DNA from: Arthrobacter sp. CAN_C5
GTDB lineage: Bacteria > Actinomycetota > Actinomycetes > Actinomycetales > Micrococcaceae
Length of the DNA stretch: 64,000 nucleotides
NCBI RefSeq assembly: GCF_017875735.1
Contig: NZ_JAGGMZ010000001.1
Coordinates: 3,720,001 to 3,784,000, forward strand
Direction: 5' to 3'
The notes below the pieces were generated by a model. That model was not told where the DNA came from. It saw only the letters and a list, made by a program, of their open reading frames with translations, and ran no database searches. Every line of letters begins with the position of its first letter. Within the stretch, counting starts at the first letter, position 1. Shown in pieces: positions 1 to 64,000 of the stretch. A program made the position numbers and the translations under genes.

Positions 1-785
1 CCGAGGATCCCCCTGGGGTACTTCTTCACTACCTCAAGGACCCCGTAGTTGATCGATTTCTCCCGCTCCACCTGCTCGCGGGCCTCAAGGAAGATCGGAG
101 CTTCGCTGACGTGTGTCCGGATGTAGTAGCCAATCACCACGATGACTGCTGACAGCCAGAACGCCACCCGCCAGCCCCAGGCGAGAAACTCGTCCTCCGG
201 CAGGATGAAGGACATGGTCAGGAGAACCACCGTGGCGAGCAGGTTCCCGACCGGCACAGCCGCCTGTGGCCAGCTGGCCCAGAAACCACGGGACTTGTTG
301 GGGCTGTGCTCGGCAACCAGCAGGACAGCTCCGCCCCATTCACCACCTACCGCGAAACCCTGGATGAAGCGCAGGACCACCAAGAGAGCGGGAGCCCAGT
401 AGCCGATAGTGTTAAAACCCGGCAGGCAGCCCATCAGGAACGTAGCGACGCCCACCAGAATGATCGTCACCTGCAGGGTGTGCTTGCGTCCGAGTTTGTC
501 GCCGATCTGGCCGAAGAAGATCCCACCAAGGGGGCGGGCGATGAAGCCGACGGCGTAGGTCAGGAACGCGGCGATGATCCCGTCCAGCGGCGTGGCAGCG
601 TTGGGAAAGAAAACAACCGCGAAGACCAGAGTTGCGGCCGTGGCGTAGAGGAAAAATTCGTACCACTCGACGACGGTTCCCACCATTGAGGCGGCGACGA
701 CCTTCTTCAGGCCAGATTCGTCGGTTCGGTCGTTCCCGGCGGATCCTTGAGGCCCGGGCTGGGTGGAGCGTTGATTGACGCTCAT
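1..785 (-). CDS. MHS-family MFS transporter (partial, C-terminus outside window)
   Basis: This is the N-terminal 261 residues of a major facilitator of the metabolite:H+ symporter (MHS) family, which imports small organic acids, shikimate, or betaine/proline with protons. Seen: the family signature GTVVEWYEFFLY near residue 37, the loop motif GDKLGRKHTL, and RFIQGFAVGGEWGGA, with at least six hydrophobic segments. The ATG at 785 has GAAGGAG six bases upstream. The family is usually about 430-460 residues, so roughly 40 percent lies beyond base 1. It is divergent from a LysR regulator, which probably controls it. The substrate cannot be read from the sequence. Confidence 0.9.
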   Translation of the reverse strand, partial: MSVNQRSTQPGPQGSAGNDRTDESGLKKVVAASMVGTVVEWYEFFLYATAATLVFAVVFFPNAATPLDGIIAAFLTYAVGFIARPLGGIFFGQIGDKLGRKHTLQVTIILVGVATFLMGCLPGFNTIGYWAPALLVVLRFIQGFAVGGEWGGAVLLVAEHSPNKSRGFWASWPQAAVPVGNLLATVVLLTMSFILPEDEFLAWGWRVAFWLSAVIVVIGYYIRTHVSEAPIFLEAREQVEREKSINYGVLEVVKKYPRGIL

Positions 786-834
786 GGCGTTCTCCTTCTG
801 TGTCGTCGGTGACACGATGCGTACTGCGTGGCGT

Positions 835-850
835 AGTGACTGACATCACT
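835..850. promoter_or_regulatory. Dyad operator between divergent MHS and LysR genes
   Basis: AGTGA and TCACT form a perfect five-base dyad separated by six bases, in the 150-base divergent intergenic region. The geometry resembles CRP/GlxR sites (TGTGA-N6-TCACA), with one mismatch per arm. It could equally be part of a LysR site. This is inference from symmetry only. Confidence 0.35.
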
Positions 851-935
851 CCACGGACAACCTCATTGAGTATCACTGCAGATTCGAGGCAGTTCAATGA
901 TCAATATCGCACCAGCAAGGTGCGAAAATGCAGAT

Positions 936-1844
936 ATGAGCTCACTGAATCCCGACGACCTGCTGATCCTGCTCACCGTTTCGCACAGTGGTCGCTTCAC
1001 CACCGCCGCGGACGCCCTTGAGATGAACCATACGACCGTCTCGCGCCGGATCGCGGCCCTGGAAAAGAGCCTCGGCGGCCATGTGCTTGTCCGGGCCAGC
1101 GGAGGATGGGAGCTTACCGAGCTGGGGCACCGGGCTGTCGCCGCAGCGGAACGGGTAGCCTCAGCGGTGTCGGGGCTCGCCAGCGGGGACGACGACGACG
1201 CCCCCGTTGCCGGCGTCGTGCGCATGAGTGCCACCGACGGGTTCAGCGCGTATATTGCCGCACCGGCCTTCGCCAGATTGCGCCGTCTACACCCGCTACT
1301 GTCGATCGAGATTGTCGCAGCGACCCGCCGCGCGTCCCAGACCCGGAGCGGGCTCGACCTGGAGGTGGTGGTCGGTGAACCGCAGGTGCATCGCGCGGAG
1401 GCCATCCGCCTGGGTGAATACATGCTGGGACTCTATGCATCGCGTGACTACCTGGCCGAGTGGGGGACACCGCGGAGCGTCGCTGAAGCCACCGAGCACC
1501 AGCTGGTCTACTTCATCGACTCGATGTTGCAGGTCGATAGCCTCGACACCCCGCGCCGCCTGCTCCCGGCCATGAGGGATTCGCTCAGTTCAACCAACGT
1601 CTTTGTGCACGTGGAGGCAACCCGTTCCGGCGCCGGAATCGGTCTGCTGCCGTGCTTCATGGCCGACCGCCACCGCGACCTGGTCCGCCTACTCCCCGAC
1701 CAGATTGCGGAGCGGCTCGGGTACTGGCTGGTGGCGAGGCCGGATTCGCTCCGCCAGCCTGCGGTCGCCGCGGTGGTTGCCTCACTGCGGGAGGCAACCA
1801 CCGCCTATGAGGACCGCCTGCTGGGCCGGCACGCGACGGGCTGA
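936..1844 (+). CDS. LysR-family transcriptional regulator
   Basis: This DNA-binding regulator has an N-terminal winged helix-turn-helix (about residues 1-60, including LLTVSHSGRFTTAADALEMN and SRRIAALEKSLGG) and a C-terminal periplasmic-binding-like effector domain (about 90-290). The ATG at 936 gives 302 residues, normal for the family. An in-frame ATG at 897 would add 13 residues that do not look like family sequence. The gene is divergent from the MHS transporter gene, the classic arrangement in which a LysR protein senses the transported or catabolised compound and regulates both genes. Confidence 0.88.
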   Translation: MSSLNPDDLLILLTVSHSGRFTTAADALEMNHTTVSRRIAALEKSLGGHVLVRASGGWELTELGHRAVAAAERVASAVSGLASGDDDDAPVAGVVRMSATDGFSAYIAAPAFARLRRLHPLLSIEIVAATRRASQTRSGLDLEVVVGEPQVHRAEAIRLGEYMLGLYASRDYLAEWGTPRSVAEATEHQLVYFIDSMLQVDSLDTPRRLLPAMRDSLSSTNVFVHVEATRSGAGIGLLPCFMADRHRDLVRLLPDQIAERLGYWLVARPDSLRQPAVAAVVASLREATTAYEDRLLGRHATG

Positions 1845-1868
1845 GGCCCCACTGCGTTCCGGTCGGGC

Positions 1869-2738
1869 CTACTGGTCGCGGAGCACCTGGGCGCCGTTGC
1901 TGAACTTCCGCACCCGCGCGTCATCCCAGGCATGGGCGGGCACCCCACCGCCCAGCAGCACGCGTGCCAGACCTGGGTCCTGGCCCAGCGGACTGTCGCT
2001 TCCCGCGATGATCACGTTCCCGTAGCGCCGGCCCTTGAGCATTGCCGGATCAGCGATGATCGCCGTGTACGCGAAGACCTCACCGATCGTGGCCGCCTCC
2101 CGTCGCGCGCCGGCAAGAGCCGGCGAGTCACCGCAGTTCACCAGGTAGAGACCACCCTCGCTCAAGACCCGTCTGGCGTGCTGGGTGAACTCAAGGGTGG
2201 TCAATGGCCGCGGGGTGGTGCTGCCGGCAAAGACGTCACGAATAATCAGGTCCCGGCTGCCGGCGGTGAGGGACTCGGTCACTTCCCTCGCCTCCCCCAC
2301 CCTGATACGCACCAGGGGAGCCCGCGGCAGATCGAACCAGTCCCGCACCAGCCCGGCGAGCTTTCCGTCGAGCTCCACCACCACCTGACGCGCTTCAGGA
2401 AATGCCGCTGCCAGATAGCGTGCCAACGAGCACGCGCCGCCGCCGAGGTGCAGGGCGCGCAGTGGAGCGCCCTCGCCGCGGTGAAGTTCGCGGCGGTGGG
2501 ATTCGACGAGTGCCGCAATCCACCGCATGTACTCGAAGTCCAGCTGCAGCGGGTCGCTGAGATCGATGTGGGAGCTCGGCACCCCGTTGACCTTGAGGAT
2601 CCAGCCGTTGGGGTTGAACGGATCGGGTTCCAGCTCGCACGTGCCGGTGTCGGTCTCGTAGATTCCGGAGACCGGTCCCGTTTCATTGTCAGCCGCTGCT
2701 TTCGGAGCTCCGGAGCGGGGCGCACGTTGCCGGCCCAT
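1869..2738 (-). CDS. Spermidine synthase-like (polyamine aminopropyltransferase fold) protein
   Basis: This 289-residue protein has a class I SAM-binding Rossmann fold. The glycine-rich motif LHLGGGACSLARYLAA is near residue 95 and is followed by the acidic strand-2 end VVVELDGKL. This matches the actinobacterial spermidine-synthase-like family, whose members often lack a proven polyamine role; methyltransferase-like activity is the alternative. It is the last gene of a minus-strand operon, and its ATG overlaps the upstream GNAT stop (TAATG). The N-terminal 25 residues are Arg/Ala-rich and probably disordered. Confidence 0.75.
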   Translation of the reverse strand: MGRQRAPRSGAPKAAADNETGPVSGIYETDTGTCELEPDPFNPNGWILKVNGVPSSHIDLSDPLQLDFEYMRWIAALVESHRRELHRGEGAPLRALHLGGGACSLARYLAAAFPEARQVVVELDGKLAGLVRDWFDLPRAPLVRIRVGEAREVTESLTAGSRDLIIRDVFAGSTTPRPLTTLEFTQHARRVLSEGGLYLVNCGDSPALAGARREAATIGEVFAYTAIIADPAMLKGRRYGNVIIAGSDSPLGQDPGLARVLLGGGVPAHAWDDARVRKFSNGAQVLRDQ

Positions 2739-3226
2739 TAGTGACGCACCATCCTGATTTCCTGCAGATCGGATCCTTCGGTCCTGACCTTCCGGCGGGC
2801 ACCGTCAGCGACAAACCGGTTCCTGCCGTAGAAGGCGGTAGCCCGGTGGTTCACTTCCAGCACCCAGAGGCTTGCCGCCCGTTCACCAAGCACTTCGGTG
2901 AGCAGCGCCGGACCCACTCCGCGGCCGTGAACCCGCCGGAGCGCGTACAGAAAGTACAGCTCAGTTCCGTCGCGGTCCGCGTCCCGGCTGGGGCCCGCAA
3001 GCGCCAACCCGACGAGTGTGTCGTCGTCGTCGACCGCGACCGTCCACGGGACGCCGTCGTCGAGCTGGCGGCGGCGGTCGACGGCGTCCGCGGCGGCGCG
3101 TGCGTCTCGGGCGTCGAAGAATTCGGGCGGTCCCAGGTGGCCGTAGGTTTCGCGCCAGGTCCGGTTATGCAGCACCACCAGGGCGTCGGCGTCGTCGGGG
3201 GTCGCCCGGCGGACTGTCACGGTCAC
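2738..3226 (-). CDS. GNAT N-acetyltransferase (copy 1 of tandem triplet)
   Basis: This is a 162-residue GCN5-related acetyltransferase that would transfer acetyl from acetyl-CoA to an unknown amine. Seen: the N-terminal VRRATPDDADALVVLHNRTW, the acetyl-CoA loop around RVHGRGVGPALL (RxxGxG/A type), and a C-terminal FYGRNRF motif. The GTG at 3226 overlaps the stop of the upstream copy as GTGA and begins right at the domain; the longer frame to 3271 would run into the neighbouring gene. The two upstream neighbours are clear paralogues. Confidence 0.85.
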   Translation of the reverse strand: MTVTVRRATPDDADALVVLHNRTWRETYGHLGPPEFFDARDARAAADAVDRRRQLDDGVPWTVAVDDDDTLVGLALAGPSRDADRDGTELYFLYALRRVHGRGVGPALLTEVLGERAASLWVLEVNHRATAFYGRNRFVADGARRKVRTEGSDLQEIRMVRH

Positions 3227-3729
3227 GGCGTCGTTGCCCGGACCATGCGCAGCTCGCGCTGGTGGTTCCACTGCGCGGACAGGGGTTCAGCGGTTCCGTC
3301 GGGGGTGAAGCCGAGTTTCCGGTAGAACGCAATGGCTCGGGCGTTGCTCTCCAACACCCAGACGAAGGCCGGGGCGGAACCGATGGCTCCACTCACCAGC
3401 TGATGGCCCACACCCATGCCGTGCGCTTCGGTCAGCACGTAGACCATGTAGAGCTCGACCTCTGTCGGGGGGTTGTCACCTCGCGCGGGCCCGCCAGCGG
3501 CGACCCCGACGATGTGGCCGCTGGCATCCGTTGCCACCCGCGGTGGCTGCGCGCCCTGCAGGATACTGTCCTGCAGGGCGACCGCCTGTGCGGGGAGCTC
3601 CGCGTCGAGCCGGTCAAACACAGCATCGCTGAGCTTGCCGGCATAGGTTTGCCGCCACGCGAGGTTCTTCATGCGGAGCACGGCCTCCACCTCGTCGGCG
3701 GCGCTTGGCCGGATGGTGAACGGGGACAT
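3223..3729 (-). CDS. GNAT N-acetyltransferase (copy 2 of tandem triplet)
   Basis: This 168-residue GNAT begins FTIRPSAADEVEAVLRMKNLAW. It has the acetyl-CoA pyrophosphate loop AHGMGVGHQL, the motif AIAFYRKLGF, and the C-terminal tail RMVR shared with copy 1. The ATG at 3729 starts at the domain edge; another ATG nine bases upstream is also possible. The open frame continues to 3903, but that extension is antisense-like low-complexity sequence. Its stop is coupled to copy 1 by GTGA. The substrate is unknown. Confidence 0.85.
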   Translation of the reverse strand: MSPFTIRPSAADEVEAVLRMKNLAWRQTYAGKLSDAVFDRLDAELPAQAVALQDSILQGAQPPRVATDASGHIVGVAAGGPARGDNPPTEVELYMVYVLTEAHGMGVGHQLVSGAIGSAPAFVWVLESNARAIAFYRKLGFTPDGTAEPLSAQWNHQRELRMVRATTP

Positions 3730-3775
3730 GGGGCCCATGCTAGTCGCACCGGGGTCTGAACCGCCTGTGCATCCG

Positions 3776-4315
3776 TCACTGCCGTGAATCCGACGCCGGC
3801 GTCCGTTCGTCGCTGCTGCGTACCTGTCGCTGCCGGTGCATCCTGAACATGGGCCGGTGGTGCCAGGTGGGCCCACACAGAGTGGACGTGCCATCGGGTT
3901 CAAACCCGTTGCGCCGATAGAAGCGCTCAGCCCGGGGGTTGCCGTTCAGTATCCACAGGTATGCTGCCTGGTCCATGATCGCCGTGTCCAGCAGTTGCTG
4001 GCCCAGCCCGGTGCCGTGGGTGGAGGCGAGGGTGTAGATGTGGTGCAGCTCGAAGTCGGGCCGGTCGTCGTCGCGGCCCGGCCCCGAGGTCGCAATGCCG
4101 ACCGCTGTCCCTGCCTTATCGAACGCCAGCCAACTAGCAGCGCCAGCCTCGAGTGCATCCCGTCGCTTGGCCATCAGGACCGGAAGTTCGGCGTCGTAAT
4201 GGCTGTGGAAGGCCGGTGGCATGATCTGGGCGTAGGTCTCGTGGAGGCCCTGCAGATGCGTGCGCGAGTACGCTTCGGCGTCGTCGGGGGACGCACGGCG
4301 GATGGAAAATTTCAC
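3776..4315 (-). CDS. GNAT N-acetyltransferase (copy 3 of tandem triplet)
   Basis: This 179-residue GNAT is the first of three consecutive paralogues. It has FSIRRASPDDAEAYSRTHL at the start, the CoA-binding loop STHGTGLGQQLL near residue 110, and ERFYRRNGFEPDG near residue 140. The C-terminal 20 residues are polar and absent from the other two copies. It sits nine bases downstream of the O-methyltransferase gene and is presumably cotranscribed with it. The acceptor substrate cannot be predicted. Confidence 0.85.
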   Translation of the reverse strand: MKFSIRRASPDDAEAYSRTHLQGLHETYAQIMPPAFHSHYDAELPVLMAKRRDALEAGAASWLAFDKAGTAVGIATSGPGRDDDRPDFELHHIYTLASTHGTGLGQQLLDTAIMDQAAYLWILNGNPRAERFYRRNGFEPDGTSTLCGPTWHHRPMFRMHRQRQVRSSDERTPASDSRQ

Positions 4316-4324
4316 CAGTCCAGT

Positions 4325-4981
4325 TTAGGGCGCGGCGGCTACCACCACGGCCAACGCCAACCCGTCCCAGTCCTTGGAACCGACGGTCTGCAGCGCGGTG
4401 GCCTCCAGCTGGGGGTGGGAGCCCAGCAGTTCGAGCGCGCCGCGGGTACCCTGCACCGCCTCATCCCCGTCTACGTCCAGGACTGATCCCCCGCGCACCA
4501 CGTTATCGAGCACAATGACACTGCCCGGCCGGGAGAGCCGGACAGCCCAGTCGAGGTAACGAGGGTTGTTGACCTTGTCAGCGTCGATAAAAAACAGATC
4601 GTAGGGCCCGGTCAGGGTGGGCAACGTGTCCAATGCCGCGCCCACATGGATCCTGACCTTCCCGCCCACACCCGCCTGGTCAAGGTTCCTGCGGGCGACG
4701 TCGGCGTGAGCCTGCTCGTACTCGCAGGTGTCAACCGTCCCGTCGTCGGGAATCCCCCGCGCCAACCAGATGGTGCTGAACCCGCCGAGGGTGCCAATCT
4801 CGAGAACCCGGCGAGCGCCAGCGATTCTCGCCAACAGCATCAGGAACTTCCCCTGGGTAGGGGTCACTTCGATGGCTGGCATTCCCGCGTCGGCTGTCGC
4901 CTCAACGGCGAGGACCAACGCGCCATCCGGGTGGACCACTGTATCCACCAGATAACGCTCGACGTCGGCCCATTCGGTCAC
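4325..4981 (-). CDS. Family-3 SAM-dependent O-methyltransferase
   Basis: This 218-residue class I methyltransferase is of the caffeoyl-CoA/catechol O-methyltransferase-like bacterial family. Seen: VLEIGTLGGFSTIWLARG (SAM motif I, about residue 60), CEYEQAHADVARRNL (motif II), DLFFIDADKVNNPRYLDWA (metal-binding Asp pair region) and IVLDNVVRGGSV. These acidic residues usually bind a divalent cation and a catechol-like substrate. Length is typical. It lies 16 bases after the thiamine-binding-like gene and 9 before GNAT copy 3, indicating an operon. Confidence 0.87.
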   Translation of the reverse strand: MTEWADVERYLVDTVVHPDGALVLAVEATADAGMPAIEVTPTQGKFLMLLARIAGARRVLEIGTLGGFSTIWLARGIPDDGTVDTCEYEQAHADVARRNLDQAGVGGKVRIHVGAALDTLPTLTGPYDLFFIDADKVNNPRYLDWAVRLSRPGSVIVLDNVVRGGSVLDVDGDEAVQGTRGALELLGSHPQLEATALQTVGSKDWDGLALAVVVAAAP

Positions 4982-4997
4982 TGGTCAACCCCGCCGG

Positions 4998-5339
4998 TCA
5001 TGAATGGCCCTGGTACTCGTCCATCTCGTCGATGGCCTGTTCAAGGCGCTCCACCTTGCCGGTCAACTCACCCGAATAGCCGGGCCGGATGTCGGCTTTC
5101 AGGACCAGTGAGACACGGCTTCCGTACTTGCCGACAGCTTCGGTGGCCCGCTTGATCACCTCCATCACCTCGTCCCAGTCACCCTCGATGGTGGTGAACA
5201 TCGAGTCGGTTTGGTTGGGCAGACCCGAATCGCGGACGATCTTCACGGCCTCGGCCACCGCATCGTGGACCGAGCCGTCCGCGTTTTCACCTGTGGTGGC
5301 GCCGTGTCCGGCTGGGGCAACTGAGAAGGCTACAAGCAT
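4998..5339 (-). CDS. MTH1187-family thiamine-binding-like protein (DUF77/YqgV)
   Basis: This 113-residue cytosolic protein has one MTH1187/YkoF-like ferredoxin fold. Key segments are VAFSVAPAG at the start, SGLPNQTDSMFTTIEGDWDEVMEVIK in the middle and YGSRVSLVLKADIRPG before a C-terminal helix. Relatives bind thiamine or related small molecules; the physiological role is uncertain. The ATG at 5339 is chosen because homology-like sequence starts there, and the open frame beyond it is antisense to pta upstream sequence. It is the promoter-proximal gene of the operon that ends at 1869. Confidence 0.8.
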   Translation of the reverse strand: MLVAFSVAPAGHGATTGENADGSVHDAVAEAVKIVRDSGLPNQTDSMFTTIEGDWDEVMEVIKRATEAVGKYGSRVSLVLKADIRPGYSGELTGKVERLEQAIDEMDEYQGHS

Positions 5340-5541
5340 GGTCCAAGTCTGGCATGAAGGTCCGTGATCAACCAGACCGGCCGTCGTCGGGAATCTTGTG
5401 CGCAGGGGTGGCGGGTTGGGCGTACCTGGTCCCGCCGCAGGTGCCCTGGTGCACCCCAAAAAAGTCCCCGGTCCGAAGATAAAGCCCGCGGATGTGCCTG
5501 CCGTCATGGCTACTGACGCCGCGGTTTGGGAGGATGAGTCA

Positions 5542-7620
5542 ATGACTCGTGGAATATACGTCAGCGCCATGACCGAAGGCTCAGGAAAGTCACTGATCTC
5601 ACTGGGGTTGGCCGACATGCTGCACCGGCACTCCGACCGGGTCGGATTCTTCCGGCCCATCGTCGAGGGGGATGACGTTGAGGCGGACCCGATGGTCAAC
5701 CTGATGCAACGCACCTTCGACCTGTCCGCGTCGCGGGCGCGCGGCGGTCTCACCCGCACGGAAGCGCGGGCGCTGCTGGTCAAGGGGCAGCGTGAGGAGA
5801 TCGACACCCGCTGCGTTGCCATCTACAGCGAGATCGCGCGCGACTGCGATGTCATCATCGTCGAGGGCACCGATCTCAGCGGGCACGACGCCGCCCTCGA
5901 GTTCGATCTCAACGCCCGGTTGGCAAACAACCTGGGCGCCATGGTGCTGGCGGTGGTGAACGCGAAGGAGATGTCGGTTCCCGAAGCGGCCGACGCCGTC
6001 GACGTCGCCCGGAGGGAACTGGACGCCGCGCAGGTCTCGCTGCTGGCGATGATGGTGAACCGGGCCGCCGACGACGCCGTCGCCGAGATCAGTGCGCAGG
6101 TCCGGCCGGGGCGCTCCGGGCGTCCCGTCTATGTGATTCCCGAACTGTCCGAGATCTCCCGGCCCACCGTCGGCGAGGTGGCGAAGGCACTCGGCGCCCG
6201 TCAGATCGCCGGTAGTCCTACCCTTGAGCGGGATGTCGCGTCGATCAAGGTCGCGGCGATGAATGTGGGCAACTTCCTGCACAAGCTCACCGACGGCGCC
6301 CTGGTGATTGTTCCCGGCGACCGGGCCGACGTCATGGTGGCAACCCTCGCATCATCCTTCTCGGCCGAGTTCCCGGTCCCGTCCGGGATGATCCTCACCG
6401 GAGGGCTCGCCCCTGACTCCACGATCCTTTCCCTGCTGGCCCAGGCGCCGTTCCCCGTGTTCGCGGTCGACGACGACACGTATACCGCAGCGCGTCGGGT
6501 CAGCGAGGTGCGCGGCGAGATCGCTACCGGCCTGCGGCGCAAGGCGGCGGCAGCCCTGGGCGCGTGGGCGCGGCAGGTGGACGAGCCGGAACTCCTTGAG
6601 CGGCTGGAGTTGCCCCGGGCACTCACGATGACCCCGCTGCGCTTCCTTCACGACCTGATTGAACGGGCGAGGTCCCAGCGCCGGCACATTGTCCTGCCCG
6701 AGGGGCAGGACCTGCGGGTCCTCCGGGCCGCCGAAATCCTGCACCGGCGCGACGTCTGCGATCTCACCATTCTGGGGCCGGAGGCGAAGGTCAGGGAACT
6801 CGCTGCCGGACAGGGTATCGACCTGACCGGGCTGACCCTGATTGACCCTGCGACCTCCGCGCTCCGCGAGGAATTCGCCGCCGAGTACACGCGGCTGCGC
6901 TCCCACAAGGGCGTCTCCATCGAAAGCGCCCGCGAGCGCATGCTGGAAGGTGCCTACTTCGGGACCATGATGGTGCAGCTCGGGAAAGTGGACGGAATGG
7001 TGTCCGGGGCAGCCCACACCACCGCGAACACCATTCGTCCGGCTCTTGAGTTCGTGAAGACGAAGGAGGGAGTAAAGATTGTCTCGTCGGTCTTCCTGAT
7101 GCTGCTGCGTGACCGTGTCCTGGTCTACGGTGACTGCGCGGTCAACCCCGACCCCAATGACGAGCAGCTCGCCGATATTGCTATCGCGTCGTCCGCAACA
7201 GCCCAGCAGTTCGGTGTGAAACCCCGGGTGGCGATGCTCTCCTACTCGACCGGCGAGTCAGGCTCCGGAGGTGCGGTGGACAAGGTGCGCCGCGCCACCG
7301 AACTGGTACGCGAACGCCAGCCCGACCTTCCCGTGGAGGGACCCATCCAGTACGACGCCGCAGTCGATGCGACAGTCGCCGAGTCCAAGCTGCCGGGTTC
7401 CTCGGTAGCCGGTCAGGCCACCGTGTTCATTTTTCCCGACCTCAACACGGGCAACAACACCTATAAGGCGGTCCAGCAGTCGGCCGGTGCGGTTGCGGTG
7501 GGGCCGGTATTGCAGGGGCTCCGGAAGCCGGTCAATGACCTCTCCCGTGGCTGCACCGTTGAGGACATCGTGAATACCGTCGCGATCACAGCGGTCCAGG
7601 CGCAGAACACCGGGGAGTGA
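5542..7620 (+). CDS. pta: Phosphate acetyltransferase (long form with DRTGG domain)
   Basis: This enzyme interconverts acetyl-CoA and acetyl phosphate. Its 692 residues comprise an N-terminal BioD-like P-loop/regulatory region (YVSAMTEGSGKSLISLGLADML), a middle DRTGG domain (about 215-330) and a C-terminal PTA_PTB catalytic domain (about 370-690, including ALEFVKTKEGVKIVSSVF, SYSTGESGSG and FPDLNTGNNTYKAVQ). The ATG at 5542 has GGGAGG nearby and starts at the conserved Tyr-Val-Ser strand; an in-frame ATG at 5398 would add 48 unconserved residues. It pairs functionally with ackA 0.56 kb downstream. Confidence 0.95.
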   Translation: MTRGIYVSAMTEGSGKSLISLGLADMLHRHSDRVGFFRPIVEGDDVEADPMVNLMQRTFDLSASRARGGLTRTEARALLVKGQREEIDTRCVAIYSEIARDCDVIIVEGTDLSGHDAALEFDLNARLANNLGAMVLAVVNAKEMSVPEAADAVDVARRELDAAQVSLLAMMVNRAADDAVAEISAQVRPGRSGRPVYVIPELSEISRPTVGEVAKALGARQIAGSPTLERDVASIKVAAMNVGNFLHKLTDGALVIVPGDRADVMVATLASSFSAEFPVPSGMILTGGLAPDSTILSLLAQAPFPVFAVDDDTYTAARRVSEVRGEIATGLRRKAAAALGAWARQVDEPELLERLELPRALTMTPLRFLHDLIERARSQRRHIVLPEGQDLRVLRAAEILHRRDVCDLTILGPEAKVRELAAGQGIDLTGLTLIDPATSALREEFAAEYTRLRSHKGVSIESARERMLEGAYFGTMMVQLGKVDGMVSGAAHTTANTIRPALEFVKTKEGVKIVSSVFLMLLRDRVLVYGDCAVNPDPNDEQLADIAIASSATAQQFGVKPRVAMLSYSTGESGSGGAVDKVRRATELVRERQPDLPVEGPIQYDAAVDATVAESKLPGSSVAGQATVFIFPDLNTGNNTYKAVQQSAGAVAVGPVLQGLRKPVNDLSRGCTVEDIVNTVAITAVQAQNTGE

Positions 7621-7663
7621 TTGGCAGAGGCGATCGACTGGTTCGGCTTGCCTGACGCTGATC

Positions 7664-8053
7664 TCAGGAGGGAATGTCGCCAACGGTGCTGTACTTGCGC
7701 CGCCAGTCGCGGCCTTCCTCCCCGCCGTAGAGGGTCCAGTATTCGCGGCCCGAAATGATAACGCCGTCGGCCACGGTCCAGATGGACACAACGCGGAAGA
7801 TGCCAACGTCCTCCTGAGGCACCTGCACCTCAGACACCACCACGTCGCCAGCGTCGTAAACATTTAGCACGTCAATGCTCCACCCGTTTGGATGCTCCGA
7901 GTTCACCGCAACCAGGTTGTCCCTGCCACGGATGATTTCGCGCGTGACGGGCCAGAAGACCTCCACGTTGTCGGCAAGGGTTCGTCCAACAGCGTTCCAG
8001 TCCCGGCTCCACACCGCCGACCAATACTGCCGGACCACCTCGGTAGCTTCCAT
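7664..8053 (-). CDS. SnoaL-like / NTF2-fold protein
   Basis: This 129-residue protein matches the nuclear transport factor 2-like (SnoaL) fold. It starts with a helix (VVRQYWSAVWSRDWNAVGRTLADNVEVFWPV) and continues with alternating strands ending GREYWTLYGGEEGRDWRRKY. Such proteins are cone-shaped hydrolases/isomerases or ligand binders; the family alone does not give the reaction. It lies on the opposite strand between pta and ackA, which are normally adjacent, so it may be a later insertion. Confidence 0.7.
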   Translation of the reverse strand: MEATEVVRQYWSAVWSRDWNAVGRTLADNVEVFWPVTREIIRGRDNLVAVNSEHPNGWSIDVLNVYDAGDVVVSEVQVPQEDVGIFRVVSIWTVADGVIISGREYWTLYGGEEGRDWRRKYSTVGDIPS

Positions 8054-8183
8054 ACGCCGATGCTACTCGACTTGCCATCCACCTACATCGGAAATGGGTT
8101 TTTGCTGGTGCCCCAGTCGCCTGCCGTAAGACGCCGCCGGACGACGTCAGCAGCCTCCAGTAGAGTTTCTGACAGGAGGCATC

Positions 8184-9317
8184 ATGATCATTCTTGTCAT
8201 CAATTCGGGCTCATCATCGTTGAAGTACCAGGTGCGCGACACCGGGACCGGCGAACGGCTGGCCGACGGCACCGTGGAACGGATCGGTGATTCCACCCAC
8301 GGTGGGCCCGCCGACCACCAGGCGGCGCTCGACCGGGTGACCGACGACGTCGAGCAGGCGCTGCAGGGCAAAGCCATTGACGCTGTGGGGCACCGGGTGG
8401 TCCACGGCGGTGAACGGTTCAGCGAGCCGGTCCTGGTGGACAACGAGATCACCAGGGCAATCGAACGCCTCAGCCCCCTCGCACCCCTGCACAACCCGGC
8501 GAATGTCCAGGGCATCAGGGCCATCACCGCCAAATGGCCTGACATGCCCCAGGTGGCTGTATTTGATACGGCGTTCCACCGCACCATCCCCGAGCAGGCC
8601 TGGCGCTACGCCGTCCCCGATGAGCTCTACACCCGGTTCGGGATCCGCCGGTATGGGTTCCACGGCACGTCCATCGGGTATGTCACCGACCACGCCGCCG
8701 CCCTGCTGGGGGTCGCCCCCGCCGCCTTCACCGGGATCATCGCCCACCTCGGGAACGGCGCCTCGATCACTGCGGTGCAGGCCGGGGCCAGCATCGACAC
8801 GTCAATGGGGTTCACCCCGCTCGAGGGTCTGGTGATGGGCACCCGCTCCGGCGACATCGATCCGTCGATTCTGCTGTTCCTCAGCCGCGAAGGCTACTCG
8901 GCCGGGGATCTGGATCAGCTCCTCAACCGGGAAGCGGGCCTCAAGGGTCTGACCGGACAGAACGACATGCGTTCTGTGGTCGAGTCCGCAGCCGGCGGGG
9001 ACGCGCGGGCCGAGCTGGCCCTGGACCTCGCCTCCTACCGGCTGGCCAAGTACATCGGCGGATACCATGTGGCCGTCGGTGGCGCTCAGGCGCTGGTGTT
9101 CACCGCCGGGATCGGCGAGAACTCCTGGCAGTTCCGGGAGCGCGTGGTCACCAGGTTGGGCGCGCTCGACGTCCACCTCGACGACGCCGAGAACCGCAAG
9201 AAGAGTTCGGCCCCCCGCCAGATCAGCACCGAGGCCTCTGCGTTCCCGGTGCTCGTTGTGCCCACTGACGAAGAGGCAGCAATCGCGGAGGCGACCGCCG
9301 TCGTCGTCGCGCGCTGA
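8184..9317 (+). CDS. ackA: Acetate kinase
   Basis: This enzyme converts acetyl phosphate and ADP to acetate and ATP, or the reverse. Its 377 residues have the family landmarks: VINSGSSSLKY at residues 5-15, GHRVVHGGERFSEPV, FDTAFHRTIPE, YGFHGTSIGYV, AHLGNGASI and FTAGIGENS. Length is close to the usual 390-400. The start has a strong AGGAGG Shine-Dalgarno seven bases upstream. Together with pta it forms the acetate overflow/assimilation route, although here the two genes are separated by a minus-strand gene. Confidence 0.96.
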   Translation: MIILVINSGSSSLKYQVRDTGTGERLADGTVERIGDSTHGGPADHQAALDRVTDDVEQALQGKAIDAVGHRVVHGGERFSEPVLVDNEITRAIERLSPLAPLHNPANVQGIRAITAKWPDMPQVAVFDTAFHRTIPEQAWRYAVPDELYTRFGIRRYGFHGTSIGYVTDHAAALLGVAPAAFTGIIAHLGNGASITAVQAGASIDTSMGFTPLEGLVMGTRSGDIDPSILLFLSREGYSAGDLDQLLNREAGLKGLTGQNDMRSVVESAAGGDARAELALDLASYRLAKYIGGYHVAVGGAQALVFTAGIGENSWQFRERVVTRLGALDVHLDDAENRKKSSAPRQISTEASAFPVLVVPTDEEAAIAEATAVVVAR

Positions 9318-9332
9318 CACTGGCTGGCTACT

Positions 9333-9356
9333 GGCCGCAGCCGCAAAGCCGCGGCC
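9333..9356. terminator. Hairpin between convergent ackA and azlD
   Basis: GGCCGC and GCGGCC form a six-base stem with a GC-rich loop in the 49-base gap between converging genes. There is no T-run; this is a plausible weak bidirectional terminator. Confidence 0.35.
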
Positions 9357-9366
9357 GGTGGGCCGG

Positions 9367-9678
9367 TCAGGGCATTCCTGCCAGCCGGGCCAGCGCGGCG
9401 CCCACAGCTCCCGCGAGCACAACCACCAGGAACGGTGCCCTCAGGAGCAGTGCCACCGCTGCGGCCGCCAAGGCGACGATCCGGGCGTCGAGGGCCAGTT
9501 CCTGACCCGAGGCGAACGTGTTGACAGCTGTCAGCGACGCGAGCAGACCAATGGTCAGCGTGCCTGCGACCCGGTTCATCCGGGGGTTGTCCATCCACCG
9601 CGCCGGGACCAGGTAGCCGGCGAGCTTGGTAAGGAATGCGACGACGCAGGCAAGCAGGATCCAGAGCCACAAATTCAT
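9367..9678 (-). CDS. azlD: AzlD-family branched-chain amino acid export subunit
   Basis: This 103-residue, very hydrophobic protein has about four membrane segments. It is the small partner of AzlC in a two-subunit exporter of branched-chain amino acids, as BrnE is of BrnF in corynebacteria. Seen: LLACVVAFLTKLAGYLVP at the N-terminus and a conserved LLRAPFLVVVLAG segment near the end. Its ATG overlaps the azlC stop by ATGA, so the two are translationally coupled. Confidence 0.85.
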   Translation of the reverse strand: MNLWLWILLACVVAFLTKLAGYLVPARWMDNPRMNRVAGTLTIGLLASLTAVNTFASGQELALDARIVALAAAAVALLLRAPFLVVVLAGAVGAALARLAGMP

Positions 9679-10430
9679 CGGTGATCGCCTCCGGCAGCGT
9701 AGGGGTCGACGTCGGGCTCAAGGCCCTCGCTGGGCCGGCCGTGACCAAACCAGCCAATGGCGCCGGCAACAGCCGCCGCAATCAGGATGGGCAGCCCCGG
9801 CGCCACCAGGGGGACCGTGACGATCGTGACCAGGGCACAGACCACCGCGATCGCCGCCGGCTCCCGTCCTCGGAGTCGCGGCCAGAGGAGGCCCAGGAAT
9901 GCCGCGACCGCAGCCCCGTCAAGACCCCACTTCGCCGGGTCGCCGAGCGCACCGCCCACCAGGGCTCCAACGACGGTGAAGGCGTTCCACAGGATGAACA
10001 CGCCGATCCCCGCGCTCCAGAACCCCAGACGACGCTCGACCGGGTCGGTCTGACCACTCGCGGTGGCCGCAGATTCATCAATCGTGACGTGAGCGGCAAC
10101 GAACCGCCGCCACCCGGTAGGCCGAACCAGGGCATTCATCTGCATCCCGTACACGGCGTTGCGGATACCCAGCAGGGACGCCGCGGTCAGCGCCGCGGCC
10201 CCCGTTCCGCCGCCCCCGATCACCCCGATGAACGCGAACTGGGAGCCACCGCTGAACAGCAGCAGGCTGAGCGCCATGGTTTGCCACAGATCGAACCCGG
10301 AGGTCACCGACAGTGCACCGAAGGACACCCCGTAGAGGCCGGTGGCGACGGCGATCGAAAGGCCGACCCGGACCGCGGGTGACTGCAGGTGTTTCACCGA
10401 TTCAGCGTAGGGCGCGGGCAAAGGATTCAC
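9675..10430 (-). CDS. azlC: AzlC-family branched-chain amino acid permease subunit
   Basis: This 251-residue integral membrane protein is the large subunit of the AzlCD/BrnFE exporter. The conserved core is GVSFGALSVTSGFDLWQTMALSLLLFSGGSQFAFIGV (residues about 33-70), followed by LLGIRNAVYGMQM and further hydrophobic stretches; the C-terminal 30 residues are polar. The GTG at 10430 is the longest start, and a GTG a few codons in is possible. It is divergent from the alcohol dehydrogenase gene. No Lrp-type regulator is adjacent. Confidence 0.87.
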   Translation of the reverse strand: MNPLPAPYAESVKHLQSPAVRVGLSIAVATGLYGVSFGALSVTSGFDLWQTMALSLLLFSGGSQFAFIGVIGGGGTGAAALTAASLLGIRNAVYGMQMNALVRPTGWRRFVAAHVTIDESAATASGQTDPVERRLGFWSAGIGVFILWNAFTVVGALVGGALGDPAKWGLDGAAVAAFLGLLWPRLRGREPAAIAVVCALVTIVTVPLVAPGLPILIAAAVAGAIGWFGHGRPSEGLEPDVDPYAAGGDHR

Positions 10431-10513
10431 CTACTCGGCTTTCAATCCTGACAAATCGAGGCAATACTGATGGGTAGTCAGTCTACTTACTATTCGAAAT
10501 TGGAGCGTGAATC

Positions 10514-11689
10514 ATGAAGGCAGTGACATGGCAGGGCCGGAGCACCGTCAGCGTCGAGCAGGTCCCGGATCCGGTGATCCAGGAACCCACTGACGCCATC
10601 GTCCGCATCACCTCCTCGGCAATCTGTGGATCCGACCTGCACCTGTACGAGGTGCTCACCCCCTACATGAACAAGAACGACGTTCTCGGGCACGAGCCGA
10701 TGGGCATCGTGCAGGAGGTCGGCAGTGCCGTCACGAACCTCAAGCCGGGCGACCGGGTGGTCATCCCCTTCAACATTTCCTGCGGTCACTGCTGGATGTG
10801 CGTCCGTGGGCTCCAGTCGCAGTGCGAAACCACACAGGTCCGCTCTCAGGGATCCGGCGCCAGCCTCCTTGGCTTCTCGGAGCTCTACGGCTCGGTGCCG
10901 GGTGGCCAGGCGGAGTTCCTGCGCGTCCCCCACGCCGACTACGGGCCGGTCAAGGTGGGCCACGAGCTCCCCGACGAGCGGTATCTCTACCTCTCCGATA
11001 TCCTGCCCACCGCCTGGCAGGGCGTGAAGTACGCTGACGTTCCCGACGGCGGCACGCTCGCCGTCTTCGGGCTGGGTCCCGTGGGGCAGTTCGCTGCACG
11101 GATCGGCCGGCACTTCGGCCAGCGGGTCATTGCTGTTGAACCCGTCGCCGAGCGTCGCGCCATGGCTGAACGCCATGGCATCGAGACGCTCGATTTCACC
11201 AAGGACATTGGTGATGAGCTGCGGGAAATGACTGACGGTCGCGGACCTGACGCGGTGGTCGACGCCGTCGGGATGGAGTCACACGACTCCCCGCTGGGTG
11301 CCTTCGCCCAGAACGCAGTCAACCTGCTGCCTGACGCCCTCGCGAAGAAGGCGATGGAAACCGCGGGAGTGGACCGTCTCACGGTGCTGCATGCCGCGAT
11401 CGATGCTGTCCGTCGCGGGGGAACCATCTCCCTGAGCGGCGTCTACGGCGGCACTGCCAGCCCGATGCCCCTCCTGAACATGTTCGACAAGCAGATCCAG
11501 ACCCGCATGGGCCAGTGCAACGTGCGCCACTGGACCGATGAACTGCTGCCCATCGTCGAAGATCCCTCGGATCCGTTGGGCGTCATGGACCTGATGACCC
11601 ATACGATCGGCATCGACGAGGCGCCTGCGGCCTACGAGAAGTTCCAGAAGAAGCAGGACGGCTGCATCAAGGTGATTATCCGGCCATAA
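10514..11689 (+). CDS. Zinc-dependent alcohol dehydrogenase (formaldehyde/glutathione-type subfamily)
   Basis: This 391-residue medium-chain dehydrogenase/reductase has catalytic-zinc residues in AICGSDLHLY (Cys near 38) and GHEPMG (His-Glu), a structural-zinc lobe CGHCWMCVRGLQSQC, and a Rossmann motif GLGPVGQFAARIG near residue 188. The size and the GSDLHLY form fit the glutathione-independent formaldehyde dehydrogenase-like group, often annotated simply as zinc-dependent alcohol dehydrogenase. The actual substrate is uncertain. It is monocistronic and ends just before a strong bidirectional hairpin. Confidence 0.88.
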   Translation: MKAVTWQGRSTVSVEQVPDPVIQEPTDAIVRITSSAICGSDLHLYEVLTPYMNKNDVLGHEPMGIVQEVGSAVTNLKPGDRVVIPFNISCGHCWMCVRGLQSQCETTQVRSQGSGASLLGFSELYGSVPGGQAEFLRVPHADYGPVKVGHELPDERYLYLSDILPTAWQGVKYADVPDGGTLAVFGLGPVGQFAARIGRHFGQRVIAVEPVAERRAMAERHGIETLDFTKDIGDELREMTDGRGPDAVVDAVGMESHDSPLGAFAQNAVNLLPDALAKKAMETAGVDRLTVLHAAIDAVRRGGTISLSGVYGGTASPMPLLNMFDKQIQTRMGQCNVRHWTDELLPIVEDPSDPLGVMDLMTHTIGIDEAPAAYEKFQKKQDGCIKVIIRP

Positions 11690-11710
11690 CCTCCCCCGCT
11701 CAGGGCACAG

Positions 11711-11772
11711 AAAAGTGCCGGGCCTGCAGATCAGCTGTTGCGCAACAGCGGGTCTGCAGGCCCGGCACTTTT
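11711..11772. terminator. Strong bidirectional terminator
   Basis: A 20-base perfect inverted repeat (AAAAGTGCCGGGC... and its complement) encloses a second palindrome, GCTGTTGCGCAACAGC. It begins with A-run and ends with T-run, so it can end transcription from both the dehydrogenase gene (plus) and the GH15 gene (minus). Confidence 0.9.
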
Positions 11773-11797
11773 GTGCTGCGAGGGGGCCCTAGGAAGG

Positions 11798-13597
11798 CTA
11801 GAGGGAGCCGCTGTTCACGCCGTGGATCGCATCAGCGGCACGCACCAGCGCCAGGTGTGAGAACGCCTGCGGGTAGTTCCCCGCCATCCGCACGCTGCCC
11901 GTATCGTATTCCTCGGCCAGCAGCCCCAGGCCATTTGCATAGCCCACCAGCTGGTCCATCAGCTTCTTTGCATCGTCGATCCTGCCGGACCGGGCGTACT
12001 GCTCCACGAGCCAGAAGGAACAGGCCAGGAACGGATGCTCGCCCGGTTCCAGTCCATCCATGCCGGCCTCAGTGCGGTACCTGAGGAGAAGCCCGTGCTT
12101 GTCGGCAAGGTCCTTTTCGAGCCGGGCCACGGTCCCCAGCATCCGGGGGTCGTCGTAGTCGAGGAATCCCACCTGCGGGAGCTGCAGCAGCGACGCGTCG
12201 ACCTCCGGGCTGCCGTACGTCTGGGTGAAGGAATTGATGCTCGGGTCGAACCCCTTCTCCAGGATGTTCTCGCGGAGCCGGTCGCGGAGTTCGGCCCAGC
12301 GCTCGGCATGACCGTCCAGCCCGTGCTCTCGAACCGCACGGACGCCACGGTCGAAGGCCGCCCACATCATTACCCGGGAATGGGTGAAGTATTTCAGGTC
12401 TCCGCGCATCTCCCAGATACCGTGATCGGGGTCGTCGAAGTGGTTCTCGGCGAAGCTCAGGAGAGCACGCTGCAGGGGCCAGGAGAAGCTGTCTTCCTCC
12501 ACCCCCCGGTTGCGGAGCTTCTCCAGCACCACCATCACCTCACCGACGACATCGGCCTGGTACTGGTCAACAGCTCCGTTGCCCACCCGCACCGGTGTGG
12601 ACGATTCGTACCCAGGCAGATGGTCGAGCGTCTTTTCGGGGAGGTCCCTCTCGCCGCCCACCCCGTACATGATCTGCAGGTCTTCGGGGTCCCCGGCCAC
12701 CGCGCGGAGCAGCCAGTTGCGCCATTCCAGCGCCTCCTCCTGGTACCCGTGGGTCATCATCGCCTCAAGGGTCAGCGCGGCGTCGCGGAGCCAGCAGAAC
12801 CGGTAATCCCAGTTGCGTGCACCGCCGAAGTGCTCGGGCAGCGACGTGGTGGGGGCCGCGACAATGCCGCCGGTGTCCTCATGCGTCAGGGCGCGAAGCA
12901 CCAACAGGGAGCGTTTCACAATCGGGTCATACTGGCCCCGCTGCTCGAAGCTCGCGGCCCACCCGGACCAGTAGTCGATGGTTTCCCGCAACGCGGTTTC
13001 AACGTCCATCGGCTTGGGCATCGGCCGGTAGGAGGGGTACCAGACGAGTTCAAGATCAACGGTTTCACCGGCGGCGACGACGAATTCCCCTTCGTGCCGG
13101 CGGTGGGAGGCGTGGGGAAGTTGTTGTCCCCGAAGTGCCAGGGCGTCGGGGCCAGCGATCGCGGAGATGGCCTGACCGCCGTCGTCGGTTTGCCGGCTGA
13201 CCCACGGAAGGATGGTGCCATAGCCGAACCGCACCACCAGCTCCTGCCTCATCGGCACGTTGCCGCTCAGTCCCGTGATTCGCCGCACCAGGGACGCCCG
13301 ACGATCGCCGATCGGCATGAAGTCTGTCACCTCGACCTCGCCTGCATCGGTGTGCCAGCGAGTCACCATCACGAAGGTCGAGTCGACGTAGTGCCACTGA
13401 ACCACTTCGGCCGTGCCGGCACCCGGCGCCGGGGCCAGAAGCCAGCGGCCGTGACCCTCCTCGCCCAACAGGGCGGCAAACACCGAATCGGAGTCAAACC
13501 GGGGGAAACACAACCAGTCGACGCTCCCGGACTTCGAAATCAACGCACCGGTGTGCATGTCGGAAACGAGTGCGTAGTCTTCAATCGGAGAATGCAT
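11798..13597 (-). CDS. Glycoside hydrolase family 15 protein (trehalase/glucoamylase-like)
   Basis: This cytosolic 599-residue GH15 enzyme acts on alpha-glucosides; mycobacterial relatives of this exact layout hydrolyse trehalose. Seen: IEDYALVSDMHTGALISKSGSVDWLC at the N-terminus (N-terminal beta domain, residues 1-220), then the alpha/alpha barrel with NWDYRFCWLRDAALTLEAM, DPDHGIWEMRG (catalytic Glu region) and HPFLACSFWLVEQYA. No signal peptide is present. It is monocistronic on the minus strand. Glucoamylase versus trehalase specificity cannot be settled from sequence alone. Confidence 0.88.
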   Translation of the reverse strand: MHSPIEDYALVSDMHTGALISKSGSVDWLCFPRFDSDSVFAALLGEEGHGRWLLAPAPGAGTAEVVQWHYVDSTFVMVTRWHTDAGEVEVTDFMPIGDRRASLVRRITGLSGNVPMRQELVVRFGYGTILPWVSRQTDDGGQAISAIAGPDALALRGQQLPHASHRRHEGEFVVAAGETVDLELVWYPSYRPMPKPMDVETALRETIDYWSGWAASFEQRGQYDPIVKRSLLVLRALTHEDTGGIVAAPTTSLPEHFGGARNWDYRFCWLRDAALTLEAMMTHGYQEEALEWRNWLLRAVAGDPEDLQIMYGVGGERDLPEKTLDHLPGYESSTPVRVGNGAVDQYQADVVGEVMVVLEKLRNRGVEEDSFSWPLQRALLSFAENHFDDPDHGIWEMRGDLKYFTHSRVMMWAAFDRGVRAVREHGLDGHAERWAELRDRLRENILEKGFDPSINSFTQTYGSPEVDASLLQLPQVGFLDYDDPRMLGTVARLEKDLADKHGLLLRYRTEAGMDGLEPGEHPFLACSFWLVEQYARSGRIDDAKKLMDQLVGYANGLGLLAEEYDTGSVRMAGNYPQAFSHLALVRAADAIHGVNSGSL

Positions 13598-13635
13598 GCT
13601 TCAACTCAATCACACTCCCGCGCCGCGGCGCGGAC

Positions 13636-14508
13636 CTAGTTGCCCGGGGCGGACCGGGTCAACTGCGCCCGGACGAAAGCAGGCCGGTTGGTCGTGAGCT
13701 CATGTACTCCGAGGCTGCGCATCAGTTCGACGTCGTCGGGCTCGTCGACCGTCCAAGCGCGGATGCGGACCCCCTCGGCAATCCAGCGGGCCACTCGCGC
13801 CGGATGCGCCGCCACATAGTCGAGCCCCGGCCCGGCCATTCCCGCCGCGTGGGAGTCGATGTTCTGCTCGCCGTCATGAAGGGCCCGACGCAGCAGACCG
13901 ATCACCGCCGCAGCGGTCAGCACCCCCAAATGCAGTTCCGCACGAAGCTCGGCCGGGCGCACATCTGAAACCAGCTGGCAGACCGTATGGGACGGGACCT
14001 TTTCCAGGAGGTGCTTGACCGAGTCCGGATTGAAGCTCATGAAGCTGATCGACACGTTGGCGAGCGTGGAGCTCTCCGGATCCCACCCCTGCCGCATCAG
14101 GAAGGTGATGAGCTTTTCCTCAAGTTTCAGCCCGAAGGGGCTGGGGTGTTTGAGCTCAATGGCCAGCAGCACATCCCGCCCAGCATCCAACAGCAGGCGC
14201 AACAGGTCGCCGAGTGAGAGAAACTGGTCGGCGACCCCACCGAAATCCGCGGGTATCCCCGCTCCCTTCCAGGACGAGAAATCGAGGTCCCTGAGTTCGC
14301 GAAGGGTGTGATCTGCCACGTCGCCGGTTCCATCCGAGGTCCGGTCAAGGGTCGAATCATGGATGCAGACCAGTTCCTCATCGCGTGTCATGTGCACGTC
14401 GCACTCGACGCCGTCGGCACCCTCGGCAAGTGCCTGCAAATAGGCGGCCCGGGTGTGCTCGGCGAACTGATGGCTGGCACCGCGGTGGGCGAAAATTGTG
14501 TGTTGCAT
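13636..14508 (-). CDS. Glycerophosphodiester phosphodiesterase
   Basis: This enzyme hydrolyses deacylated phospholipid headgroup diesters to glycerol-3-phosphate and alcohol. The TIM-barrel GDPD domain covers nearly all 290 residues. Catalytic landmarks are FAHRGAS at residues 5-11, GVECDVHMTRDEELVCIHD (metal-binding Glu/Asp and His), and AIELKHP. The usual ENT after the HRG motif is EHT here. The ATG at 14508 is preferred to that at 14520 because GGGAGG lies just ahead of it. No signal peptide is visible, so it is probably cytosolic. Confidence 0.87.
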   Translation of the reverse strand: MQHTIFAHRGASHQFAEHTRAAYLQALAEGADGVECDVHMTRDEELVCIHDSTLDRTSDGTGDVADHTLRELRDLDFSSWKGAGIPADFGGVADQFLSLGDLLRLLLDAGRDVLLAIELKHPSPFGLKLEEKLITFLMRQGWDPESSTLANVSISFMSFNPDSVKHLLEKVPSHTVCQLVSDVRPAELRAELHLGVLTAAAVIGLLRRALHDGEQNIDSHAAGMAGPGLDYVAAHPARVARWIAEGVRIRAWTVDEPDDVELMRSLGVHELTTNRPAFVRAQLTRSAPGN

Positions 14509-14645
14509 GTGCCCTCCCATCAGCGACCAGCAGCTACCTACACGCTACGCGAAATCGCTCCGTCCGGCGTGACTTACGCCATCAAACGCTGCTTTACTGA
14601 CTCAGACGGATGCACAGCCGGTGCGCCGCGACCTCCGGAGGATCC

Positions 14646-15905
14646 TTGAGCTCTCACCTAGCCGGCACTGACGCAGAACGGGCGGCCGGACTTCGGCGCA
14701 TGAAATTGGTGGCCACCGGGATGCTCGGTGCCATGGCGGTGATTTTTGTTGTCGCGTTCGCCCTGCAGGACGACTACCCATGGTTGCAGTACGTCCGGGC
14801 CGCCGCAGAGGGCGGCATGGTGGGCGCCCTGGCGGACTGGTTTGCGGTCACGGCGCTGTTCAAGCATCCGATGGGCATCAAAATCCCGCACACGGCGATC
14901 ATTCCCCGCAAGAAGGACCAGATCGGGGCTTCCCTGGGGCAGTTCGTCGAAGAGAACTTCCTGTCCGAAGCGGTGGTGCAGCAGAAACTCGCCTCGGTGG
15001 GCGTCGCACAGAAAGCGGGCGCCTGGCTGGCTACGCCCGAGGGCGCTGACCGGGTGGCGGTGGAGGGCGCCGCGGCCATCCGCGCAGTGTTCACAGTTCT
15101 CGACGACGACGCCGTGCAGGCGGTCATCGAGTCAATGGTGCGCAAGCACCTGCTCACACCGCCGTGGGGCCCACCGGCGGGGAAGATTGCCGAGCGGATC
15201 TTCAACGACGGCCACCACCACCAGCTTGTGGATCTGCTGGTGGACCGCGCTGCTGAATGGGTGGACAGCAACTACGACCTTGTCTCCGGCCTGGTCTCCC
15301 AGCGCTCACCCACCTGGGTGCCCCAGTTCGTCGATGGACTGGTTGGCGACAAAGTTTACGTCGAGATCACCAAGTTCATGCGGGCAGTCCAGACCAATCC
15401 CCGCCATGACGTTCGCCTCGCCCTCGACAAGTACCTCAAGGACCTGGCGCAGGATCTCCAGCACGATCCGGTGGTCATCGCCAAGGCAGAGGGTATCAAA
15501 GCACAGGTGCTCGGCGACCCGCAGGTGCGCGAGCTGGCGGCGAGCACCTGGGCGACCATCAAGAAGGCCCTGCTGGAAGCGGTAGACGATCCGGACAGTG
15601 AACTGACCCAGAACTTCAAGGCGGCCGTCAGGGACTTTGGTCACCGGATGGCTACTGACGAGGAACTCGCGGGGAAGATCAACCGGTGGATTGCCGACGC
15701 GGCAGGCTACCTGGTGCGCACCTACCGGAGCGACATCGCGGCGATCATTACCGAGACGGTTGGCCGGTGGGATGCGGTGGAAACGTCAAGGAAGATCGAG
15801 CTGCAGATCGGAAAGGACCTGCAGTTCATCAGGATCAACGGCACGGTGGTCGGCTCCCTGGCCGGGTTATTCATCTTCTCTGTTGCGCACGCAGTCTTCG
15901 GCTGA
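14646..15905 (+). CDS. DUF445 family membrane protein
   Basis: This protein has two membrane helices near the N-terminus (VVAFALQ... around residues 25-45, and GGMVGALADWFAVTALFKHP around 58-77) and a hydrophobic C-terminal end (VGSLAGLFIFSVAHAVFG). The DUF445 hallmark ADWFAVTALF is clear. The long central helical region is cytosolic or extracytoplasmic. The TTG at 14646 has GGAGGA upstream; ATG at 14610 is the alternative. Function is unknown. A small DUF4282-type gene follows 10 bases later, probably cotranscribed. Confidence 0.8.
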   Translation: MSSHLAGTDAERAAGLRRMKLVATGMLGAMAVIFVVAFALQDDYPWLQYVRAAAEGGMVGALADWFAVTALFKHPMGIKIPHTAIIPRKKDQIGASLGQFVEENFLSEAVVQQKLASVGVAQKAGAWLATPEGADRVAVEGAAAIRAVFTVLDDDAVQAVIESMVRKHLLTPPWGPPAGKIAERIFNDGHHHQLVDLLVDRAAEWVDSNYDLVSGLVSQRSPTWVPQFVDGLVGDKVYVEITKFMRAVQTNPRHDVRLALDKYLKDLAQDLQHDPVVIAKAEGIKAQVLGDPQVRELAASTWATIKKALLEAVDDPDSELTQNFKAAVRDFGHRMATDEELAGKINRWIADAAGYLVRTYRSDIAAIITETVGRWDAVETSRKIELQIGKDLQFIRINGTVVGSLAGLFIFSVAHAVFG

Positions 15906-15915
15906 TCCTTCAGTC

Positions 15916-16197
15916 ATGGTCATCATTGCGATCACCTGCCTGCTGTTCGTCGTCGTCAGCTTCCAGCAGAGCGCGTTGTTCGGGCTGCTCGTGATGTTGG
16001 TCCTCGGACCGCTCTTCGGGCTTCTCTACCTCGTGCTGGCACGGGTCGGCCTCGAATCGTTGATCGCCTCGATCCGGACCGCTGAGAACACCGGCGAACT
16101 TGTCCGCCGCGCGGGCAACGCGGGACCGGGCAACGCTGATCCAGGCGCCATGACCATGCCTGGCTATCCGCCGATCAACGGTGACTCTTCAATGTAG
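15916..16197 (+). CDS. Small DUF4282-like membrane protein
   Basis: This 93-residue protein has two hydrophobic helices (residues 1-17 and about 23-43) followed by LARVGLESLIASIRTAENTGELV, which resembles the end of the DUF4282 domain. The C-terminal 25 residues are Gly/Pro/Asn-rich and disordered. The open frame extends upstream to 15637, but that part overlaps the DUF445 gene in another frame, so the ATG at 15916 is used. The domain looks slightly short at its N-terminus. Function is unknown. Confidence 0.65.
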   Translation: MVIIAITCLLFVVVSFQQSALFGLLVMLVLGPLFGLLYLVLARVGLESLIASIRTAENTGELVRRAGNAGPGNADPGAMTMPGYPPINGDSSM

Positions 16198-16214
16198 GAA
16201 CGCCTACCGGTCAG

Positions 16215-16236
16215 CCGCCGCACCCGACTTCGGCGG
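16215..16236 (+). terminator. Hairpin after the DUF445/DUF4282 pair
   Basis: CCGCCG and CGGCGG form a six-base stem with a ten-base loop, 18 bases after the stop at 16197. No T-run follows. The 12-base CGGGCGCGTCCG occurs twice just downstream (about 16233 and 16253). Confidence 0.4.
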
Positions 16237-16409
16237 GCGCGTCCGATATAACGGGCGCGTCCGCAGAAATCAGGCACGGCAACGGGGGGGGGTGTCCCTA
16301 TGTTCTTTGTCAAGCTGGTTGGGTGGTTTCGGAGATTGGGGTTTGCCGGGTTTTTGGGCAGGAGGGAGTGGCCGGTGGCGCGTGGTCGGCCGGCTGCTGG
16401 GCTGGTTGT

Positions 16410-17609
16410 TTAGGCGGCTTTGACCGCGGGTGCCTCGTATAGCACTCCGTCGCGCAGCATCGCGAACAGGACATCGCAGCGGCGTCTGGCGAGGGCGATC
16501 AGGGCCTGATTATGCCGTTTGCCTTGGGCTCGTTTGCGGTCGTAGTACGCCCGTGAGACGGGGTCTTTCAGGGCCGCGAATGCGGAGAGGAAGAACGCCC
16601 GTTTGAGGATCTTGTTGCCCTTTTTTGAGGAGTGGTCTCCTCGGATCGAGGTACCGGATCGCCACGTCACCGGCGCGAGTCCGGCGTAGGATCCCAGATG
16701 CCCGGCGGTCTTGAATTCCTTGCCTGCAACCTCGGTAATGATCCGTGCTGCCGTCCTGACGCCGACCGCCGGTAGGGACGTCAGGAGTTCGTGAAGAGGG
16801 TGGGCCTCCACGATGGCTTCAACCTGGGTCAGAACCTCGGCACGAGAGGTGCGTAGTTGGGTCAGCTGCGCGGCGAGTTGGGGCAACACGACGCCGGCGG
16901 CGCCAGTGCCGGCCACGACTACGCTCTGCTCACCCAGAGCGGTGAAGATCTCTTCTGCCCAGCGCCTGCCGGCCCGCGGCGCGGACTTGGCCATGAACGC
17001 GGCGACCCGGCTCTGGCCAGCCCGGCGCAGAGCCTCAGGGGCAGGGTATTTCCGCAGCAGTTCGGCCATTACGGGGTGGTCCAGGTGCGGGCCGATGGCC
17101 CGTTCCAGGGCCGGGTGGATCTGCGTGAGGAGCCCGCGGATCCGGTTCGAGGCGGCGGTGGCCTGCTTGGCCAGGTCGTCGTCGAAACCGCAGAGCATTG
17201 ACAGTTCCGCGGCCTGTTCATCGGCGACGGCAATCGAGCGCAGCGTGTGCGGCATGCTCCGGGCGGCCTCAGCAATGATGTAAGCGTCTCGGGCATCCGT
17301 CTTGGCCTCACCGGGGTGCAGGTCAGCGATGCGGCGCATCGCCAGGCCCGGCAGGTAACCGACGAGGATACCGGCGGCCTGCGCCACAGCGACCGGCAGT
17401 GCACCGATGGTGGCCGGCTGGTCCACGACGAGTAAAAGCGTGCCGTGCTTGGTGAGACTGTCGATGATCGCCCGCAGTTTCGCCTCGTCTTGCGGCAGTG
17501 CCTTATCGAGCAGTTTCTTGCCGTTCCTGTCCAACGCCACCGCGTGGTGGTTGGACTTACCGACATCGACGCCGATAAACACATCGACGAGTTCGTGATC
17601 CTTAATCAC
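16410..17609 (-). CDS. IS110-family transposase (DEDD recombinase)
   Basis: The 399-residue recombinase has an N-terminal RuvC-like DEDD domain (about 8-160) with Asp15 in FIGVDVGKSNHH, VDQP near residue 63 and KTDARDAY (Asp105, Asp108), then a C-terminal Tnp_20 domain with PAVGVRTAARII and GLAPVTWRSGTSIRGDHSSKKG carrying the candidate catalytic Ser. The second acidic position is Asp (DQP) rather than Glu. The GTG start at 17609 has GGAGG eight bases upstream. The gene is full length and apparently intact. Confidence 0.93.
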   Translation of the reverse strand: MIKDHELVDVFIGVDVGKSNHHAVALDRNGKKLLDKALPQDEAKLRAIIDSLTKHGTLLLVVDQPATIGALPVAVAQAAGILVGYLPGLAMRRIADLHPGEAKTDARDAYIIAEAARSMPHTLRSIAVADEQAAELSMLCGFDDDLAKQATAASNRIRGLLTQIHPALERAIGPHLDHPVMAELLRKYPAPEALRRAGQSRVAAFMAKSAPRAGRRWAEEIFTALGEQSVVVAGTGAAGVVLPQLAAQLTQLRTSRAEVLTQVEAIVEAHPLHELLTSLPAVGVRTAARIITEVAGKEFKTAGHLGSYAGLAPVTWRSGTSIRGDHSSKKGNKILKRAFFLSAFAALKDPVSRAYYDRKRAQGKRHNQALIALARRRCDVLFAMLRDGVLYEAPAVKAA

Positions 17610-17654
17610 TACTACCTCCAGAGGTGAAACCCAATGAGACCGTGCTGGTCTGTC

Positions 17655-17860
17655 CTGCGGCCCCAGAGCTCGGCATCCACGTTACGGCCGACCTACCACG
17701 ATGGTGTCTGCAGCTGGTCCGGTCCCCATTAGCGATCCTCTGGCGCCTATCGAACCCCGGTGACAACACCCCCGGATCATACATTCGACTGGGGGACTCA
17801 ATCATGCCAGGACCGACAGGCCAGCAACCCCGATTCTTGCTCGTTTAGGGGCTATAAGAA
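17655..17860 (-). ncRNA. Candidate IS110 bridge RNA (leader of the transposase)
   Basis: The 5' non-coding leader folds, read on the minus strand, into two successive stem-loops: an eight-pair stem (17814-17821 with 17745-17752, one G-U) enclosing a large loop with C5 and G5 tracts, and a six-pair stem (17738-17743 with 17663-17668) enclosing another large loop. This matches the target-binding then donor-binding loop order known for IS110-group bridge RNAs. The second loop contains GTAACG (complement of 17680-17685), complementary to the CGTTAC at the element's own left end. A TTATAG box near 17853 may be a -10 element. Confidence 0.55.
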
Positions 17861-17910
17861 AGGTAACGGGGGGTCGGGAGCGTTGGCCGGAATAAGGCGA
17901 GGTAATCGGG

Positions 17911-18660
17911 TCAGCGATCGAGGTCCTTGACCAACTGGCCCGGGACCACCCTTGGCGCCGGGCCGAAAGCCTGTGTGGTGGCGGCAATAACCGCGCGGCC
18001 CATCATGTGGTTGCCAGCACCACCAACCACAGCACCCACACCGAAGGGCAACGCACGCCCCAGGAGGGCGCCGCCCTGCTTGGCCAGCATCTTGCGGACA
18101 AACCGCCTCCTGATGCTGTTCCCGATGGTTCGCACGATCGGCGATGACACGGAGCTCCCCACCACCGTCCCCCAGTGTTCGGTAGCGCCGCCTCCCGAAC
18201 CGCGCAGCACTGACTGGATCAGGGCATTGCCCTCCTCACCCATCAGGATGGCCATCACGAGGGTCCGCGCCCGCTCCGGATCATCGGTCTGCACTCCGTG
18301 GAGTTCCGCAACGGACTGCGCATACAGTGCCGTGGCCTCAAGGAACCCAATAGTGGCGGCGGCCGACAGGCCCAGCGACGCAATCGTGCCAATGGCAGGT
18401 ACAACCGCAGTCGCTCCCACCCCCGCACCGGTGACTGTGATGACCGCGAGGTAGCTGCGCTCCAGGGCCGAACTGATCTCCTCGGCGGTGGCATCCGGGT
18501 TCTTGGCGTACATGCGGCGAAGATTCGCCAGCACCAGTGGACGCTGCACCTCAATGGCCCGTTCAATGGTCCGCTGGATACCCGGCTTGGGCTTTCCCTC
18601 TTTGTCGTAGAGGGCATCATTGGCCAGTTTCGAGGCGGGATTTAGGTTGGGCAGTTTCAT
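17911..18660 (-). CDS. EcsC-like protein
   Basis: This 249-residue protein has the features of the EcsC family: a helical N-terminal half, a Gly/Ala-rich hydrophobic stretch ITVTGAGVGATAVVPAIGTIASLG (about 75-98), then ATALYAQSVAELHGV and RARTLVMAILMGEEGN. A further hydrophobic Gly-rich stretch lies near residue 210. The family name comes from Bacillus EcsC, whose role is unknown. It lies 40 bases from the IS110 right edge and appears intact. Membrane association is likely but no clean helix count is possible. Confidence 0.6.
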   Translation of the reverse strand: MKLPNLNPASKLANDALYDKEGKPKPGIQRTIERAIEVQRPLVLANLRRMYAKNPDATAEEISSALERSYLAVITVTGAGVGATAVVPAIGTIASLGLSAAATIGFLEATALYAQSVAELHGVQTDDPERARTLVMAILMGEEGNALIQSVLRGSGGGATEHWGTVVGSSVSSPIVRTIGNSIRRRFVRKMLAKQGGALLGRALPFGVGAVVGGAGNHMMGRAVIAATTQAFGPAPRVVPGQLVKDLDR

Positions 18661-18716
18661 TTACTGGGTCCTTCAGTTGCGCGCAGTCGATGCGCCGTAG
18701 GGAAAACTGCACAAAA

Positions 18717-18744
18717 AACGCCGCCGGGTTGCCCCGACGGCGTT
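18717..18744 (-). terminator. Terminator of the GlsB-like gene
   Basis: AACGCCG/CGGCGTT plus an inner CGGG/CCCG stem with a TTG loop, followed on the minus strand by a T-run (the A6 at 18713-18718). It lies just downstream of the stop at 18761. Confidence 0.8.
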
Positions 18745-18760
18745 CTTTGCACGTCTGAAA

Positions 18761-19033
18761 TTAGGCGCGTGACTTGTTGTTGCGGCCGGTGATGGCACCG
18801 TAAACGACGAGCACGATCAAGGCGCCGCCGATGGCCAGCAGCCATGACTCAAGCGAGAAGAATTCGTTCATGTCGGCACCGAACAGTGCGCTGCCGATCC
18901 AGCCGCCGAGCAGTGCACCGACGACACCTAGGATGAGGGTGATGATCCAGCCACCGGCCTGCTTGCCGGGAAGGATGAGCTTGGCGATTGCGCCAGCGAT
19001 GAGGCCTAGAAGAAGGAATGCGAAGAAACCCAT
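18761..19033 (-). CDS. GlsB/YeaQ/YmgE-family stress-associated membrane protein
   Basis: This 90-residue protein has three hydrophobic helices (about 2-20, 28-50 and 63-83). The family pattern GLIAGAIAKLILPGKQAGGW-, then TLILGVVGALLGGWIGSALFG, is plain. Members, also called transglycosylase-associated proteins, are induced under general stress in several bacteria; the biochemical role is unknown. The ATG at 19033 follows AAGGAG. It is monocistronic, with its own terminator. Confidence 0.85.
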   Translation of the reverse strand: MGFFAFLLLGLIAGAIAKLILPGKQAGGWIITLILGVVGALLGGWIGSALFGADMNEFFSLESWLLAIGGALIVLVVYGAITGRNNKSRA

Positions 19034-19407
19034 GGAGTACTCCTTATAATCGAGTCTTGTCTACGAGTGATACGTATAACAAAAGTGCTGTAATGCAGGA
19101 TGTCCCTACACAAGCTTTCAACCATCCTACTTCATCAGCGTGCTTAGCTTTCAATTAGAGCGGTGCTGAGTTCATTAAACCCCCGTGGTCGGGTTTTTCA
19201 ATAGGCCACGCCGGTATTGATTTGATAACACTTAGCCGTTTTGGTAGCCGGGGCGCGCGCCCCAAAAACTGCCCAGTTAACGACCATAAACCGGAAGCAC
19301 AGTAAGGTGACGACTACGTCACACTGATACACCGGGCGGATCAACGGATTCGCCCGGCCGGCCAATTCAGCCGCCGTCCGCGTTATATCGAAGGAGTAGT
19401 AGACAAA
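19034..19407. other. 374-base intergenic region with several hairpins
   Basis: This gap between divergent small-protein genes carries no convincing ORF. It holds AAACCC-N8-GGGTTTTT (19178-19197, a terminator-like hairpin on the plus strand), a loopless 14-base palindrome GGGGCGCGCGCCCC (19249-19262), and the dyad GTGACG-ACTA-CGTCAC (19307-19322), about 90 bases before the DUF6458 start. The last is a candidate operator. The sequence is more AT-rich than surrounding genes. Confidence 0.5.
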
Positions 19408-19662
19408 ATGAGAATCGGTTCGTCAATCGTCCTTATTGCACTGGGTGCAATTCTTGCTTTTGCTGTCGCGGATGGCGTTGACTTCGTCGACCTCGCCCTG
19501 GTGGGCTACATCCTGATGGGTGTCGGAGTGCTTGGCCTCATCATTTCATTGGTGATGAACGCTCCGCGCAGCCAACGGCGGGTCTCCGAATCCCGATCCG
19601 TTCAAGATCCGAACACGGGCGAGACCGTTACCCGCAATGAGACACGCGACGGCGGCATCTAA
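19408..19662 (+). CDS. DUF6458-like small membrane protein
   Basis: This 84-residue protein has two membrane helices (about 4-24 and 29-50) and a hydrophilic C-terminal tail (SRSVQDPNTGETVTRNETRDGGI). The pattern IGSSIVLIALGAILAFAVAD, then VGYILMGVGVLGLI, is the widespread actinobacterial DUF6458 form. AAGGAG lies upstream of the ATG. No function is known. A strong terminator follows immediately. Confidence 0.8.
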   Translation: MRIGSSIVLIALGAILAFAVADGVDFVDLALVGYILMGVGVLGLIISLVMNAPRSQRRVSESRSVQDPNTGETVTRNETRDGGI

Positions 19663-19683
19663 CGGCCGCCCCGCACCCGCCGT

Positions 19684-19720
19684 GCGCCACTCCCCACCAG
19701 CTGGGGGGTGGCGCTTTTTT
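19684..19720 (+). terminator. Rho-independent terminator after DUF6458 gene
   Basis: A GCGCCACTCCCC / GGGGGTGGCGC stem with a short CAGCT loop is followed by T6; it lies 22 bases past the stop. Confidence 0.92.
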
Positions 19721-19737
19721 GTTTTGCTGCAAAACCG

Positions 19738-19767
19738 TTGACAATCAAACATAAACACAGATATAGT
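19738..19767 (+). promoter_or_regulatory. Promoter of the fructose PTS operon with DeoR-like repeats
   Basis: TTGACA (19738-19743) and TATAGT (19762-19767) are separated by 18 bases, a near-consensus housekeeping promoter. The spacer contains TCAAACA and TAAACA, resembling the half-sites read by DeoR-type sugar regulators such as SugR/FruR, so autoregulation by the adjacent gene is likely. Confidence 0.65.
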
Positions 19768-19786
19768 CACTAAATCAGACATTTAC

Positions 19787-19802
19787 TGTGATGGTAGTCA
19801 CC
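19787..19802 (+). promoter_or_regulatory. CRP/GlxR-like site in the fructose operon leader
   Basis: TGTGA-TGGTAG-TCACC differs from the CRP/GlxR consensus TGTGA-N6-TCACA by one base. It lies downstream of the expected transcription start, a position that would favour repression or roadblock. Confidence 0.5.
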
Positions 19803-19818
19803 ACGCAAGGAGGCCGCA

Positions 19819-20586
19819 GTGTTCGCCGAAGAACGCCACAGCAGGATCGCCACCCTCGTGGCTGACGAGGGACGGGTCAGTGTCACCGAACTCTCGGAAC
19901 GATTCAATATCACCAAGGAAACAGTCAGACGGGACCTCGCACTCCTTGAGGACGCGGGAGTCCTGCGCCGTGTCCACGGTGGGGCGGTAAGCGGTGCGAA
20001 CAACAGCACCAGCGAGCTGAGCTTGAACAGCCGGGAGAGCCAGCACCAGCCGGAGAAGGCGCGGATCGCCAAGGCCGCCCTCGCCATGATCCCGGATGCC
20101 GGCTCCATCGTGCTCGACGCCGGCACCACCACCGGCCACCTGGCCGAACTCCTTGCCTGCGAGACCCGTGACGACCTGGTGGTTATTACGCACGCCGTAC
20201 CGGTCGCCTTCGCGATCGCTGCATCTTCACTGCACCTCGAACTCGTTGGTGGACGCGTACGCGGACTGACCAGTGCGGCCGTCGGAAGCCACACCATCGA
20301 CCGGTTCAACGGCTACCGCCCCGACATTGCCTTCATTGGAGCCAATGGGGTTCACTCAACCTTCGGGCTCAGCACGCCGGACCCGGATGAGGCGTCAGTC
20401 AAGACGGCGATCGTACGGTCTGCCCGCCGGGTCATCGCTGTCGTGGACGCCTCGAAACTGGAACAGGAAACGCTGGTCGGGTTCGCGTCACTGACCGACA
20501 TCGACACGCTGGTCACCGACCAGGAACCGCCGCCCACTCTGGCTGCGGCCCTGGCCGACGCCGACGTCGAGGTGGTTCTCGCGTGA
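19819..20586 (+). CDS. DeoR-family transcriptional regulator of the fructose operon
   Basis: This 255-residue regulator has an N-terminal DeoR HTH (RHSRIATLVADEGRVSVTELSERF, then ITKETVRRDLALLEDAGVLRRVHGG, residues 6-56) and a DeoR C-terminal sensor domain with VLDAGTTTGHLAELL and NGVHSTFGLSTPDPDEASVK, which usually binds a sugar phosphate. The GTG start has AAGGAGG six bases upstream. It overlaps fruK by GTGA and is the first gene of fruR-fruK-fruA-ptsI-ptsH. By context it most likely senses fructose-1-phosphate or fructose-1,6-bisphosphate. Confidence 0.9.
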   Translation: MFAEERHSRIATLVADEGRVSVTELSERFNITKETVRRDLALLEDAGVLRRVHGGAVSGANNSTSELSLNSRESQHQPEKARIAKAALAMIPDAGSIVLDAGTTTGHLAELLACETRDDLVVITHAVPVAFAIAASSLHLELVGGRVRGLTSAAVGSHTIDRFNGYRPDIAFIGANGVHSTFGLSTPDPDEASVKTAIVRSARRVIAVVDASKLEQETLVGFASLTDIDTLVTDQEPPPTLAAALADADVEVVLA

Positions 20587-21605
20587 TCATCACCCTGACG
20601 GTTAATCCAAGCCTCGACCGGACAGTTGAGCTGTCCCAGATCCTCACCCGCGGCGAGGTGCAGCGCGCTACCGCGGCCCACCAGGAATCCGGCGGGAAGG
20701 GTGTCAATGTGTGCCGGGCACTGACGGTCTCTGGCGTGGCCTCAACCGCCGTCCTTCCGGGAGACACCGATGACCCGGTGCTCGCAGGACTCCGGGCGGC
20801 GGGTGTGCCTTTCCGCAGCCTTCCGATCGGGACTCCCCTGCGCAGCAACATCACCTTGACCGAGCCCGACGGAACCACGACAAAGGTCAACGAACCCGGG
20901 CCTCACCTCTCCCGCACCCAACTCGACGACCTCCTGGAAATGGTGGTGACCGAGTGTGCGGGGGCCTCCTGGCTGGTGCTCGCCGGCTCCCTCCCACCCG
21001 GTGTTCCCAGCACGTTCTACGCCACGGTGATCGACACCGTGCGCACCCGGTTCGGCGACCTCTCGCCGCTGATCGCCATCGACTCGTCGGGTGCACCGCT
21101 CACCGATAGCCTGGCCACCGGGATCACACCGGATCTCCTGAAACCCAACGCCGAGGAACTCGCCGAGCTGAGCGGCGTGGCGGACGGCGAAGCGCTTGAG
21201 GCCGACCCGGCCCTGGCCGCAACAGCTGCCACCGCGCTGGTGGGTACCGGCGTCGGAGCGGTCCTGGCGACGCTCGGGGCCCGCGGGGCACTCCTGGTCA
21301 CCGGCACCGAATCGTGGCAGGCGACGCACCCGCCGGTCGCGGCCCGGTCCACCGTTGGCGCCGGGGATTCCGCCCTCGCCGGGTATTTGCTGGCACACAC
21401 CGCCGGCCAGTCCCCCGAGGACTGCCTGAAGCAGGCGGTCGCCCACGGTTCCGCGGCGGCCGCACTGCCCGGCTCGACAGTTCCAGCTCTGCACCAGACC
21501 ACACCGGGCGCCGTCGTTACCCAGCGCCTTCCACACATCACCACCTCAACCCACACCCCGCTCGATGCACCACTTCCAAAGGAGGAGGATCAATGGCACA
21601 GCTGA
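20583..21605 (+). CDS. fruK: 1-phosphofructokinase
   Basis: This PfkB-family kinase converts fructose-1-phosphate and ATP to fructose-1,6-bisphosphate. Its 340 residues include LTVNPSLDRTVEL at the start, ESGGKGVNVCRAL (sugar-binding GGKG), LAGSLPPGVP, LKPNAEELAEL and the catalytic STVGAGDSALAGYL near residue 260. Its last 13 bases overlap the start of fruA. The C-terminal 30 residues after the kinase fold are Thr/Pro-rich and probably disordered. The PTS delivers its substrate directly. Confidence 0.95.
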   Translation: MIITLTVNPSLDRTVELSQILTRGEVQRATAAHQESGGKGVNVCRALTVSGVASTAVLPGDTDDPVLAGLRAAGVPFRSLPIGTPLRSNITLTEPDGTTTKVNEPGPHLSRTQLDDLLEMVVTECAGASWLVLAGSLPPGVPSTFYATVIDTVRTRFGDLSPLIAIDSSGAPLTDSLATGITPDLLKPNAEELAELSGVADGEALEADPALAATAATALVGTGVGAVLATLGARGALLVTGTESWQATHPPVAARSTVGAGDSALAGYLLAHTAGQSPEDCLKQAVAHGSAAAALPGSTVPALHQTTPGAVVTQRLPHITTSTHTPLDAPLPKEEDQWHS

Positions 21606-23641
21606 TTACAACTGAGCTCGTCTCACTGGATCAGGACCTGGGCTCTGACCGTTCGCAGGTGATCCGTCGGCTCGCCGATCAGGTTGCCGCCACGGGCCGG
21701 GCGACCGGCGCGGACGGCCTCTACGCCGACGCGCTTGCCCGGGAAGAGAAGACCGCCACCGGCATTCCGGGCGGCATCGCCATCCCGCACTGCCGGTCCA
21801 CCTCAGTCACCGAGCCAACACTCGCGATGGCCCGGTTGAATCCGGCCGTGGACTTCGGCGCCAAGGACGGCCCGGCAGACCTGATCTTCTTCATCGCGGC
21901 ACCCGACGGCGCGGACCAGGAGCACCTGAAGTTGCTCTCGAAACTGGCCCGCTCCCTCATCAAGAAGGACTTCACAGCGGCACTGCGTTCCGCGGACACT
22001 GAACAGGACGTGGTTGACCTCGTCCAGGGTGCGCTCGACGCCGGTCCCCGGCAAAGCAGCCAGTCAACACAGGCAGCCTCGGCAGCACCAACCTCATCCG
22101 GAGCTGGCGAACCTGCCACCCAGTCGAAGCCCCGCCGGATCGTCGCTGTCACCGCCTGCCCCACCGGCATCGCCCACACCTACATGGCAGCCGATTCACT
22201 GGTTGCCGCCGCAAAGGAACGCGGGGTGGACCTTCAGGTCGAAACCCAGGGCTCCTCCGGTGCCACTCCGCTGCCGGCGGACGTAATCGCCGCGGCAGAT
22301 GCCGTGATCTTCGCCGTCGACGTGGACGTGCGCGACCGGAACCGTTTCGCGGGAAAGCCCGTCATCACATCCCCCGTCAAACGGGGAATTGACGAGCCCG
22401 GAATGATGGTCGACGAGGCGCTGGCCGCCGCCGACAACCCAAACGCACGACGCGTCCAGGGAAACACCGACGCCCAGTCACAGCAGACCGACGACGGCGG
22501 CGGCGAAGGCGTCGGACGCCAGCTTAAGCGCGCACTCCTCACCGGTGTCAGCTACATGATTCCCTTCGTGGCCGGTGGCGGTCTCCTGATCGCGCTTGGC
22601 TTCCTGCTGGCTGGCTACGAAATTGCCCTGTCGAACGCCGATGGTGTCGGTAATGCCGATGCAATGCTGACCCAGTACACCCTGCTCAATCTGCCGCCGG
22701 AGGGCCTCGCCGCCTTCCTCGGTGCGGTCTTCTTCAAAATCGGTGGCCTGTCGATGGGCTTCCTCATCCCGGCACTCGCCGGTTACATAGCCTATGCGCT
22801 GGCTGACCGGCCAGGTATCGCTCCCGGCTTTGTTGCCGGTGCAGTGGCTGGGTTCATGGGGGCAGGTTTCCTCGGCGGTATCGTCGGCGGCCTGCTCGCC
22901 GGCTACATCGCCATGATGATCGGCCGGATCAAGGTACCACGCTGGCTCCGCAGCCTGATGCCCGTGGTGATCATCCCGCTCCTGGCCTCCATCGCCGCGT
23001 CAGGGCTGATGATCCTCGTCCTCGGCGGGCCAATCGCTTCACTCACCACCGCCCTGAATGACTGGCTCTCCGGCATGACCGGCGCAGCAGCAGTCCTTCT
23101 AGGAGTGATTCTCGGCCTCATGATGGCCATCGACCTGGGCGGACCAATCAACAAGGTCGCCTACTCCTTCGCCGTCGCCGGACTGGGCGCCGGGGCTATT
23201 GCCAACCAGGCCCCATGGCAGATCATGGCAGCAGTCATGGCTGCTGGAATGGTCCCACCGCTGGCCATGGCACTCGCCACCGTGCTGGACCGCCGTCGCT
23301 TCTCGGTGGCTGAACGGGAGAATGGAAAGGCTGCCTGGTTGCTGGGTGCCGCGTTCATCTCCGAAGGCGCGATTCCCTTTGCAGCGGTCGATCCGCTGCG
23401 TGTCATTCCCGCCAGCATGCTGGGCTCAGCAGTGACTGGCGCCATCATCATGCGCTCCGGGGTCACCTCACAGGCACCGCACGGTGGCATCTTCGTCTTC
23501 TTTGCCATCGGGAATGTCGCTATGTTTGTGGTGGCTGTCATTGCGGGCACGATTATCTCGGCACTCACGGTGGTAGCCCTGAAACGCTTCGCCACGCGGA
23601 AAACCGAAGACGCTCCTGTTGCCGAGACGGTCGCCGCCTAA
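21593..23641 (+). CDS. fruA: Fructose-specific PTS transporter EIIABC
   Basis: This protein transports and phosphorylates fructose to fructose-1-phosphate. Its 682 residues comprise EIIA (1-150; phosphorylated His66 in GIAIPHCRS), a Ser/Ala-rich linker, EIIB (about 181-280; Cys189 in VTACPTGIAHTYMAA), and EIIC (about 310-670, around ten membrane helices starting LLTGVSYMIPFVAGGGLLIALG). The ATG at 21593 has GGAGGAGG just upstream. The domain order is the fused A-B-C form. Its phosphoryl donors ptsH and ptsI follow in the same operon. Confidence 0.95.
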   Translation: MAQLITTELVSLDQDLGSDRSQVIRRLADQVAATGRATGADGLYADALAREEKTATGIPGGIAIPHCRSTSVTEPTLAMARLNPAVDFGAKDGPADLIFFIAAPDGADQEHLKLLSKLARSLIKKDFTAALRSADTEQDVVDLVQGALDAGPRQSSQSTQAASAAPTSSGAGEPATQSKPRRIVAVTACPTGIAHTYMAADSLVAAAKERGVDLQVETQGSSGATPLPADVIAAADAVIFAVDVDVRDRNRFAGKPVITSPVKRGIDEPGMMVDEALAAADNPNARRVQGNTDAQSQQTDDGGGEGVGRQLKRALLTGVSYMIPFVAGGGLLIALGFLLAGYEIALSNADGVGNADAMLTQYTLLNLPPEGLAAFLGAVFFKIGGLSMGFLIPALAGYIAYALADRPGIAPGFVAGAVAGFMGAGFLGGIVGGLLAGYIAMMIGRIKVPRWLRSLMPVVIIPLLASIAASGLMILVLGGPIASLTTALNDWLSGMTGAAAVLLGVILGLMMAIDLGGPINKVAYSFAVAGLGAGAIANQAPWQIMAAVMAAGMVPPLAMALATVLDRRRFSVAERENGKAAWLLGAAFISEGAIPFAAVDPLRVIPASMLGSAVTGAIIMRSGVTSQAPHGGIFVFFAIGNVAMFVVAVIAGTIISALTVVALKRFATRKTEDAPVAETVAA

Positions 23642-23663
23642 CCGAACCCGGGAGGGTCTTTCA

Positions 23664-25361
23664 ATGACGAAACTTACCGGAGTCGGGGTTAGCCCCGGCC
23701 GCGTAATCGGGCCGGTCCTGCAGATGCCAGGCAGGGCCCGGGAGCCACTCCAGGGCGAAACCTGGGGGGCGGACACCACGGCCGAGGCCGAGACTGTGCG
23801 TCTGAAGGCGGCGTCCAAGGCGGTCCAGGCCGAGTTGAAGCGCCGCGCCGACGCCGCATCGAAGGACGCAAGCGCGGTGCTGGAGGCCACCGCCATGATG
23901 GCGGCCGACCCCATGTTGCTGAAGTCGGCAACCAAGCTCATCAATGCGGGCACCTCAGCGGAGCGGGCGGTATGGGAAGCCGGTTCAGCGGTCGCCGAGA
24001 TGCTGCTCAGTCTCGGCGGCTACATGGCCGAGCGTACCCAGGACGTCCACGACGTGCGTGCCCGGCTGGTAGCCGAACTTCGCGGGCTACCGGCCCCCGG
24101 CATTCCCACCTCGGATAGGCCGTTCATCCTCGCTGCAGAAGACCTTGCCCCGGCTGATACCGCAACTCTCGATGCGACCAAGGTACTGGCGCTGATCACC
24201 AGCAGCGGCGGCCCACAGTCGCATACGGCAATCCTGGCCCGTGCGCTGGGGCTGCCGGCCGTCGTGGCTGCCTCAGGTGCCGAGGCCATCGAGGCCGGAA
24301 CCGAGGTGTACGTGGACGGCGCGGCCGGCAGCATCTGCACCGACCCCGGCGATGAGGAGCGCGCTCTGGCAGCCAGGTGGGTGGAGCAGTCAGCTGCGCT
24401 GGGCACGTTCAACGGTACGGGCGCCACCGCCGATGGGCATCCTGTGCCGCTGCTGGCGAACGTGGGTTCCGGCAAGGATGCCCGGGCGGCGGCCGCGGCC
24501 GGCGCCGAAGGTGTCGGCCTGCTGCGCACCGAGTTCTGTTTCCTGGACCGGGAGACCGAGCCGAGCCCCGACGAGCAGGCGGCAGCCTACCAGGAGGTTT
24601 TCGACGCGTTCCCCGGCAGCAAAGTGGTGGTCAGGACGCTCGACGCCGGCGCGGACAAGCCGCTGCCGTTCCTCACCGACGCAACGGAACCCAATCCGGC
24701 GCTCGGTGTACGGGGCTACCGGACCGGATCGGTCAGCCCCGGCGTGCTCACCCGCCAGCTAAAGGCGATCGCCCGGGCAGCTGCTGACTCAGAGGCCGAA
24801 GTGTGGGTGATGGCACCAATGATTTCGACGGCCGCCGAGGCCCAGGCGTTCGGGGAGATGTGCCTCGCCGAGGGGCTGAACCGCCCTGGCGTGATGGTCG
24901 AGGTGCCGTCAGCCGCGCTGACCTCCGAAGCCATCCTCCAGCACGTCGGGTTTGCCTCACTGGGAACCAATGACCTCACCCAGTACACCATGGCGGCCGA
25001 CCGCCAGCTGGGCCAGCTCGCCGCACTGAACGATTCCTGGCAACCAGCTGTTTTACAGCTCGTCAAACACACCGTTGCGGGGGCCGAATCGGCCGCCGCC
25101 AGCGCAGCCACCGAGAAGCCGGTGGGTGTGTGCGGCGAGGCTGCAGCGGATCCGGCCCTCGCCGTCGTACTCGTAGGGCTGGGGGTGTCGACCCTCTCCA
25201 TGTCAGCGAGGGCGCTGCCCACTGTCGCTGCGGTGCTGGCCTCGGTGACCCGCCACGAAGCTCAGGAACTTGCCGCCCTGGCCCTCGCCGCGACCACCGC
25301 CGAACAGGGACGCAGCATGGTCCGTGAACGGCTCCCCATTCTGGAAACCTTGGGCCAGTAA
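23664..25361 (+). CDS. ptsI: PTS phosphotransferase enzyme I
   Basis: Enzyme I takes phosphate from phosphoenolpyruvate and passes it to HPr. Seen in 565 residues: the HPr-binding helical domain, swivelling domain with active His187 in SGGPQSHTAILARALGLP, then the PEP-binding barrel with GIGLLRTEF-type sequence (GVGLLRTEFCFLDR), RTLDAGADKPLPFL, SLGTNDLTQYTMAADR and catalytic Cys in PVGVCGEAAAD. GGGAGG precedes the ATG at 23664. Linkage to the fructose operon, rather than a separate pts locus, is common in actinobacteria. It also serves the DhaM protein encoded at 48-48.7 kb. Confidence 0.95.
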   Translation: MTKLTGVGVSPGRVIGPVLQMPGRAREPLQGETWGADTTAEAETVRLKAASKAVQAELKRRADAASKDASAVLEATAMMAADPMLLKSATKLINAGTSAERAVWEAGSAVAEMLLSLGGYMAERTQDVHDVRARLVAELRGLPAPGIPTSDRPFILAAEDLAPADTATLDATKVLALITSSGGPQSHTAILARALGLPAVVAASGAEAIEAGTEVYVDGAAGSICTDPGDEERALAARWVEQSAALGTFNGTGATADGHPVPLLANVGSGKDARAAAAAGAEGVGLLRTEFCFLDRETEPSPDEQAAAYQEVFDAFPGSKVVVRTLDAGADKPLPFLTDATEPNPALGVRGYRTGSVSPGVLTRQLKAIARAAADSEAEVWVMAPMISTAAEAQAFGEMCLAEGLNRPGVMVEVPSAALTSEAILQHVGFASLGTNDLTQYTMAADRQLGQLAALNDSWQPAVLQLVKHTVAGAESAAASAATEKPVGVCGEAAADPALAVVLVGLGVSTLSMSARALPTVAAVLASVTRHEAQELAALALAATTAEQGRSMVRERLPILETLGQ

Positions 25362-25385
25362 GAGCCCCAACCAAGGAGGAACCCT

Positions 25386-25661
25386 ATGTCAGAACGCAAA
25401 GCCACAGTCGCAAGCCGGGTTGGCCTGCACGCCCGCCCCGCAGCCATCTTCGCCGAGGCGGCGGGTGAGCTTCCCCTGGAGGTCACCATTGCCCTGGACG
25501 GCGAACCGGCAGAGGACGCGATGGACGCATCGAGCATCCTGTCCCTGATGGGGCTCGGGGCCTCCCACGGCGACGTCGTCGTGCTTCGTGCAGACGGCGA
25601 CGGTGCCGAGGAGGCCCTCGAGTCCCTGGCGAAGATCCTGGAAACTGACCACGACGCCTAG
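25386..25661 (+). CDS. ptsH: PTS phosphocarrier protein HPr
   Basis: This 91-residue cytosolic carrier passes phosphate from enzyme I to EIIA domains. Active His15 lies in SRVGLHARPAAIF, and the regulatory-Ser region is DASSILSLMGLGASHGD. AAGGAGG is seven bases upstream. It is the last gene of the fructose operon. Its stop codon is immediately followed by the damaged 3' end of tctA on the opposite strand, with no terminator between them, which is unusual for an operon end. Confidence 0.94.
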   Translation: MSERKATVASRVGLHARPAAIFAEAAGELPLEVTIALDGEPAEDAMDASSILSLMGLGASHGDVVVLRADGDGAEEALESLAKILETDHDA

Positions 25662-27127
25662 CTGTCCCGCGAAAATCAGCGCAAGGGTTGCGTAGATTAC
25701 CGCGGCGATCGGTGAAGTGATCAGTGCCGAGGGGTCTCCCTGCGAGATGGCCATGGAGCGGCGGAGCTGATCCTCAAAGATTGGACCGAGGATCAGGCCC
25801 ACCACCATCGGTGCGATCGGGTAGCCGTATCGGCGCATGAAGAACCCGAGCAGACCGATGATCAGTAGGATCCACACATCCACCGGCGTGAAGTTGATCG
25901 AGAACGCGCCGAGGGCTGCAAAGACCAGGATGCCCGCGTACAGGTAGGGGCGCGGGATCTGAAGGATCTTCACCCACAGCCCCACCAGCGGCAGGTTCAA
26001 AACCAGCAGCATCAGGTTGCCGACGTACAGGCTGGCGATCAGCGCCCAGACCAGGGCACCTTCCACCTCGAACAGCAGCGGACCGGGCTGGATCTGGTAC
26101 CGCTGGAAGGCAACCAGTATGATCGCCGCCGTCGCGGTAGTGGGGATACCGAGGGTCAGCAGCGGCACCAGCACGCCTGCGGCAGCTGCGTTGTTGGCGG
26201 ATTCCGGACCCGCGACACCCTCAATGGCTCCGTTGCCGAACTGCGCCTTGTTCTCGCCTTTGGCGAGCTTGCGTTCGGTGACTAGGAGACGAAGGTCGCA
26301 ACGTCCGCACCGCCGGCCGGAATGGTGCCGATCGGGAACCCGATGAACGTGCCGCGCAGCCAGGGCTTCCAGGACCGGCGCCAGTCGTCGCGCTTCATCC
26401 ACTTGCGCCAGTTGCCGCTGACCGGGATTACCGCCACCGACCCGTGACGCATCCGCGACGCGATGTACAGCGCCTCACCCATAGCGAACAGGGCCACAGC
26501 CACCAGGACGACGTCGATGCCGTCCGCGAGGAACGGGCTGCCGAATGTGTAACGCTGCTGAGCCGTCAGGGCGTCGACCCCCACGAACGCGAGGAACAGT
26601 CCGATGCACAGGGACGCCAGTCCCCGCAGCACCGACGCACCCAGGAGTGCCCCGACAGTGAGGAAGGCGACGACCATCAGCGCCACATACTCGACCGGGC
26701 CAATCTGCACAGCAAATTCGGCGAGCATCGGGGCAAGGAAGGTCAGCAGGACTGTGGCGACGGTGCCGGCGACGAACGAGCCGAGCGCGGCGGTGGCCAG
26801 AGCGGCCGCTCCGCGTCCCGCCTTGGCCATCTTGTTGCCCTCAAGCGCCGTAACGACCGACGCCGATTCACCGGGTGTATTCAGCAGGATGGAGGTGGTG
26901 GAACCGCCATACATGCCGCCATAGTAGATCCCGGCGAAAACGATGATCGCCGCCGTCGGATCAAGGCTGTAGGTGATGGGCATCAGCAGCGCGATGGCCA
27001 TGGCCGGGCCGATGCCCGGCAGCACACCCACGGCTGTTCCGACCAGTACCCCGCCCAGTGCGAACAGCAGGTACATCGGCTGCATGGCAACCGAGAAACC
27101 CTCCATGAGGGCCATAAAGTTATCCAT
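25662..27127 (-). pseudogene. tctA: Frameshifted tripartite tricarboxylate transporter large membrane subunit
   Basis: TctA is the large permease subunit (about 12 helices, about 500 residues) of a binding-protein-dependent secondary transporter for citrate-like acids. The first part (ATG at 27127) shows [18 protein letters not shown] and [22 protein letters not shown], then ends at a TAG right after [12 protein letters not shown]. The next frame continues with [35 protein letters not shown]. Adding one base near 26282 restores the usual SYVTERK join, so a single base is missing. The C-terminus (IYATLALIFAG) runs on into antisense ptsH without a stop, lacking roughly the last 15 residues. Confidence 0.85.
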
Positions 27128-27665
27128 TGAAGATTTCAGCCCCTTCCAGGAGGAACCCGGCGGGGAGGGAGACGCCCAACAGACCGGCAAACACAAACTG
27201 CAGCACCAGGGCCATCACGATGGCGATGACCGCGCTCTTCCACCAGGACAGGGCGCCGAGCGTCCAGCTTGCACCGAAAAAGAGCACCGCAGCGGCAACG
27301 GGCCAACCCGTCGGGACGATGAGCAGGATGTGCAGCGCCACGAACCCGACAAGCTTGGCAACGGTCAGCCAGTCGGTCTTCACGTTGAGGTCGACATCCT
27401 CGCCCTCTTCAGGAGCGCCGCGATGGCCACGCAACAACTGAACGATGATCGCGGCCCCGAGGACCACGAGCAGACCGGACACGATGAACGGGAACTCCCG
27501 TGGGCCAATCCCGGTTGCCGACGGGGGCGTCCGGATATCGGCGCCGGCCACAAAACCGAGAATGCCGAGACTCAGGATCCCTGCTGCGAAAATGATCTCT
27601 CCGATGGGCCGGCCAGCGGCGGTCCGCGCGCCGCTGGCCTGTGCCTCTGGTGGGTGGGTACTCAT
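27120..27665 (-). CDS. tctB: Tripartite tricarboxylate transporter small membrane subunit
   Basis: TctB is the four-helix subunit of the tricarboxylate transporter. The 181-residue protein has helices near 22-42, 60-80, 105-120 and 130-160, with [22 protein letters not shown] typical of the family. Its stop overlaps the tctA start by eight bases. The reading frame is intact, but its partners TctA and TctC are broken, so the transporter as sequenced should not function. Confidence 0.87.
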
Positions 27666-27670
27666 GGCGG

Positions 27671-28605
27671 CTACAGCAGGCCGATGTCTGTCAGGGTCGT
27701 CTTGACCGTTTCGATGTCCTCTTCGAGGAAGGTGGCGAACTCCTCGCCGGTGAGGAAGGCGTCCGCCAGTTGTTCTCGGTGAGGGTTTCCTGCCACGACT
27801 CCGTCTCGTGCAGCTCAGTGATCAGGTCGGTCAGCGCTGCAGCCTGCTCCTCGTCGATCGAGCCCGGGGCGACGACGCCGCGCCAGTTGGTCAGGACCAC
27901 ATCGATGCCCTGGTCGGTCAAGGTCTCGACCTCGGGGATCTGGCCTGCTGGTTCCTCACCGGACACTGCAAGGGCACGCACTGTGCCCGCCTTGACCTGC
28001 TCGGCGTATTCGCCGACACCCGAGATACCCGCAGATACCTGGTTGCCCAGGAGGGCAGCCAACGACTCACCGCCGCCGGAGTACGGGATGTAGTTCAGTT
28101 TGTCGGGGGCCACGCCCTCGGCCTCGAGGATCATGCCTGCGAGGATGTGGTCGGCGCCGCCGGCGGAGCCGCCGGTAACTGAGACAGCCTGGCCGTTCTC
28201 TTCGATATCGGCGACCAGATCCTCGATGGTCTGGTACGGCGATTCGGCGGGTACGACGACGACCAGCGGCTCGTCGGTGAGCCGCGCGATCGGCGTGGTG
28301 TCCTCGATGCGGGTCTCGGCCGCGTTGGTCTCAACCGCACCAACCATGACGTAGCCCATCACCATCAGCGTGTTGGGATCCTGTTCGGTCGCCAGGCGGG
28401 TCAAGCCGTTCGTGCCGCCGGCACCGCCGACGTTCTCCACCGAGGCGCTGCCCACAAGATCGTTTTCTTCGAGATCGGTCTGAATGGCGCGGCCCGTCTG
28501 GTCCCAGCCGCCGCCCGGGTCTGCCGGTACAACGATATTCAGGCGGTCGATTCCGCCCTCGGGGGTCTCGGCGCCGCTGTCGCCGCAGGCGGATAGGGCC
28601 TTGCG
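27671..28605 (-). pseudogene. tctC: Truncated and frameshifted tricarboxylate-binding protein
   Basis: TctC is the extracytoplasmic binding lipoprotein of the Tct transporter. Seen: the lipobox-like LSACGDSG, then LNIVVPADPGGGWDQTGRAIQ, ENVGGAGGTNGLTRL, and SVTGGSAGGADHI. The hydrophobic signal peptide before the lipobox is missing; upstream sequence is instead antisense to the histidine kinase. Near 27766 one G is missing: the expected NNWADAFLTGEEFATFLEED follows in the next frame and ends at the stop at 27671. It therefore carries two independent lesions, a 5' deletion and a -1 frameshift. Confidence 0.85.
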
Positions 28606-28608
28606 GGG

Positions 28609-29406
28609 ATGCTCGATTCCGAAGGTGCCATTGAGACCACCGTGCTGGTCGGTGAGCGGGTGCTGCTCGCGCAGGCTAACCGGGCCGTGGTGGACGGGCG
28701 GCGGGTGGGCAGCGTGCTCATCCTCCGCGACCGCACCGAGCTTCACCAGCTGCTGCAGGATCTGGATGGCGCGCGCGATGTCACCCAGGCGCTACGGGTG
28801 CAGGCACACGAATTCTCCAACAAGATGCACGTCATCTCGGGGCTGCTGGAGCTTGGCCGGACCGAGCAGGCGGTTGACTTCATCACCCGTTCCGGCCACG
28901 GCGGTTCGGTGGTCTCCGGCGATCTCTGCCCGGGAATCACCGACCCCGATGCCGCCAGTCTCCTGATGGCGAAGAGTACGATCGGTGAGGAAAAGAACAT
29001 TCAGGTGATCATCGACGGTAGTTCGACGCTCCACCCGGACGGAACCACCGACCAGGTGACCATCCTGGGGAACCTGATCGATAACGCAATGGAGGCGGTC
29101 GGCTCTAATGGAACCATCCACGTTTCCACCGCCGCTGACGACTCAGGGTGCGTGATCACGGTGTCCGACGACGGCCCCGGCGTACCCGACGGGCTGCGGG
29201 AGCGTATCTTCGAAAGCGGTGTCACGACCAAGGCTGAGGGACCCTCCGCCGCGCGCGGGTTCGGGCTTTCCCTCCTCCTTCGGGTGGCGCAACGCCGTCA
29301 TGGGCGGATCGAGGTGGGCACCTCCCCGCTCGGTGGAGCCGAATTCCGGGTCAGGCTCGCTGCGGTCCCGCGGCCCGTCGCGGTAGGCGGTGTGAAACAG
29401 CAGTGA
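28609..29406 (+). pseudogene. 5'-truncated CitA/DcuS-type sensor histidine kinase
   Basis: The 265 residues cover only the end of the cytosolic PAS domain (GERVLLAQANRAVVDGRRVGSVLILRDRTEL), the phosphorylation helix with His in RVQAHEFSNKMHVISGLLELG, and the ATPase domain (LGNLIDNAMEAVG, SDDGPGVPDG, RGFGLSLLLRVAQRRHG). Full-length relatives are about 540 residues, with two membrane helices flanking a periplasmic carboxylate-sensing domain; that half is gone. The 5' break coincides with the break in tctC. It could still be translated as a soluble kinase, but could not sense ligand normally. Confidence 0.82.
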
Positions 29407-30122
29407 CCCAGTTGATCCGTACGGCCGTCATCGACGACGACCGCGAAGTCGCAGGGGTGCACACCGGGTTCCTGATGGCACACGGCGGCTTTGAGGTGGT
29501 GGGCGTCGCCTACACAGGTGCCGACGGACTCGAACTCATTTCCAGCCGCCGCCCGGAACTGGTGTTGCTCGACATTCACTTGCCTGACCTGTCGGGAATC
29601 GAGGTCCTTCGTGCTGCCCGCAATCTCACCGGCGACCCGGTGGACATCATCGCCATCACTGCGGCCCGCGAACTGGAAACTGTCCGCGCAGCAATGGCCG
29701 GCGGGGTACTGCACTATCTGGTCAAGCCGTTCAACTCCAAGGTTCTCCTCGAGCGTCTTGATCAGTACGTTACCCATCGCCGGCACATTCTCGAGCACAG
29801 CGCAGGAAACTCTCCGGCGCTGGACCAGGCGGTGATTGACCGGCTCCTGGTGCCGACTCAGGAGCACCGCGCTGGCGCCGGGATGAAAGTCCAGGCCTCA
29901 CTGCCGAAGGGCCTATCGGTGCCGACCCTGGAGGCAGTGATCGGGGACCTGCGCTCCAACCCGGAGGGCTCCTCAGCGTCGGAGGTTGCGCTAAGGCTCG
30001 GTCTGGCACGGGTCAGCGCCCGGCGATACCTGGAGTACCTGGTCGCCCGGGAGCAGGCCAAGATCACGCCACGATATGGAGCCGCGGGTCGGCCGGAGAA
30101 GCGCTACGCCTGGACCGGCTGA
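29403..30122 (+). CDS. CitB/DcuR-type response regulator
   Basis: This 239-residue two-component regulator has a receiver domain (residues 1-125) with DDD at 11-13, phosphoacceptor Asp in ELVLLDIHLPD, and the Lys in HYLVKPF. The C-terminal region (about 155-235) carries an HTH seen in citrate/malate-type regulators (SASEVALRLGLARVSARRYLEYLV). The GTG start overlaps the kinase stop as GTGA. It normally activates the divergent tct operon in response to tricarboxylates. It appears intact although its kinase lacks a sensor. Confidence 0.9.
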   Translation: MTQLIRTAVIDDDREVAGVHTGFLMAHGGFEVVGVAYTGADGLELISSRRPELVLLDIHLPDLSGIEVLRAARNLTGDPVDIIAITAARELETVRAAMAGGVLHYLVKPFNSKVLLERLDQYVTHRRHILEHSAGNSPALDQAVIDRLLVPTQEHRAGAGMKVQASLPKGLSVPTLEAVIGDLRSNPEGSSASEVALRLGLARVSARRYLEYLVAREQAKITPRYGAAGRPEKRYAWTG

Positions 30123-30129
30123 GCAAACA

Positions 30130-30157
30130 AGAACGGGTAGGTGCGTCCACCCGTTCT
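30130..30157 (+). terminator. Hairpin after the two-component genes
   Basis: AGAACGGGT and ACCCGTTCT form a nine-base stem with a ten-base loop, seven bases after the response regulator stop. The T-run is poor. Confidence 0.65.
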
Positions 30158-30292
30158 AATGGACGCCCCACCCCGCACTGTACGTAGCTCCGCCGTCCCC
30201 CATGGCAAGCAGAGTTACATAATCATTATTTTTGCACACGATGATGAAAGTGTGAATAGGTTTGACGCCTTCAATCACTAAAACGTCACATT

Positions 30293-31015
30293 TCACGCAA
30301 GGCTATTACCCGGTGGGGTCAGTTCGGTTCGGCGCCGGGAGGCCCAGATGACTGTCAGACCACTAACTACCAACAGTATTGATCCGAACGGGAGAATGAT
30401 TTCCCACGCTCCCAGGTGCTTCCCCACCAACAGTCTGACCACAGCGAACACCACCACGGCACTGAACCCGATGGCGAGCAACGCCGAAGCACTCCGGTAC
30501 GCCAACCGCCCGGCAGGATCCAGCATGCCCTTCCACGCCGGCAGTACCAGGCAGGCCGCAACGTATCCTGGATAGAGCCGCCCGGCCTCCGCGTAGAGTC
30601 GGACTGTGTCCTGATCCCGGAAAGCCGCCAGGCCCGTCGAACTCTCTGGAAGATCACTGACCAGAAAGAACACCACGGTAACCAGCACCACCGCGCCGAG
30701 CACCGCCAGTCCCAAAGGGCCGACGATCAGCCAGCGTGTGCGGGGCGATCTGAAGGCCCCAGCAATCCTGATTCCCAGCAGGACGAAGATTGCGAACAGT
30801 GAAAGCCTGATGAGAAGGTTCGCAATGTTCATCCCACCCAGGAACCCGTCGATGGGTAAATAGATCTGCGGCAGGCTGAGCCCCACTGCAACCACCAGGA
30901 GCACCATCGCAGTGAAAACCGACCGACCGCGTCCCCGGACCGCATCGGGAAGCCGCAGCAGTGCGAAGGCGATGCATGACGCAAGTACGATCCACTGGAT
31001 TAGATGCTCAGTCAT
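30293..31015 (-). CDS. Multi-helix membrane protein paired with an HTH regulator
   Basis: I do not recognise this family. The 240-residue protein has about seven predicted membrane helices and short polar loops; the longest loop is RIAGAFRSPRTRW and the extracytoplasmic segment SDLPESSTGLAAFRDQDTVRLYAEAGRLYPG separates helices 4 and 5. The ATG at 31015 overlaps the upstream regulator stop as ATGA, so the two are coupled and probably act together. No enzymatic motif is visible. Sensor, transporter or immunity-type roles are all possible. Confidence 0.65.
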   Translation of the reverse strand: MTEHLIQWIVLASCIAFALLRLPDAVRGRGRSVFTAMVLLVVAVGLSLPQIYLPIDGFLGGMNIANLLIRLSLFAIFVLLGIRIAGAFRSPRTRWLIVGPLGLAVLGAVVLVTVVFFLVSDLPESSTGLAAFRDQDTVRLYAEAGRLYPGYVAACLVLPAWKGMLDPAGRLAYRSASALLAIGFSAVVVFAVVRLLVGKHLGAWEIILPFGSILLVVSGLTVIWASRRRTELTPPGNSLA

Positions 31016-31746
31016 CCGAGGTTCTCCCATAGGTCCTGCTCACGGCTGTTCGCTTGCTCGAGCTTCTTCAATGCTTTGCCCAGCACGTCCAACCTGTCCC
31101 TCGCCAACAGCACAAGGCCGGCATCCGACTTCCGACCCAACGCCTGATGCCTCCCCTCCACCGGCCAACCGCCCTCCGACGGGGTGATCAGATTTGTCAC
31201 AACGAGACCGCTGGCGAGGGACACCCCCGCCAGCCGTGCCGCCTCCAACGCGAGTTCCGGGGTGAGGCGGCCAGCGGTAAGCTGAGCCGACAGATTCTGT
31301 GGTGCCACCCCTGTTTTCCGGGCCAGCGCCTGCCGCAGGTCCCCCGTATCGACTGCGTCGACCCAGGCCCGCACCGACGTCTGGTGCGGGAACGGCACCA
31401 GATCCAGCTTTACGGGGTGCCCCATCGCCTCCTCGTCCCTGCTGCGGGCCACCACCAGCCGAAGAATGTCGATGTGCGACACCTGGCTGATCAGCTCCGC
31501 ATCGGTTGGCCCCCGCATTCCCCCGGGGAGGTCACGGTACCCCTCGAAGTTGCCGAGAGCCTCCACCGGGTGCAGGCCGTAGGCGCGGGCTATGCTCACG
31601 ATCGTGACGACCGCAACCTTTCCGCGCACCAGCTGCTGTCCCAGGGTGGAACGTTTGATTCCGGCTTTGCGGCACAGGTCAGAAACTGTGTCATTGGGTG
31701 CGATCTGGGAACGCCACAGCTGAAAGGATTTGGCTGTGACGGCCAT
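31012..31746 (-). CDS. Helix-turn-helix regulator
   Basis: This 244-residue protein has an N-terminal XRE-like HTH (TVSDLCRKAGIKRSTLGQQLVRGKVAVVTIVSIARAYGLHPVEAL, residues about 20-66). A second HTH-like repeat occurs in the C-terminal half (DLRQALARKTGVAPQNLSAQLTAGRLTPELALEAARLAGV), an unusual duplicated layout. The ATG at 31746 has AAGGGG six bases upstream. A palindrome 37 bases upstream could be its own operator. It is coupled to a membrane protein by ATGA. The regulated process is unknown. Confidence 0.7.
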   Translation of the reverse strand: MAVTAKSFQLWRSQIAPNDTVSDLCRKAGIKRSTLGQQLVRGKVAVVTIVSIARAYGLHPVEALGNFEGYRDLPGGMRGPTDAELISQVSHIDILRLVVARSRDEEAMGHPVKLDLVPFPHQTSVRAWVDAVDTGDLRQALARKTGVAPQNLSAQLTAGRLTPELALEAARLAGVSLASGLVVTNLITPSEGGWPVEGRHQALGRKSDAGLVLLARDRLDVLGKALKKLEQANSREQDLWENLG

Positions 31747-31782
31747 TACCACCCCTTAACTGGACTTATAACGCTCGGTTTG

Positions 31783-31792
31783 AAGTATACTT
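31783..31792. promoter_or_regulatory. AAGTATACTT palindrome upstream of HTH regulator
   Basis: This perfect ten-base palindrome lies in an AT-rich stretch upstream of the regulator. A TATAAG-like -10 box lies between it and the gene (about 31765-31770 on the minus strand). It is a good candidate autoregulatory operator. Confidence 0.45.
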
Positions 31793-31875
31793 AAATCGCT
31801 GGCTCCCCATTCTGCGATTCCCCCATACGCAGAACGCGGAGCCAGTTTCACTTTAACTCTCCAAAAGTTCGGCTG

Positions 31876-32121
31876 TTACCAGCGAGCCTTCTTTTCGGTC
31901 TTGCCCTGCTTACCACTGCGGTGCACAGGCTGGTGGTTTGGGCCCGTGCTGCGGGCGCCGTCCAGTTTGCCGAAGTCGGGATTCTTTTTGGCGAGGGCGA
32001 GCTTCGCCCTCGGGTCATCCTGAAGCTTCTTGGCTGCCGAATCGGACAGGTGCGCTGTGATCTGGTCCTCGGGCTGGGAGTCGCCCTGGGTGTTGTCCTG
32101 TTTCTTGGCGTGGTTGGTCAT
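31876..32121 (-). CDS. Small hydrophilic protein of unknown function
   Basis: This 81-residue, highly charged protein is Lys/Asp/Gln-rich with no membrane segment, cysteines or recognisable domain. It reads MTNHAKKQDNTQG at the start and GKQGKTEKKARW at the end, and is predicted to be mostly disordered apart from a short helix (LSDSAAKKLQDDPRAKLALAKK). The composition resembles stress-associated or nucleic-acid-associated small proteins of actinobacteria, but I do not assign a function. It is monocistronic on the minus strand. Confidence 0.55.
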   Translation of the reverse strand: MTNHAKKQDNTQGDSQPEDQITAHLSDSAAKKLQDDPRAKLALAKKNPDFGKLDGARSTGPNHQPVHRSGKQGKTEKKARW

Positions 32122-32321
32122 GGTGATCCTTAAATTCGGTTGCCAAACATCCGCTCAGCAAGCAATGGGTGAATAAGAAGCTCCGCTCGGAGGCATACCT
32201 CAACGAGCGATGTTTTCGATAGGAAGGGCGGTCCCGACGGACTACTCGAAAATTAGTGTTCTCATGCGACTAAACGTACACGACACCCAGCGGGTCGGCC
32301 AGAGCCCGACGTCGGGAGATT

Positions 32322-32948
32322 TCAGTCCACCACCCTGTCACCGAGGGTCGACCGGGTAGTGACGGCGGCGTCCCGAATGACGCCCGCTGCGACTTCCGCA
32401 GCCGTCAGCGCTTCCTCCAGGCCAGTCAATGCGGCCGAATACTCTGCGGATCCGGCGTCGCCCACATCGAACCGTTCGCGCAGCAACGCTGCAGTGCGCA
32501 TCGAGCGGATCAGCCGGGAAGTGTCGCTCCGCGAAAGGTCGGTCATGGATGGGAAGTCGATCGCCGCGGCAGGGTCCAGCTCGTAGCTCACCCACTGCTG
32601 GAGGACGCGTTCGTGCCGGCCCTTGAGCGTCTCCCGCTCGCGGCGAAGTGCCTCGTCGACGAGCCTGATCCTGCGTTCATGCTCCCCACGCCAGAGCCAT
32701 CCCGCTGCTACTCCGGCACAGACCAGCGCCCCGGCGGTGACCAGCCCCCCACTGCCCGGGATGGTGGCCGCGGCTCCAACGATGGCGAATAAGACGGCTG
32801 ATAATCCGGAGAATCCGTACCAGAACAGGGAATCGACGTCGTTGTCCCGTTTCAGGCTGGCGGCGAGTGCCATCGCGGTCAGTGCCGTCAGGATCCCCAC
32901 CACGGCAACAGCGATCGACGCTTGAAGCACGAAACTGGCAGGATCCAT
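32322..32948 (-). CDS. Membrane-anchored coiled-coil protein of unknown function
   Basis: This 208-residue protein has three hydrophobic helices in its first 85 residues (SFVLQASIAVAVVGILTALTAMALA; LFWYGFSGLSAVLFAIVGA; LVTAGALVCAGVAAGWLW), then a charged helical region (EHERRIRLVDEALRRERETLKGRHERVLQQW) and a helical C-terminus. The ATG at 32948 has GAGAGGAAG upstream and gives a cleaner start than the ATG at 32972. No known domain is recognised. The gene stands alone. Confidence 0.6.
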   Translation of the reverse strand: MDPASFVLQASIAVAVVGILTALTAMALAASLKRDNDVDSLFWYGFSGLSAVLFAIVGAAATIPGSGGLVTAGALVCAGVAAGWLWRGEHERRIRLVDEALRRERETLKGRHERVLQQWVSYELDPAAAIDFPSMTDLSRSDTSRLIRSMRTAALLRERFDVGDAGSAEYSAALTGLEEALTAAEVAAGVIRDAAVTTRSTLGDRVVD

Positions 32949-33098
32949 GGGTCTTCCTCTCGGCGGGGCCAACAGGTAAACGGACCGGGTGGGCCGTGAA
33001 CGTTGAGCCCTGGTGGAGTTGCCTACTCTCTATTGCAGACGGTTCCGGCGCCGGAGTCAATCCTTTTGCCTTTTCGTGGCCGAGCAGGTCCCGTTAAC

Positions 33099-33144
33099 GA
33101 ACTGGAGTCCCCGCCGATCCGAGGATCGGCGGGGACTCCAGTTC
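33099..33144. terminator. 22-base perfect hairpin downstream of tRNA-Lys
   Basis: GAACTGGAGTCCCCGCCGATCC is followed, after only two bases, by its exact complement. It lies 17 bases past the tRNA 3' end on the minus strand. There is no T-run, as in the I-shaped terminators common in actinobacteria. Confidence 0.7.
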
Positions 33145-33160
33145 GGGTATCCCACGATTG

Positions 33161-33233
33161 TGGGCCCTGAGGGGCTCGAACCCTCGACCCACGGATTAAA
33201 AGTCCGATGCTCTACCATCTGAGCTAAAGGCCC
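33161..33233 (-). tRNA. tRNA-Lys(TTT)
   Basis: Read on the minus strand, 73 bases form a full cloverleaf: acceptor GGGCCTT paired with AGGGCCC (one G-U), D-arm GCTCAGATGGTAGAGC, anticodon arm CGGACTTTTAATCCG with anticodon TTT, T-arm CGAGGGTTCGAGCCCCTC and discriminator A. The CCA end is not encoded. Confidence 0.97.
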
Positions 33234-33324
33234 TCATCACCACCGACCACCGAAGTGGTCGAAATGACCTGCCTACATTATCGCATCCTGTACCGGAGTG
33301 CAGAACGGGGCCCTAATTCCGGCA

Positions 33325-35085
33325 TCAACCCACCACAGGCTCGACGATTCTCAGTGCTTCGACCAGCCGCCGGTACAGGTCGTCGCTGGCCAGCAGTTCG
33401 CCATGGGTGCCGGTTGCCCTGATTCGGCCGTCCTCCATGACAAGAATGGTGTCTGCGTCGATCACCGTGGAGAGCCGGTGGGCGATGGTCAGGACCGCAC
33501 CTGTGCTGGCGCGGTCGCGGATACAGTCGTGAATTGCGGCCTCGGTGAGACCGTCGACCTGCGCGGTGGCTTCATCGAGCAGGAGGACTGCAGGGGTCCG
33601 CAGAATGGCCCTCGCGAGCGCTATCCGCTGACGTTGCCCACCGGAGACTGCTGTGCTGGATAACTCCGTCTCCAGGCCGTCAGGCAGCGACATCACCTTC
33701 TCCTCCAATTTCACCGCCCGGAGGGCATCCCAGACCTCGTCGTCGGTGGCGTCCGGGTGAGTGAACAGCAGGTTATCCCGGATGGTGCCGGGAACGATGG
33801 GTGTCTCCTGCTCCACGTACGCCAGCTGCGCGCGGATCTCGGAGTGGGTGTAGCTCGAGTAAGGCTTCCCCTCCAGGAGAATCTCCCCATCCTGCGGTTC
33901 GATGAATCGCAGGAGCAGCGAGAAGAGGGTGGTTTTACCCGCGCCCGATGGGCCGACGACGGCGGTATGCCCGAGCCGCGGGATGCTGACGGTCACGCCG
34001 TCGACCGCCGGCTTGACGTCTGGACCGTAGGCAGCCCGCACCTGGCGGAACTCGAGGACCGCGCCAGTCCCCCGGTCGCTGACCTGGGACTGGGCGACGT
34101 CGGCCAGATCCTCCTCAACCTCCATCTGCTGCACCTGGGAGATCCGCGACGCGGCAGCGATTCCCGACTGGACGGCGGTGATGTTCTGGGTGAGCTCGGT
34201 GATCGGCCCCATGATTCCAAATGCGTAGAGCAGGAACGCGATGAGACTGGATACCTCAAGCACCCCCAGGTCCACCCGCCAGGCGCCGACCCCCAGGATC
34301 ACGATGATCGCCAACTGGATCCCACCGCCGGCGATCGTCCAGGCAACAGCCTGTGTGCGCACGGCGCGCACGCTGTGCCTCGCTGACTCCCTGGCCTGGG
34401 TGACGATGCGTTCGCTCTGCCTGTCCTCGGCGCGGCTCGCTTTGACGGTGCGGACCGCGCGGAGCGCGCCCTCCAGCACACCCCCCAGGTTTCCCACGGA
34501 CTCCTGGGCCTGTTCCTCGGCCTGGGCGATGCGGGGCATCAACAGAGCAAACAGGACCCCGATAATGACGATGGCGGTCAGGGTGGTTGTCAGTAGGACG
34601 AGGTCCAGCACACCCATCAGGATCAGGGTTCCGAAAAGTGCGACCGTCCCGTTGACCAGGCTGACCGCACTTGACGAGGCGGCTTCCCTGAGCAGGACCG
34701 TGTCCGAGGTGACCCTGGTGACAATTTCCCCCGTAGGACGCCCGGTCAGTTCTGCGACCTTGGCCTGGAAGAACCGGCGCACCATCGATTCGCGCGCGTC
34801 CAGCACAACCCGTTCCGCGAGTGTGCCGAGCAGAATCCACTGCCATAATCCGACCACCGAGCCAACCACCAGGAGCCCCAGCAAGACTCCGATCGGTTCC
34901 CTCAGCGACACCGACGTGCCTACCGAGTCCAGAACCCATTTGGTCACCATCGGAGTAGCCAGGGCAGTGGCTGTGGTGATCAGCCCCAGGACCAGACCGA
35001 GCGCCAGCACCCGTCGATGTGGGCGGATGAATGACCACAGAATTTTGAGCCGCGGATACCGACCAGGTGTGGAAGGAGTACTCAT
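33325..35085 (-). CDS. ABC exporter half-transporter (membrane and ATPase domains fused)
   Basis: This 586-residue ABC-type exporter half probably forms a homodimer for drug or lipid-like export. The N-terminal six-helix domain (about 20-310, starting LALGLVLGLITTATALATPMV) is followed by the ATPase domain (about 345-575) with Walker A VVGPSGAGKTTLF, signature AVSGGQRQRIALARAI, Walker B VLLLDEAT and the H-loop LTIAHRLST. The ATG at 35085 is preferred to the upstream frame start at 35160, which adds 25 unrelated residues. It is monocistronic; the substrate is not predictable. Confidence 0.9.
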   Translation of the reverse strand: MSTPSTPGRYPRLKILWSFIRPHRRVLALGLVLGLITTATALATPMVTKWVLDSVGTSVSLREPIGVLLGLLVVGSVVGLWQWILLGTLAERVVLDARESMVRRFFQAKVAELTGRPTGEIVTRVTSDTVLLREAASSSAVSLVNGTVALFGTLILMGVLDLVLLTTTLTAIVIIGVLFALLMPRIAQAEEQAQESVGNLGGVLEGALRAVRTVKASRAEDRQSERIVTQARESARHSVRAVRTQAVAWTIAGGGIQLAIIVILGVGAWRVDLGVLEVSSLIAFLLYAFGIMGPITELTQNITAVQSGIAAASRISQVQQMEVEEDLADVAQSQVSDRGTGAVLEFRQVRAAYGPDVKPAVDGVTVSIPRLGHTAVVGPSGAGKTTLFSLLLRFIEPQDGEILLEGKPYSSYTHSEIRAQLAYVEQETPIVPGTIRDNLLFTHPDATDDEVWDALRAVKLEEKVMSLPDGLETELSSTAVSGGQRQRIALARAILRTPAVLLLDEATAQVDGLTEAAIHDCIRDRASTGAVLTIAHRLSTVIDADTILVMEDGRIRATGTHGELLASDDLYRRLVEALRIVEPVVG

Positions 35086-35240
35086 ACCCCATTGTCTCCC
35101 CACTCGCTGAACTATCGATACTGATCTTCGCGGTGAAATGGCACGAATAATGTGCGTCACCTTGCCCGGGCAGCGGAGCCGGAAGGCTCCCTCCCAGGGG
35201 ATGCTGGCATGGAGGGAAATGTCAGGAGTATCCTCAGTTC

Positions 35241-35888
35241 ATGAGCGGTAACTACAGGAACCAGAGTCCCAGGCACCACAAGCCCAAGCCCTTCGCGCCG
35301 CTGGACTTTGAGGTTTTCGCCGGCGGTGCCGACCCCTCCCGGGTTTCGGAAGCCGCCCACCTCTCGGCGCGTGCCCTCGTTCACCATGGCAGGCTATCCG
35401 AGGACCCGGATGTGACCCAACGCCTGGTTGAACTCGCTGATCAGCAGGGGCTCGAGGCCATCGCCGAGATGTGGGCCGAAAGCCCAGCCCGCTCACTTCC
35501 CGGCGCCCTCTGGAGGCTCTACGCCCTGCGGGCCGCCACCCAGCAGAACCCCGAACGCATCGCCTCCTACTTCAAATCGGGCAAGGACGTAGCCCAGGTC
35601 TCCAAGGTGATCGCTGGCGTGGCCGAGCCCCCCGGCGCTGAGGAAGTCCAGTCAATGGCGGACACGATTCTTTCCGGCGCGTTTGAGGGCCAGTTCGATG
35701 TAGCACTGGAACGCTTTGCCGCCTTCTGCCGGGTCATCGCGCTCGGCCAGACCCATCACGCCGACGACGCCGAACCCACCAACGAGGTCCACGCCGCAAA
35801 GTTGACCCGCAACTCCCAACAACTGATCAAGACGGCCGAGGATCTTGAGTACGCTGCCGCGTCCTGGCGGCGGGGTGAGCTGGACTAG
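35241..35888 (+). CDS. Conserved hypothetical protein, helical
   Basis: I do not recognise a named family. The 215-residue, mainly helical cytosolic protein begins with a basic disordered tail (NYRNQSPRHHKPKPFAPLDFEVFAGGADP), then helices with SAAHL-type amphipathic pattern, LEAIAEMWAESPARSLPGALWRLYALR, and a C-terminal helical pair. It has actinobacterial character, no cysteine motif except one Cys (FAAFCRV), and no enzymatic signature. It is divergent from the ABC exporter and is followed by a structured non-coding region. Confidence 0.65.
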   Translation: MSGNYRNQSPRHHKPKPFAPLDFEVFAGGADPSRVSEAAHLSARALVHHGRLSEDPDVTQRLVELADQQGLEAIAEMWAESPARSLPGALWRLYALRAATQQNPERIASYFKSGKDVAQVSKVIAGVAEPPGAEEVQSMADTILSGAFEGQFDVALERFAAFCRVIALGQTHHADDAEPTNEVHAAKLTRNSQQLIKTAEDLEYAAASWRRGELD

Positions 35889-35889
35889 G

Positions 35890-36035
35890 GCAGCTCCCGG
35901 GACGCCAATGTTGACAGGAGCGCCCCGGAGGAGAAAACTGAAAGTGGTGTCGGACCGTGGAACCCCCGGGCTTCAACATTTAGCCGCTTCGAGCGGCCTT
36001 CCGCCGAGAGGCGCTCCCGGTTCGACACCATTTTT
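35890..36035 (+). ncRNA. Candidate structured RNA or attenuator upstream of the Pit operon
   Basis: This 146-base stretch contains three interleaved inverted repeats: AATGTTGA/TCAACATT (35907-35914, 35973-35980), GGAGCGCC/GGCGCTCC (35917-35924, 36010-36017), and a 12-pair stem GGTGTCGGACCG/CGGTTCGACACC (35946-35957, 36018-36029, one G-U) followed by T5. A further hairpin GCCGCT-TCG-AGCGGC lies at 35983-35997. The last long stem with T5 looks like a terminator; the other two pairings cross it and so could form alternative folds or pseudoknots. No known RNA family is recognised. Confidence 0.45.
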
Positions 36036-36128
36036 GCGCCCTATTTGCATCATCGCCCAATCTGATCGGCGGTGATGGCCGCCACTCCGGGCGAAAATAA
36101 GCCGCGGCTGGGCTGTCGGTTATTCTTA

Positions 36129-36167
36129 GGCAGCAACCCATCGTCCTTGGGCAGCAGACCGATCGTC
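36129..36167 (+). repeat. Imperfect direct repeat upstream of DUF47-Pit operon
   Basis: GGCAGCAACCCATCGTC (36129-36145) and GGCAGCAGACCGATCGTC (36150-36167) recur with a 21-base offset, two helical turns, 30-70 bases before the operon start. This could be a tandem binding site; it does not match the PHO box. Confidence 0.4.
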
Positions 36168-36196
36168 ATGATGCCCCGCTAGGTTAGGTAGCCCAC

Positions 36197-36814
36197 GTGA
36201 AGCTTCGCCTCTTCCCCCAGGAGGACGCCGGACTGGTGCTGCTTTCCGACATGGCGCAGCAGCTCGTGCTGGGCGTTCGCACCATGTCAGGGATTCTGGG
36301 GGCGGCCACGCGGGACTACGATCTCTTGGCCGAGGAACTGCACCAGCACGAAGCCAACTCGACCGACCTGCATTTCGCCCTCCTCACCTCCATGCGCAGC
36401 AGCTTCGTCAACCCGCTCCCCCGCGAGGATCTGTATGCGCTGTCCCGGCTGCTGAACGAGGCAATCGAAAAACTGGATGGGGCTGCGGAGCTCATCGCCC
36501 TGTACCAGCTCAGAAAACTGAGTCGTCGGGCCACGGAGCAGCTTGAGGTCATCAACCGGCAGGCAGAACTGACTGCGGCGGCGATGAAGCGGCTCAACTC
36601 GATGGATGAACTCGAGGAGTACTGGATCGAGATCCTCCGGCTCGCCAAGCGCGCCGAGCGCACCCACAGGATCTGGTGCTCCGAACTCCTCAATGACCAC
36701 AAACCCCTGGTTTACGCCCGCCACCGCGACGTCGCCAATCAGTTGGTCGATGTCACCAAGGACATCCGCAAGGTGGCGACACACGTGGGCAGTATCCTCG
36801 TCAAGGAATCGTAG
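36197..36814 (+). CDS. DUF47/PhoU-like Pit accessory protein
   Basis: This 205-residue, all-helical PhoU-related protein of the DUF47 family is encoded next to Pit transporters, where it is thought to regulate or assist phosphate uptake. Seen: DLLAEELHQHEANSTDLHFALLTSMRSSFVNPLPREDLYALSRLLNEAIE (three-helix bundle with acidic metal-binding residues), and HRIWCSELLNDHKPLVYARHRDVANQLVDVTKDI. The GTG start at 36197 has a weak Shine-Dalgarno. The stop is directly followed by the pit GTG, so the pair forms an operon. Confidence 0.88.
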   Translation: MKLRLFPQEDAGLVLLSDMAQQLVLGVRTMSGILGAATRDYDLLAEELHQHEANSTDLHFALLTSMRSSFVNPLPREDLYALSRLLNEAIEKLDGAAELIALYQLRKLSRRATEQLEVINRQAELTAAAMKRLNSMDELEEYWIEILRLAKRAERTHRIWCSELLNDHKPLVYARHRDVANQLVDVTKDIRKVATHVGSILVKES

Positions 36815-37825
36815 GTGGAGCTGTTCCTCCTGGGCATCGTCGTGGTACTGGCCGGCGGCTTCGCTTTCCTGAACGGGTTCCACGACGTATCCAACTCGGT
36901 GGCAACCGCCGTGCGCACCCGTGCCCTCACCCCGAGCGTCGCGGTGCTCCTGGTGGCACTGTTCAACCTGGTCGGCGCTCTGCTTGGCACCGGCGTTGCT
37001 CTCCTCTTCACGGGTGACGCCATCCGATTGCCCCCCGGCAGGGTTGGTCTCGGAATCCTCATCGCCGCCCTGATCGCGGCCCTGAGCTGGGGCCTTTTCA
37101 CCTGGTACCGGGGCAAGCCGTCGTCGTCCACCCACGCCCTCATTGGCGGACTGATCGGCTCCGGTGGAGCGTCAGCTCTGTTGGGAGGGGAATCGATAGC
37201 CGACTCCGAACGGGTGTTCCTGCTGCAGATCGCGCTCCCGCTGCTCCTCTCCCCGCTGGTGGCATACCTACTGGCCTATCTCGCGGTGTTCCCTGCGATC
37301 TGGCTCCTGCGGTACAGCCCGCCGCGAAAGGTGAACTCGGGTAGCCGGATGGCACAGTCAGTGCTGGCCGGCGTGTTTGCCCTGGGACACGGACTGCAGG
37401 ACGGGCAGCGCACCATGGTGGTAGTGGTGCTGGCCCTGGTGGGCAGCGGCGTCGCAACCGGCTCGGACATTCCCCTGTGGGTACAGATCTTCGCCGCCGT
37501 TCTGCTGGCCACCGGGTCCCTGTTCGGGGGGTGGCGGATCACACACACCCTGTCGCACCGGCTGGTCCGGGTCGACCCGCTGCGCGGCATGACCGCGCAG
37601 GGAGTCTCTTCGGCGATGCTCTTTGTTGGCTCCATCTCCCTGTCGATGCCACTCTCAAGCACCCACACGATGACCTCGGCCATTCTCGGAGCCGGCGCCA
37701 ACCAGCGATTCCCGACAGTGCGCGGCCGCGAGGTGGTCAAGGTGCTACTCGTCTGGTTCTCGACGGCAATCGTGACCGCCCTGATCGGCGGAATCCTCTT
37801 TCTGGCGATGAGCCCGCTGCTCTAG
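36815..37825 (+). CDS. pit: Low-affinity inorganic phosphate transporter Pit
   Basis: This PiT-family transporter couples inward phosphate (as metal phosphate) to protons. Its 336 residues have about ten membrane helices and the two inverted PiT signatures: FLNGFHDVSNSVATAV (residues 19-34) and GHGLQDGQRTM in the second half. SSSTHALIGGLIGSG and PLSSTHTMTSAILGAG are the paired Ser-Thr-His loops. The second repeat's usual GANDVQ is GLQDGQ. The GTG starts right after the DUF47 stop. It converges on the high-affinity pst operon. Confidence 0.92.
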   Translation: MELFLLGIVVVLAGGFAFLNGFHDVSNSVATAVRTRALTPSVAVLLVALFNLVGALLGTGVALLFTGDAIRLPPGRVGLGILIAALIAALSWGLFTWYRGKPSSSTHALIGGLIGSGGASALLGGESIADSERVFLLQIALPLLLSPLVAYLLAYLAVFPAIWLLRYSPPRKVNSGSRMAQSVLAGVFALGHGLQDGQRTMVVVVLALVGSGVATGSDIPLWVQIFAAVLLATGSLFGGWRITHTLSHRLVRVDPLRGMTAQGVSSAMLFVGSISLSMPLSSTHTMTSAILGAGANQRFPTVRGREVVKVLLVWFSTAIVTALIGGILFLAMSPLL

Positions 37826-37839
37826 GGGCCCGAAACAAG

Positions 37840-37907
37840 CAGAAGCGGCCCCGGAGCTCAGACCCGCCGGTTGCAACCGGCAAACCTTGCCCTCAGGGCC
37901 GCTTCTG
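37840..37907. terminator. Bidirectional hairpin between pit and pstB
   Basis: CAGAAGCGGCCC and GGGCCGCTTCTG form a perfect 12-base stem around a long loop that contains its own CCGGTTGCAACCGG palindrome. It sits in the 111-base gap between converging operons. Confidence 0.75.
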
Positions 37908-37936
37908 TGACGAGCAGACCCGACACTCCGGACGGG

Positions 37937-38716
37937 TCAGCCGAAACGACCCGACACGTAATCCTCGGTGGACTTCTCCTTGGGGTTGTTGAAGATGTCT
38001 GTGGTGTTCCCGAATTCAATCAGTTTCCCCGGCTTACCTGTTGCGGCAATGTTGAAGAAAGCGGTCTTGTCGGATACCCGGGCGGCCTGCTGCATGTTGT
38101 GGGTGACGATCGCCACGGTGTAGTCGGTTTTAAGCTCGTTGATCAGATCCTCGATCGCCAGGGTCGAGATCGGATCCAGAGCCGAGCAAGGCTCATCCAT
38201 CAGGATCACTTCAGGAGACACAGCGATGGCGCGGGCAATGCATAGACGCTGCTGCTGGCCGCCAGACAGTCCTGAACCCGGCCGGTCAAGACGATCTTTG
38301 ACCTCGTTCCACAGGTTGGCACCGCGCAGTGACTTCTCCACCAGAGCATCGGCGTCAGACTTGCTGATGCGCTTGCTGTTCAGCTTCACACCCGCGAGCA
38401 CGTTGTCGCGGATCGACATGGTGGGAAACGGGTTGGGTCGCTGGAAGACCATGCCGATCTGGCTGCGCACGTGCACGGGGTCTACTGCGTCGTCGTACAG
38501 ATCGTCGCCGTCGAGCAGTACCTCGCCCTCGACCCGGGCACCGGGGATCACCTCGTGCATCCGGTTAAGGGTGCGCAAAAAGGTCGATTTGCCACAGCCA
38601 GATGGGCCGATGAACGCGGTGACCGAGCTGGCTTCAATGGTTACATTGACATCCTCGACAGCAAGGAACTTGCTGTAGTAGACGTTCAAATCCTTGACGT
38701 CGATACGCTTTGACAT
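37937..38716 (-). CDS. pstB: Phosphate ABC transporter ATP-binding protein
   Basis: PstB powers high-affinity phosphate import. Its 259 residues contain Walker [23 protein letters not shown]-loop [15 protein letters not shown], signature [18 protein letters not shown], Walker [17 protein letters not shown], and the H-loop [14 protein letters not shown]; these follow the family exactly. It is the last gene of pstSCAB on the minus strand, 27 bases after pstA. Expression is expected to rise under phosphate starvation via PhoP at the pstS promoter. Confidence 0.97.
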
Positions 38717-38743
38717 CTAAATCCTTAAGTTCTGCAGCGCTAA

Positions 38744-39847
38744 TTAGCGGCTGGTTTTGGGGGCAAACATCCGAGCAATGAGGCGGGCTATAAGGTTCAG
38801 TAGCATCACGAGAATGATCAGGACCAATGCGGCCGCCCAGGCTCGCTGGGTACTTGGGTCAGTGCTGGTCGGCGAGGTTGGCGTGATGATCTGGTAGTAA
38901 ATGTAGGTGGGGAGCGTGCTCATCCACCCACCGAACACATCAAGGTTCACTCCACGCGCGAATCCAGCGGTGACAAGAATGGGGGCCGTTTCGCCGATCA
39001 CCCGTGCGATCGCGAGGGTTACTCCCGACGCGATACCGGAGATGGCCGTGGGAATGACCACCTTGGTGATGGTCCGCCACTTCCGCACCCCGAGGGCGAA
39101 GGAAGCTTCACGAAGCTCGTTGGGAACGATCTTCAACATTTCTTCGGTAGCTCGGACCACCACGGGGATCATCAGCACGGACAGTGCGGCCGCCGCCACA
39201 AATCCGGTCCGGGTACCCGGACCGAAGATCAGCCCGAACAGGGCCGCCGCGAACAGGCCGGCCACGATCGACGGGATGCCGGTCATCACGTCGACGAAGA
39301 AGGTGATTGCTCGGCTGAGCGGACCGCCAGTGGAGTACTCGACCAGGTAGATGGCCGCCAGCAGGCCCACGGGTACCGAGATGATCGTCGCCCAGAGGGT
39401 GATCTGCAGGGTGCCGAGGATCGCGTGATAAGCGCCGCCCAACACGGGGGTTCCATCGATCACTGTCTGGTTGTCTATGGCGCCCGTCAGCCCGTTCATC
39501 GAACGGAAGAGGAAGTTGTAGGTCAATCCCGGCATGCCACGTTCCAGCACAGTCCAGATCACCGAGATCAGGGGCAGCACCGCGATGATGAACGCGCCGT
39601 AGATGAGGTAGGTGGCAAGCCGGTCACGTGCTTTACGTCCGCCTTCCACCACTGCCGACACCACGGTACCGCCGACCACGAAGAAAACGGCGGTGAAAAT
39701 TGCCATCGCGATAGGGCTGAAGCCAAGCAGTGCTGAGAAAGCTGCTCCGAGAATTATTGCGCCGGCTAGGACAGCCCAGATGGACCACTTGGGAAGCTTG
39801 TTCTTGGTGAACTGGGACGGACGCCGGGTCATGGTTGCATTACTCAT
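38744..39847 (-). CDS. pstA: Phosphate ABC transporter permease PstA
   Basis: This 367-residue inner-membrane permease pairs with PstC. After a polar start come two hydrophobic helices (38-75), a helix near 95-115, then the MetI-type permease region with GTLQITLWATIISVPVGLLAAIYLVEY and GIPSIVAGLFAAALFGL, followed by the coupling motif EASFALGVRKWRTITKVVIP. The ATG at 39847 overlaps the pstC stop (TAATG). It is longer at the N-terminus than the Escherichia coli protein, as is usual in actinobacteria. Confidence 0.94.
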   Translation of the reverse strand: MSNATMTRRPSQFTKNKLPKWSIWAVLAGAIILGAAFSALLGFSPIAMAIFTAVFFVVGGTVVSAVVEGGRKARDRLATYLIYGAFIIAVLPLISVIWTVLERGMPGLTYNFLFRSMNGLTGAIDNQTVIDGTPVLGGAYHAILGTLQITLWATIISVPVGLLAAIYLVEYSTGGPLSRAITFFVDVMTGIPSIVAGLFAAALFGLIFGPGTRTGFVAAAALSVLMIPVVVRATEEMLKIVPNELREASFALGVRKWRTITKVVIPTAISGIASGVTLAIARVIGETAPILVTAGFARGVNLDVFGGWMSTLPTYIYYQIITPTSPTSTDPSTQRAWAAALVLIILVMLLNLIARLIARMFAPKTSR

Positions 39848-40794
39848 TAGTTGGCACCTGAGAATTCCTTGTGGCGGCTGATGATCCACCGGGCGATGAT
39901 GTTCACGGCAAGGGTGATGACAAAGAGCACCAGTCCCGCTGCAATGAGTTCGCTGAGGCGCAGGCCGAAGGCCTCAGGGAAGTTGAGGGCGATCTCGGCT
40001 GCGATGGTCTGGTTTCCGGTCTGGATCAGGCTGGCTGTGAGTGCTCCGCCAGAGAGGACAAGGGCCACGGCCATGGTCTCGCCGAGCGCTCGCCCGAGCC
40101 CGAGCATCGCGGCACTGATGATGCCAGCACGCGCGAAGGGCAGCACCGACATCTTGATCATTTCCCACCGGGTGGCGCCGAGGGCCAGTGACGCTTCCTC
40201 GTGGAGTTTCGGGGTCTGAAGGAAGATCTCGCGGCTGAGCGAGGTGATGATGGGCAGGACCATTACCGCGAGGACTATCCCGGCAGTGAGTATGGTCCGG
40301 CCGGTGTTGCTGGCCGGACCCTCGAAGATGGGGATCCAGCCCAGGTTGGTGGCAAGCCAGTCGTAAGCCACCGCAAGCTGAGGCGCCAAAACCGCGTAGC
40401 CCCACGCGCCGTACACCACCGACGGGATAGCTGCGAGAAGGTCGATCAGGTAGCCGAATCCCTGGGATAGCCGCCGCGGCGCGTAGTGGGAGATGAAGAG
40501 GGCGACCCCAATACCGATCGGGGTCGCGAGAATCAGTGCGATGGTCGCGGCGATTACCGTGCCGATGACGATCGGCCAGATATAGGAGAAGAAACCGTTA
40601 CCACCCGAGATATCAGATGGGTCAGCCATGAAGGTGGGGAGTGCCTGGGCTAGCAGGAATATTGCCACACCAAACAGCACTGCCAGAATAAGACAGCCAG
40701 CCACGAGGCTTGCTGTGGAGAATATTTTGTCCCCCGATTGACCGCTGTCGCCTTCTCTGCGCAACGTGTTCGGAGACACCGTCTTCGTGGACAC
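39847..40794 (-). CDS. pstC: Phosphate ABC transporter permease PstC
   Basis: This 315-residue permease of the Pst transporter has six membrane helices. Seen: FSTASLVAGCLILAVLFGVAIFLLAQALPTF (helix 1), FFSYIWPIVIGTVIAATIALILATPIGIGVALFISHYAP, the LLAAIPSVVYGAWGYAVL region, and the coupling motif EASLALGATRWEMIKMSVLPFA. The start is GTG with an AAGGG element. It is separated from pstS by a hairpin-containing gap, so pstS is probably made in excess over the permease. Confidence 0.95.
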   Translation of the reverse strand: MSTKTVSPNTLRREGDSGQSGDKIFSTASLVAGCLILAVLFGVAIFLLAQALPTFMADPSDISGGNGFFSYIWPIVIGTVIAATIALILATPIGIGVALFISHYAPRRLSQGFGYLIDLLAAIPSVVYGAWGYAVLAPQLAVAYDWLATNLGWIPIFEGPASNTGRTILTAGIVLAVMVLPIITSLSREIFLQTPKLHEEASLALGATRWEMIKMSVLPFARAGIISAAMLGLGRALGETMAVALVLSGGALTASLIQTGNQTIAAEIALNFPEAFGLRLSELIAAGLVLFVITLAVNIIARWIISRHKEFSGAN

Positions 40795-40906
40795 TAGTGA
40801 ACCCTTCAGTGCTGGTACGGGTAATTCCTGCTGGGGTTGCCGGAAGCGGGCGTCGTCAGCGGTGGAGATATCTGCACATTAGCCTAACGGCCGAGTGCAA
40901 AGGACA

Positions 40907-40939
40907 GCCCCGCCCGGTCTATTGAAGACCGGGCGGGGC
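40907..40939 (-). terminator. Intra-operon hairpin between pstS and pstC
   Basis: GCCCCGCCCGGTCT and its exact complement are separated by ATTGA: a 14-base stem without T-run. It probably causes partial termination or protects the pstS message, lowering expression of pstCAB. Confidence 0.8.
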
Positions 40940-40951
40940 AACCGGAGCATG

Positions 40952-42076
40952 CTAGGAAGCAACCGCGATCGAGTCGATAGCGGCCTGGGCCTGCTCGCGC
41001 AGTCCCTCGGAGATTGGGGCGTTTCCAGCCGAATCGGCGGAGTCGGCCTGGCCGTCTTCGCTGATCACATAGGAGCCAAAGGCCTTGACGAGGTCGACTG
41101 TCTCCTGGTCTTCGTAGGTAGCGCAGTAGACGTGGTAGGAGATCAGCACGATGGGGTACGCACCGGACTCAGTTGTATCCCTGGTGAGGTTGTAGGACAT
41201 GTCGACCTCGGGAGCGCCCTCCACCTCGGCTGGTTCGGCAACCTCAACAGCACGTGACGCCGCCTCCGGGGTGAGCGCAACATACTCTTCGCCCACCTGG
41301 ACCAGGACCTGACCCAGGTCGCCGACTGCCGAAGCATCGGTGTAGGTGATTGCGCCTTCGGTGCCCGACGTGGTGGAAACTACACCGTTGGTGCCCTGGG
41401 CGTTCTCGGCAACGATCTCGGCAGGCCATTCACCCGAGACCTCATCGGTCCACACGTCAGGCGCTGCAACAGAAAGGTAGTCCACAAAGTTCTCAGTGGT
41501 ACCCGACTCGTCGCTGCGGTGAACAACAGTGATGGCCAGATCGGGAAGTTCCACTCCCTCGTTCTGGGAGGCGATTGCCTCATCATTCCAATTGGCGATG
41601 TCACCGCGGAATACCGAGGCGATGGTCTCGGCGTCCATGTTCAGCTCATCAACGCCGGGCAGGTTGAAGGCCACAGCAATTGGGGCAATGTAGGCAGGGA
41701 CGTTGAACGCGCCCTCTGGCCCGCACACTTCCTGGGCTGTAGCGTGTTCTTCCTCGTCGAGGTAGGCATCCGAACCAGCGAACTGCACACCGCCGCCAAG
41801 GAATGCCTCACGGCCAGCGCCTGATCCATCGGGTGAATACTGGACAGTTGCGTCAGGGTTAGCGGTCGTGAAACCGGACTGCCATGCGGTCATCGCCGCA
41901 CCCTGGGAGGAAGCGCCCGAGCCGGTCAGCGTGCCGGTGACTGTGCTCTCCACCGAGCCGTTGTCCCCGGTGGTCTCTGCCGGCGCATCGGTTGCACTGT
42001 CGGTGCCGCAGGCGGTCAATGCGAGCGCGGCGACGGAGATTACTGCCGCTGCGCGGCCAAAGCGAAGAACCTTCAC
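40952..42076 (-). CDS. pstS: Phosphate ABC transporter substrate-binding lipoprotein PstS
   Basis: This 374-residue extracellular phosphate-binding lipoprotein has a signal peptide with lipobox ALTACGT (Cys23), then a Ser/Thr/Glu-rich linker, then the PBP fold. Phosphate-contact segments are LTGSGASSQGAAMTAW, DGSGAGREAFLGGGVQFAGSDA and HRSDESGTTENFVDYL. The start is GTG with AAGGGG upstream. The PHO box at 42203-42223 lies about 130 bases upstream, predicting PhoP-controlled expression. Confidence 0.96.
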   Translation of the reverse strand: MKVLRFGRAAAVISVAALALTACGTDSATDAPAETTGDNGSVESTVTGTLTGSGASSQGAAMTAWQSGFTTANPDATVQYSPDGSGAGREAFLGGGVQFAGSDAYLDEEEHATAQEVCGPEGAFNVPAYIAPIAVAFNLPGVDELNMDAETIASVFRGDIANWNDEAIASQNEGVELPDLAITVVHRSDESGTTENFVDYLSVAAPDVWTDEVSGEWPAEIVAENAQGTNGVVSTTSGTEGAITYTDASAVGDLGQVLVQVGEEYVALTPEAASRAVEVAEPAEVEGAPEVDMSYNLTRDTTESGAYPIVLISYHVYCATYEDQETVDLVKAFGSYVISEDGQADSADSAGNAPISEGLREQAQAAIDSIAVAS

Positions 42077-42202
42077 TTGATGTTGCCCCTTCCAGGGAGT
42101 CGAAAATCGATGCCGTGAAGCACCATTGAGGCCGGAAAGTTGGACAGTCCGGTGTGCGTACCTGATTCAAGCTAGGCGCCCCAGGTAAAGAGACTGACTG
42201 AC

Positions 42203-42223
42203 GAAAGTGAACGGAGGGTGAAC
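42203..42223 (-). promoter_or_regulatory. PHO box (PhoP site) upstream of pstS
   Basis: Read on the minus strand, GTTCACCCTCC is followed directly by GTTCACTTTCG, two direct repeats spaced exactly 11 bases. This is the established actinobacterial PHO box arrangement. It lies 127-147 bases upstream of the pstS start codon. Confidence 0.85.
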
Positions 42224-42343
42224 GGGAAACGTACAGTTACGATCTGGCCGCCCGGTGGTATTGCCAAAGCGCCTCCGATGCTGTGTGGATCCTCTTCCCG
42301 GGTCGGAGCCCCGCACCCGGGGAACGGGGCTAGGCTGGGTTCC

Positions 42344-43471
42344 ATGTCGCGGCCCCCACTCACCTCGCGAGCCCGCTCCTTTCTTCGCAATCGGACGCGG
42401 GTGGGTTTCCGGCGCAGCGCCAACTCACTGATCCCGGCCATTCAGATGACGGTCTGCGCGGTTGGTGCGTACGTGTTCGCTGAGCGGGTGCTCGGGCACG
42501 ACGGTCCGCTGTTCGCAGCAACCTCGTCGATGATCGCGCTCGGCTTCACCCGCGACCCGCGCCTGCGTCGCGTGCTTGAAGTGGGAGTGGGCTGCACCCT
42601 CGGCATTGCCCTGGGTGATGTGCTGCTGGCTTTGTTCGGCACCGGGATCTGGCAGGCCGCCGTCGTACTCTTCATTTCGATCCTGCTGGCACGGTTCCTG
42701 GACAGCGGCACCATTTTCACCACACAGCTGGGCCTGCAGTCGCTGCTGGTGGTGCTGTTGCCGGCGCCCGACGGCGGTCCGTTCACGCGCAGCGTCGACG
42801 CGATCGTCGGGGGCCTTTTCGCCCTGGTGATAGTGGTGCTGGCCCCGAAGGATCCGAGGAAGGAGCCCAAGACCAATGTGCGGGAGCTGCTGGGTGAGCT
42901 CTCGGACGTGCTGCGGGAATCCGCGACGGCACTGACCCGCAGCGACCCGACACTCGCCTGGCATGCCCTGATCAAGGCACGGAACTGCCAGCCTCTGATG
43001 GAGGGGCTGTCCGGGAGCATGGGTGCGGCCCAGGAGGTGGCGCGGCTGTCCCCCGCCTACCGTCGGCACCGCCTTGAGCTGGGCGAACTCAGAGGGTCGA
43101 TCGAATCGATTGACCTTGCCGTCCGGAATAGTCGCGTGTTCACCCGGCGGCTGACCTCAGTCATCAACCATGCGGCACTCACCGATGAGGCAGTGCAGGA
43201 ACTGTCGCAGGTCATCGAGGACACCGCCGACGCCGTTGACGTGCTGGGGCGTGCCCTCTCCGCGTCCGGTGCGCAGGAACGTGAGCTGTCCCTCCGGCAG
43301 GCGAGGGAAGACCTTGCAGCCGTCGCCACCATGCTGCACCCGAAGCTGCTGAGCATCCAGCGGCTCGAAGGCGAGGGGCTGGTCCTGCTGTTCCGCCCGC
43401 TGATCGTCGACCTGCTGGAAGCGACCGGTCTGCCCCACGACGAGGCCGCCGGGTACCTGCCCCGGCTGTGA
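42344..43471 (+). CDS. FUSC/aromatic acid exporter-like membrane protein
   Basis: This 375-residue protein has an N-terminal membrane domain of about six helices (LIPAIQMTVCAVGAYVFAERVLGHDGPLFAATSSMIALGFTRDPRLRRVLEVGVGCTLGIALG) and a C-terminal helical cytosolic domain. The pattern resembles the FUSC or aromatic-acid-exporter family. The ATG at 42344 is used; the frame extends to 42218 through the PHO box, which argues against the longer start. It is divergent from pstS but probably unrelated to phosphate. The substrate is unknown. Confidence 0.8.
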   Translation: MSRPPLTSRARSFLRNRTRVGFRRSANSLIPAIQMTVCAVGAYVFAERVLGHDGPLFAATSSMIALGFTRDPRLRRVLEVGVGCTLGIALGDVLLALFGTGIWQAAVVLFISILLARFLDSGTIFTTQLGLQSLLVVLLPAPDGGPFTRSVDAIVGGLFALVIVVLAPKDPRKEPKTNVRELLGELSDVLRESATALTRSDPTLAWHALIKARNCQPLMEGLSGSMGAAQEVARLSPAYRRHRLELGELRGSIESIDLAVRNSRVFTRRLTSVINHAALTDEAVQELSQVIEDTADAVDVLGRALSASGAQERELSLRQAREDLAAVATMLHPKLLSIQRLEGEGLVLLFRPLIVDLLEATGLPHDEAAGYLPRL

Positions 43472-43544
43472 GCCTGATCAAAGCGACGGCCAGCCGCAGT
43501 GTTTGTGCCGGTCACTGTCGTCGCCCGCCGGTACGTTAGAGACC

Positions 43545-44921
43545 ATGGCAACAAAGACAGCACGCCCGGCACGCACCTCTGCTCCCGCCTACCGGTGCGG
43601 TGAATGCGGGTGGACCACCGCCAAATGGGTTGGCCGGTGCGGGGAATGCCAGGCCTGGGGCACGGTCGAGGAGACCGGCCAGGTAGTGGCACGGACGACG
43701 GCGGCAGTCACGGTTGCCTCCCCCGCCCTGAAAATCGCGGAGATCGATGCCAGCGCTGCCTCCTACCAGCCCACCCAGATCGGCGAGCTGGACCGGGTGC
43801 TCGGTGGCGGCCTCGTGCCTGGGGCGGTAATCCTCCTCGCCGGGGAACCCGGGGTGGGCAAGTCCACTCTGGTGCTCGACGTAGCGGCTCGGGTTGCACG
43901 ACTTGGCAAAGATGTCCTCTACATTACGGGCGAGGAGTCCTCAGCCCAGGTGAAACTGCGGGCTGAGCGGATCGGAGCCCTTGCCGAAACCCTGTACCTG
44001 ACCGCCGAGTCCGACCTCGGCCAGGCCCTCGGTCAGGTGGAGCGGTTGTCGCCGTCCCTGCTGATCGTCGACTCCGTTCAGACCCTGAGCAGTTCAGCGG
44101 TGGACGGCACCGCCGGTGGCGTGACCCAGGTCCGGGAGGTGGCGGCGTCGTTGATTGCCGCCGCGAAGACCCGGGGCATGACCACCATCCTGGTGGGCCA
44201 TGTCACCAAGGACGGCTCGATCGCGGGCCCGCGCCTGCTGGAACACCTGGTGGATGTGGTGTGCCAGTTTGAGGGCGACCGCCATTCGCGGCTCCGGCTG
44301 ATGCGGGCCATCAAGAACCGTTACGGGCCCACCGACGAGGTGGGGTGTTTCGACCTCACCGAGACCGGGGTCGAGGGCCTCGCCGACCCCAGCGGCCTGT
44401 TTGTCTCACGCACCAAGGACCCGGTTTCCGGCACCTGCATTACGGTGACCCTCGAGGGACGCCGGCCGTTGCTGGCCGAGGTGCAGGCCCTGCTTGCCGA
44501 GTCCTCAAACTCACAACCCCGACGCGCCACCAGCGGGCTCGACAGTTCGCGCGTTGCGATGCTGCTGGCGGTGCTGCAGCGGCGCGCGTCGCTAAGCCTG
44601 CATAAGGATGACAGCTATGTGGCGACGGTCGGCGGGGTCAAACTCAGTGAGCCGGCCACCGATCTGGCGGTTGCGTTGGCGATCGCGTCCGCGAAGACGA
44701 ACCAGCCGCTTGCCGCACGGCTGATCGCGTTCGGCGAGGTGGGGCTTGCCGGTGAGGTCCGGCCGGTGCCAGGGATCGCCCAGCGGGTGCAGGAGGCGGA
44801 GCGGCTCGGCTTCACCCACGCGGTGGTGCCAGCATCCCCCAACGGGCCAGGCAGGGTGCCCGCCGGTTTCACGGTCCACGAGGTCTCAACCCTGACTCAG
44901 GCCCTCGAGTTGTTGTTTTAG
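43545..44921 (+). CDS. radA: DNA repair protein RadA
   Basis: This RecA-like branch-migration factor acts in recombinational repair. Its 458 residues comprise an N-terminal zinc finger (CGECGWTTAKWVGRCGECQAW), a RecA core with Walker A AGEPGVGKSTLVLDVA and the RadA-specific RAIKNRYGPTDEVGCFDLTE (KNRFG-type) motif, and a C-terminal Lon-protease-like domain (about 300-458). The ATG at 43545 starts just before the zinc finger. It is followed 164 bases later by disA, the usual pairing in Gram-positive bacteria. Confidence 0.96.
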   Translation: MATKTARPARTSAPAYRCGECGWTTAKWVGRCGECQAWGTVEETGQVVARTTAAVTVASPALKIAEIDASAASYQPTQIGELDRVLGGGLVPGAVILLAGEPGVGKSTLVLDVAARVARLGKDVLYITGEESSAQVKLRAERIGALAETLYLTAESDLGQALGQVERLSPSLLIVDSVQTLSSSAVDGTAGGVTQVREVAASLIAAAKTRGMTTILVGHVTKDGSIAGPRLLEHLVDVVCQFEGDRHSRLRLMRAIKNRYGPTDEVGCFDLTETGVEGLADPSGLFVSRTKDPVSGTCITVTLEGRRPLLAEVQALLAESSNSQPRRATSGLDSSRVAMLLAVLQRRASLSLHKDDSYVATVGGVKLSEPATDLAVALAIASAKTNQPLAARLIAFGEVGLAGEVRPVPGIAQRVQEAERLGFTHAVVPASPNGPGRVPAGFTVHEVSTLTQALELLF

Positions 44922-45085
44922 AGAAGCCCAGACCGACCAACCGTTACGAATTTGCGCAGCTAACCGGTATCCGGGTTTAGGCAGCGTTCCCACTAGGATT
45001 GGAACGGCTGCGCTGGTGTCTGCGCGGCAGGGCCTTGCGCATCCGGATTCCGGCTGGCAATGCCGGTAGCCGGAAGGAAGTGGCA

Positions 45086-46162
45086 ATGGTTCGCAGTCCA
45101 GAGGACGCGTTGAAGGCCACCCTGGCGCGCGTTGCGCCCGGCACCGCACTGCGGGACGGACTGGAGCGTATCCTTCGTGGGCGCACCGGGGCACTGATTG
45201 TGCTCGGCTTTGACCGGACGGTGGATTCGATCTGTTCCGGCGGGTTCGACATCGGGATCACTTTCTCCCCCACCAGGCTGCGGGAGCTCGCGAAGATGGA
45301 CGGCGCGATCGTCTGCGACAAGGACGCGAGCAACATCCTGCGGGCCGCCGTGCAACTGGTCCCGGACCACACCATCGACACCCAGGAGTCGGGGACGCGG
45401 CACCGGACCGCCGAGCGGGTGGCGATCCAAACCGGGCTCCCGGTGATTTCCGTCAGCCAGTCAATGCAGATTATTGCCCTGTACATCAACGGCCTCCGGC
45501 ACGTGCTGGAAGGCTCAGAACCGGTCCTCGCACGCGCCAACCAGGCCCTCGCCACCCTCGAGCGTTACCGTGCCCGCCTGGACCAGGTCACCGGGTCCCT
45601 GTCGGCGCTGGAGATCGAGGCGATGGTCACGGTGCGCGATGTGGCGGTGACACTGCAGCGCCAGGAAATGGTCAGACGAATTTCCGAGGAAATCTCGCAG
45701 TATGTGCTCGAGCTCGGTGTGGACGGCCGGCTGCTTACCCTGCAGGTCGAGGAGCTGACGACCGGGCTCGGACCAGGCAGCGAACTGGTGCTCAGGGACT
45801 ACCTGGACATAGGGGTGGCGACGCCGGTCGTGGAGGAACAGCTCGCCACGCTGCGGGGGTTCAGCTCGACGGAATTGATCGACCTGGGCACGATCGCCAG
45901 CGTCGTCGGGTTCAACCCCTCGATCGACTCACTCGACGCGGTGGTGCAGCCCAGGGGTTTCCGGCTGGTCTCGGGAATCAAGGCTGTCCCGCCTGCCGTC
46001 GCCAACCGGCTGGTCGACCATTTCGGGGGCCTGCAGAACCTGATGGCCGCGAACATCGAGGACCTGATGGCCGTGGATGGCATCGGCGAGCAGCGGGCGC
46101 GCACGGTCCGGGAAGGGCTCTCCCGGATCGCCGAGACGAGCCTGCTCGACCGCTTTATGTAG
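45086..46162 (+). CDS. disA: DNA integrity scanning diadenylate cyclase DisA
   Basis: DisA makes c-di-AMP from two ATP and pauses on branched DNA. Its 358 residues comprise the N-terminal DAC domain with catalytic DGAIVCDKD and SGTRHRTAERVA (RHR), a linker helical domain, and a C-terminal RuvA-like helix-hairpin-helix region (LVDHFGGLQNLMAANIEDLMAVDGIGEQRARTVREGL). The ATG at 45086 has GGAAGGAAG upstream; the frame start at 44999 adds unrelated residues. RadA, its known functional partner, is encoded just upstream. Confidence 0.96.
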   Translation: MVRSPEDALKATLARVAPGTALRDGLERILRGRTGALIVLGFDRTVDSICSGGFDIGITFSPTRLRELAKMDGAIVCDKDASNILRAAVQLVPDHTIDTQESGTRHRTAERVAIQTGLPVISVSQSMQIIALYINGLRHVLEGSEPVLARANQALATLERYRARLDQVTGSLSALEIEAMVTVRDVAVTLQRQEMVRRISEEISQYVLELGVDGRLLTLQVEELTTGLGPGSELVLRDYLDIGVATPVVEEQLATLRGFSSTELIDLGTIASVVGFNPSIDSLDAVVQPRGFRLVSGIKAVPPAVANRLVDHFGGLQNLMAANIEDLMAVDGIGEQRARTVREGLSRIAETSLLDRFM

Positions 46163-46227
46163 GCAGCCGGTTCGTCAAGCCAATCGGCGTTCAGGCGACC
46201 GGTTCGTTAGAGACCGCGGTGGGGACG

Positions 46228-46914
46228 CTACTGCAGTTCGAAGGTCGACGCGTCGCTGGTCCTGTCTCCGAGGGATACCGTCAGGTCATAGGAACCCGGG
46301 GCGGGGGTCGCTTCGACCGTCTCACAGCCGGGTAAGCTGCGGATCCGTTCCCAGGTGAAGTTCGCCTCTTCCGAACCGCCGGCCGGTATCTCGCGGATGA
46401 GATCCTCCGCACCCTCCTGGCAGTCGGCTGAGGAGAAAACCCGGTTCTCTCCGCTGGTGACCAGGAATTCCATCTGCGAGGTGCCCACATTAACCGGGCA
46501 GGCCTCGTCCCCGGTGTTGGAAACCGTCAGCGTGAGTACTGGGTTCCGCTCCGGCTCGTAGGCCTCAGCATCAGTGGACGCAGCGACCTCCACCTGGGCT
46601 TCCGCGCAGGCGTCCTCCGTCGGGGAGGGGGACGCGGATGGCTCTTCGGTCGGCTCGGAAGTCTCGGCGGGCCCGGTCGACTCGGCTGCCGCCGGGGTAG
46701 GGGTTGCGGGCGCAGCGGACGGGGCAGCTGTGGGGGCGGGTGCAGCTTCGCCGTTCTGGTCGCCGCCGATCAGCCCGGCGATCACGATTCCGGCCCACAC
46801 CAGGGCGCCAACCACCAGGAGGGCCAGGATCAGCACGGCGATTCTGCGCCGGTGATAAACCCGGGGGCTGACCCGTGGCGTGCCGTCCCGCGAAGTATCC
46901 CCCTGCGAATCCAT
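46228..46914 (-). CDS. Membrane-anchored secreted protein with Pro/Ala/Thr-rich stalk
   Basis: This 228-residue protein has a basic N-terminus (VSPRVYHRRR), one membrane helix (IAVLILALLVVGALVWAGIVIAGLIGG, about 25-51), a low-complexity Ala/Pro/Thr/Ser/Glu stalk (about 55-100) and a C-terminal Ig-like beta domain with four cysteines (in DACAEAQ, EACPVNV, SADCQEG and LPGCETV) likely forming disulfides. It has type II/signal-anchor topology, with the domain outside the cell. Function is unknown. It overlaps nothing once mutY is started at 47001. Confidence 0.7.
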   Translation of the reverse strand: MDSQGDTSRDGTPRVSPRVYHRRRIAVLILALLVVGALVWAGIVIAGLIGGDQNGEAAPAPTAAPSAAPATPTPAAAESTGPAETSEPTEEPSASPSPTEDACAEAQVEVAASTDAEAYEPERNPVLTLTVSNTGDEACPVNVGTSQMEFLVTSGENRVFSSADCQEGAEDLIREIPAGGSEEANFTWERIRSLPGCETVEATPAPGSYDLTVSLGDRTSDASTFELQ

Positions 46915-47000
46915 GCCTTAAGGCTAGGGACCCCGGACCCGGATACCTGTCACACCACGCCGGTCAGTACAGTATTGATGGTCAACTAACAGGAGGGTTA

Positions 47001-47948
47001 ATGGATCCGGTGTCACCTGCCCGGCTGCATCAGCGCATCATCGAGTGGTTCGATGCCGAAGCCCGAAACCTGCCCTGGCGCGGGCCCACCCGCACCCCGT
47101 GGGCCGTCATGGTGAGCGAATTCATGCTGCAGCAGACGCCCGTGGTGCGGGTACTGCCGGTCTTTACCGAGTGGATGTCCCGGTGGCCCACCCCTGCTGA
47201 TCTTTCGGCGGCGGGCCCTGGCGAGGCAGTACGGAACTGGGGCAGGCTGGGTTATCCACGGCGGGCTCTCCGCCTGCATGGAGCCGCCCACACAATCGTG
47301 GAGCGCCATCACGGTGAGGTCCCCGATACCTATGACGAGTTGCTGACCCTCCCCGGGGTTGGCACCTACACCGCGGCAGCGATCGCGGCATTTGCCTTCG
47401 GGAAACGGGAGACCGTGGTGGACACCAACATCCGCCGGGTGCACGCCCGCCTGATAGGCGGCGAAGCGTTACCTGCGCCAGCCCTTACGGCCGCCGAAAT
47501 GCGGCGTGCCGCAGGACTAATGCCCGACGACGACGCCCGTTCCGTGCGCTGGAACGCCGCGGTGATGGAACTCGGTGCGCTGGTGTGCACCGCCCGGTCC
47601 CCGAAATGCGAACAGTGCCCGGTGCTTGAGAGCTGTGCGTGGGTGGCAGCTGGCCGCCCGGAACCGCTGTATGTGCCCAAGGGTCAGGCGTGGGCAGGTA
47701 CCGACCGCCAGGTGCGGGGGGCGATGATGGGGGTGCTCCGGGACGCGGCCGGACCGGTGATCCGGGAGTTACTCGTCGCTGAGCCCGTGGACCTGACCCT
47801 CAATGCGGGACCCGGTGTCCCCGTGTCACCGCTGCTGAAACTGCACCGGCTGAACGCGCCCACGGACCAGCTGGAAAGGTCGCTGACCGGCCTGGTGAAG
47901 GACGGCCTGGCGCGTGAAACTCCTGAGGGGATCGCGCTCCCCCGCTAG
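47001..47948 (+). CDS. mutY: A/G-specific adenine glycosylase
   Basis: This enzyme removes adenine mispaired with 8-oxoguanine. Its 315 residues include LPWRGPTRTPWAVMVSEFMLQQTPV (catalytic Glu), HhH-GPD hairpin LPGVGTYTAAAIAAFAFGK with catalytic Asp in VVDTNIRRVHAR, and an iron-sulphur cluster loop CTARSPKCEQCPVLESC. The ATG at 47001 has AGGAGG upstream. The C-terminal NUDIX-like 8-oxoG recognition domain is reduced, as is common in actinobacterial forms. It is convergent with the dha operon, eight bases apart. Confidence 0.94.
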   Translation: MDPVSPARLHQRIIEWFDAEARNLPWRGPTRTPWAVMVSEFMLQQTPVVRVLPVFTEWMSRWPTPADLSAAGPGEAVRNWGRLGYPRRALRLHGAAHTIVERHHGEVPDTYDELLTLPGVGTYTAAAIAAFAFGKRETVVDTNIRRVHARLIGGEALPAPALTAAEMRRAAGLMPDDDARSVRWNAAVMELGALVCTARSPKCEQCPVLESCAWVAAGRPEPLYVPKGQAWAGTDRQVRGAMMGVLRDAAGPVIRELLVAEPVDLTLNAGPGVPVSPLLKLHRLNAPTDQLERSLTGLVKDGLARETPEGIALPR

Positions 47949-47955
47949 CTGTGCC

Positions 47956-48702
47956 CTACCCTGCGGCCAGTTCACCGAATCCGCTGGTGACTTCGCTGCC
48001 GATCTGGTCGATCGCCTTCTGCGCGTCCGGACCGGCCGCAGACGCGGTCAGGACCTTGCCCTGCCCCAGCCCCAGGCTCATCAGGAGCATCACCGATTTC
48101 GCGTCGACGCCGTTCACACTCACCTCAGCGTCCAGTTCGCTCATCATTCGGGCGAGGGTGGCAGCCGGCCGTGCGTGGAGCCCCATGGGGTTCGGCAGCT
48201 CCCAGGACCCTTCAACGGGCTCCCCCTCGGTGACGGCCGAACCCGCCTGCACGTCCCCCGGGGCAGCGGCTGCATGGCTGACGAAAGGCTCAAGGGCAAC
48301 CGGATCCAGGGCCACCACTGCTGCCTCGGCCGCACGGACCACCTGATCGGCGTCGGCACCGGTCTGGGCTTCGACGGCCGCGGCGACCGCCCCCTCGACC
48401 AGGGCGGCGCGGGCCAGCCGTACCCTCCCCCGTTGGTCATTGTCGATAAACTCCAGTACCATCTCAGCGGTCATCACTGCTGACCCCAGGTCAGTCAGCA
48501 CCACGACCCCCGCACCGCTGTCCGCGGCTGAAATCGCTGCCAGCACCTTCTCAAAACTGGTCCCGATCCGCGACTTCCCTTCAGCGTCCTCGACCCCTCC
48601 TGCAGGTACCAGTTCGACGTCGGATGCCATCTGCCGGGACAGATCACACACCCCCTCAGCGATCTTCGAGCTATGCGACACGATGACCAGGCCGACGTTC
48701 AC
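47956..48702 (-). CDS. dhaM: PTS-dependent dihydroxyacetone kinase phosphotransferase subunit DhaM
   Basis: DhaM relays phosphate from PTS HPr/enzyme I to DhaL-bound ADP. Its 248 residues comprise a mannose-type EIIA domain (1-130; active His in VGLVIVSHSSKIAEGV) and a fused HPr domain (about 165-245; active His in PNPMGLHARPAATLA). The enzyme-I-like third domain of Escherichia coli DhaM is absent. The GTG overlaps the dhaL stop as GTGA. The only enzyme I gene in the window is ptsI at 23.7 kb. Confidence 0.93.
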   Translation of the reverse strand: MNVGLVIVSHSSKIAEGVCDLSRQMASDVELVPAGGVEDAEGKSRIGTSFEKVLAAISAADSGAGVVVLTDLGSAVMTAEMVLEFIDNDQRGRVRLARAALVEGAVAAAVEAQTGADADQVVRAAEAAVVALDPVALEPFVSHAAAAPGDVQAGSAVTEGEPVEGSWELPNPMGLHARPAATLARMMSELDAEVSVNGVDAKSVMLLMSLGLGQGKVLTASAAGPDAQKAIDQIGSEVTSGFGELAAG

Positions 48703-49352
48703 GGCTGCCCTCCCGCAGCATCGACTGCAGCCTGCAGGATCAACCCGGTGGAGACCGCGCCGGGATCAAGATGCCCGGCGCTGCGTTCGCCCAGGTAGCT
48801 TGCCCGCCCTTTCCGGGCGATCAGTGGTTCGGTGGCGGTGGCACCGGCGTTGGCTGCGTTGGCTGCCGCCGCTAGCACCTCGACCACTGACGCTCCGGCC
48901 ATCGCCGCTGTTCCCGCCGCCTCCACGGCGGGAGTCCACGCATCAACCATCGTCTTGTCGCCTGGCTCAGCCTTCCCGCGGGCTACCACCCCGTCCCTGG
49001 CGGCGGTCAACAGCCCGACGACGTCGTCGGGCCCGATCTGCTCGGTATCTCCCAGTGAGGTGGCGGCTCGCAGGAACGCCGTCCCGTACAGCGGGCCGGC
49101 GGCACCGCCGACCGAGGACATCAGGGTCATCGCGGCCAGCTTCAGCATGGCCGCCGGGGTACCGGGGTCGGCCCCGTCAAGCTTCGCCAGAACGGCAGAA
49201 AAGCCGCGATCCAGATTTTCTCCGTGATCAGCGTCGCCGATCGCACGGTCCAGGTCGATGAGCTCCTGGCGGTGTTCGCCGATCACCCGCGCACTTTCCC
49301 GCAGCCAATCCACCACCCATACCGTAGTGAGGGTGGCAGCTCCTTCGGCCAC
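48699..49352 (-). CDS. dhaL: Dihydroxyacetone kinase ADP-binding subunit DhaL
   Basis: DhaL holds the ADP that is phosphorylated by DhaM and transfers phosphate to dihydroxyacetone on DhaK. Its 217 residues include LIDLDRAIGDADHGENLDRGF (magnesium-binding Asp cluster), MTLMSSVGGAAGPLYGTAFLRAA and ATEPLIARKGRASYLGERSAGHLDPGAVST. GTG at 49352 immediately follows the dhaK stop and is the likeliest start; later GTG codons are possible. It is coupled to dhaM downstream by GTGA. Confidence 0.92.
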   Translation of the reverse strand: MAEGAATLTTVWVVDWLRESARVIGEHRQELIDLDRAIGDADHGENLDRGFSAVLAKLDGADPGTPAAMLKLAAMTLMSSVGGAAGPLYGTAFLRAATSLGDTEQIGPDDVVGLLTAARDGVVARGKAEPGDKTMVDAWTPAVEAAGTAAMAGASVVEVLAAAANAANAGATATEPLIARKGRASYLGERSAGHLDPGAVSTGLILQAAVDAAGGQP

Positions 49353-49353
49353 C

Positions 49354-50355
49354 CTAGACCCCCCAGCGGAGTGCGGCGGTCCGGACCGGGGAGTCCCACA
49401 GCTCGACCATCTCGTCGTCCAGGCGCAGCACGCTGATGGAGGCGCCCTGCATTTCCAGTGCCGTGATGTAGTTGCCCACCAGTGAGCGTTCGACGACGAT
49501 CCCGCGTTCCTCGAGCAACTGGCGGGCCCGGCGGTAGACGATGTACAGCTCGCTCGCCGGAGTGCCCCCCATCCCGTTGACGAACAGCAGGACGCGCTCA
49601 CCGCTGCCCACCCCGAGGTCTGAGAGAATCGGCTCCATCAGCCGCCCGGTGATCCCGTCGGCGGGCTCCATCGCGATCCGGTGCCGGCCCGGTTCCCCGT
49701 GGATGCCAATCCCGATCTCGATCTCCTCGTCCGTGAGCTCGAAGCTCGGCTGACCGGCGTGCGGGACGGTGCAGGCGGCCAGGGCCACCCCCATTGACCT
49801 GACATTGTCGATGACCCGCTGGGCCACCGCAGTTACAGCGTCGAGGGTGTCGCCCCGTTCCGCTGCGCCACCGGCAATTCGCTCGACCAGTACCGTGCCG
49901 CCAACCCCACGACGGCCCGCGGTGTACAGCGAGTCCTCAACGGCGACGTCGTCGTTCACCAGGACGGACCGGACCGTGACTCCCTCGGCTTCCGCCAGTT
50001 CCGCTGCAGTCTCGAAATTGAGGACGTCGCCGGTGTAGTTCTTGACGATGTGCAGCACTCCCGCCCCACCATCGACGGCCGTGGTGGCGGGGAGGATCTG
50101 GTCGGGTGTCGGGGAGGTAAACATCGCGCCCGGCACCGCGGCATCGAGCATGCCCATCCCCACATACCCGGCATGCAGGGGTTCGTGGCCGCTGCCACCA
50201 CCCGAGACCAGTCCCACCTTTCCCTGACGGGGCGCGTCACGGCGGGTGATAAACAGGGGATCCGGGTGGACCCTGACCAGGTCCGCGTGCGCAGCCCCGA
50301 ACCCTTCCACTGACTCAGTGACCACCTGTCTGGGATCGTTGATTAGCTTTTTCAT
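49354..50355 (-). CDS. dhaK: Dihydroxyacetone kinase substrate-binding subunit DhaK
   Basis: DhaK covalently binds dihydroxyacetone through a histidine hemiaminal and receives phosphate from DhaL. Its 333 residues include [42 protein letters not shown] (Gly-rich loop near residue 50), [13 protein letters not shown], and the active His in [14 protein letters not shown]. It is the promoter-proximal gene of dhaKLM. Product dihydroxyacetone phosphate enters glycolysis. Confidence 0.95.
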
Positions 50356-50530
50356 GGCGGCTCCTCGGTGAACGGGCATGGATATCTTGGGTTTGACGGG
50401 CCCGCCGGACCTGCTGGGCTTGTCTGAACCCTACCCTCAGCCCAACCCCTTGCCTATAGGGGCAACTACTGGTCCAGCTCAGGTGAAGGCACTGGCGTGC
50501 CGGCGCAGGTACCTGGACGTTTAACTGACT

Positions 50531-50571
50531 GTGGGAGGGGCCCCGAGCTGAAACAGCTCGGCCCCTCCCAC
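50531..50571. terminator. Strong hairpin between dhaK promoter region and csbD-like gene
   Basis: GTGGGAGGGGCC...GAGCTG pairs with CAGCTCGGCCCCTCCCAC around an AAA loop, with one small bulge. It most probably ends the csbD-like transcript on the minus strand. Confidence 0.8.
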
Positions 50572-50638
50572 AGGGAGAATCCTCGATTTGGCTTCCGCCG
50601 ACAATTAATAGTCTTGCGGATACCGGCGCGGACCAGAA

Positions 50639-50821
50639 CTAGCGGTTGTCACCCTTGAAAACGTCCTTGACGTTCTCGCCAGCATTCTTGATGTCGCCCG
50701 AGGCCTGGTCTTTGTGACCGTCGGCTTCCATCTTTTCGTTGCCGGTGAGCTTGCCAACGCCTTCTTTGATCTTGCCGCCCAGCTTCTCGCCGGAGTTTGC
50801 TGCCTTGTCGTCTGCACCCAT
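50639..50821 (-). CDS. CsbD-like general stress protein
   Basis: This 60-residue hydrophilic protein of the CsbD family has the repeating pattern EKLGGKIKEGVGKLTGNEKMEADG and ASGDIKNAGENVKDVFKG, with no cysteines or aromatic core, likely disordered and inducible by stress. Relatives in Bacillus are under SigB. Function is unknown. AAAGTAGG lies upstream of the ATG. A strong hairpin follows the stop. Confidence 0.88.
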   Translation of the reverse strand: MGADDKAANSGEKLGGKIKEGVGKLTGNEKMEADGHKDQASGDIKNAGENVKDVFKGDNR

Positions 50822-50902
50822 AGTGTGACCTACTTTCGCTCGGTTGGACCCCGGTTTCGGGATCCGCTTGTCGCATCGTCATAGATGCCAAGCCCCCTTA
50901 GC

Positions 50903-51454
50903 TTATCTATCCACGGGCCGGGATGCCACCTTTGCCGCCGGTTGATTCCCGAGCTGACGGATCATCCGCGTGTTGCCAAGGGTGTTGGGTTTAACCCTGG
51001 CGAGGTCGAGGAACTCCGCCACGCCCTCGTCGTGGGAGCGGAGGAGCTCCGAATAGACCGTGGGGTCCACCGCTGATTGATCCGCCATCACCTGGAATCC
51101 CTGGCGTTGGAAGAACTTCACTTCGAAGGTCAGGCAGAAGACACGTTCGACGCCGAGGTCGAGGGCATCGGCGAGCAGCCACTCCACCAGCGCGGTGCCG
51201 ACACCGCGGCCCTGTGCGGCGCGCGACGTGGCGAGGGTGCGGATCTCCGCCAGGTCCTCCCACATGACGTGCAGTGCGCCGCAGCCGAGGACGCCGTCGT
51301 CGTCCTCGGCAATGCGGAATTCCTGCAGACCCTCGTAATAGGCGACCGTCTCCTTGGCCATCAGCACCCGGTTGTCGGCCAGCGGCGCCACCAGTGCCTT
51401 GATCGCTGGGACGTCGGCGGTGCGGGCGGGCCGGATCCTGAAGGAAGAATTCAC
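50903..51454 (-). CDS. Amino-acid N-acetyltransferase (short ArgA-like GNAT)
   Basis: This 183-residue GNAT is of the type used by actinobacteria as a single-domain N-acetylglutamate synthase. Seen: FRIRPARTADVPAIKALVAPLADNRVLMAKETVAYYEGLQEFRIAED, the CoA-binding RAAQGRGVGTALVEWLLADA and VFCLTFEVKFFQRQGFQ. The length and this sequence form fit the mycobacterial ArgA-like proteins, so acetylation of glutamate for arginine synthesis is the likely role. GTG start. Neighbours are not arginine genes. Confidence 0.8.
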   Translation of the reverse strand: MNSSFRIRPARTADVPAIKALVAPLADNRVLMAKETVAYYEGLQEFRIAEDDDGVLGCGALHVMWEDLAEIRTLATSRAAQGRGVGTALVEWLLADALDLGVERVFCLTFEVKFFQRQGFQVMADQSAVDPTVYSELLRSHDEGVAEFLDLARVKPNTLGNTRMIRQLGNQPAAKVASRPVDR

Positions 51455-51481
51455 TACCGAAGTCTAGCGGCGCCGGTACTG

Positions 51482-53584
51482 CTACAGACCGAGCTCCCGC
51501 GGCAGTTGCAGATCCCTGCCCAGTAAATGGTGCGCCAGGAAGTGCTCAACGACGCCGTACCAGACCTTCGCGTGCTGCGGTTTGAGGATCCAGTGGTTTT
51601 CGTCGGGGAAGTACAGGAAGCGGTGTTCGGTCCTGCCTTCCTCGTCGACCGCCAGCTGGGATTTGGACAGCAGCTCATACCAGAGCCGCAGGCCCTCCCC
51701 AATGGGAACCCGGTAGTCTTTGTCGCCGTGAATCACGAGCATGGGCGTGGCGATGCGGTCGACGTGGTGGTGGGGTGAGTTCTCCGACGCCATCCTGGGC
51801 GTCATTTCTTTCTCCCAGTAGTAGGACGCGTCAGTGGTCGGTCCGAACTGGTCGAGCGCCCACAGGCTGGCGTGGGTGACGATCGCGGTGAACCTGTCGG
51901 TGTGCCCGGCAATCCAGTTGGCCATATAGCCGCCAAAGGATCCACCCATCGCCGCGGTGCGGGTCTCGTCGATGTCGGGACGGGATACGACGTCGTCGGT
52001 GGCGGCCATCAGGTCGGTGTAGGGCGCCTTGCCCCACTGACCCCAGCCCCGGTCGATCATGTGCTGTCCGTACCCGGTCGACAGGGCGGGGTCGGGGAGA
52101 AGCACGGCGTAGCCCTGGGCTGCGAGCAGCCACGGGGACCAACGCCAGGTCCAGGCGTTCCAGGAGCCGAGCGGGCCGCCATGGATCCAGAGCAGCAGCG
52201 GCGCTGGTGTGGCTGCGCTGGCGTCCTCCGGGAGGACCAGCCAGGATCCGATTTTCTGGCCGTCTTCGGCGGTCGTCTCCACCCGTTCCAGCCGCCCTGG
52301 GAGCGCTGGCCGCTCCACCGGTCCGCTCAGTGCCACTACCGTCGAGCTGGAGAGGTCGATCCTGACAACCTCGGCGGGGAACTCATAGGAGCTGCGCAGC
52401 GCGTAGGCCGTACCGCCGTCGGGCGACAGGACCACGTTGGTGTAGGAGGCGTTATCACCGGTCACCCGGGTCACCTCGCCGGAATCAACAGCGATCCTGA
52501 ACACGGGTGACGCGCCCTCCTCGTCTGCGGTGGCGAGCAGCGCGCTGCCGTCCGGCAGCCAGGCTGCGGGGGCTGGCCAGCGGTCCCAGTCGGCGGCTAG
52601 GTCGGTGAGCTCTCCACCCGCAACGGGAAGCAGGCCAAGGGTCTGCTGCGCCGACACGCTGGCGGTGGTCCGCCGGGCACGGTGGACCACCAGCGTGGTC
52701 CCGTCGGGGCTGATCGGTCCAGGGGAGAAATCGTAGCCGGGATCATCGAGGATGATAGCTCGTTCGCCGGTCCGGACCTCGATGCGTGCCAGGACGCTGC
52801 GGAGGCTGCCGAGCCCCGTGGGGACACTGAGGGAGGTGATCACGACTGACCCATCCGGGCTGACCACCTGGGCGGCGTTACGGAGCGCCTGCCCCGCAGC
52901 GGGCGTGAGGTCGCGCAGCCGGGCCTGAGCGCTGGCGTCGACGGTTGAGGGAAGGCGCTCGTTCGAAGCGTCAGCCTCGAGGGCGAAATAGCGCGGCTCG
53001 GCGGGTCCCAGGTCGGCGTCCCAGTAGCGGACCGGATAGCCGGAGTGGAGGATGGCTGCTACCGAAGCGTCCTTGCGGACGGTCCGGCGTTCGCCGTCGT
53101 CCGTTTCGTCGGTTGAGCCCGCCAGAACGTCGGCGATGATGACCGCCCCCTCGGCGTGCCGGGGCGTGAGGATGCCGCTGACGCCACCCGGACGTGACAG
53201 CACCACCCGCGCCTCCCCACCGGCCGCAGGGAGCCGCCAGAGCGCATTGGTGGCGTCCTTGCCGGCGTCCGAAGCGCTGCTGTCCGGGTCGGGTCGGGTG
53301 GAGGTGAACAGGAGATCTCCGCTGGCCAGGAACGCTGCCCCCGACTCGCCTTTGCTGCTGCGGGTCAGGCGCCGGGCGGGCTTTTCACTGGTCGGGTCGA
53401 GCTCCCACAGCGCCGTCTTGTACTCGGTCTTCTTGTGGTTCAGCGTCGCGACGGTCGTCACCAGCCGGGAGCCGTCGGGACTGATAGCCAATCCTCCCAG
53501 CCGGGGGATCGCGATGAAGTGATCCAGATCGTGGAAGGGGGTCTCGGGCAAAGCGGTGGTGTTCGGAGCCGATTCGGAAGTCAT
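51482..53584 (-). CDS. S9-family prolyl oligopeptidase-like serine peptidase
   Basis: This 700-residue peptidase probably cleaves acylaminoacyl or dipeptidyl substrates. The N-terminal seven-bladed beta-propeller (about 25-430; repeated ISPDGS/SPDGG motifs) precedes the alpha/beta hydrolase domain with nucleophile Ser in AMGGSFGGYMANWIAG (about residue 549), Asp in LVIHGDKDYRVPIGEG and His in FPDENHWIL. No signal peptide, so cytosolic. The ATG at 53584 gives the usual length; the frame start at 53692 would overlap unrelated sequence. It is followed downstream by the GNAT gene. Confidence 0.9.
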   Translation of the reverse strand: MTSESAPNTTALPETPFHDLDHFIAIPRLGGLAISPDGSRLVTTVATLNHKKTEYKTALWELDPTSEKPARRLTRSSKGESGAAFLASGDLLFTSTRPDPDSSASDAGKDATNALWRLPAAGGEARVVLSRPGGVSGILTPRHAEGAVIIADVLAGSTDETDDGERRTVRKDASVAAILHSGYPVRYWDADLGPAEPRYFALEADASNERLPSTVDASAQARLRDLTPAAGQALRNAAQVVSPDGSVVITSLSVPTGLGSLRSVLARIEVRTGERAIILDDPGYDFSPGPISPDGTTLVVHRARRTTASVSAQQTLGLLPVAGGELTDLAADWDRWPAPAAWLPDGSALLATADEEGASPVFRIAVDSGEVTRVTGDNASYTNVVLSPDGGTAYALRSSYEFPAEVVRIDLSSSTVVALSGPVERPALPGRLERVETTAEDGQKIGSWLVLPEDASAATPAPLLLWIHGGPLGSWNAWTWRWSPWLLAAQGYAVLLPDPALSTGYGQHMIDRGWGQWGKAPYTDLMAATDDVVSRPDIDETRTAAMGGSFGGYMANWIAGHTDRFTAIVTHASLWALDQFGPTTDASYYWEKEMTPRMASENSPHHHVDRIATPMLVIHGDKDYRVPIGEGLRLWYELLSKSQLAVDEEGRTEHRFLYFPDENHWILKPQHAKVWYGVVEHFLAHHLLGRDLQLPRELGL

Positions 53585-53697
53585 GGACCTATCTGTACCA
53601 CCGCTTGTGGTGTGGTTCACAGGAAATTCTCTGAGAGAGTAATAGGTTGCTTCAGGCACACAAGTCTGGATGGGTGCGGGTGTTCCTGGCAACGAAA

Positions 53698-53736
53698 AAG
53701 CCCCTGGCCGGCACTCTCGTGCCGGCCAGGGGCTTT
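53698..53736. terminator. Bidirectional terminator between peptidase leader and clpC
   Basis: AAAGCCCCTGGCCGGCAC and its exact complement flank a TCTC loop; A- and T-runs flank the stem. It lies 28 bases past the clpC stop. Confidence 0.92.
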
Positions 53737-53763
53737 CATCGCGTTTCGCGTGTGGGCCCGAGC

Positions 53764-56271
53764 CTACTCGGGGACCGTGGCCTCAATCGCTGCCGGTGCG
53801 TCCTCGAGTTCCTTCGGAGCACCGTGGCCGACGAAGGTGAAGCGTGCTTCATCTCCCTCACCCTCAATGTCAACCGAAACCAGTTCTCCGGACTTCAGTT
53901 CCCCGAAGAGGATCCTTTCGGAAAGCTGGTCCTCGATCTCGCGCTGGATGGTGCGGCGTAGCGGCCGAGCACCCATCGATGGGTCGTACCCCCGGGTGGC
54001 CAGGAGCACCTTCGCGGCGGGTGTGAGCTCGATGCTCATACCCTTGTCCGCCATCCGCTTCCCCAGCCGTTCCAGGAACAGGTCGACGATCTCGACGATC
54101 TCGTCCTGGGTCAGCTGCGGGAACACCACCGTGTCGTCAACACGGTTGAGGAACTCTGGGCGGAAGTGCTGCTTGAGCTCCTCCGTCACCTTCGCCTTCA
54201 TCCGGTTGTAGGTGGTGGTGGTGTCGGTGCCGGACTGGAAACCGGTCATGACGCCCTTGGAGATGTCCCGGGTACCCAGGTTGGTGGTCATGATGATGAC
54301 GGTGTTCTTGAAGTCCACCACCCGGCCCTGGCTATCAGTCAACCTGCCATCCTCAAGGATCTGGAGCAGCGAGTTGAATAGATCGGCGTGGGCCTTCTCT
54401 ACCTCATCGAACAGCACCACTGAGAATGGACGACGCCGCACCTTCTCGGTGAGCTGTCCACCTTCTTCATAGCCGACATATCCGGGAGGGGCACCGAAGA
54501 GGCGTGACACCGTGTGCTTTTCCGAGTACTCGGACATATCCAGGGTGATCAGTGCGTCTTCGTCGCCGAACAGGAATTCAGCAAGCGCCTTGGCAAGTTC
54601 GGTCTTGCCGACGCCGGTGGGGCCCGCGAAGATGAACGAGCCGCCGGGGCGCTTCGGATCCTTCAGGCCTGCCCGCGTCCGGCGGATTGCCTGCGAGATG
54701 GCCTTAATCGCGTCATTCTGGCCGACGACCCGCTTGTGCAGCTCGTCCTCCATCTTGAGCAGTCGTGAAGATTCCTCTTCCGTGAGCTTGAAGACGGGGA
54801 TGCCGGTGGAGTTGGCAAGTACTTCGGCGATGAGTTCCTCATCCACCTCGGCAATGTCGTCGAGGCCACCGGACTTCCACCGGCGCTCCTTCTCCATCCG
54901 CTCATCGTGGAGTTTCTGCTCCTTGTCGCGCAGCGAAGCGGCTCCTTCGAAGTCCTGCGCATCGATCGCCGACTCCTTCTCGCGCTTCACGTCGGCGATC
55001 CGATCGTCGATTTCCTTCAGCTCCGGGGGCGCGGTCATCCGACGGATGCGCAGGCGTGCCCCGGCCTCGTCGATCAGGTCGATAGCCTTGTCCGGCAGGA
55101 ACCGGTCAGAGATGTAGCGTTCAGCCAGGGTTGCGGCCGAGGTCAGCGCCTCGTCGGTGATCGATACGCGGTGGTGTGCCTCGTAGCGGTCCCGCAGGCC
55201 CTTGAGGATCTCGATGGTGTGCGCGACGGAGGGTTCCTGCACCTGGATGGGCTGAAACCGACGTTCCAGGGCGGCATCCTTCTCGATGTGCTTGCGGTAC
55301 TCGTCGAGGGTGGTGGCACCGATGGTCTGCAGTTCCCCACGGGCGAGCATGGGCTTCAGGATCGACGCGGCGTCGATGGCTCCCTCGGCGGCCCCTGCCC
55401 CGACGAGGGTGTGGATCTCGTCGATGAACAGGATGATGTCACCGCGGGTGCGGATCTCCTTGAGTACTTTCTTCAGACGCTCCTCGAAGTCACCGCGGTA
55501 CCGGGAGCCGGCGACGAGTGAACCGAGGTCAAGGGTGTAGAGCTGCTTGTCCTTGATGGTCTCGGGGACGTCTCCGCGGACAATTGCCTGGGCGAGTCCC
55601 TCAACCACAGCTGTCTTGCCGACACCTGGCTCACCGATGAGGACGGGATTGTTCTTGGTGCGGCGCGACAGCACCTGCATCACGCGCTCCATTTCCAGGG
55701 CGCGTCCAATGACCGGGTCGAGTTTGCCCTCGCGGGCTGCCTGGGTGAGGTTACGGCCGAACTGGTCAAGCACAACCGATCCTGCCGGCGTTCCTTCCTG
55801 CTGCTGGCCGCCGACCGAAGCCGGCTCCTTGCCCTGGTAACCGGAGAGCAGCTGGATGACCTGCTGACGGACACGGTTCAGGTCCGCGCCAAGCTTGACG
55901 AGCACCTGGGCCGCAACACCCTCACCCTCGCGGATGAGGCCGAGCAGGATGTGCTCGGTGCCAATGTAGTTGTGGCCGAGCTGCAGGGCTTCACGCAAGG
56001 AAAGCTCGAGGACTTTCTTCGCCCGTGGGGTGAACGGGATGTGGCCTGAAGGGGCCTGCTGCCCCTGGCCGATGATCTCCTGGACCTGTTCGCGGACGGC
56101 GCCAAGGGAGATGCTGAGGGACTCCAGCGCCTTTGCGGCGACGCCTTCTCCCTCATGGATGAGACCGAGCAGGATGTGCTCGGTGCCGATGTAATTGTGG
56201 TTGAGCATGCGGGCCTCTTCTTGGGCCAGCACAACAACACGACGGGCGCGGTCGGTAAATCTCTCAAACAT
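53764..56271 (-). CDS. clpC: ATP-dependent Clp protease ATP-binding subunit ClpC
   Basis: ClpC is the AAA+ unfoldase that feeds substrates to ClpP. Its 835 residues comprise two N-terminal Clp repeats (1-145; [34 protein letters not shown]), AAA module 1 with [15 protein letters not shown], a middle domain containing a UVR motif ([24 protein letters not shown]), and AAA module 2 with [14 protein letters not shown] and [15 protein letters not shown]. The ATG at 56271 has AGGAG nearby. A ClgR-like site lies about 65 bases upstream. Confidence 0.97.
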
Positions 56272-56335
56272 GGGGCACACTCCTAGCTAACGCGTAATTC
56301 GATGCTACGTGTCCTGCACTGGCTTTTGGAGCGTG

Positions 56336-56350
56336 TTCGCCACAGGCGAG
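56336..56350 (-). promoter_or_regulatory. Candidate ClgR operator upstream of clpC
   Basis: TTCGCCACAGGCGAG carries the inverted CGCC/GGCG core around three bases, resembling ClgR sites that activate clp genes in Streptomyces, Corynebacterium and Bifidobacterium. It is 65-79 bases upstream of the clpC start. Confidence 0.5.
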
Positions 56351-56367
56351 ATATCACACCCACCTGA

Positions 56368-56392
56368 GGCTGCGCCCCTCAGGGACGCAGCC
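56368..56392 (-). terminator. Hairpin downstream of lsr2
   Basis: GGCTGCG and CGCAGCC form a seven-base stem 11 bases beyond the lsr2 stop; an alternative CTGAGG/CCTCAG pairing overlaps it. There is no T-run. Confidence 0.5.
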
Positions 56393-56402
56393 CGGTGACT
56401 CT

Positions 56403-56723
56403 TTAGCGTTGCGCGGCGCGGTACGCTTCGACGATTTCGCTGTTGACACGGCCTCGGGCCGAGACGTTGTAACCATTCGCCCGCGCCCACTCACGAACCT
56501 GGGCTGCCTCCTGGTTCCGGCCTGGCGTAGCTACCCTCGCCTTGACCTGGCTGCTTCGACGGGCGCCGGAGACGTAATTGCTCAATGCGCCGCGAAGTTC
56601 TTTCGCGTGTGATTTTGAAAGATCAATTTCATACTGCACACCATCAAGTCCAAAACGTACAGTTTCATCCGCTTCTCCACCGTCGAGGTCATCGATCAGG
56701 AGGATCTTTACTTTTTGTGCCAC
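56403..56723 (-). CDS. lsr2: Lsr2-family nucleoid-associated protein
   Basis: Lsr2 is an H-NS-like xenogeneic silencer that binds AT-rich DNA by its minor groove and bridges filaments. Its 106 residues comprise an N-terminal oligomerisation beta/helix region (AQKVKILLIDDLDGGEADETVRFGLDG), an EIDLSKSHAKELRGAL segment, a basic linker and a C-terminal DNA-binding domain with the key AT-hook-like RGR in VSARGRVNSEIV. The GTG at 56723 has AGGAG upstream; the ATG frame start at 56762 adds 13 unrelated residues. Confidence 0.95.
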   Translation of the reverse strand: MAQKVKILLIDDLDGGEADETVRFGLDGVQYEIDLSKSHAKELRGALSNYVSGARRSSQVKARVATPGRNQEAAQVREWARANGYNVSARGRVNSEIVEAYRAAQR

Positions 56724-56852
56724 AGTTTGCTCCTGCGTTTTTTGGTGAATTGTTATGTCCACCTAATTATGTGCCTGTCGCACACTAATCGTCAAAGCAC
56801 AGGACAAAGAAGACGTTTACAAACTTTTGTCGGAATACCGGCAGAACCGCGA

Positions 56853-57047
56853 TCACCGTGACGGCTCGGGCCGATCCTCATCAGCGGGTGCGGCGTTTGC
56901 TTCAGAGTCCGGCTGCTCATGCTGTTCATCAGCCTTGGCCATTGCCTCACGTTCGGTGCGATCTGCGTTGAAAATTGAACGCATGACAAAGAAAAAAATC
57001 ACTCCTACTGCAATCGACGGGAGCAATACCGCAACATACTCAAGCAC
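56853..57047 (-). CDS. Small single-helix membrane protein downstream of lysS
   Basis: This 64-residue protein has one membrane helix (EYVAVLLPSIAVGVIFFFVMRSIFNA) and a polar tail rich in Glu/Ala/Gln/Pro (EREAMAKADEQHEQPDSEANAAPADE). The GTG at 57047 has GGAG six bases upstream and overlaps the lysS 3' end; a TTG at 57059 is also possible. Position after lysS is conserved in related actinobacteria in my recollection. No function is known. Confidence 0.7.
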   Translation of the reverse strand: MLEYVAVLLPSIAVGVIFFFVMRSIFNADRTEREAMAKADEQHEQPDSEANAAPADEDRPEPSR

Positions 57048-58584
57048 GACTATCTCCAACCGGTTTCAGAATGGGAAAGAGGATGGTCTCCCGAATACCC
57101 GCATTGGTGAAGAGCATCACCAGCCGGTCAATGCCCAGGCCGATTCCGCCCATGGGCGGAGCCCCGTACTCCAACGCCCGCAGGAAGTCTTCGTCCAGTT
57201 GCATCGCCTCATCGTCACCGGCTGCTGCCTGGCGTGATTGTTCAACCAACCGCTCGCGCTGGATGACCGGGTCGATCAGCTCGGAGAATGCGGTCCCGCG
57301 TTCCATGCCACCAATGATGAGGTCCCACGCCTCAATGAGTTGGGGATCCTCACGGTGTGGCCGGGCGAGGGGCTGCGCGGAGGGCGGGTAGTCATAGACG
57401 AAGGTCGGCTGGATCAGGGTCGGTTCAACCAGTTCCGAAAACAATTCAAGAACAAGTTTCTCGCTGCCCCATTCCGGCGCAACCTGCACCTCATGCTTTT
57501 CGGCAATAGCCCGCAACTCATCCTTAGTGGTGTCCGGCGTGATTTCCTGCCCCACTACCTCCGAAAGACCCGGGTACACCCCTAGCCACCGCCACTCGCC
57601 GTCGAGGTCAATGATGCCGGCCTCGGTTTCAATGGTCCGGGAGCCAAGGAGGTCGGCGCAATTCAGAATGATTTCCTTCATCCGCTCCGCCATTCCGAAC
57701 TGATCGGTGTACGCCTCGTAGCACTCCAGCATGGTGAATTCCGGGCTGTGGGTGGAGTCGACACCCTCATTCCGGAAAATACGGCCGATCTCATAGACCC
57801 TATCTATTCCGCCTACGACAGCCCGCTTCAAGTACAGCTCAAGCGCAATGCGGAGCGTCATTTTCTGGTCAAAGGCGTTCAGATGGGTATCAAACGGTCG
57901 TGCAGCAGCGCCGCCATGGACCAGCTGAAGTATTGGTGTTTCCACTTCAACATATTCAAGTGAGTGCAATGTTTCCCTGATTGAACGCACGATCGCTGCG
58001 CGTGTGCGCACCATTTCGCGGGCTTCAGCACGCACCATCAGGTCGACATAGCGCTGCCTGACCCGGGTCTCTTCGTTGACACCGGCATGCAGGGTCGGTA
58101 GCGGGCGGAGTGCTTTCGACGCCATCGACCACCCGTCGGCCATGACGGATAGTTCCCCACGCTTGGAACTGATCACTTCGCCATGAACCGCGACGTGGTC
58201 GCCGAGGTCCACCAGAGCTTTCCAGTCGGCGAGGGACTGTTCCCCGATTTCGGCAAGACTGAGCATGGCCTGCAGACGGGAGCCGTCTCCCTCCTGGAGG
58301 GTGGCAAAGCAGAGCTTTCCGGTGTTGCGAACGAACACGACCCGTCCTACCACCGAGACAACCTCACCGGCGGTCTCCTCTGCCTCGAGGTGACCGAAAT
58401 CGGCCCGCAGCTGTGCAAGGGAGTGCGTCCGCTCCGGCTTGACCGGATACGCTTCGTCGCCACGGTCAATCAGCCGCTCGCGCTTCTGAATGCGGATGCG
58501 CATTTGTTCGGTGGTCTCGTCGGCGTTGCCCACGCCATCATTCACGACGGAGTCTACTGCGGTGCTGGAATTATCTGTGGTCAC
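57040..58584 (-). CDS. lysS: Lysyl-tRNA synthetase, class II
   Basis: This enzyme charges tRNA-Lys; it is cytosolic and dimeric. Its 514 residues comprise an N-terminal helix, an anticodon-binding OB fold (about 75-175; GRVVFVRNTGKLCFATLQEGDG), then the catalytic core with class II motif 1 (ILQLVHGGAAARPFDTH), motif 2 (EIGRIFRNEGVDSTHSPEFTMLECYEAY) and motif 3 (GGIGLGIDRLVML). The start is GTG. The synthetase for the tRNA-Lys encoded in this window at 33.2 kb is therefore also here. No transcript leader motif is recognised. Confidence 0.97.
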   Translation of the reverse strand: MTTDNSSTAVDSVVNDGVGNADETTEQMRIRIQKRERLIDRGDEAYPVKPERTHSLAQLRADFGHLEAEETAGEVVSVVGRVVFVRNTGKLCFATLQEGDGSRLQAMLSLAEIGEQSLADWKALVDLGDHVAVHGEVISSKRGELSVMADGWSMASKALRPLPTLHAGVNEETRVRQRYVDLMVRAEAREMVRTRAAIVRSIRETLHSLEYVEVETPILQLVHGGAAARPFDTHLNAFDQKMTLRIALELYLKRAVVGGIDRVYEIGRIFRNEGVDSTHSPEFTMLECYEAYTDQFGMAERMKEIILNCADLLGSRTIETEAGIIDLDGEWRWLGVYPGLSEVVGQEITPDTTKDELRAIAEKHEVQVAPEWGSEKLVLELFSELVEPTLIQPTFVYDYPPSAQPLARPHREDPQLIEAWDLIIGGMERGTAFSELIDPVIQRERLVEQSRQAAAGDDEAMQLDEDFLRALEYGAPPMGGIGLGIDRLVMLFTNAGIRETILFPILKPVGDSRA

Positions 58585-58646
58585 GATATATAAGGGTACC
58601 GGCTAGGCTCCGCCGCACGCATTTGGTGGGCGCCTGACGGCCGGGC

Positions 58647-59564
58647 CTACTGCCCCAGGGGAGCGTTGTCGATCAGCCGGACCGAACCCACCCTGGCCGC
58701 AACAAGGGCAAGTGCCTCCCCGGTAAAGGGCTTATCCTTGCAGTTGAATGCCAACGGCTCAAGGGTCGACGGGTCGACGACCTCGAAATAATCCAGGCTG
58801 ACTTCTGGCTGGCCAGTGACCAACGCCACGGCTGAGTCGATATCCAACGGCTCGTGGCGCCGGGCCCGGTCGACAAGCAGGCGGAGGGCACGGGACAGCA
58901 CCAGGGCGGCGTCCTCCTCGTCCGCCTCAAGGAACCGGTTCCGACTGGAGAGGGCCAATCCAGCGGGGGTCCTGACAGTGGGAACCGCGATGATCTCGGC
59001 GGGGTAATCCAGGTCGTTGACCATCCGACGGATCAGTGCCAGCTGTTGCGCGTCCTTCTGGCCGAAGTAGCACCGATAGGCTGCTTCCACTCCTGGAGCT
59101 ACCCGGTGCAGCAACTTCGCCACCACGGTGAGCATTCCATCGAAGTGTCCCGGTCGGGCTGCGCCCTCAAACTTTTGCCCCAGCTCGCCGGAGTTCACCG
59201 TGACGAGTGGTGGGCCGGCCGGGTACATCTCCTCCTCCGAGGGAGCGAACACCAGATCGACCCCGCAGCCAGCCAGTAGTTCAAGGTCCTTTTCCAGCTG
59301 CCGCGGGTAGCGCTGAAGGTCTGACGGCTCACCAAACTGCAGCGGGTTCACGAAGATTGAAGCGACGACCACCTCGTTGTCCCGCCGGGCAGCCCGCGCC
59401 AGCGCCGCATGGCCCTCGTGCAGGGCGCCCATCGTGGGAACGAACCCGAGGCTTCGCTGTTGATCGGCATGGTTGGTCGCCGGGTGCCCGCCGAGCAGTT
59501 CGGAGGTGGCCAACCTCAGGTCAGCCGAGGTCTTCACCACGCGAGGCATCACGGTTTCACTCAT
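58647..59564 (-). CDS. panC: Pantothenate synthetase
   Basis: PanC joins pantoate and beta-alanine using ATP, the last step of vitamin B5 synthesis. Its 305 residues include [17 protein letters not shown] (HIGH-like), [40 protein letters not shown] and [15 protein letters not shown], and SSRNRFL near residue 220. The ATG at 59564 overlaps the upstream gene's stop as ATGAGTGA. Precursors made by other pan genes are not in this window. Confidence 0.94.
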
Positions 59565-60486
59565 CAGTTTCCTCCTGGGACTGAGCGAGCACCCGGGTGA
59601 TGGCGCTCCCCTGTGCCTCGCTGAGCAGCCCGCGGTCCACCGCGCGCTGCGCCGTGGCAATAGCCAGTGAACGGTAGGCGGCCCGAATGTCCGCCGCCGT
59701 GTGGTCTTCAAGCGCTGAGAGGTGGGCTTCAACTGTTCCGGTGTCCCCCCGGGCGACCGGCCCGGTGAGGGCACCCTCTCCCGCAGACAGCGCATTTTCC
59801 AGCGACGCCCTCATCAGCGGACCGAGCATCCGGTGCGGCTGCTCGACCCCGATGTCCGTGAGGAGCTGCGTTGACTGGGCGGTGATCGTCACCAGGTGGT
59901 TCGAGGCGTGCGCCAGCGCCGCGTGATAGAGCGGCCGGTGGGCCTCGTCGATCACCACCGGTTCGGCGCCCATCTCCACCACGAGCGCCTGCGCAACGGG
60001 GAGCACCGCTGACGGTGCCGAAATTCCGAAACTGCAATCGGGCAGCCGGGCCAGGTCGAGGCTCATACCGGTGAAGGTCATGGCGGGATGCAGAGCGAGC
60101 GGAATGGCACCCATTCCACGGGCCGGCTCAAGTACCGAGATACCGAACCGGCCGGAGGTGTGGGCGACGAGCTGCCCGGGCTGCCAGGCCCCCAGCTTGG
60201 CGAGGCCGTCCACCAGGTCGGGCAGGGCATCGTCCGGGACAGCGATGAGTACCAGCTCGGACCGTTCGATGATTTCGGGGATGGTCAGCACGGGTACGCC
60301 GGGCAGCAACATCTCTGCGCGTTCGAGGCTTGCCTCGGAGACAGCCGAGACGCCTATCACGGCGTGTTCGGCAGCGCGCAGCGCGGCCCCAAGGACCGCC
60401 CCCACCTTCCCGGCGCCGATGATCCCGACCCCGAGCCTGCCTGGACGTCGGCTCCCGCTAGCGTTGGCCATCAGGGGTGTCTCCAC
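59557..60486 (-). CDS. Rossmann-fold/DUF2520 dehydrogenase-like protein
   Basis: This 309-residue NAD(P)-binding protein has an N-terminal Rossmann domain ([28 protein letters not shown], about 17-46; [15 protein letters not shown]) and a C-terminal helical DUF2520 domain (about 160-300; [24 protein letters not shown]). The arrangement resembles ketopantoate/hydroxyacid reductases, and the gene sits directly before panC; a ketopantoate-reducing role in pantothenate synthesis is an inference. The GTG at 60486 and ATG at 60471 are both possible starts. Confidence 0.8.
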
Positions 60487-62086
60487 TGCGTTCCGCCGGA
60501 GCGGGCCGCTCTTCTACCGGGTGAGGATCGTGAGCTTCCACCGGATGAGGAGCGGAGGCTTCCCCGGGGTCGGGGTCCGTGTACGACGGCGCGCGTGGCA
60601 TGAGCGTCGCCTCGGCCACCTCCACGGGTCTCATCCATTGCTCGGGCACACTCCGACGGCGCGCCTCGGCGGCCCGGATGCCCTGTTCGTGGAAGAGCCG
60701 CCAGGCGGTCTCCTCATCAACCTGCTGGATTCGTGGGCTGACCGGTCCAGGAGTGGTGTGGAGCAGAAGGTCGGCGACCCCAAAACGCCGGTACACCGGA
60801 CCCTGTTGCAGGGCCAGGGACTGGGTACGCTCATGCGGCACCACAGCGAGCTTCCGCCAGAAAAACCCGGAGCGGATCAGGAGCGCTGTATCGGTGACGG
60901 CAAATCCGTTACGCCGCCATTCAAATGGTCCGATCCAGCGTGCCCGCCGCGGGGTGGTCAGGAATCCGGCGAGGCTGTCCCTGCCCTCCATCCCGGCGGT
61001 GAAAACCTCGACCGGCTCGTCGATACCAGGATTCGGGAGCACCAGGGCAAGGAGCTGCAGGACGTCCTGGCGGGTTCCGACCGGCAGCAGCGTGGCCCGC
61101 GCCTGGGCGTCACCGGTGGCGGCAATCCCGTACCCCGCCACGTTCACGGTCATCCGGTACCAGCCCTTGGCACGCCACAGTGGTGACTGGCTGATTCCCA
61201 CGGCCTGGATCCGGCCGGGTGGGACGGTCTGGGTCCGGGTATCGAGCAGGCCGTATCGGACCCGGATACCGTCTGGGGAGATGGCAGCCCGGAAGTTGAA
61301 CCCGTTCTTGATGCTGCTCCAGTAGCCACCCGCTACACCAAGGCCCAGCGGGATGATGACCGCGAGCGGGGCCGCCGCATCGAGGGTCACGGCGAACACC
61401 ACCACCGCCGCCACCCCGAAGATGAGAAAAATGGTTGTCCCGGAAAGCAGGGTTGAGGCGATCACCCGGCCCGGCTTCAGCGCCAGTACTTCCCGCTCCG
61501 GCGCCTCCTGGATGTCCTCCGGATGCTCGGGGTCGATACTGACCCCCGCGGCACGGGCGAGGATGGTTGCACGAAGACGTTGGGCGTCACTGAGTTTCAG
61601 GAAGGCCAGCTTGACCGCGGACTCCCCGGCGTCGGCCACTTCGAACTTCAGTTCCGCGAGTCCGAACACCCTCGCGAGGAACGGCTGGACGACGTCGATC
61701 GCCTGTACCCGGTCCAGCCTCGCCTGCCGGTTCTGGCGGAACACCACGCCCGAATTAACCCTCACATGATGTTCGGTTACCTGGTACCGCGTGAAATACC
61801 AGGACAGCATGAAGCCCACCGCCACCAACACCACCACGCCGGCGATAATGGCAATTGTCCAGGGCAGCCGGACGCCGCCGTCGGACAGGCCCGGCGACTC
61901 TTCGCCCACCAGGGCGCCTTCAAAGAGGTCCCGCCCGGCGAAGAAGGCGATGGCCAGCAGGGCAATCCACCCGCGTACCAGCGGGGAAATGACGTGAACG
62001 CGGCTCCACTGGTCCTCTGACGTTGCCAGGAGGGTCGGATCCGGGGCGGCGGGGCCGTCCGGTGGCGCCTGATCGTGGGTGGTCAC
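60458..62086 (-). CDS. PH-domain membrane protein (YdbT-like, multiple bPH2 repeats)
   Basis: This 542-residue membrane protein has about two helices near the N-terminus (WIALLAIAFFAGRDL; IAIIAGVVVLVAVGFMLSWYF) and two near residues 210-255, alternating with bacterial PH-like (bPH2) domains: TRYQVTEHHVRVNSGVVFRQNRQARLDRVQAIDV, GIRVRYGLLDTRTQTVPPGRIQAVGI, and FAVTDTALLIRSGFFWRKLAVVPHERTQSLALQQGPV. The pattern matches Bacillus YdbT, which acts with YdbS against some bacteriocins. The GTG overlaps the upstream stop as GTGA. The C-terminal 60 residues are disordered. Confidence 0.82.
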   Translation of the reverse strand: MTTHDQAPPDGPAAPDPTLLATSEDQWSRVHVISPLVRGWIALLAIAFFAGRDLFEGALVGEESPGLSDGGVRLPWTIAIIAGVVVLVAVGFMLSWYFTRYQVTEHHVRVNSGVVFRQNRQARLDRVQAIDVVQPFLARVFGLAELKFEVADAGESAVKLAFLKLSDAQRLRATILARAAGVSIDPEHPEDIQEAPEREVLALKPGRVIASTLLSGTTIFLIFGVAAVVVFAVTLDAAAPLAVIIPLGLGVAGGYWSSIKNGFNFRAAISPDGIRVRYGLLDTRTQTVPPGRIQAVGISQSPLWRAKGWYRMTVNVAGYGIAATGDAQARATLLPVGTRQDVLQLLALVLPNPGIDEPVEVFTAGMEGRDSLAGFLTTPRRARWIGPFEWRRNGFAVTDTALLIRSGFFWRKLAVVPHERTQSLALQQGPVYRRFGVADLLLHTTPGPVSPRIQQVDEETAWRLFHEQGIRAAEARRRSVPEQWMRPVEVAEATLMPRAPSYTDPDPGEASAPHPVEAHDPHPVEERPAPAERSGDTPDGQR

Positions 62087-62598
62087 AGTCCGGCCAGCTT
62101 CGCCTCACCGCGGGCAGACAGTTGCTCCCGGAGGCGGGCGCCCTCGTCGCCTGGCAGCCCCGGAATGGAGGCGTTGGTGCCCGGGGAGGCGGTGTGCAGC
62201 TTCAGGCTGCACAGACCGAAGGCCCGGTCGATCGGACCTACGGCAACGTCGACGTACTGCATCCGGCCGTACGGCACCACCATGGTGCGCTGGTAGAAGA
62301 CACCGGTGCGGATCAAAAGATCCTCATTGCGTTCCGCGTAGCCGATCGCGGCGACCTGGCGGGGAATGAGGACTCCGCGCCACACAGAGACCACCAGGGT
62401 GATGATCGGCAGGGCCCAGGCAACCCACAGCGGCGGGAAACCCCACCAGACGTCGGTGAGGACCAGGATCAGGGGAATGCTGAAGATCGCGAGGTTGATG
62501 ACCGTGCCAACCACCCAGCCGAGCAGCCGGACCGTCAGATACTTCGGCGATACCCGCTTCCACTCCAGCCCATCCGGGTCAATTGGTTCCTTACGCAT
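62083..62598 (-). CDS. PH-domain membrane protein (YdbS-like)
   Basis: This 171-residue protein has two membrane helices (VRLLGWVVGTVINLAIFSIPLIL and LWVAWALPIITLVVSVWRGVLI) and one bPH2 domain (AIGYAERNEDLLIRTGVFYQRTMVVPYGRMQYVDVAVGPIDRAFGLCSLKLHTAS). It is the YdbS-like partner of the longer PH protein downstream, with which it overlaps by GTGA. The ATG at 62598 overlaps the DUF3180 stop; an ATG at 62613 is an alternative. The tandem pair is conserved in the actinobacterial folate cluster. Confidence 0.8.
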   Translation of the reverse strand: MRKEPIDPDGLEWKRVSPKYLTVRLLGWVVGTVINLAIFSIPLILVLTDVWWGFPPLWVAWALPIITLVVSVWRGVLIPRQVAAIGYAERNEDLLIRTGVFYQRTMVVPYGRMQYVDVAVGPIDRAFGLCSLKLHTASPGTNASIPGLPGDEGARLREQLSARGEAKLAGL

Positions 62599-63088
62599 AC
62601 TCCCCCTCGTCATTCCGCCTACCGTTGCGGTCGAGACCGTCCGCTTCGTCGTCGGGCGGGAGCCGGCAGAATCCCTGCACCACCAGACCGACGACGATCA
62701 TCACGATACCGCTACCAGCCAGCACGAGGGTCCCCCACAGCGACCCGGTGACACCGCGCACCGCTACCAGTGAGAGCTGGTCCACCAGGATGCCCAGGTG
62801 CCACCCCGTGTTCAGCGCGCCCGCGTAGGCGGTGGCCTGCGCCAGGACGACTGTGCGGGCGGCGAGGATCGGGTTGAGCACACGGTCGCGTCGGCCGTTG
62901 CGCCAGCGCAGCACCCGGAAGCCAAAGATCAGCGTGATGGTCAGGATGGCCGCGACCGTCAGCAGTGAGCTCAGGTGGAGGGTCGGCGGCGGGAAACCGT
63001 TGCGGTTGGCCCACCAGTTCACCACCCAGCCGGCGATCGCTGCGACCACACCGAAGCCGGCCAGCCAGCTGAACTTTACAGTGCCCAC
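62591..63088 (-). CDS. DUF3180 family membrane protein
   Basis: This 165-residue protein has about four hydrophobic helices (WLAGFGVVAAIAGWVVNWW; LLTVAAILTITLIFGFRVL; VVLAQATAYAGALNTGWHLGILV; LVLAGSGIVMIVVGLVV) and a charged C-terminus. It is the DUF3180 gene that follows folK in many actinobacteria. The GTG at 63088 overlaps the folK stop. The long frame extending to 63640 is antisense-like to folK and folB. No function is known. Confidence 0.8.
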   Translation of the reverse strand: MGTVKFSWLAGFGVVAAIAGWVVNWWANRNGFPPPTLHLSSLLTVAAILTITLIFGFRVLRWRNGRRDRVLNPILAARTVVLAQATAYAGALNTGWHLGILVDQLSLVAVRGVTGSLWGTLVLAGSGIVMIVVGLVVQGFCRLPPDDEADGLDRNGRRNDEGEYA

Positions 63089-63588
63089 GGCGTATCGGCC
63101 CCCTCGTAGGGCCGGATTTCCGCGTGGTCGGCGGTACCGCCGACCAGTTCGGTCACCAGCCGTCCGCCGAGCCGCGCCGTGGAGTCCATCCACGCCCACG
63201 GCTGCAGGACGAAGGCACGCTCGGCTGCCCTGGGGTGAGGGAGGGTGAGGAGTTCGTCGTCGGACGTGTAGTCGCCGAAGGTGATGATGTCCACGTCGAG
63301 CGTACGTGGGCCCCACCGGACGTCCCGGGTCCGGTGGTGTAAATTCTCGACGGCCTGGCAGTGGGCAAGAAACTCGTAGGGGCTGAGGTCGGTTTCGACC
63401 TCGATCACCATGTTGAGGTAGTCGGGCTGTTCCGGGCCGCCAACAGCGGTGGACCGTACCACCGGTGAGACTTCGCGCAGCCGGACCCGCGGGTTGTCCA
63501 CGAGGTCCGCGACGGCGAGGGACAGGGTGCCATGGCTGTCGCCGAGGTTGCTCCCCAGCGCCAGCACTGACCGCACCCTGTCGGTCAC
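63076..63588 (-). CDS. folK: 2-amino-4-hydroxy-6-hydroxymethyldihydropteridine pyrophosphokinase
   Basis: FolK transfers pyrophosphate from ATP to hydroxymethyldihydropterin in folate synthesis. Its 170 residues show LALGSNLGDSHGTL at the start, RSTAVGGPEQPDYLNMVIEVETDL, and the signature RDVRWGPRTLDVDIITFGD. The GTG overlaps the folB stop as GTGA, so the two are coupled in one operon with folB upstream and DUF3180 downstream. Confidence 0.95.
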   Translation of the reverse strand: MTDRVRSVLALGSNLGDSHGTLSLAVADLVDNPRVRLREVSPVVRSTAVGGPEQPDYLNMVIEVETDLSPYEFLAHCQAVENLHHRTRDVRWGPRTLDVDIITFGDYTSDDELLTLPHPRAAERAFVLQPWAWMDSTARLGGRLVTELVGGTADHAEIRPYEGADTPWAL

Positions 63589-63974
63589 AACGATCCCTGA
63601 CCGATCCGGGTGCGCACAATGGAGACGGAGACGTCCCCAAAGGGCACCGGGATGGGGGCCTTTGGCTTGTGCACGGTCACCTGGACCGATTCTGCCGGGA
63701 ACCCGGCGAGCAGGCCGGCCGCGATTCGATCGGCCAGCGCTTCGATGAGGTTCAACGGTTCACCGGTGACCGCTGCAACCACCTGCTCGGCCACGTCGCC
63801 GTAGTGGGCGGTCGCTTCCAGATTGTCGGTGGTTCCGGCTGCGCGGAGGTCCAGGTGCAGGACGACGTCGACGACGAACGGCTGGCCGTCCCGGCGCTCG
63901 GAATCGAATACGCCGTGGAAACCGACCGCAGTGATGCCGGTGATCGTGATGGTGTCCTGCTGGACGGTTGTCAT
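63585..63974 (-). CDS. folB: Dihydroneopterin aldolase
   Basis: FolB converts dihydroneopterin to hydroxymethyldihydropterin and glycolaldehyde. Its 129 residues have the family pattern ITGITAVGFHGVFDSERRDGQPFVVDVVL (catalytic Tyr/Lys region variant), ATAHYGDVAEQVVAAV, LNLIEALADRIA, and the active Lys in QVTVHKPKAPIP. ATG start. The gene lies nine bases after a TAG that may end folP. Confidence 0.94.
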   Translation of the reverse strand: MTTVQQDTITITGITAVGFHGVFDSERRDGQPFVVDVVLHLDLRAAGTTDNLEATAHYGDVAEQVVAAVTGEPLNLIEALADRIAAGLLAGFPAESVQVTVHKPKAPIPVPFGDVSVSIVRTRIGQGSL

Positions 63975-63983
63975 TGGCCCGGC

Positions 63984-64000
63984 CTAGTCGGTCCACGCGG
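63984..64000 (-). CDS. folP: Possible last codons of folP (dihydropteroate synthase), partial
   Basis: Only the reading Ala-Trp-Thr-Asp-stop (TAG at 63984-63986) is visible before the window ends. The call rests on gene order, since folP normally precedes folB in actinobacterial folate operons; the sequence itself is too short to identify. Confidence 0.25.

What the first reader, a model, noticed from the sequence alone, without database searches (positions are those of the whole stretch)
17610..17870. IS110 element carries a recognisable bridge-RNA-like leader with an element-matching guide
The 260-base non-coding leader folds on the minus strand into two successive stem-loops (stems 17814-17821/17745-17752 and 17738-17743/17663-17668) with large internal loops, the order known for IS110-group bridge RNAs. 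The second loop contains a six-base match (complement at 17680-17685) to CGTTAC at the element's own left end (17863-17868), as a donor guide should. The first loop carries C5 and G5 tracts plus GTTG, which could read the C6GTTGCC target around the insertion point. If correct, the RNA predicts target choice in G-tract hairpin regions.
Basis: partly seen in the sequence, partly recalled or inferred. Interest (0 to 1): 0.75.

Follow-up and report, generated by a model that had tools for sequence, protein, structure and literature searches.

The report
IS110 bridge RNA guided to poly-C tracts
This jumping gene carries a real guide RNA of the recently discovered 'bridge RNA' type, and the guide spells out a run of about ten C's, which is where this element and its relatives sit in other bacteria; it is a well-supported new example of a known mechanism with an unusual target.

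Summary
The feature is real. ORF 16410-17609(-) is an IS110 recombinase, and its 258-base leader encodes a two-loop bridge RNA. In 50 relatives the stems covary (92 double-changed cells; shuffles 30.4, sd 5.3; slid registers at most 18). The donor side is confirmed and refined: the right guide GUAACGU pairs with AC-GTTAC, formed when the element circularises, and the left guide AU(A/G)GGG(A/G)C matches the right end, covarying across three sequence types. A TTGACN-17/18-TAnnnT promoter would form across the circle junction in nearly all of 117 sites. The target guide is homopolymeric (C5 and G5). Guides match their own sites better than in any of 10,000 permutations. Natural re-targeting supports this: relatives with guides ACGCUC/UGAGC sit in ACGCTC|GCTCA; one with right guide AAAAA sits at CCCCC|TTTTT, with empty sites in two genomes. 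Named ISfinder elements (ISEc20, ISBma3, ISArsp5) share this RNA, so it is a new member of a known kind. Poly-C homing and the donor AC versus target NC core are distinctive. Expression and activity were not tested.

The parts
16292..17867 (-). whole IS110 element (1576 bp), tnp orientation: GTTACC ... ATAGGGAC-AC
   Evidence: five copies in the genome share it and diverge outside; the end position was fixed by the empty site of a relative
16410..17609 (-). IS110-family recombinase, 399 aa (GTG start)
   Evidence: PF01548 E 7e-49, PF02371 E 9e-18, NF033542 E 2e-68 'IS110 family RNA-guided transposase'
17663..17852 (-). bridge RNA core: 5' stem-loop, target-binding loop, donor-binding loop (transcript ends inferred)
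   Evidence: alignment A1, consensus fold, covariance model R1
17827..17852 (-). 5' stem-loop GCCCC...GGGGU
   Evidence: same place as the IS621 5' stem-loop
17745..17821 (-). target-binding loop with closing stem GCCUGUCG/CGAUAGGC
   Evidence: covariation: 7 of 7 pairs of helix 2 have double changes
17791..17799 (-). left target guide GAGUCCCCC (C5 at 17791-17795)
   Evidence: matches left flanks in 117 sites better than 10,000 permutations; ACGCUC variants sit after ACGCTC
17768..17773 (-). right target guide GGGG plus core-pairing GU (17769-17768)
   Evidence: AAAAA and UGAGC/UGAGA variants sit at TTTTT and GCTCA/TCTCA
17766..17767 (-). GU at the handshake-guide position of the target loop
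   Evidence: complementary to the last two bases of the left donor (AC); position as in IS621; inferred
17663..17743 (-). donor-binding loop with closing stem CCAGAG/CUCUGG
   Evidence: covariation: 5 of 5 pairs double-changed, 90.4% of cells paired
17722..17729 (-). left donor guide AUGGGGAC
   Evidence: matches left donor ATAGGGAC with one G.T wobble; three LDG/LD types covary
17677..17685 (-). right donor guide GUAAC + core-pairing GU (17679-17680) + GG at the handshake position
   Evidence: perfect complement of AC-GTTAC; GG could pair with target CC; nearly invariant in A1
16294..16301 (-). left donor ATAGGGAC at the right end
16292..16293 (-). donor core AC
   Evidence: AC at 111 of 117 right junctions, CC at 6
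17863..17867 (-). right donor GTTAC at the left end
16284..16291 (-). target remnant right of the element: C8
17868..17873 (-). target remnant left of the element: C6 (reconstructed site C14)
16308..16313 (-). -35 box TTGACA in the right end; with TACCTT in the left end it forms a promoter only across the circle junction
   Evidence: TTGACN to TAnnnT spacing 17-18 in 115 of 117 sites
17860..17865 (-). -10 box TACCTT (TAnnnT) in the left end
   Evidence: TAnnnT in 116 of 117 sites

Best explanation
An IS110-group element whose left end encodes a bridge RNA. After excision the joined ends create a promoter that transcribes the RNA. Its donor loop pairs with the circle junction (LDG with ATAGGGAC, RDG with AC-GTTAC). 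Its target loop pairs with a poly-C tract: C5 in the left guide pairs with the bottom strand, and G4 plus GU (G5 plus GU in other copies) in the right guide pairs with the top strand. The DEDD/serine recombinase then exchanges strands just 3' of the core. The target core is usually CC and its second base C is nearly invariant. The donor core is AC. The left junction keeps the target core and the right junction usually keeps the donor core. Shown here: RNA structure by covariation, guide-to-end and guide-to-site matches, natural re-targeting, and exact insertion points with empty sites. Inferred: transcription from the junction, RNA binding, strand order, activity.
For: Five near-identical copies with poly-C flanks. 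Covariation of both closing stems. The RNA model finds homologues in 39 of 395 genomes of the class and in 135 of 247 genomes of one genus, and in ISEc20, ISBma3 and ISArsp5. 117 distinct sites with 20 guide pairs: guide-site matches LTG 588 against 555.1 (sd 5.2) and RTG 555 against 518.7 (sd 3.1), none of 10,000 permutations reaching either. Variants L042/L043/L049 (ACGCUC with UGAGC or UGAGA) and L140 (AAAAA) match; empty sites AAGTTCGCCCCC|TTTTTAGCC in two genomes and C9 with 100% identity for an ISEc20 site. LDG/LD covary over ATAGGGGC, ATAGGGAC and ATAGAGGC. Junction promoter geometry. Architecture and handshake positions as published for IS621.
Against: No RNA or transposition data. Single-sequence folding does not form the donor-loop stem. 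Sites are not independent: most share the C-guide by descent, and only about three or four guide changes are independent. L174's right side fits its guide but its left side does not, and a few actinobacterial loci read CACA|GTTACC against a C-guide. Two ISEc20 sites differ from the closest living empty alleles by more than a clean insertion. The window's own empty site is not preserved: the relative G145 lacks both tract and element.
Confidence: 0.93

Rival explanations
1. The C5 and G5 tracts are only a structural stem of the RNA; the poly-C site preference comes from the protein or from DNA shape.
For: C5 and G5 pair with each other in the free RNA with probability 0.94, and they are conserved together in most relatives.
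Against: In L140 the right guide is AAAAA while the left stays CGCCCC, so no stem is possible, and the right flank is TTTTT. L042/L043/L049 change both guides and both flanks, L049 differing by one base in guide and site together.
Confidence: 0.04
2. The leader is an attenuator or translation-control RNA for the recombinase gene, and the guide matches are incidental.
For: In the long transcript CCAGAG (17738-17743) pairs strongly with CUCUGG next to the ribosome-binding site (17618-17623).
Against: It does not explain covariation of the donor-loop stem, LDG/LD covariation or guide-site matching. It could coexist as a second role.
Confidence: 0.03
3. The poly-C flanks arise after insertion by slippage at element ends, so the apparent target is secondary.
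For: Tract lengths at the ends vary widely, up to C18-C20. The relative G145 has no poly-C at the window's site.
Against: An ISEc20 site is empty with an exact C9 in several genomes, the L140 site is empty with C5T5 in two genomes, and non-C guides have non-C flanks.
Confidence: 0.05

Closest known systems
IS621 bridge RNA (IS110 group, E. coli; PMC11208160, PMC11208158)
   Same: RNA in the left end; 5' stem-loop, target loop, donor loop; four guides; promoter across the RE-LE junction; handshake positions; no target duplication; second core base nearly invariant
   Different: core is CT there, here donor AC and target NC; IS621 targets REP elements; recombinase about 400 aa here, against 315-330 aa in the branch that includes IS621 (group sizes in PMC11187229)
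ISEc20, ISBma3, ISArsp5 (ISfinder names in PLSDB/RefSeq annotation)
   Same: same subfamily: covariance-model scores 138-148 bits, same ends, C/G guides and poly-C sites
   Different: other hosts; recombinase about 70-76% identical
ISAar29 bridge RNA predicted by Durrant et al. 2024
   Same: its ISfinder name suggests an Arthrobacter-type host (own knowledge); bridge RNA with guides predicted in the paper
   Different: its sequence and target are only in a figure that could not be read here, so identity with this subfamily is untested
seekRNA of ISEc21 and ISEc11 (PMC11187229)
   Same: RNA-guided target choice and natural re-targeting between relatives
   Different: ISEc11 is of the IS1111 type with the RNA downstream; targets differ

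Membership tests
IS110 family, IS110 group | DEDD RuvC-like domain PF01548 plus PF02371 | tested here: met
IS110 family, IS110 group | long left non-coding end upstream of the gene, short right end | tested here: met
   258 against 118 bases
IS110 family, IS110 group | site-specific insertion without target duplication | tested here: met
   empty against filled site of relative L140; ISEc20 C9 site
IS110 family, IS110 group | catalytic Asp/Glu and Ser residues | not tested
   only the domain matches were scored; residues were not checked one by one
IS110 bridge RNA | two successive internal loops closed by conserved stems | tested here: met
   covariation
IS110 bridge RNA | LTG/RTG complementary to the target, covarying with it | tested here: met
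IS110 bridge RNA | LDG/RDG complementary to the RE-LE junction, covarying with it | tested here: met
   RDG hardly varies, so only LDG was tested by covariation
IS110 bridge RNA | promoter reconstituted across the circle junction | tested here: met
   sequence only: 115/117 spacing 17-18, 116/117 TAnnnT
IS110 bridge RNA | RNA expressed and bound by the recombinase | not testable with these tools
   needs RNA-seq and binding
IS621 subgroup | CT core in donor and target | tested here: not met
   donor AC 111/117; target ends CC 110, TC 5, GC 1, CA 1
Rfam families | match to a curated RNA family | tested here: not met
   no related family at E<=5

The most novel reading that the evidence does not exclude
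A widespread IS110 clade (Actinobacteria, Burkholderia, a Duganella, and ISEc20 in about a quarter of complete E. coli genomes) specialises on simple-sequence poly-C tracts through homopolymeric, self-complementary guides whose length itself drifts by slippage, and uses a donor core (AC) that need not match the first base of the target core. No paper found in the held library describes this target class.
Probability: 0.5. Interest if true: 0.55.

Novelty: new member of a known kind. Interest (0 to 1): 0.45.

Why it matters
It gives a natural bridge RNA whose target is a homopolymer. That lets one ask how the recombinase sets its register when the guide cannot, how it opens guides that pair with each other, and whether the first core base must match. 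Poly-C tracts are classic slippage sites, so the element lands in places that already vary. The natural re-targeting events (ACGCTC, TTTTT) are ready-made reprogramming controls.

Tried and rejected
Rfam search: nothing. Folding energy as evidence: no signal. GACACC in the donor-loop hairpin (17703-17708) as the left donor guide because it equals GACACC at the right end: rejected, since that hairpin varies freely while AU(A/G)GGG(A/G)C covaries with the end. Target duplication: rejected by the L140 empty site. Core CT or CC in both partners: rejected by junction counts. A first parse of sites misplaced several ends and was replaced. Empty site for the window copy: the relative lacks the tract. 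Literature search for poly-C targets of IS110: nothing relevant.

Full report
OBSERVATION. The minus-strand leader of the ORF at 16410-17609 contains both stems at the stated places. The first closes the target loop and folds with pair probabilities 0.90-1.0. The second gets probability 0 in single-sequence folding, because in the full leader CCAGAG pairs with 17618-17623. The energy of the leader equals that of its shuffles (z -0.04). So the structure cannot be argued from this sequence alone; relatives were needed.

ELEMENT AND BOUNDARIES. The ORF is an IS110 recombinase (PF01548, PF02371, NF033542). The genome (3.86 Mb, in the same family as Arthrobacter judging by a contig shared) holds five nearly identical copies and several diverged ones. 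Aligning the five shows that they diverge inside C tracts at both ends. In gene orientation each reads Cn|GTTACC ... ATAGGGAC AC|Cn. The window copy has C6 on the left (17868-17873) and C8 on the right (16284-16291).

EXACT INSERTION POINT. A C tract cannot show where the cut lies, so a relative with a different site was used. L140 reads AAGTTCGCCCCC|GTTACC on the left and ATAGGGGCAC|TTTTTAGCC on the right. Two other genomes of the same genus hold the empty site AAGTTCGCCCCCTTTTTAGCC. The element is therefore GTTACC ... GGGGCAC, inserted without duplication, with at most one C of ambiguity. The donor circle junction must read ATAGGG(G/A)C-AC-GTTACC.

RNA STRUCTURE. Fifty distinct leaders, from Arthrobacter to Microbacterium, Leucobacter, Cryobacterium and a Duganella, align over 205 columns. 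For the 15 pairs of the closing stems, 94.9% of cells pair, 12 pairs have changes on both sides, and 92 cells are double-changed. Shuffles give 30.4 (sd 5.3), and sliding the partner by 1-3 columns gives at most 18. A covariance model built from them finds further homologues in 39 of 395 genomes of the class and in 135 of 247 genomes of the genus of L140.

DONOR GUIDES. The right donor guide is GUAACGU (17679-17685), a perfect complement of AC-GTTAC. The left donor guide is AUGGGGAC (17722-17729), matching ATAGGGAC at 16294-16301 with one G.T wobble. Across sites, left donors ATAGGGGC, ATAGGGAC and ATAGAGGC go with guides of the same type: 37, 33 and 8 sites respectively are matched in kind. 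One site is mismatched (ATAGGGAC with AUAGGGGC), the ISEc20 type ends in GGGGU, two further sites differ otherwise, and in 30 sites the guide was not parsed.

TARGET GUIDES. The left guide ends in C5 and the right guide is G4 plus GU (one G longer in three of the other copies). Among 117 distinct insertion sites with both junctions and 20 guide pairs, left matches sum to 588 (permuted 555.1, sd 5.2) and right matches to 555 (518.7, sd 3.1); none of 10,000 permutations reaches either. This test does not correct for shared descent. The telling cases are the few that changed guides. L042 and L043 (guides ACGCUC and UGAGC) sit in ACGCTC|GCTCA. L049 (ACGCUC and UGAGA) sits in ACGCTC|TCTCA. L140 (right guide AAAAA) sits at CCCCC|TTTTT. 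Intact copies of the same repeat lie beside L042, L043 and L049. L174 fits on the right only.

POLY-C. For 110 C-guided sites the reconstructed run has median 10. In the own genome only two runs of 10 or more C remain on either strand, one empty and one touching a diverged relative; of 13 runs of 8 or more, six touch an IS110 end (one search compared). ISEc20, found in 1455 of 5426 complete E. coli genomes, carries the same RNA (138 bits). One of its sites is empty with exactly C9 in other genomes.

CORE AND HANDSHAKE. The right junction has AC at 111 of 117 sites and CC at 6. The left junction ends CC (110), TC (5), GC (1) or CA (1). So the second core base is nearly fixed and the first follows its own partner, target on the left and donor on the right. 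IS621 is described with an almost invariant second core base and a less conserved first. In IS621 the right target guide pairs with the incoming donor core after exchange, and neighbouring handshake guides pair with positions 6-7 of the other partner. Here the target loop carries GU next to the right guide, complementary to donor core AC, followed by GU that fits the end of the left donor. The donor loop has GG where target CC would arrive. These fits are inferred.

PROMOTER. TTGACN in the right end lies 17-18 bases from TAnnnT in the left end across the joined junction in 115 of 117 sites, and TAnnnT is present in 116. This matches the published RE-LE promoter of IS110 circles.

COMPARISON AND NOVELTY. 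Every family feature that was tested by sequence is met; the CT core of IS621 is not. Bridge RNAs were predicted in 85.7% of catalogued IS110 elements, and natural re-targeting is published for others. Hence: a new member of a known kind. What I did not find described is a homopolymeric target and unequal first core bases. The held library lacks most subscription papers and ISfinder, so this is not proof of novelty.

WHAT REMAINS OPEN. RNA expression and activity; why a few loci read CACA|GTTACC; why two ISEc20 sites differ from living empty alleles (rtcB: GACTGCCCCAACCCCCTCGAG empty, GACTGCCCC| and |CCCCCTCGAG filled); whether tracts grow after insertion.

Noticed in passing
17618-17623 with 17738-17743 (-): In the full leader CCAGAG of the donor-loop stem pairs with CUCUGG beside the ribosome-binding site, a possible switch between bridge RNA fold and translation control.
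   Followed up: no
L001-L005, target loop (window 17769-17773): Copies in one genome differ by one G in the right target guide (window copy and L004 shorter), and L044 has a long G tract there: homopolymeric guides seem to mutate by slippage.
   Followed up: partly
L004/L006 (own genome 984863-987861): Two different IS110 copies lie head to tail with only AC-CCC between right end and left end; the extra C's would spoil the junction promoter spacing.
   Followed up: no
L213 and L215 (E. coli ISEc20 sites): Filled sites differ from the closest empty alleles (AA lost in the rtcB gene; ACA versus CCC-like sequence at the Nissle site), making the tract purer than any empty allele seen. Unexplained.
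   Followed up: partly
L042, L043, L049: Arthrobacter intergenic repeats with ACGCTC(G/T)CTCAC, present again near the insertions and partly palindromic, look like a REP-type repeat targeted by a sister element.
   Followed up: partly
L131, L134, L172, L174: Four actinobacterial loci read CACA before GTTACC although their left guides are C-rich.
   Followed up: no
L190 and L191: Diverged or partial relatives in the own genome, one bordering a C18 tract at 2301791-2301808.
   Followed up: partly
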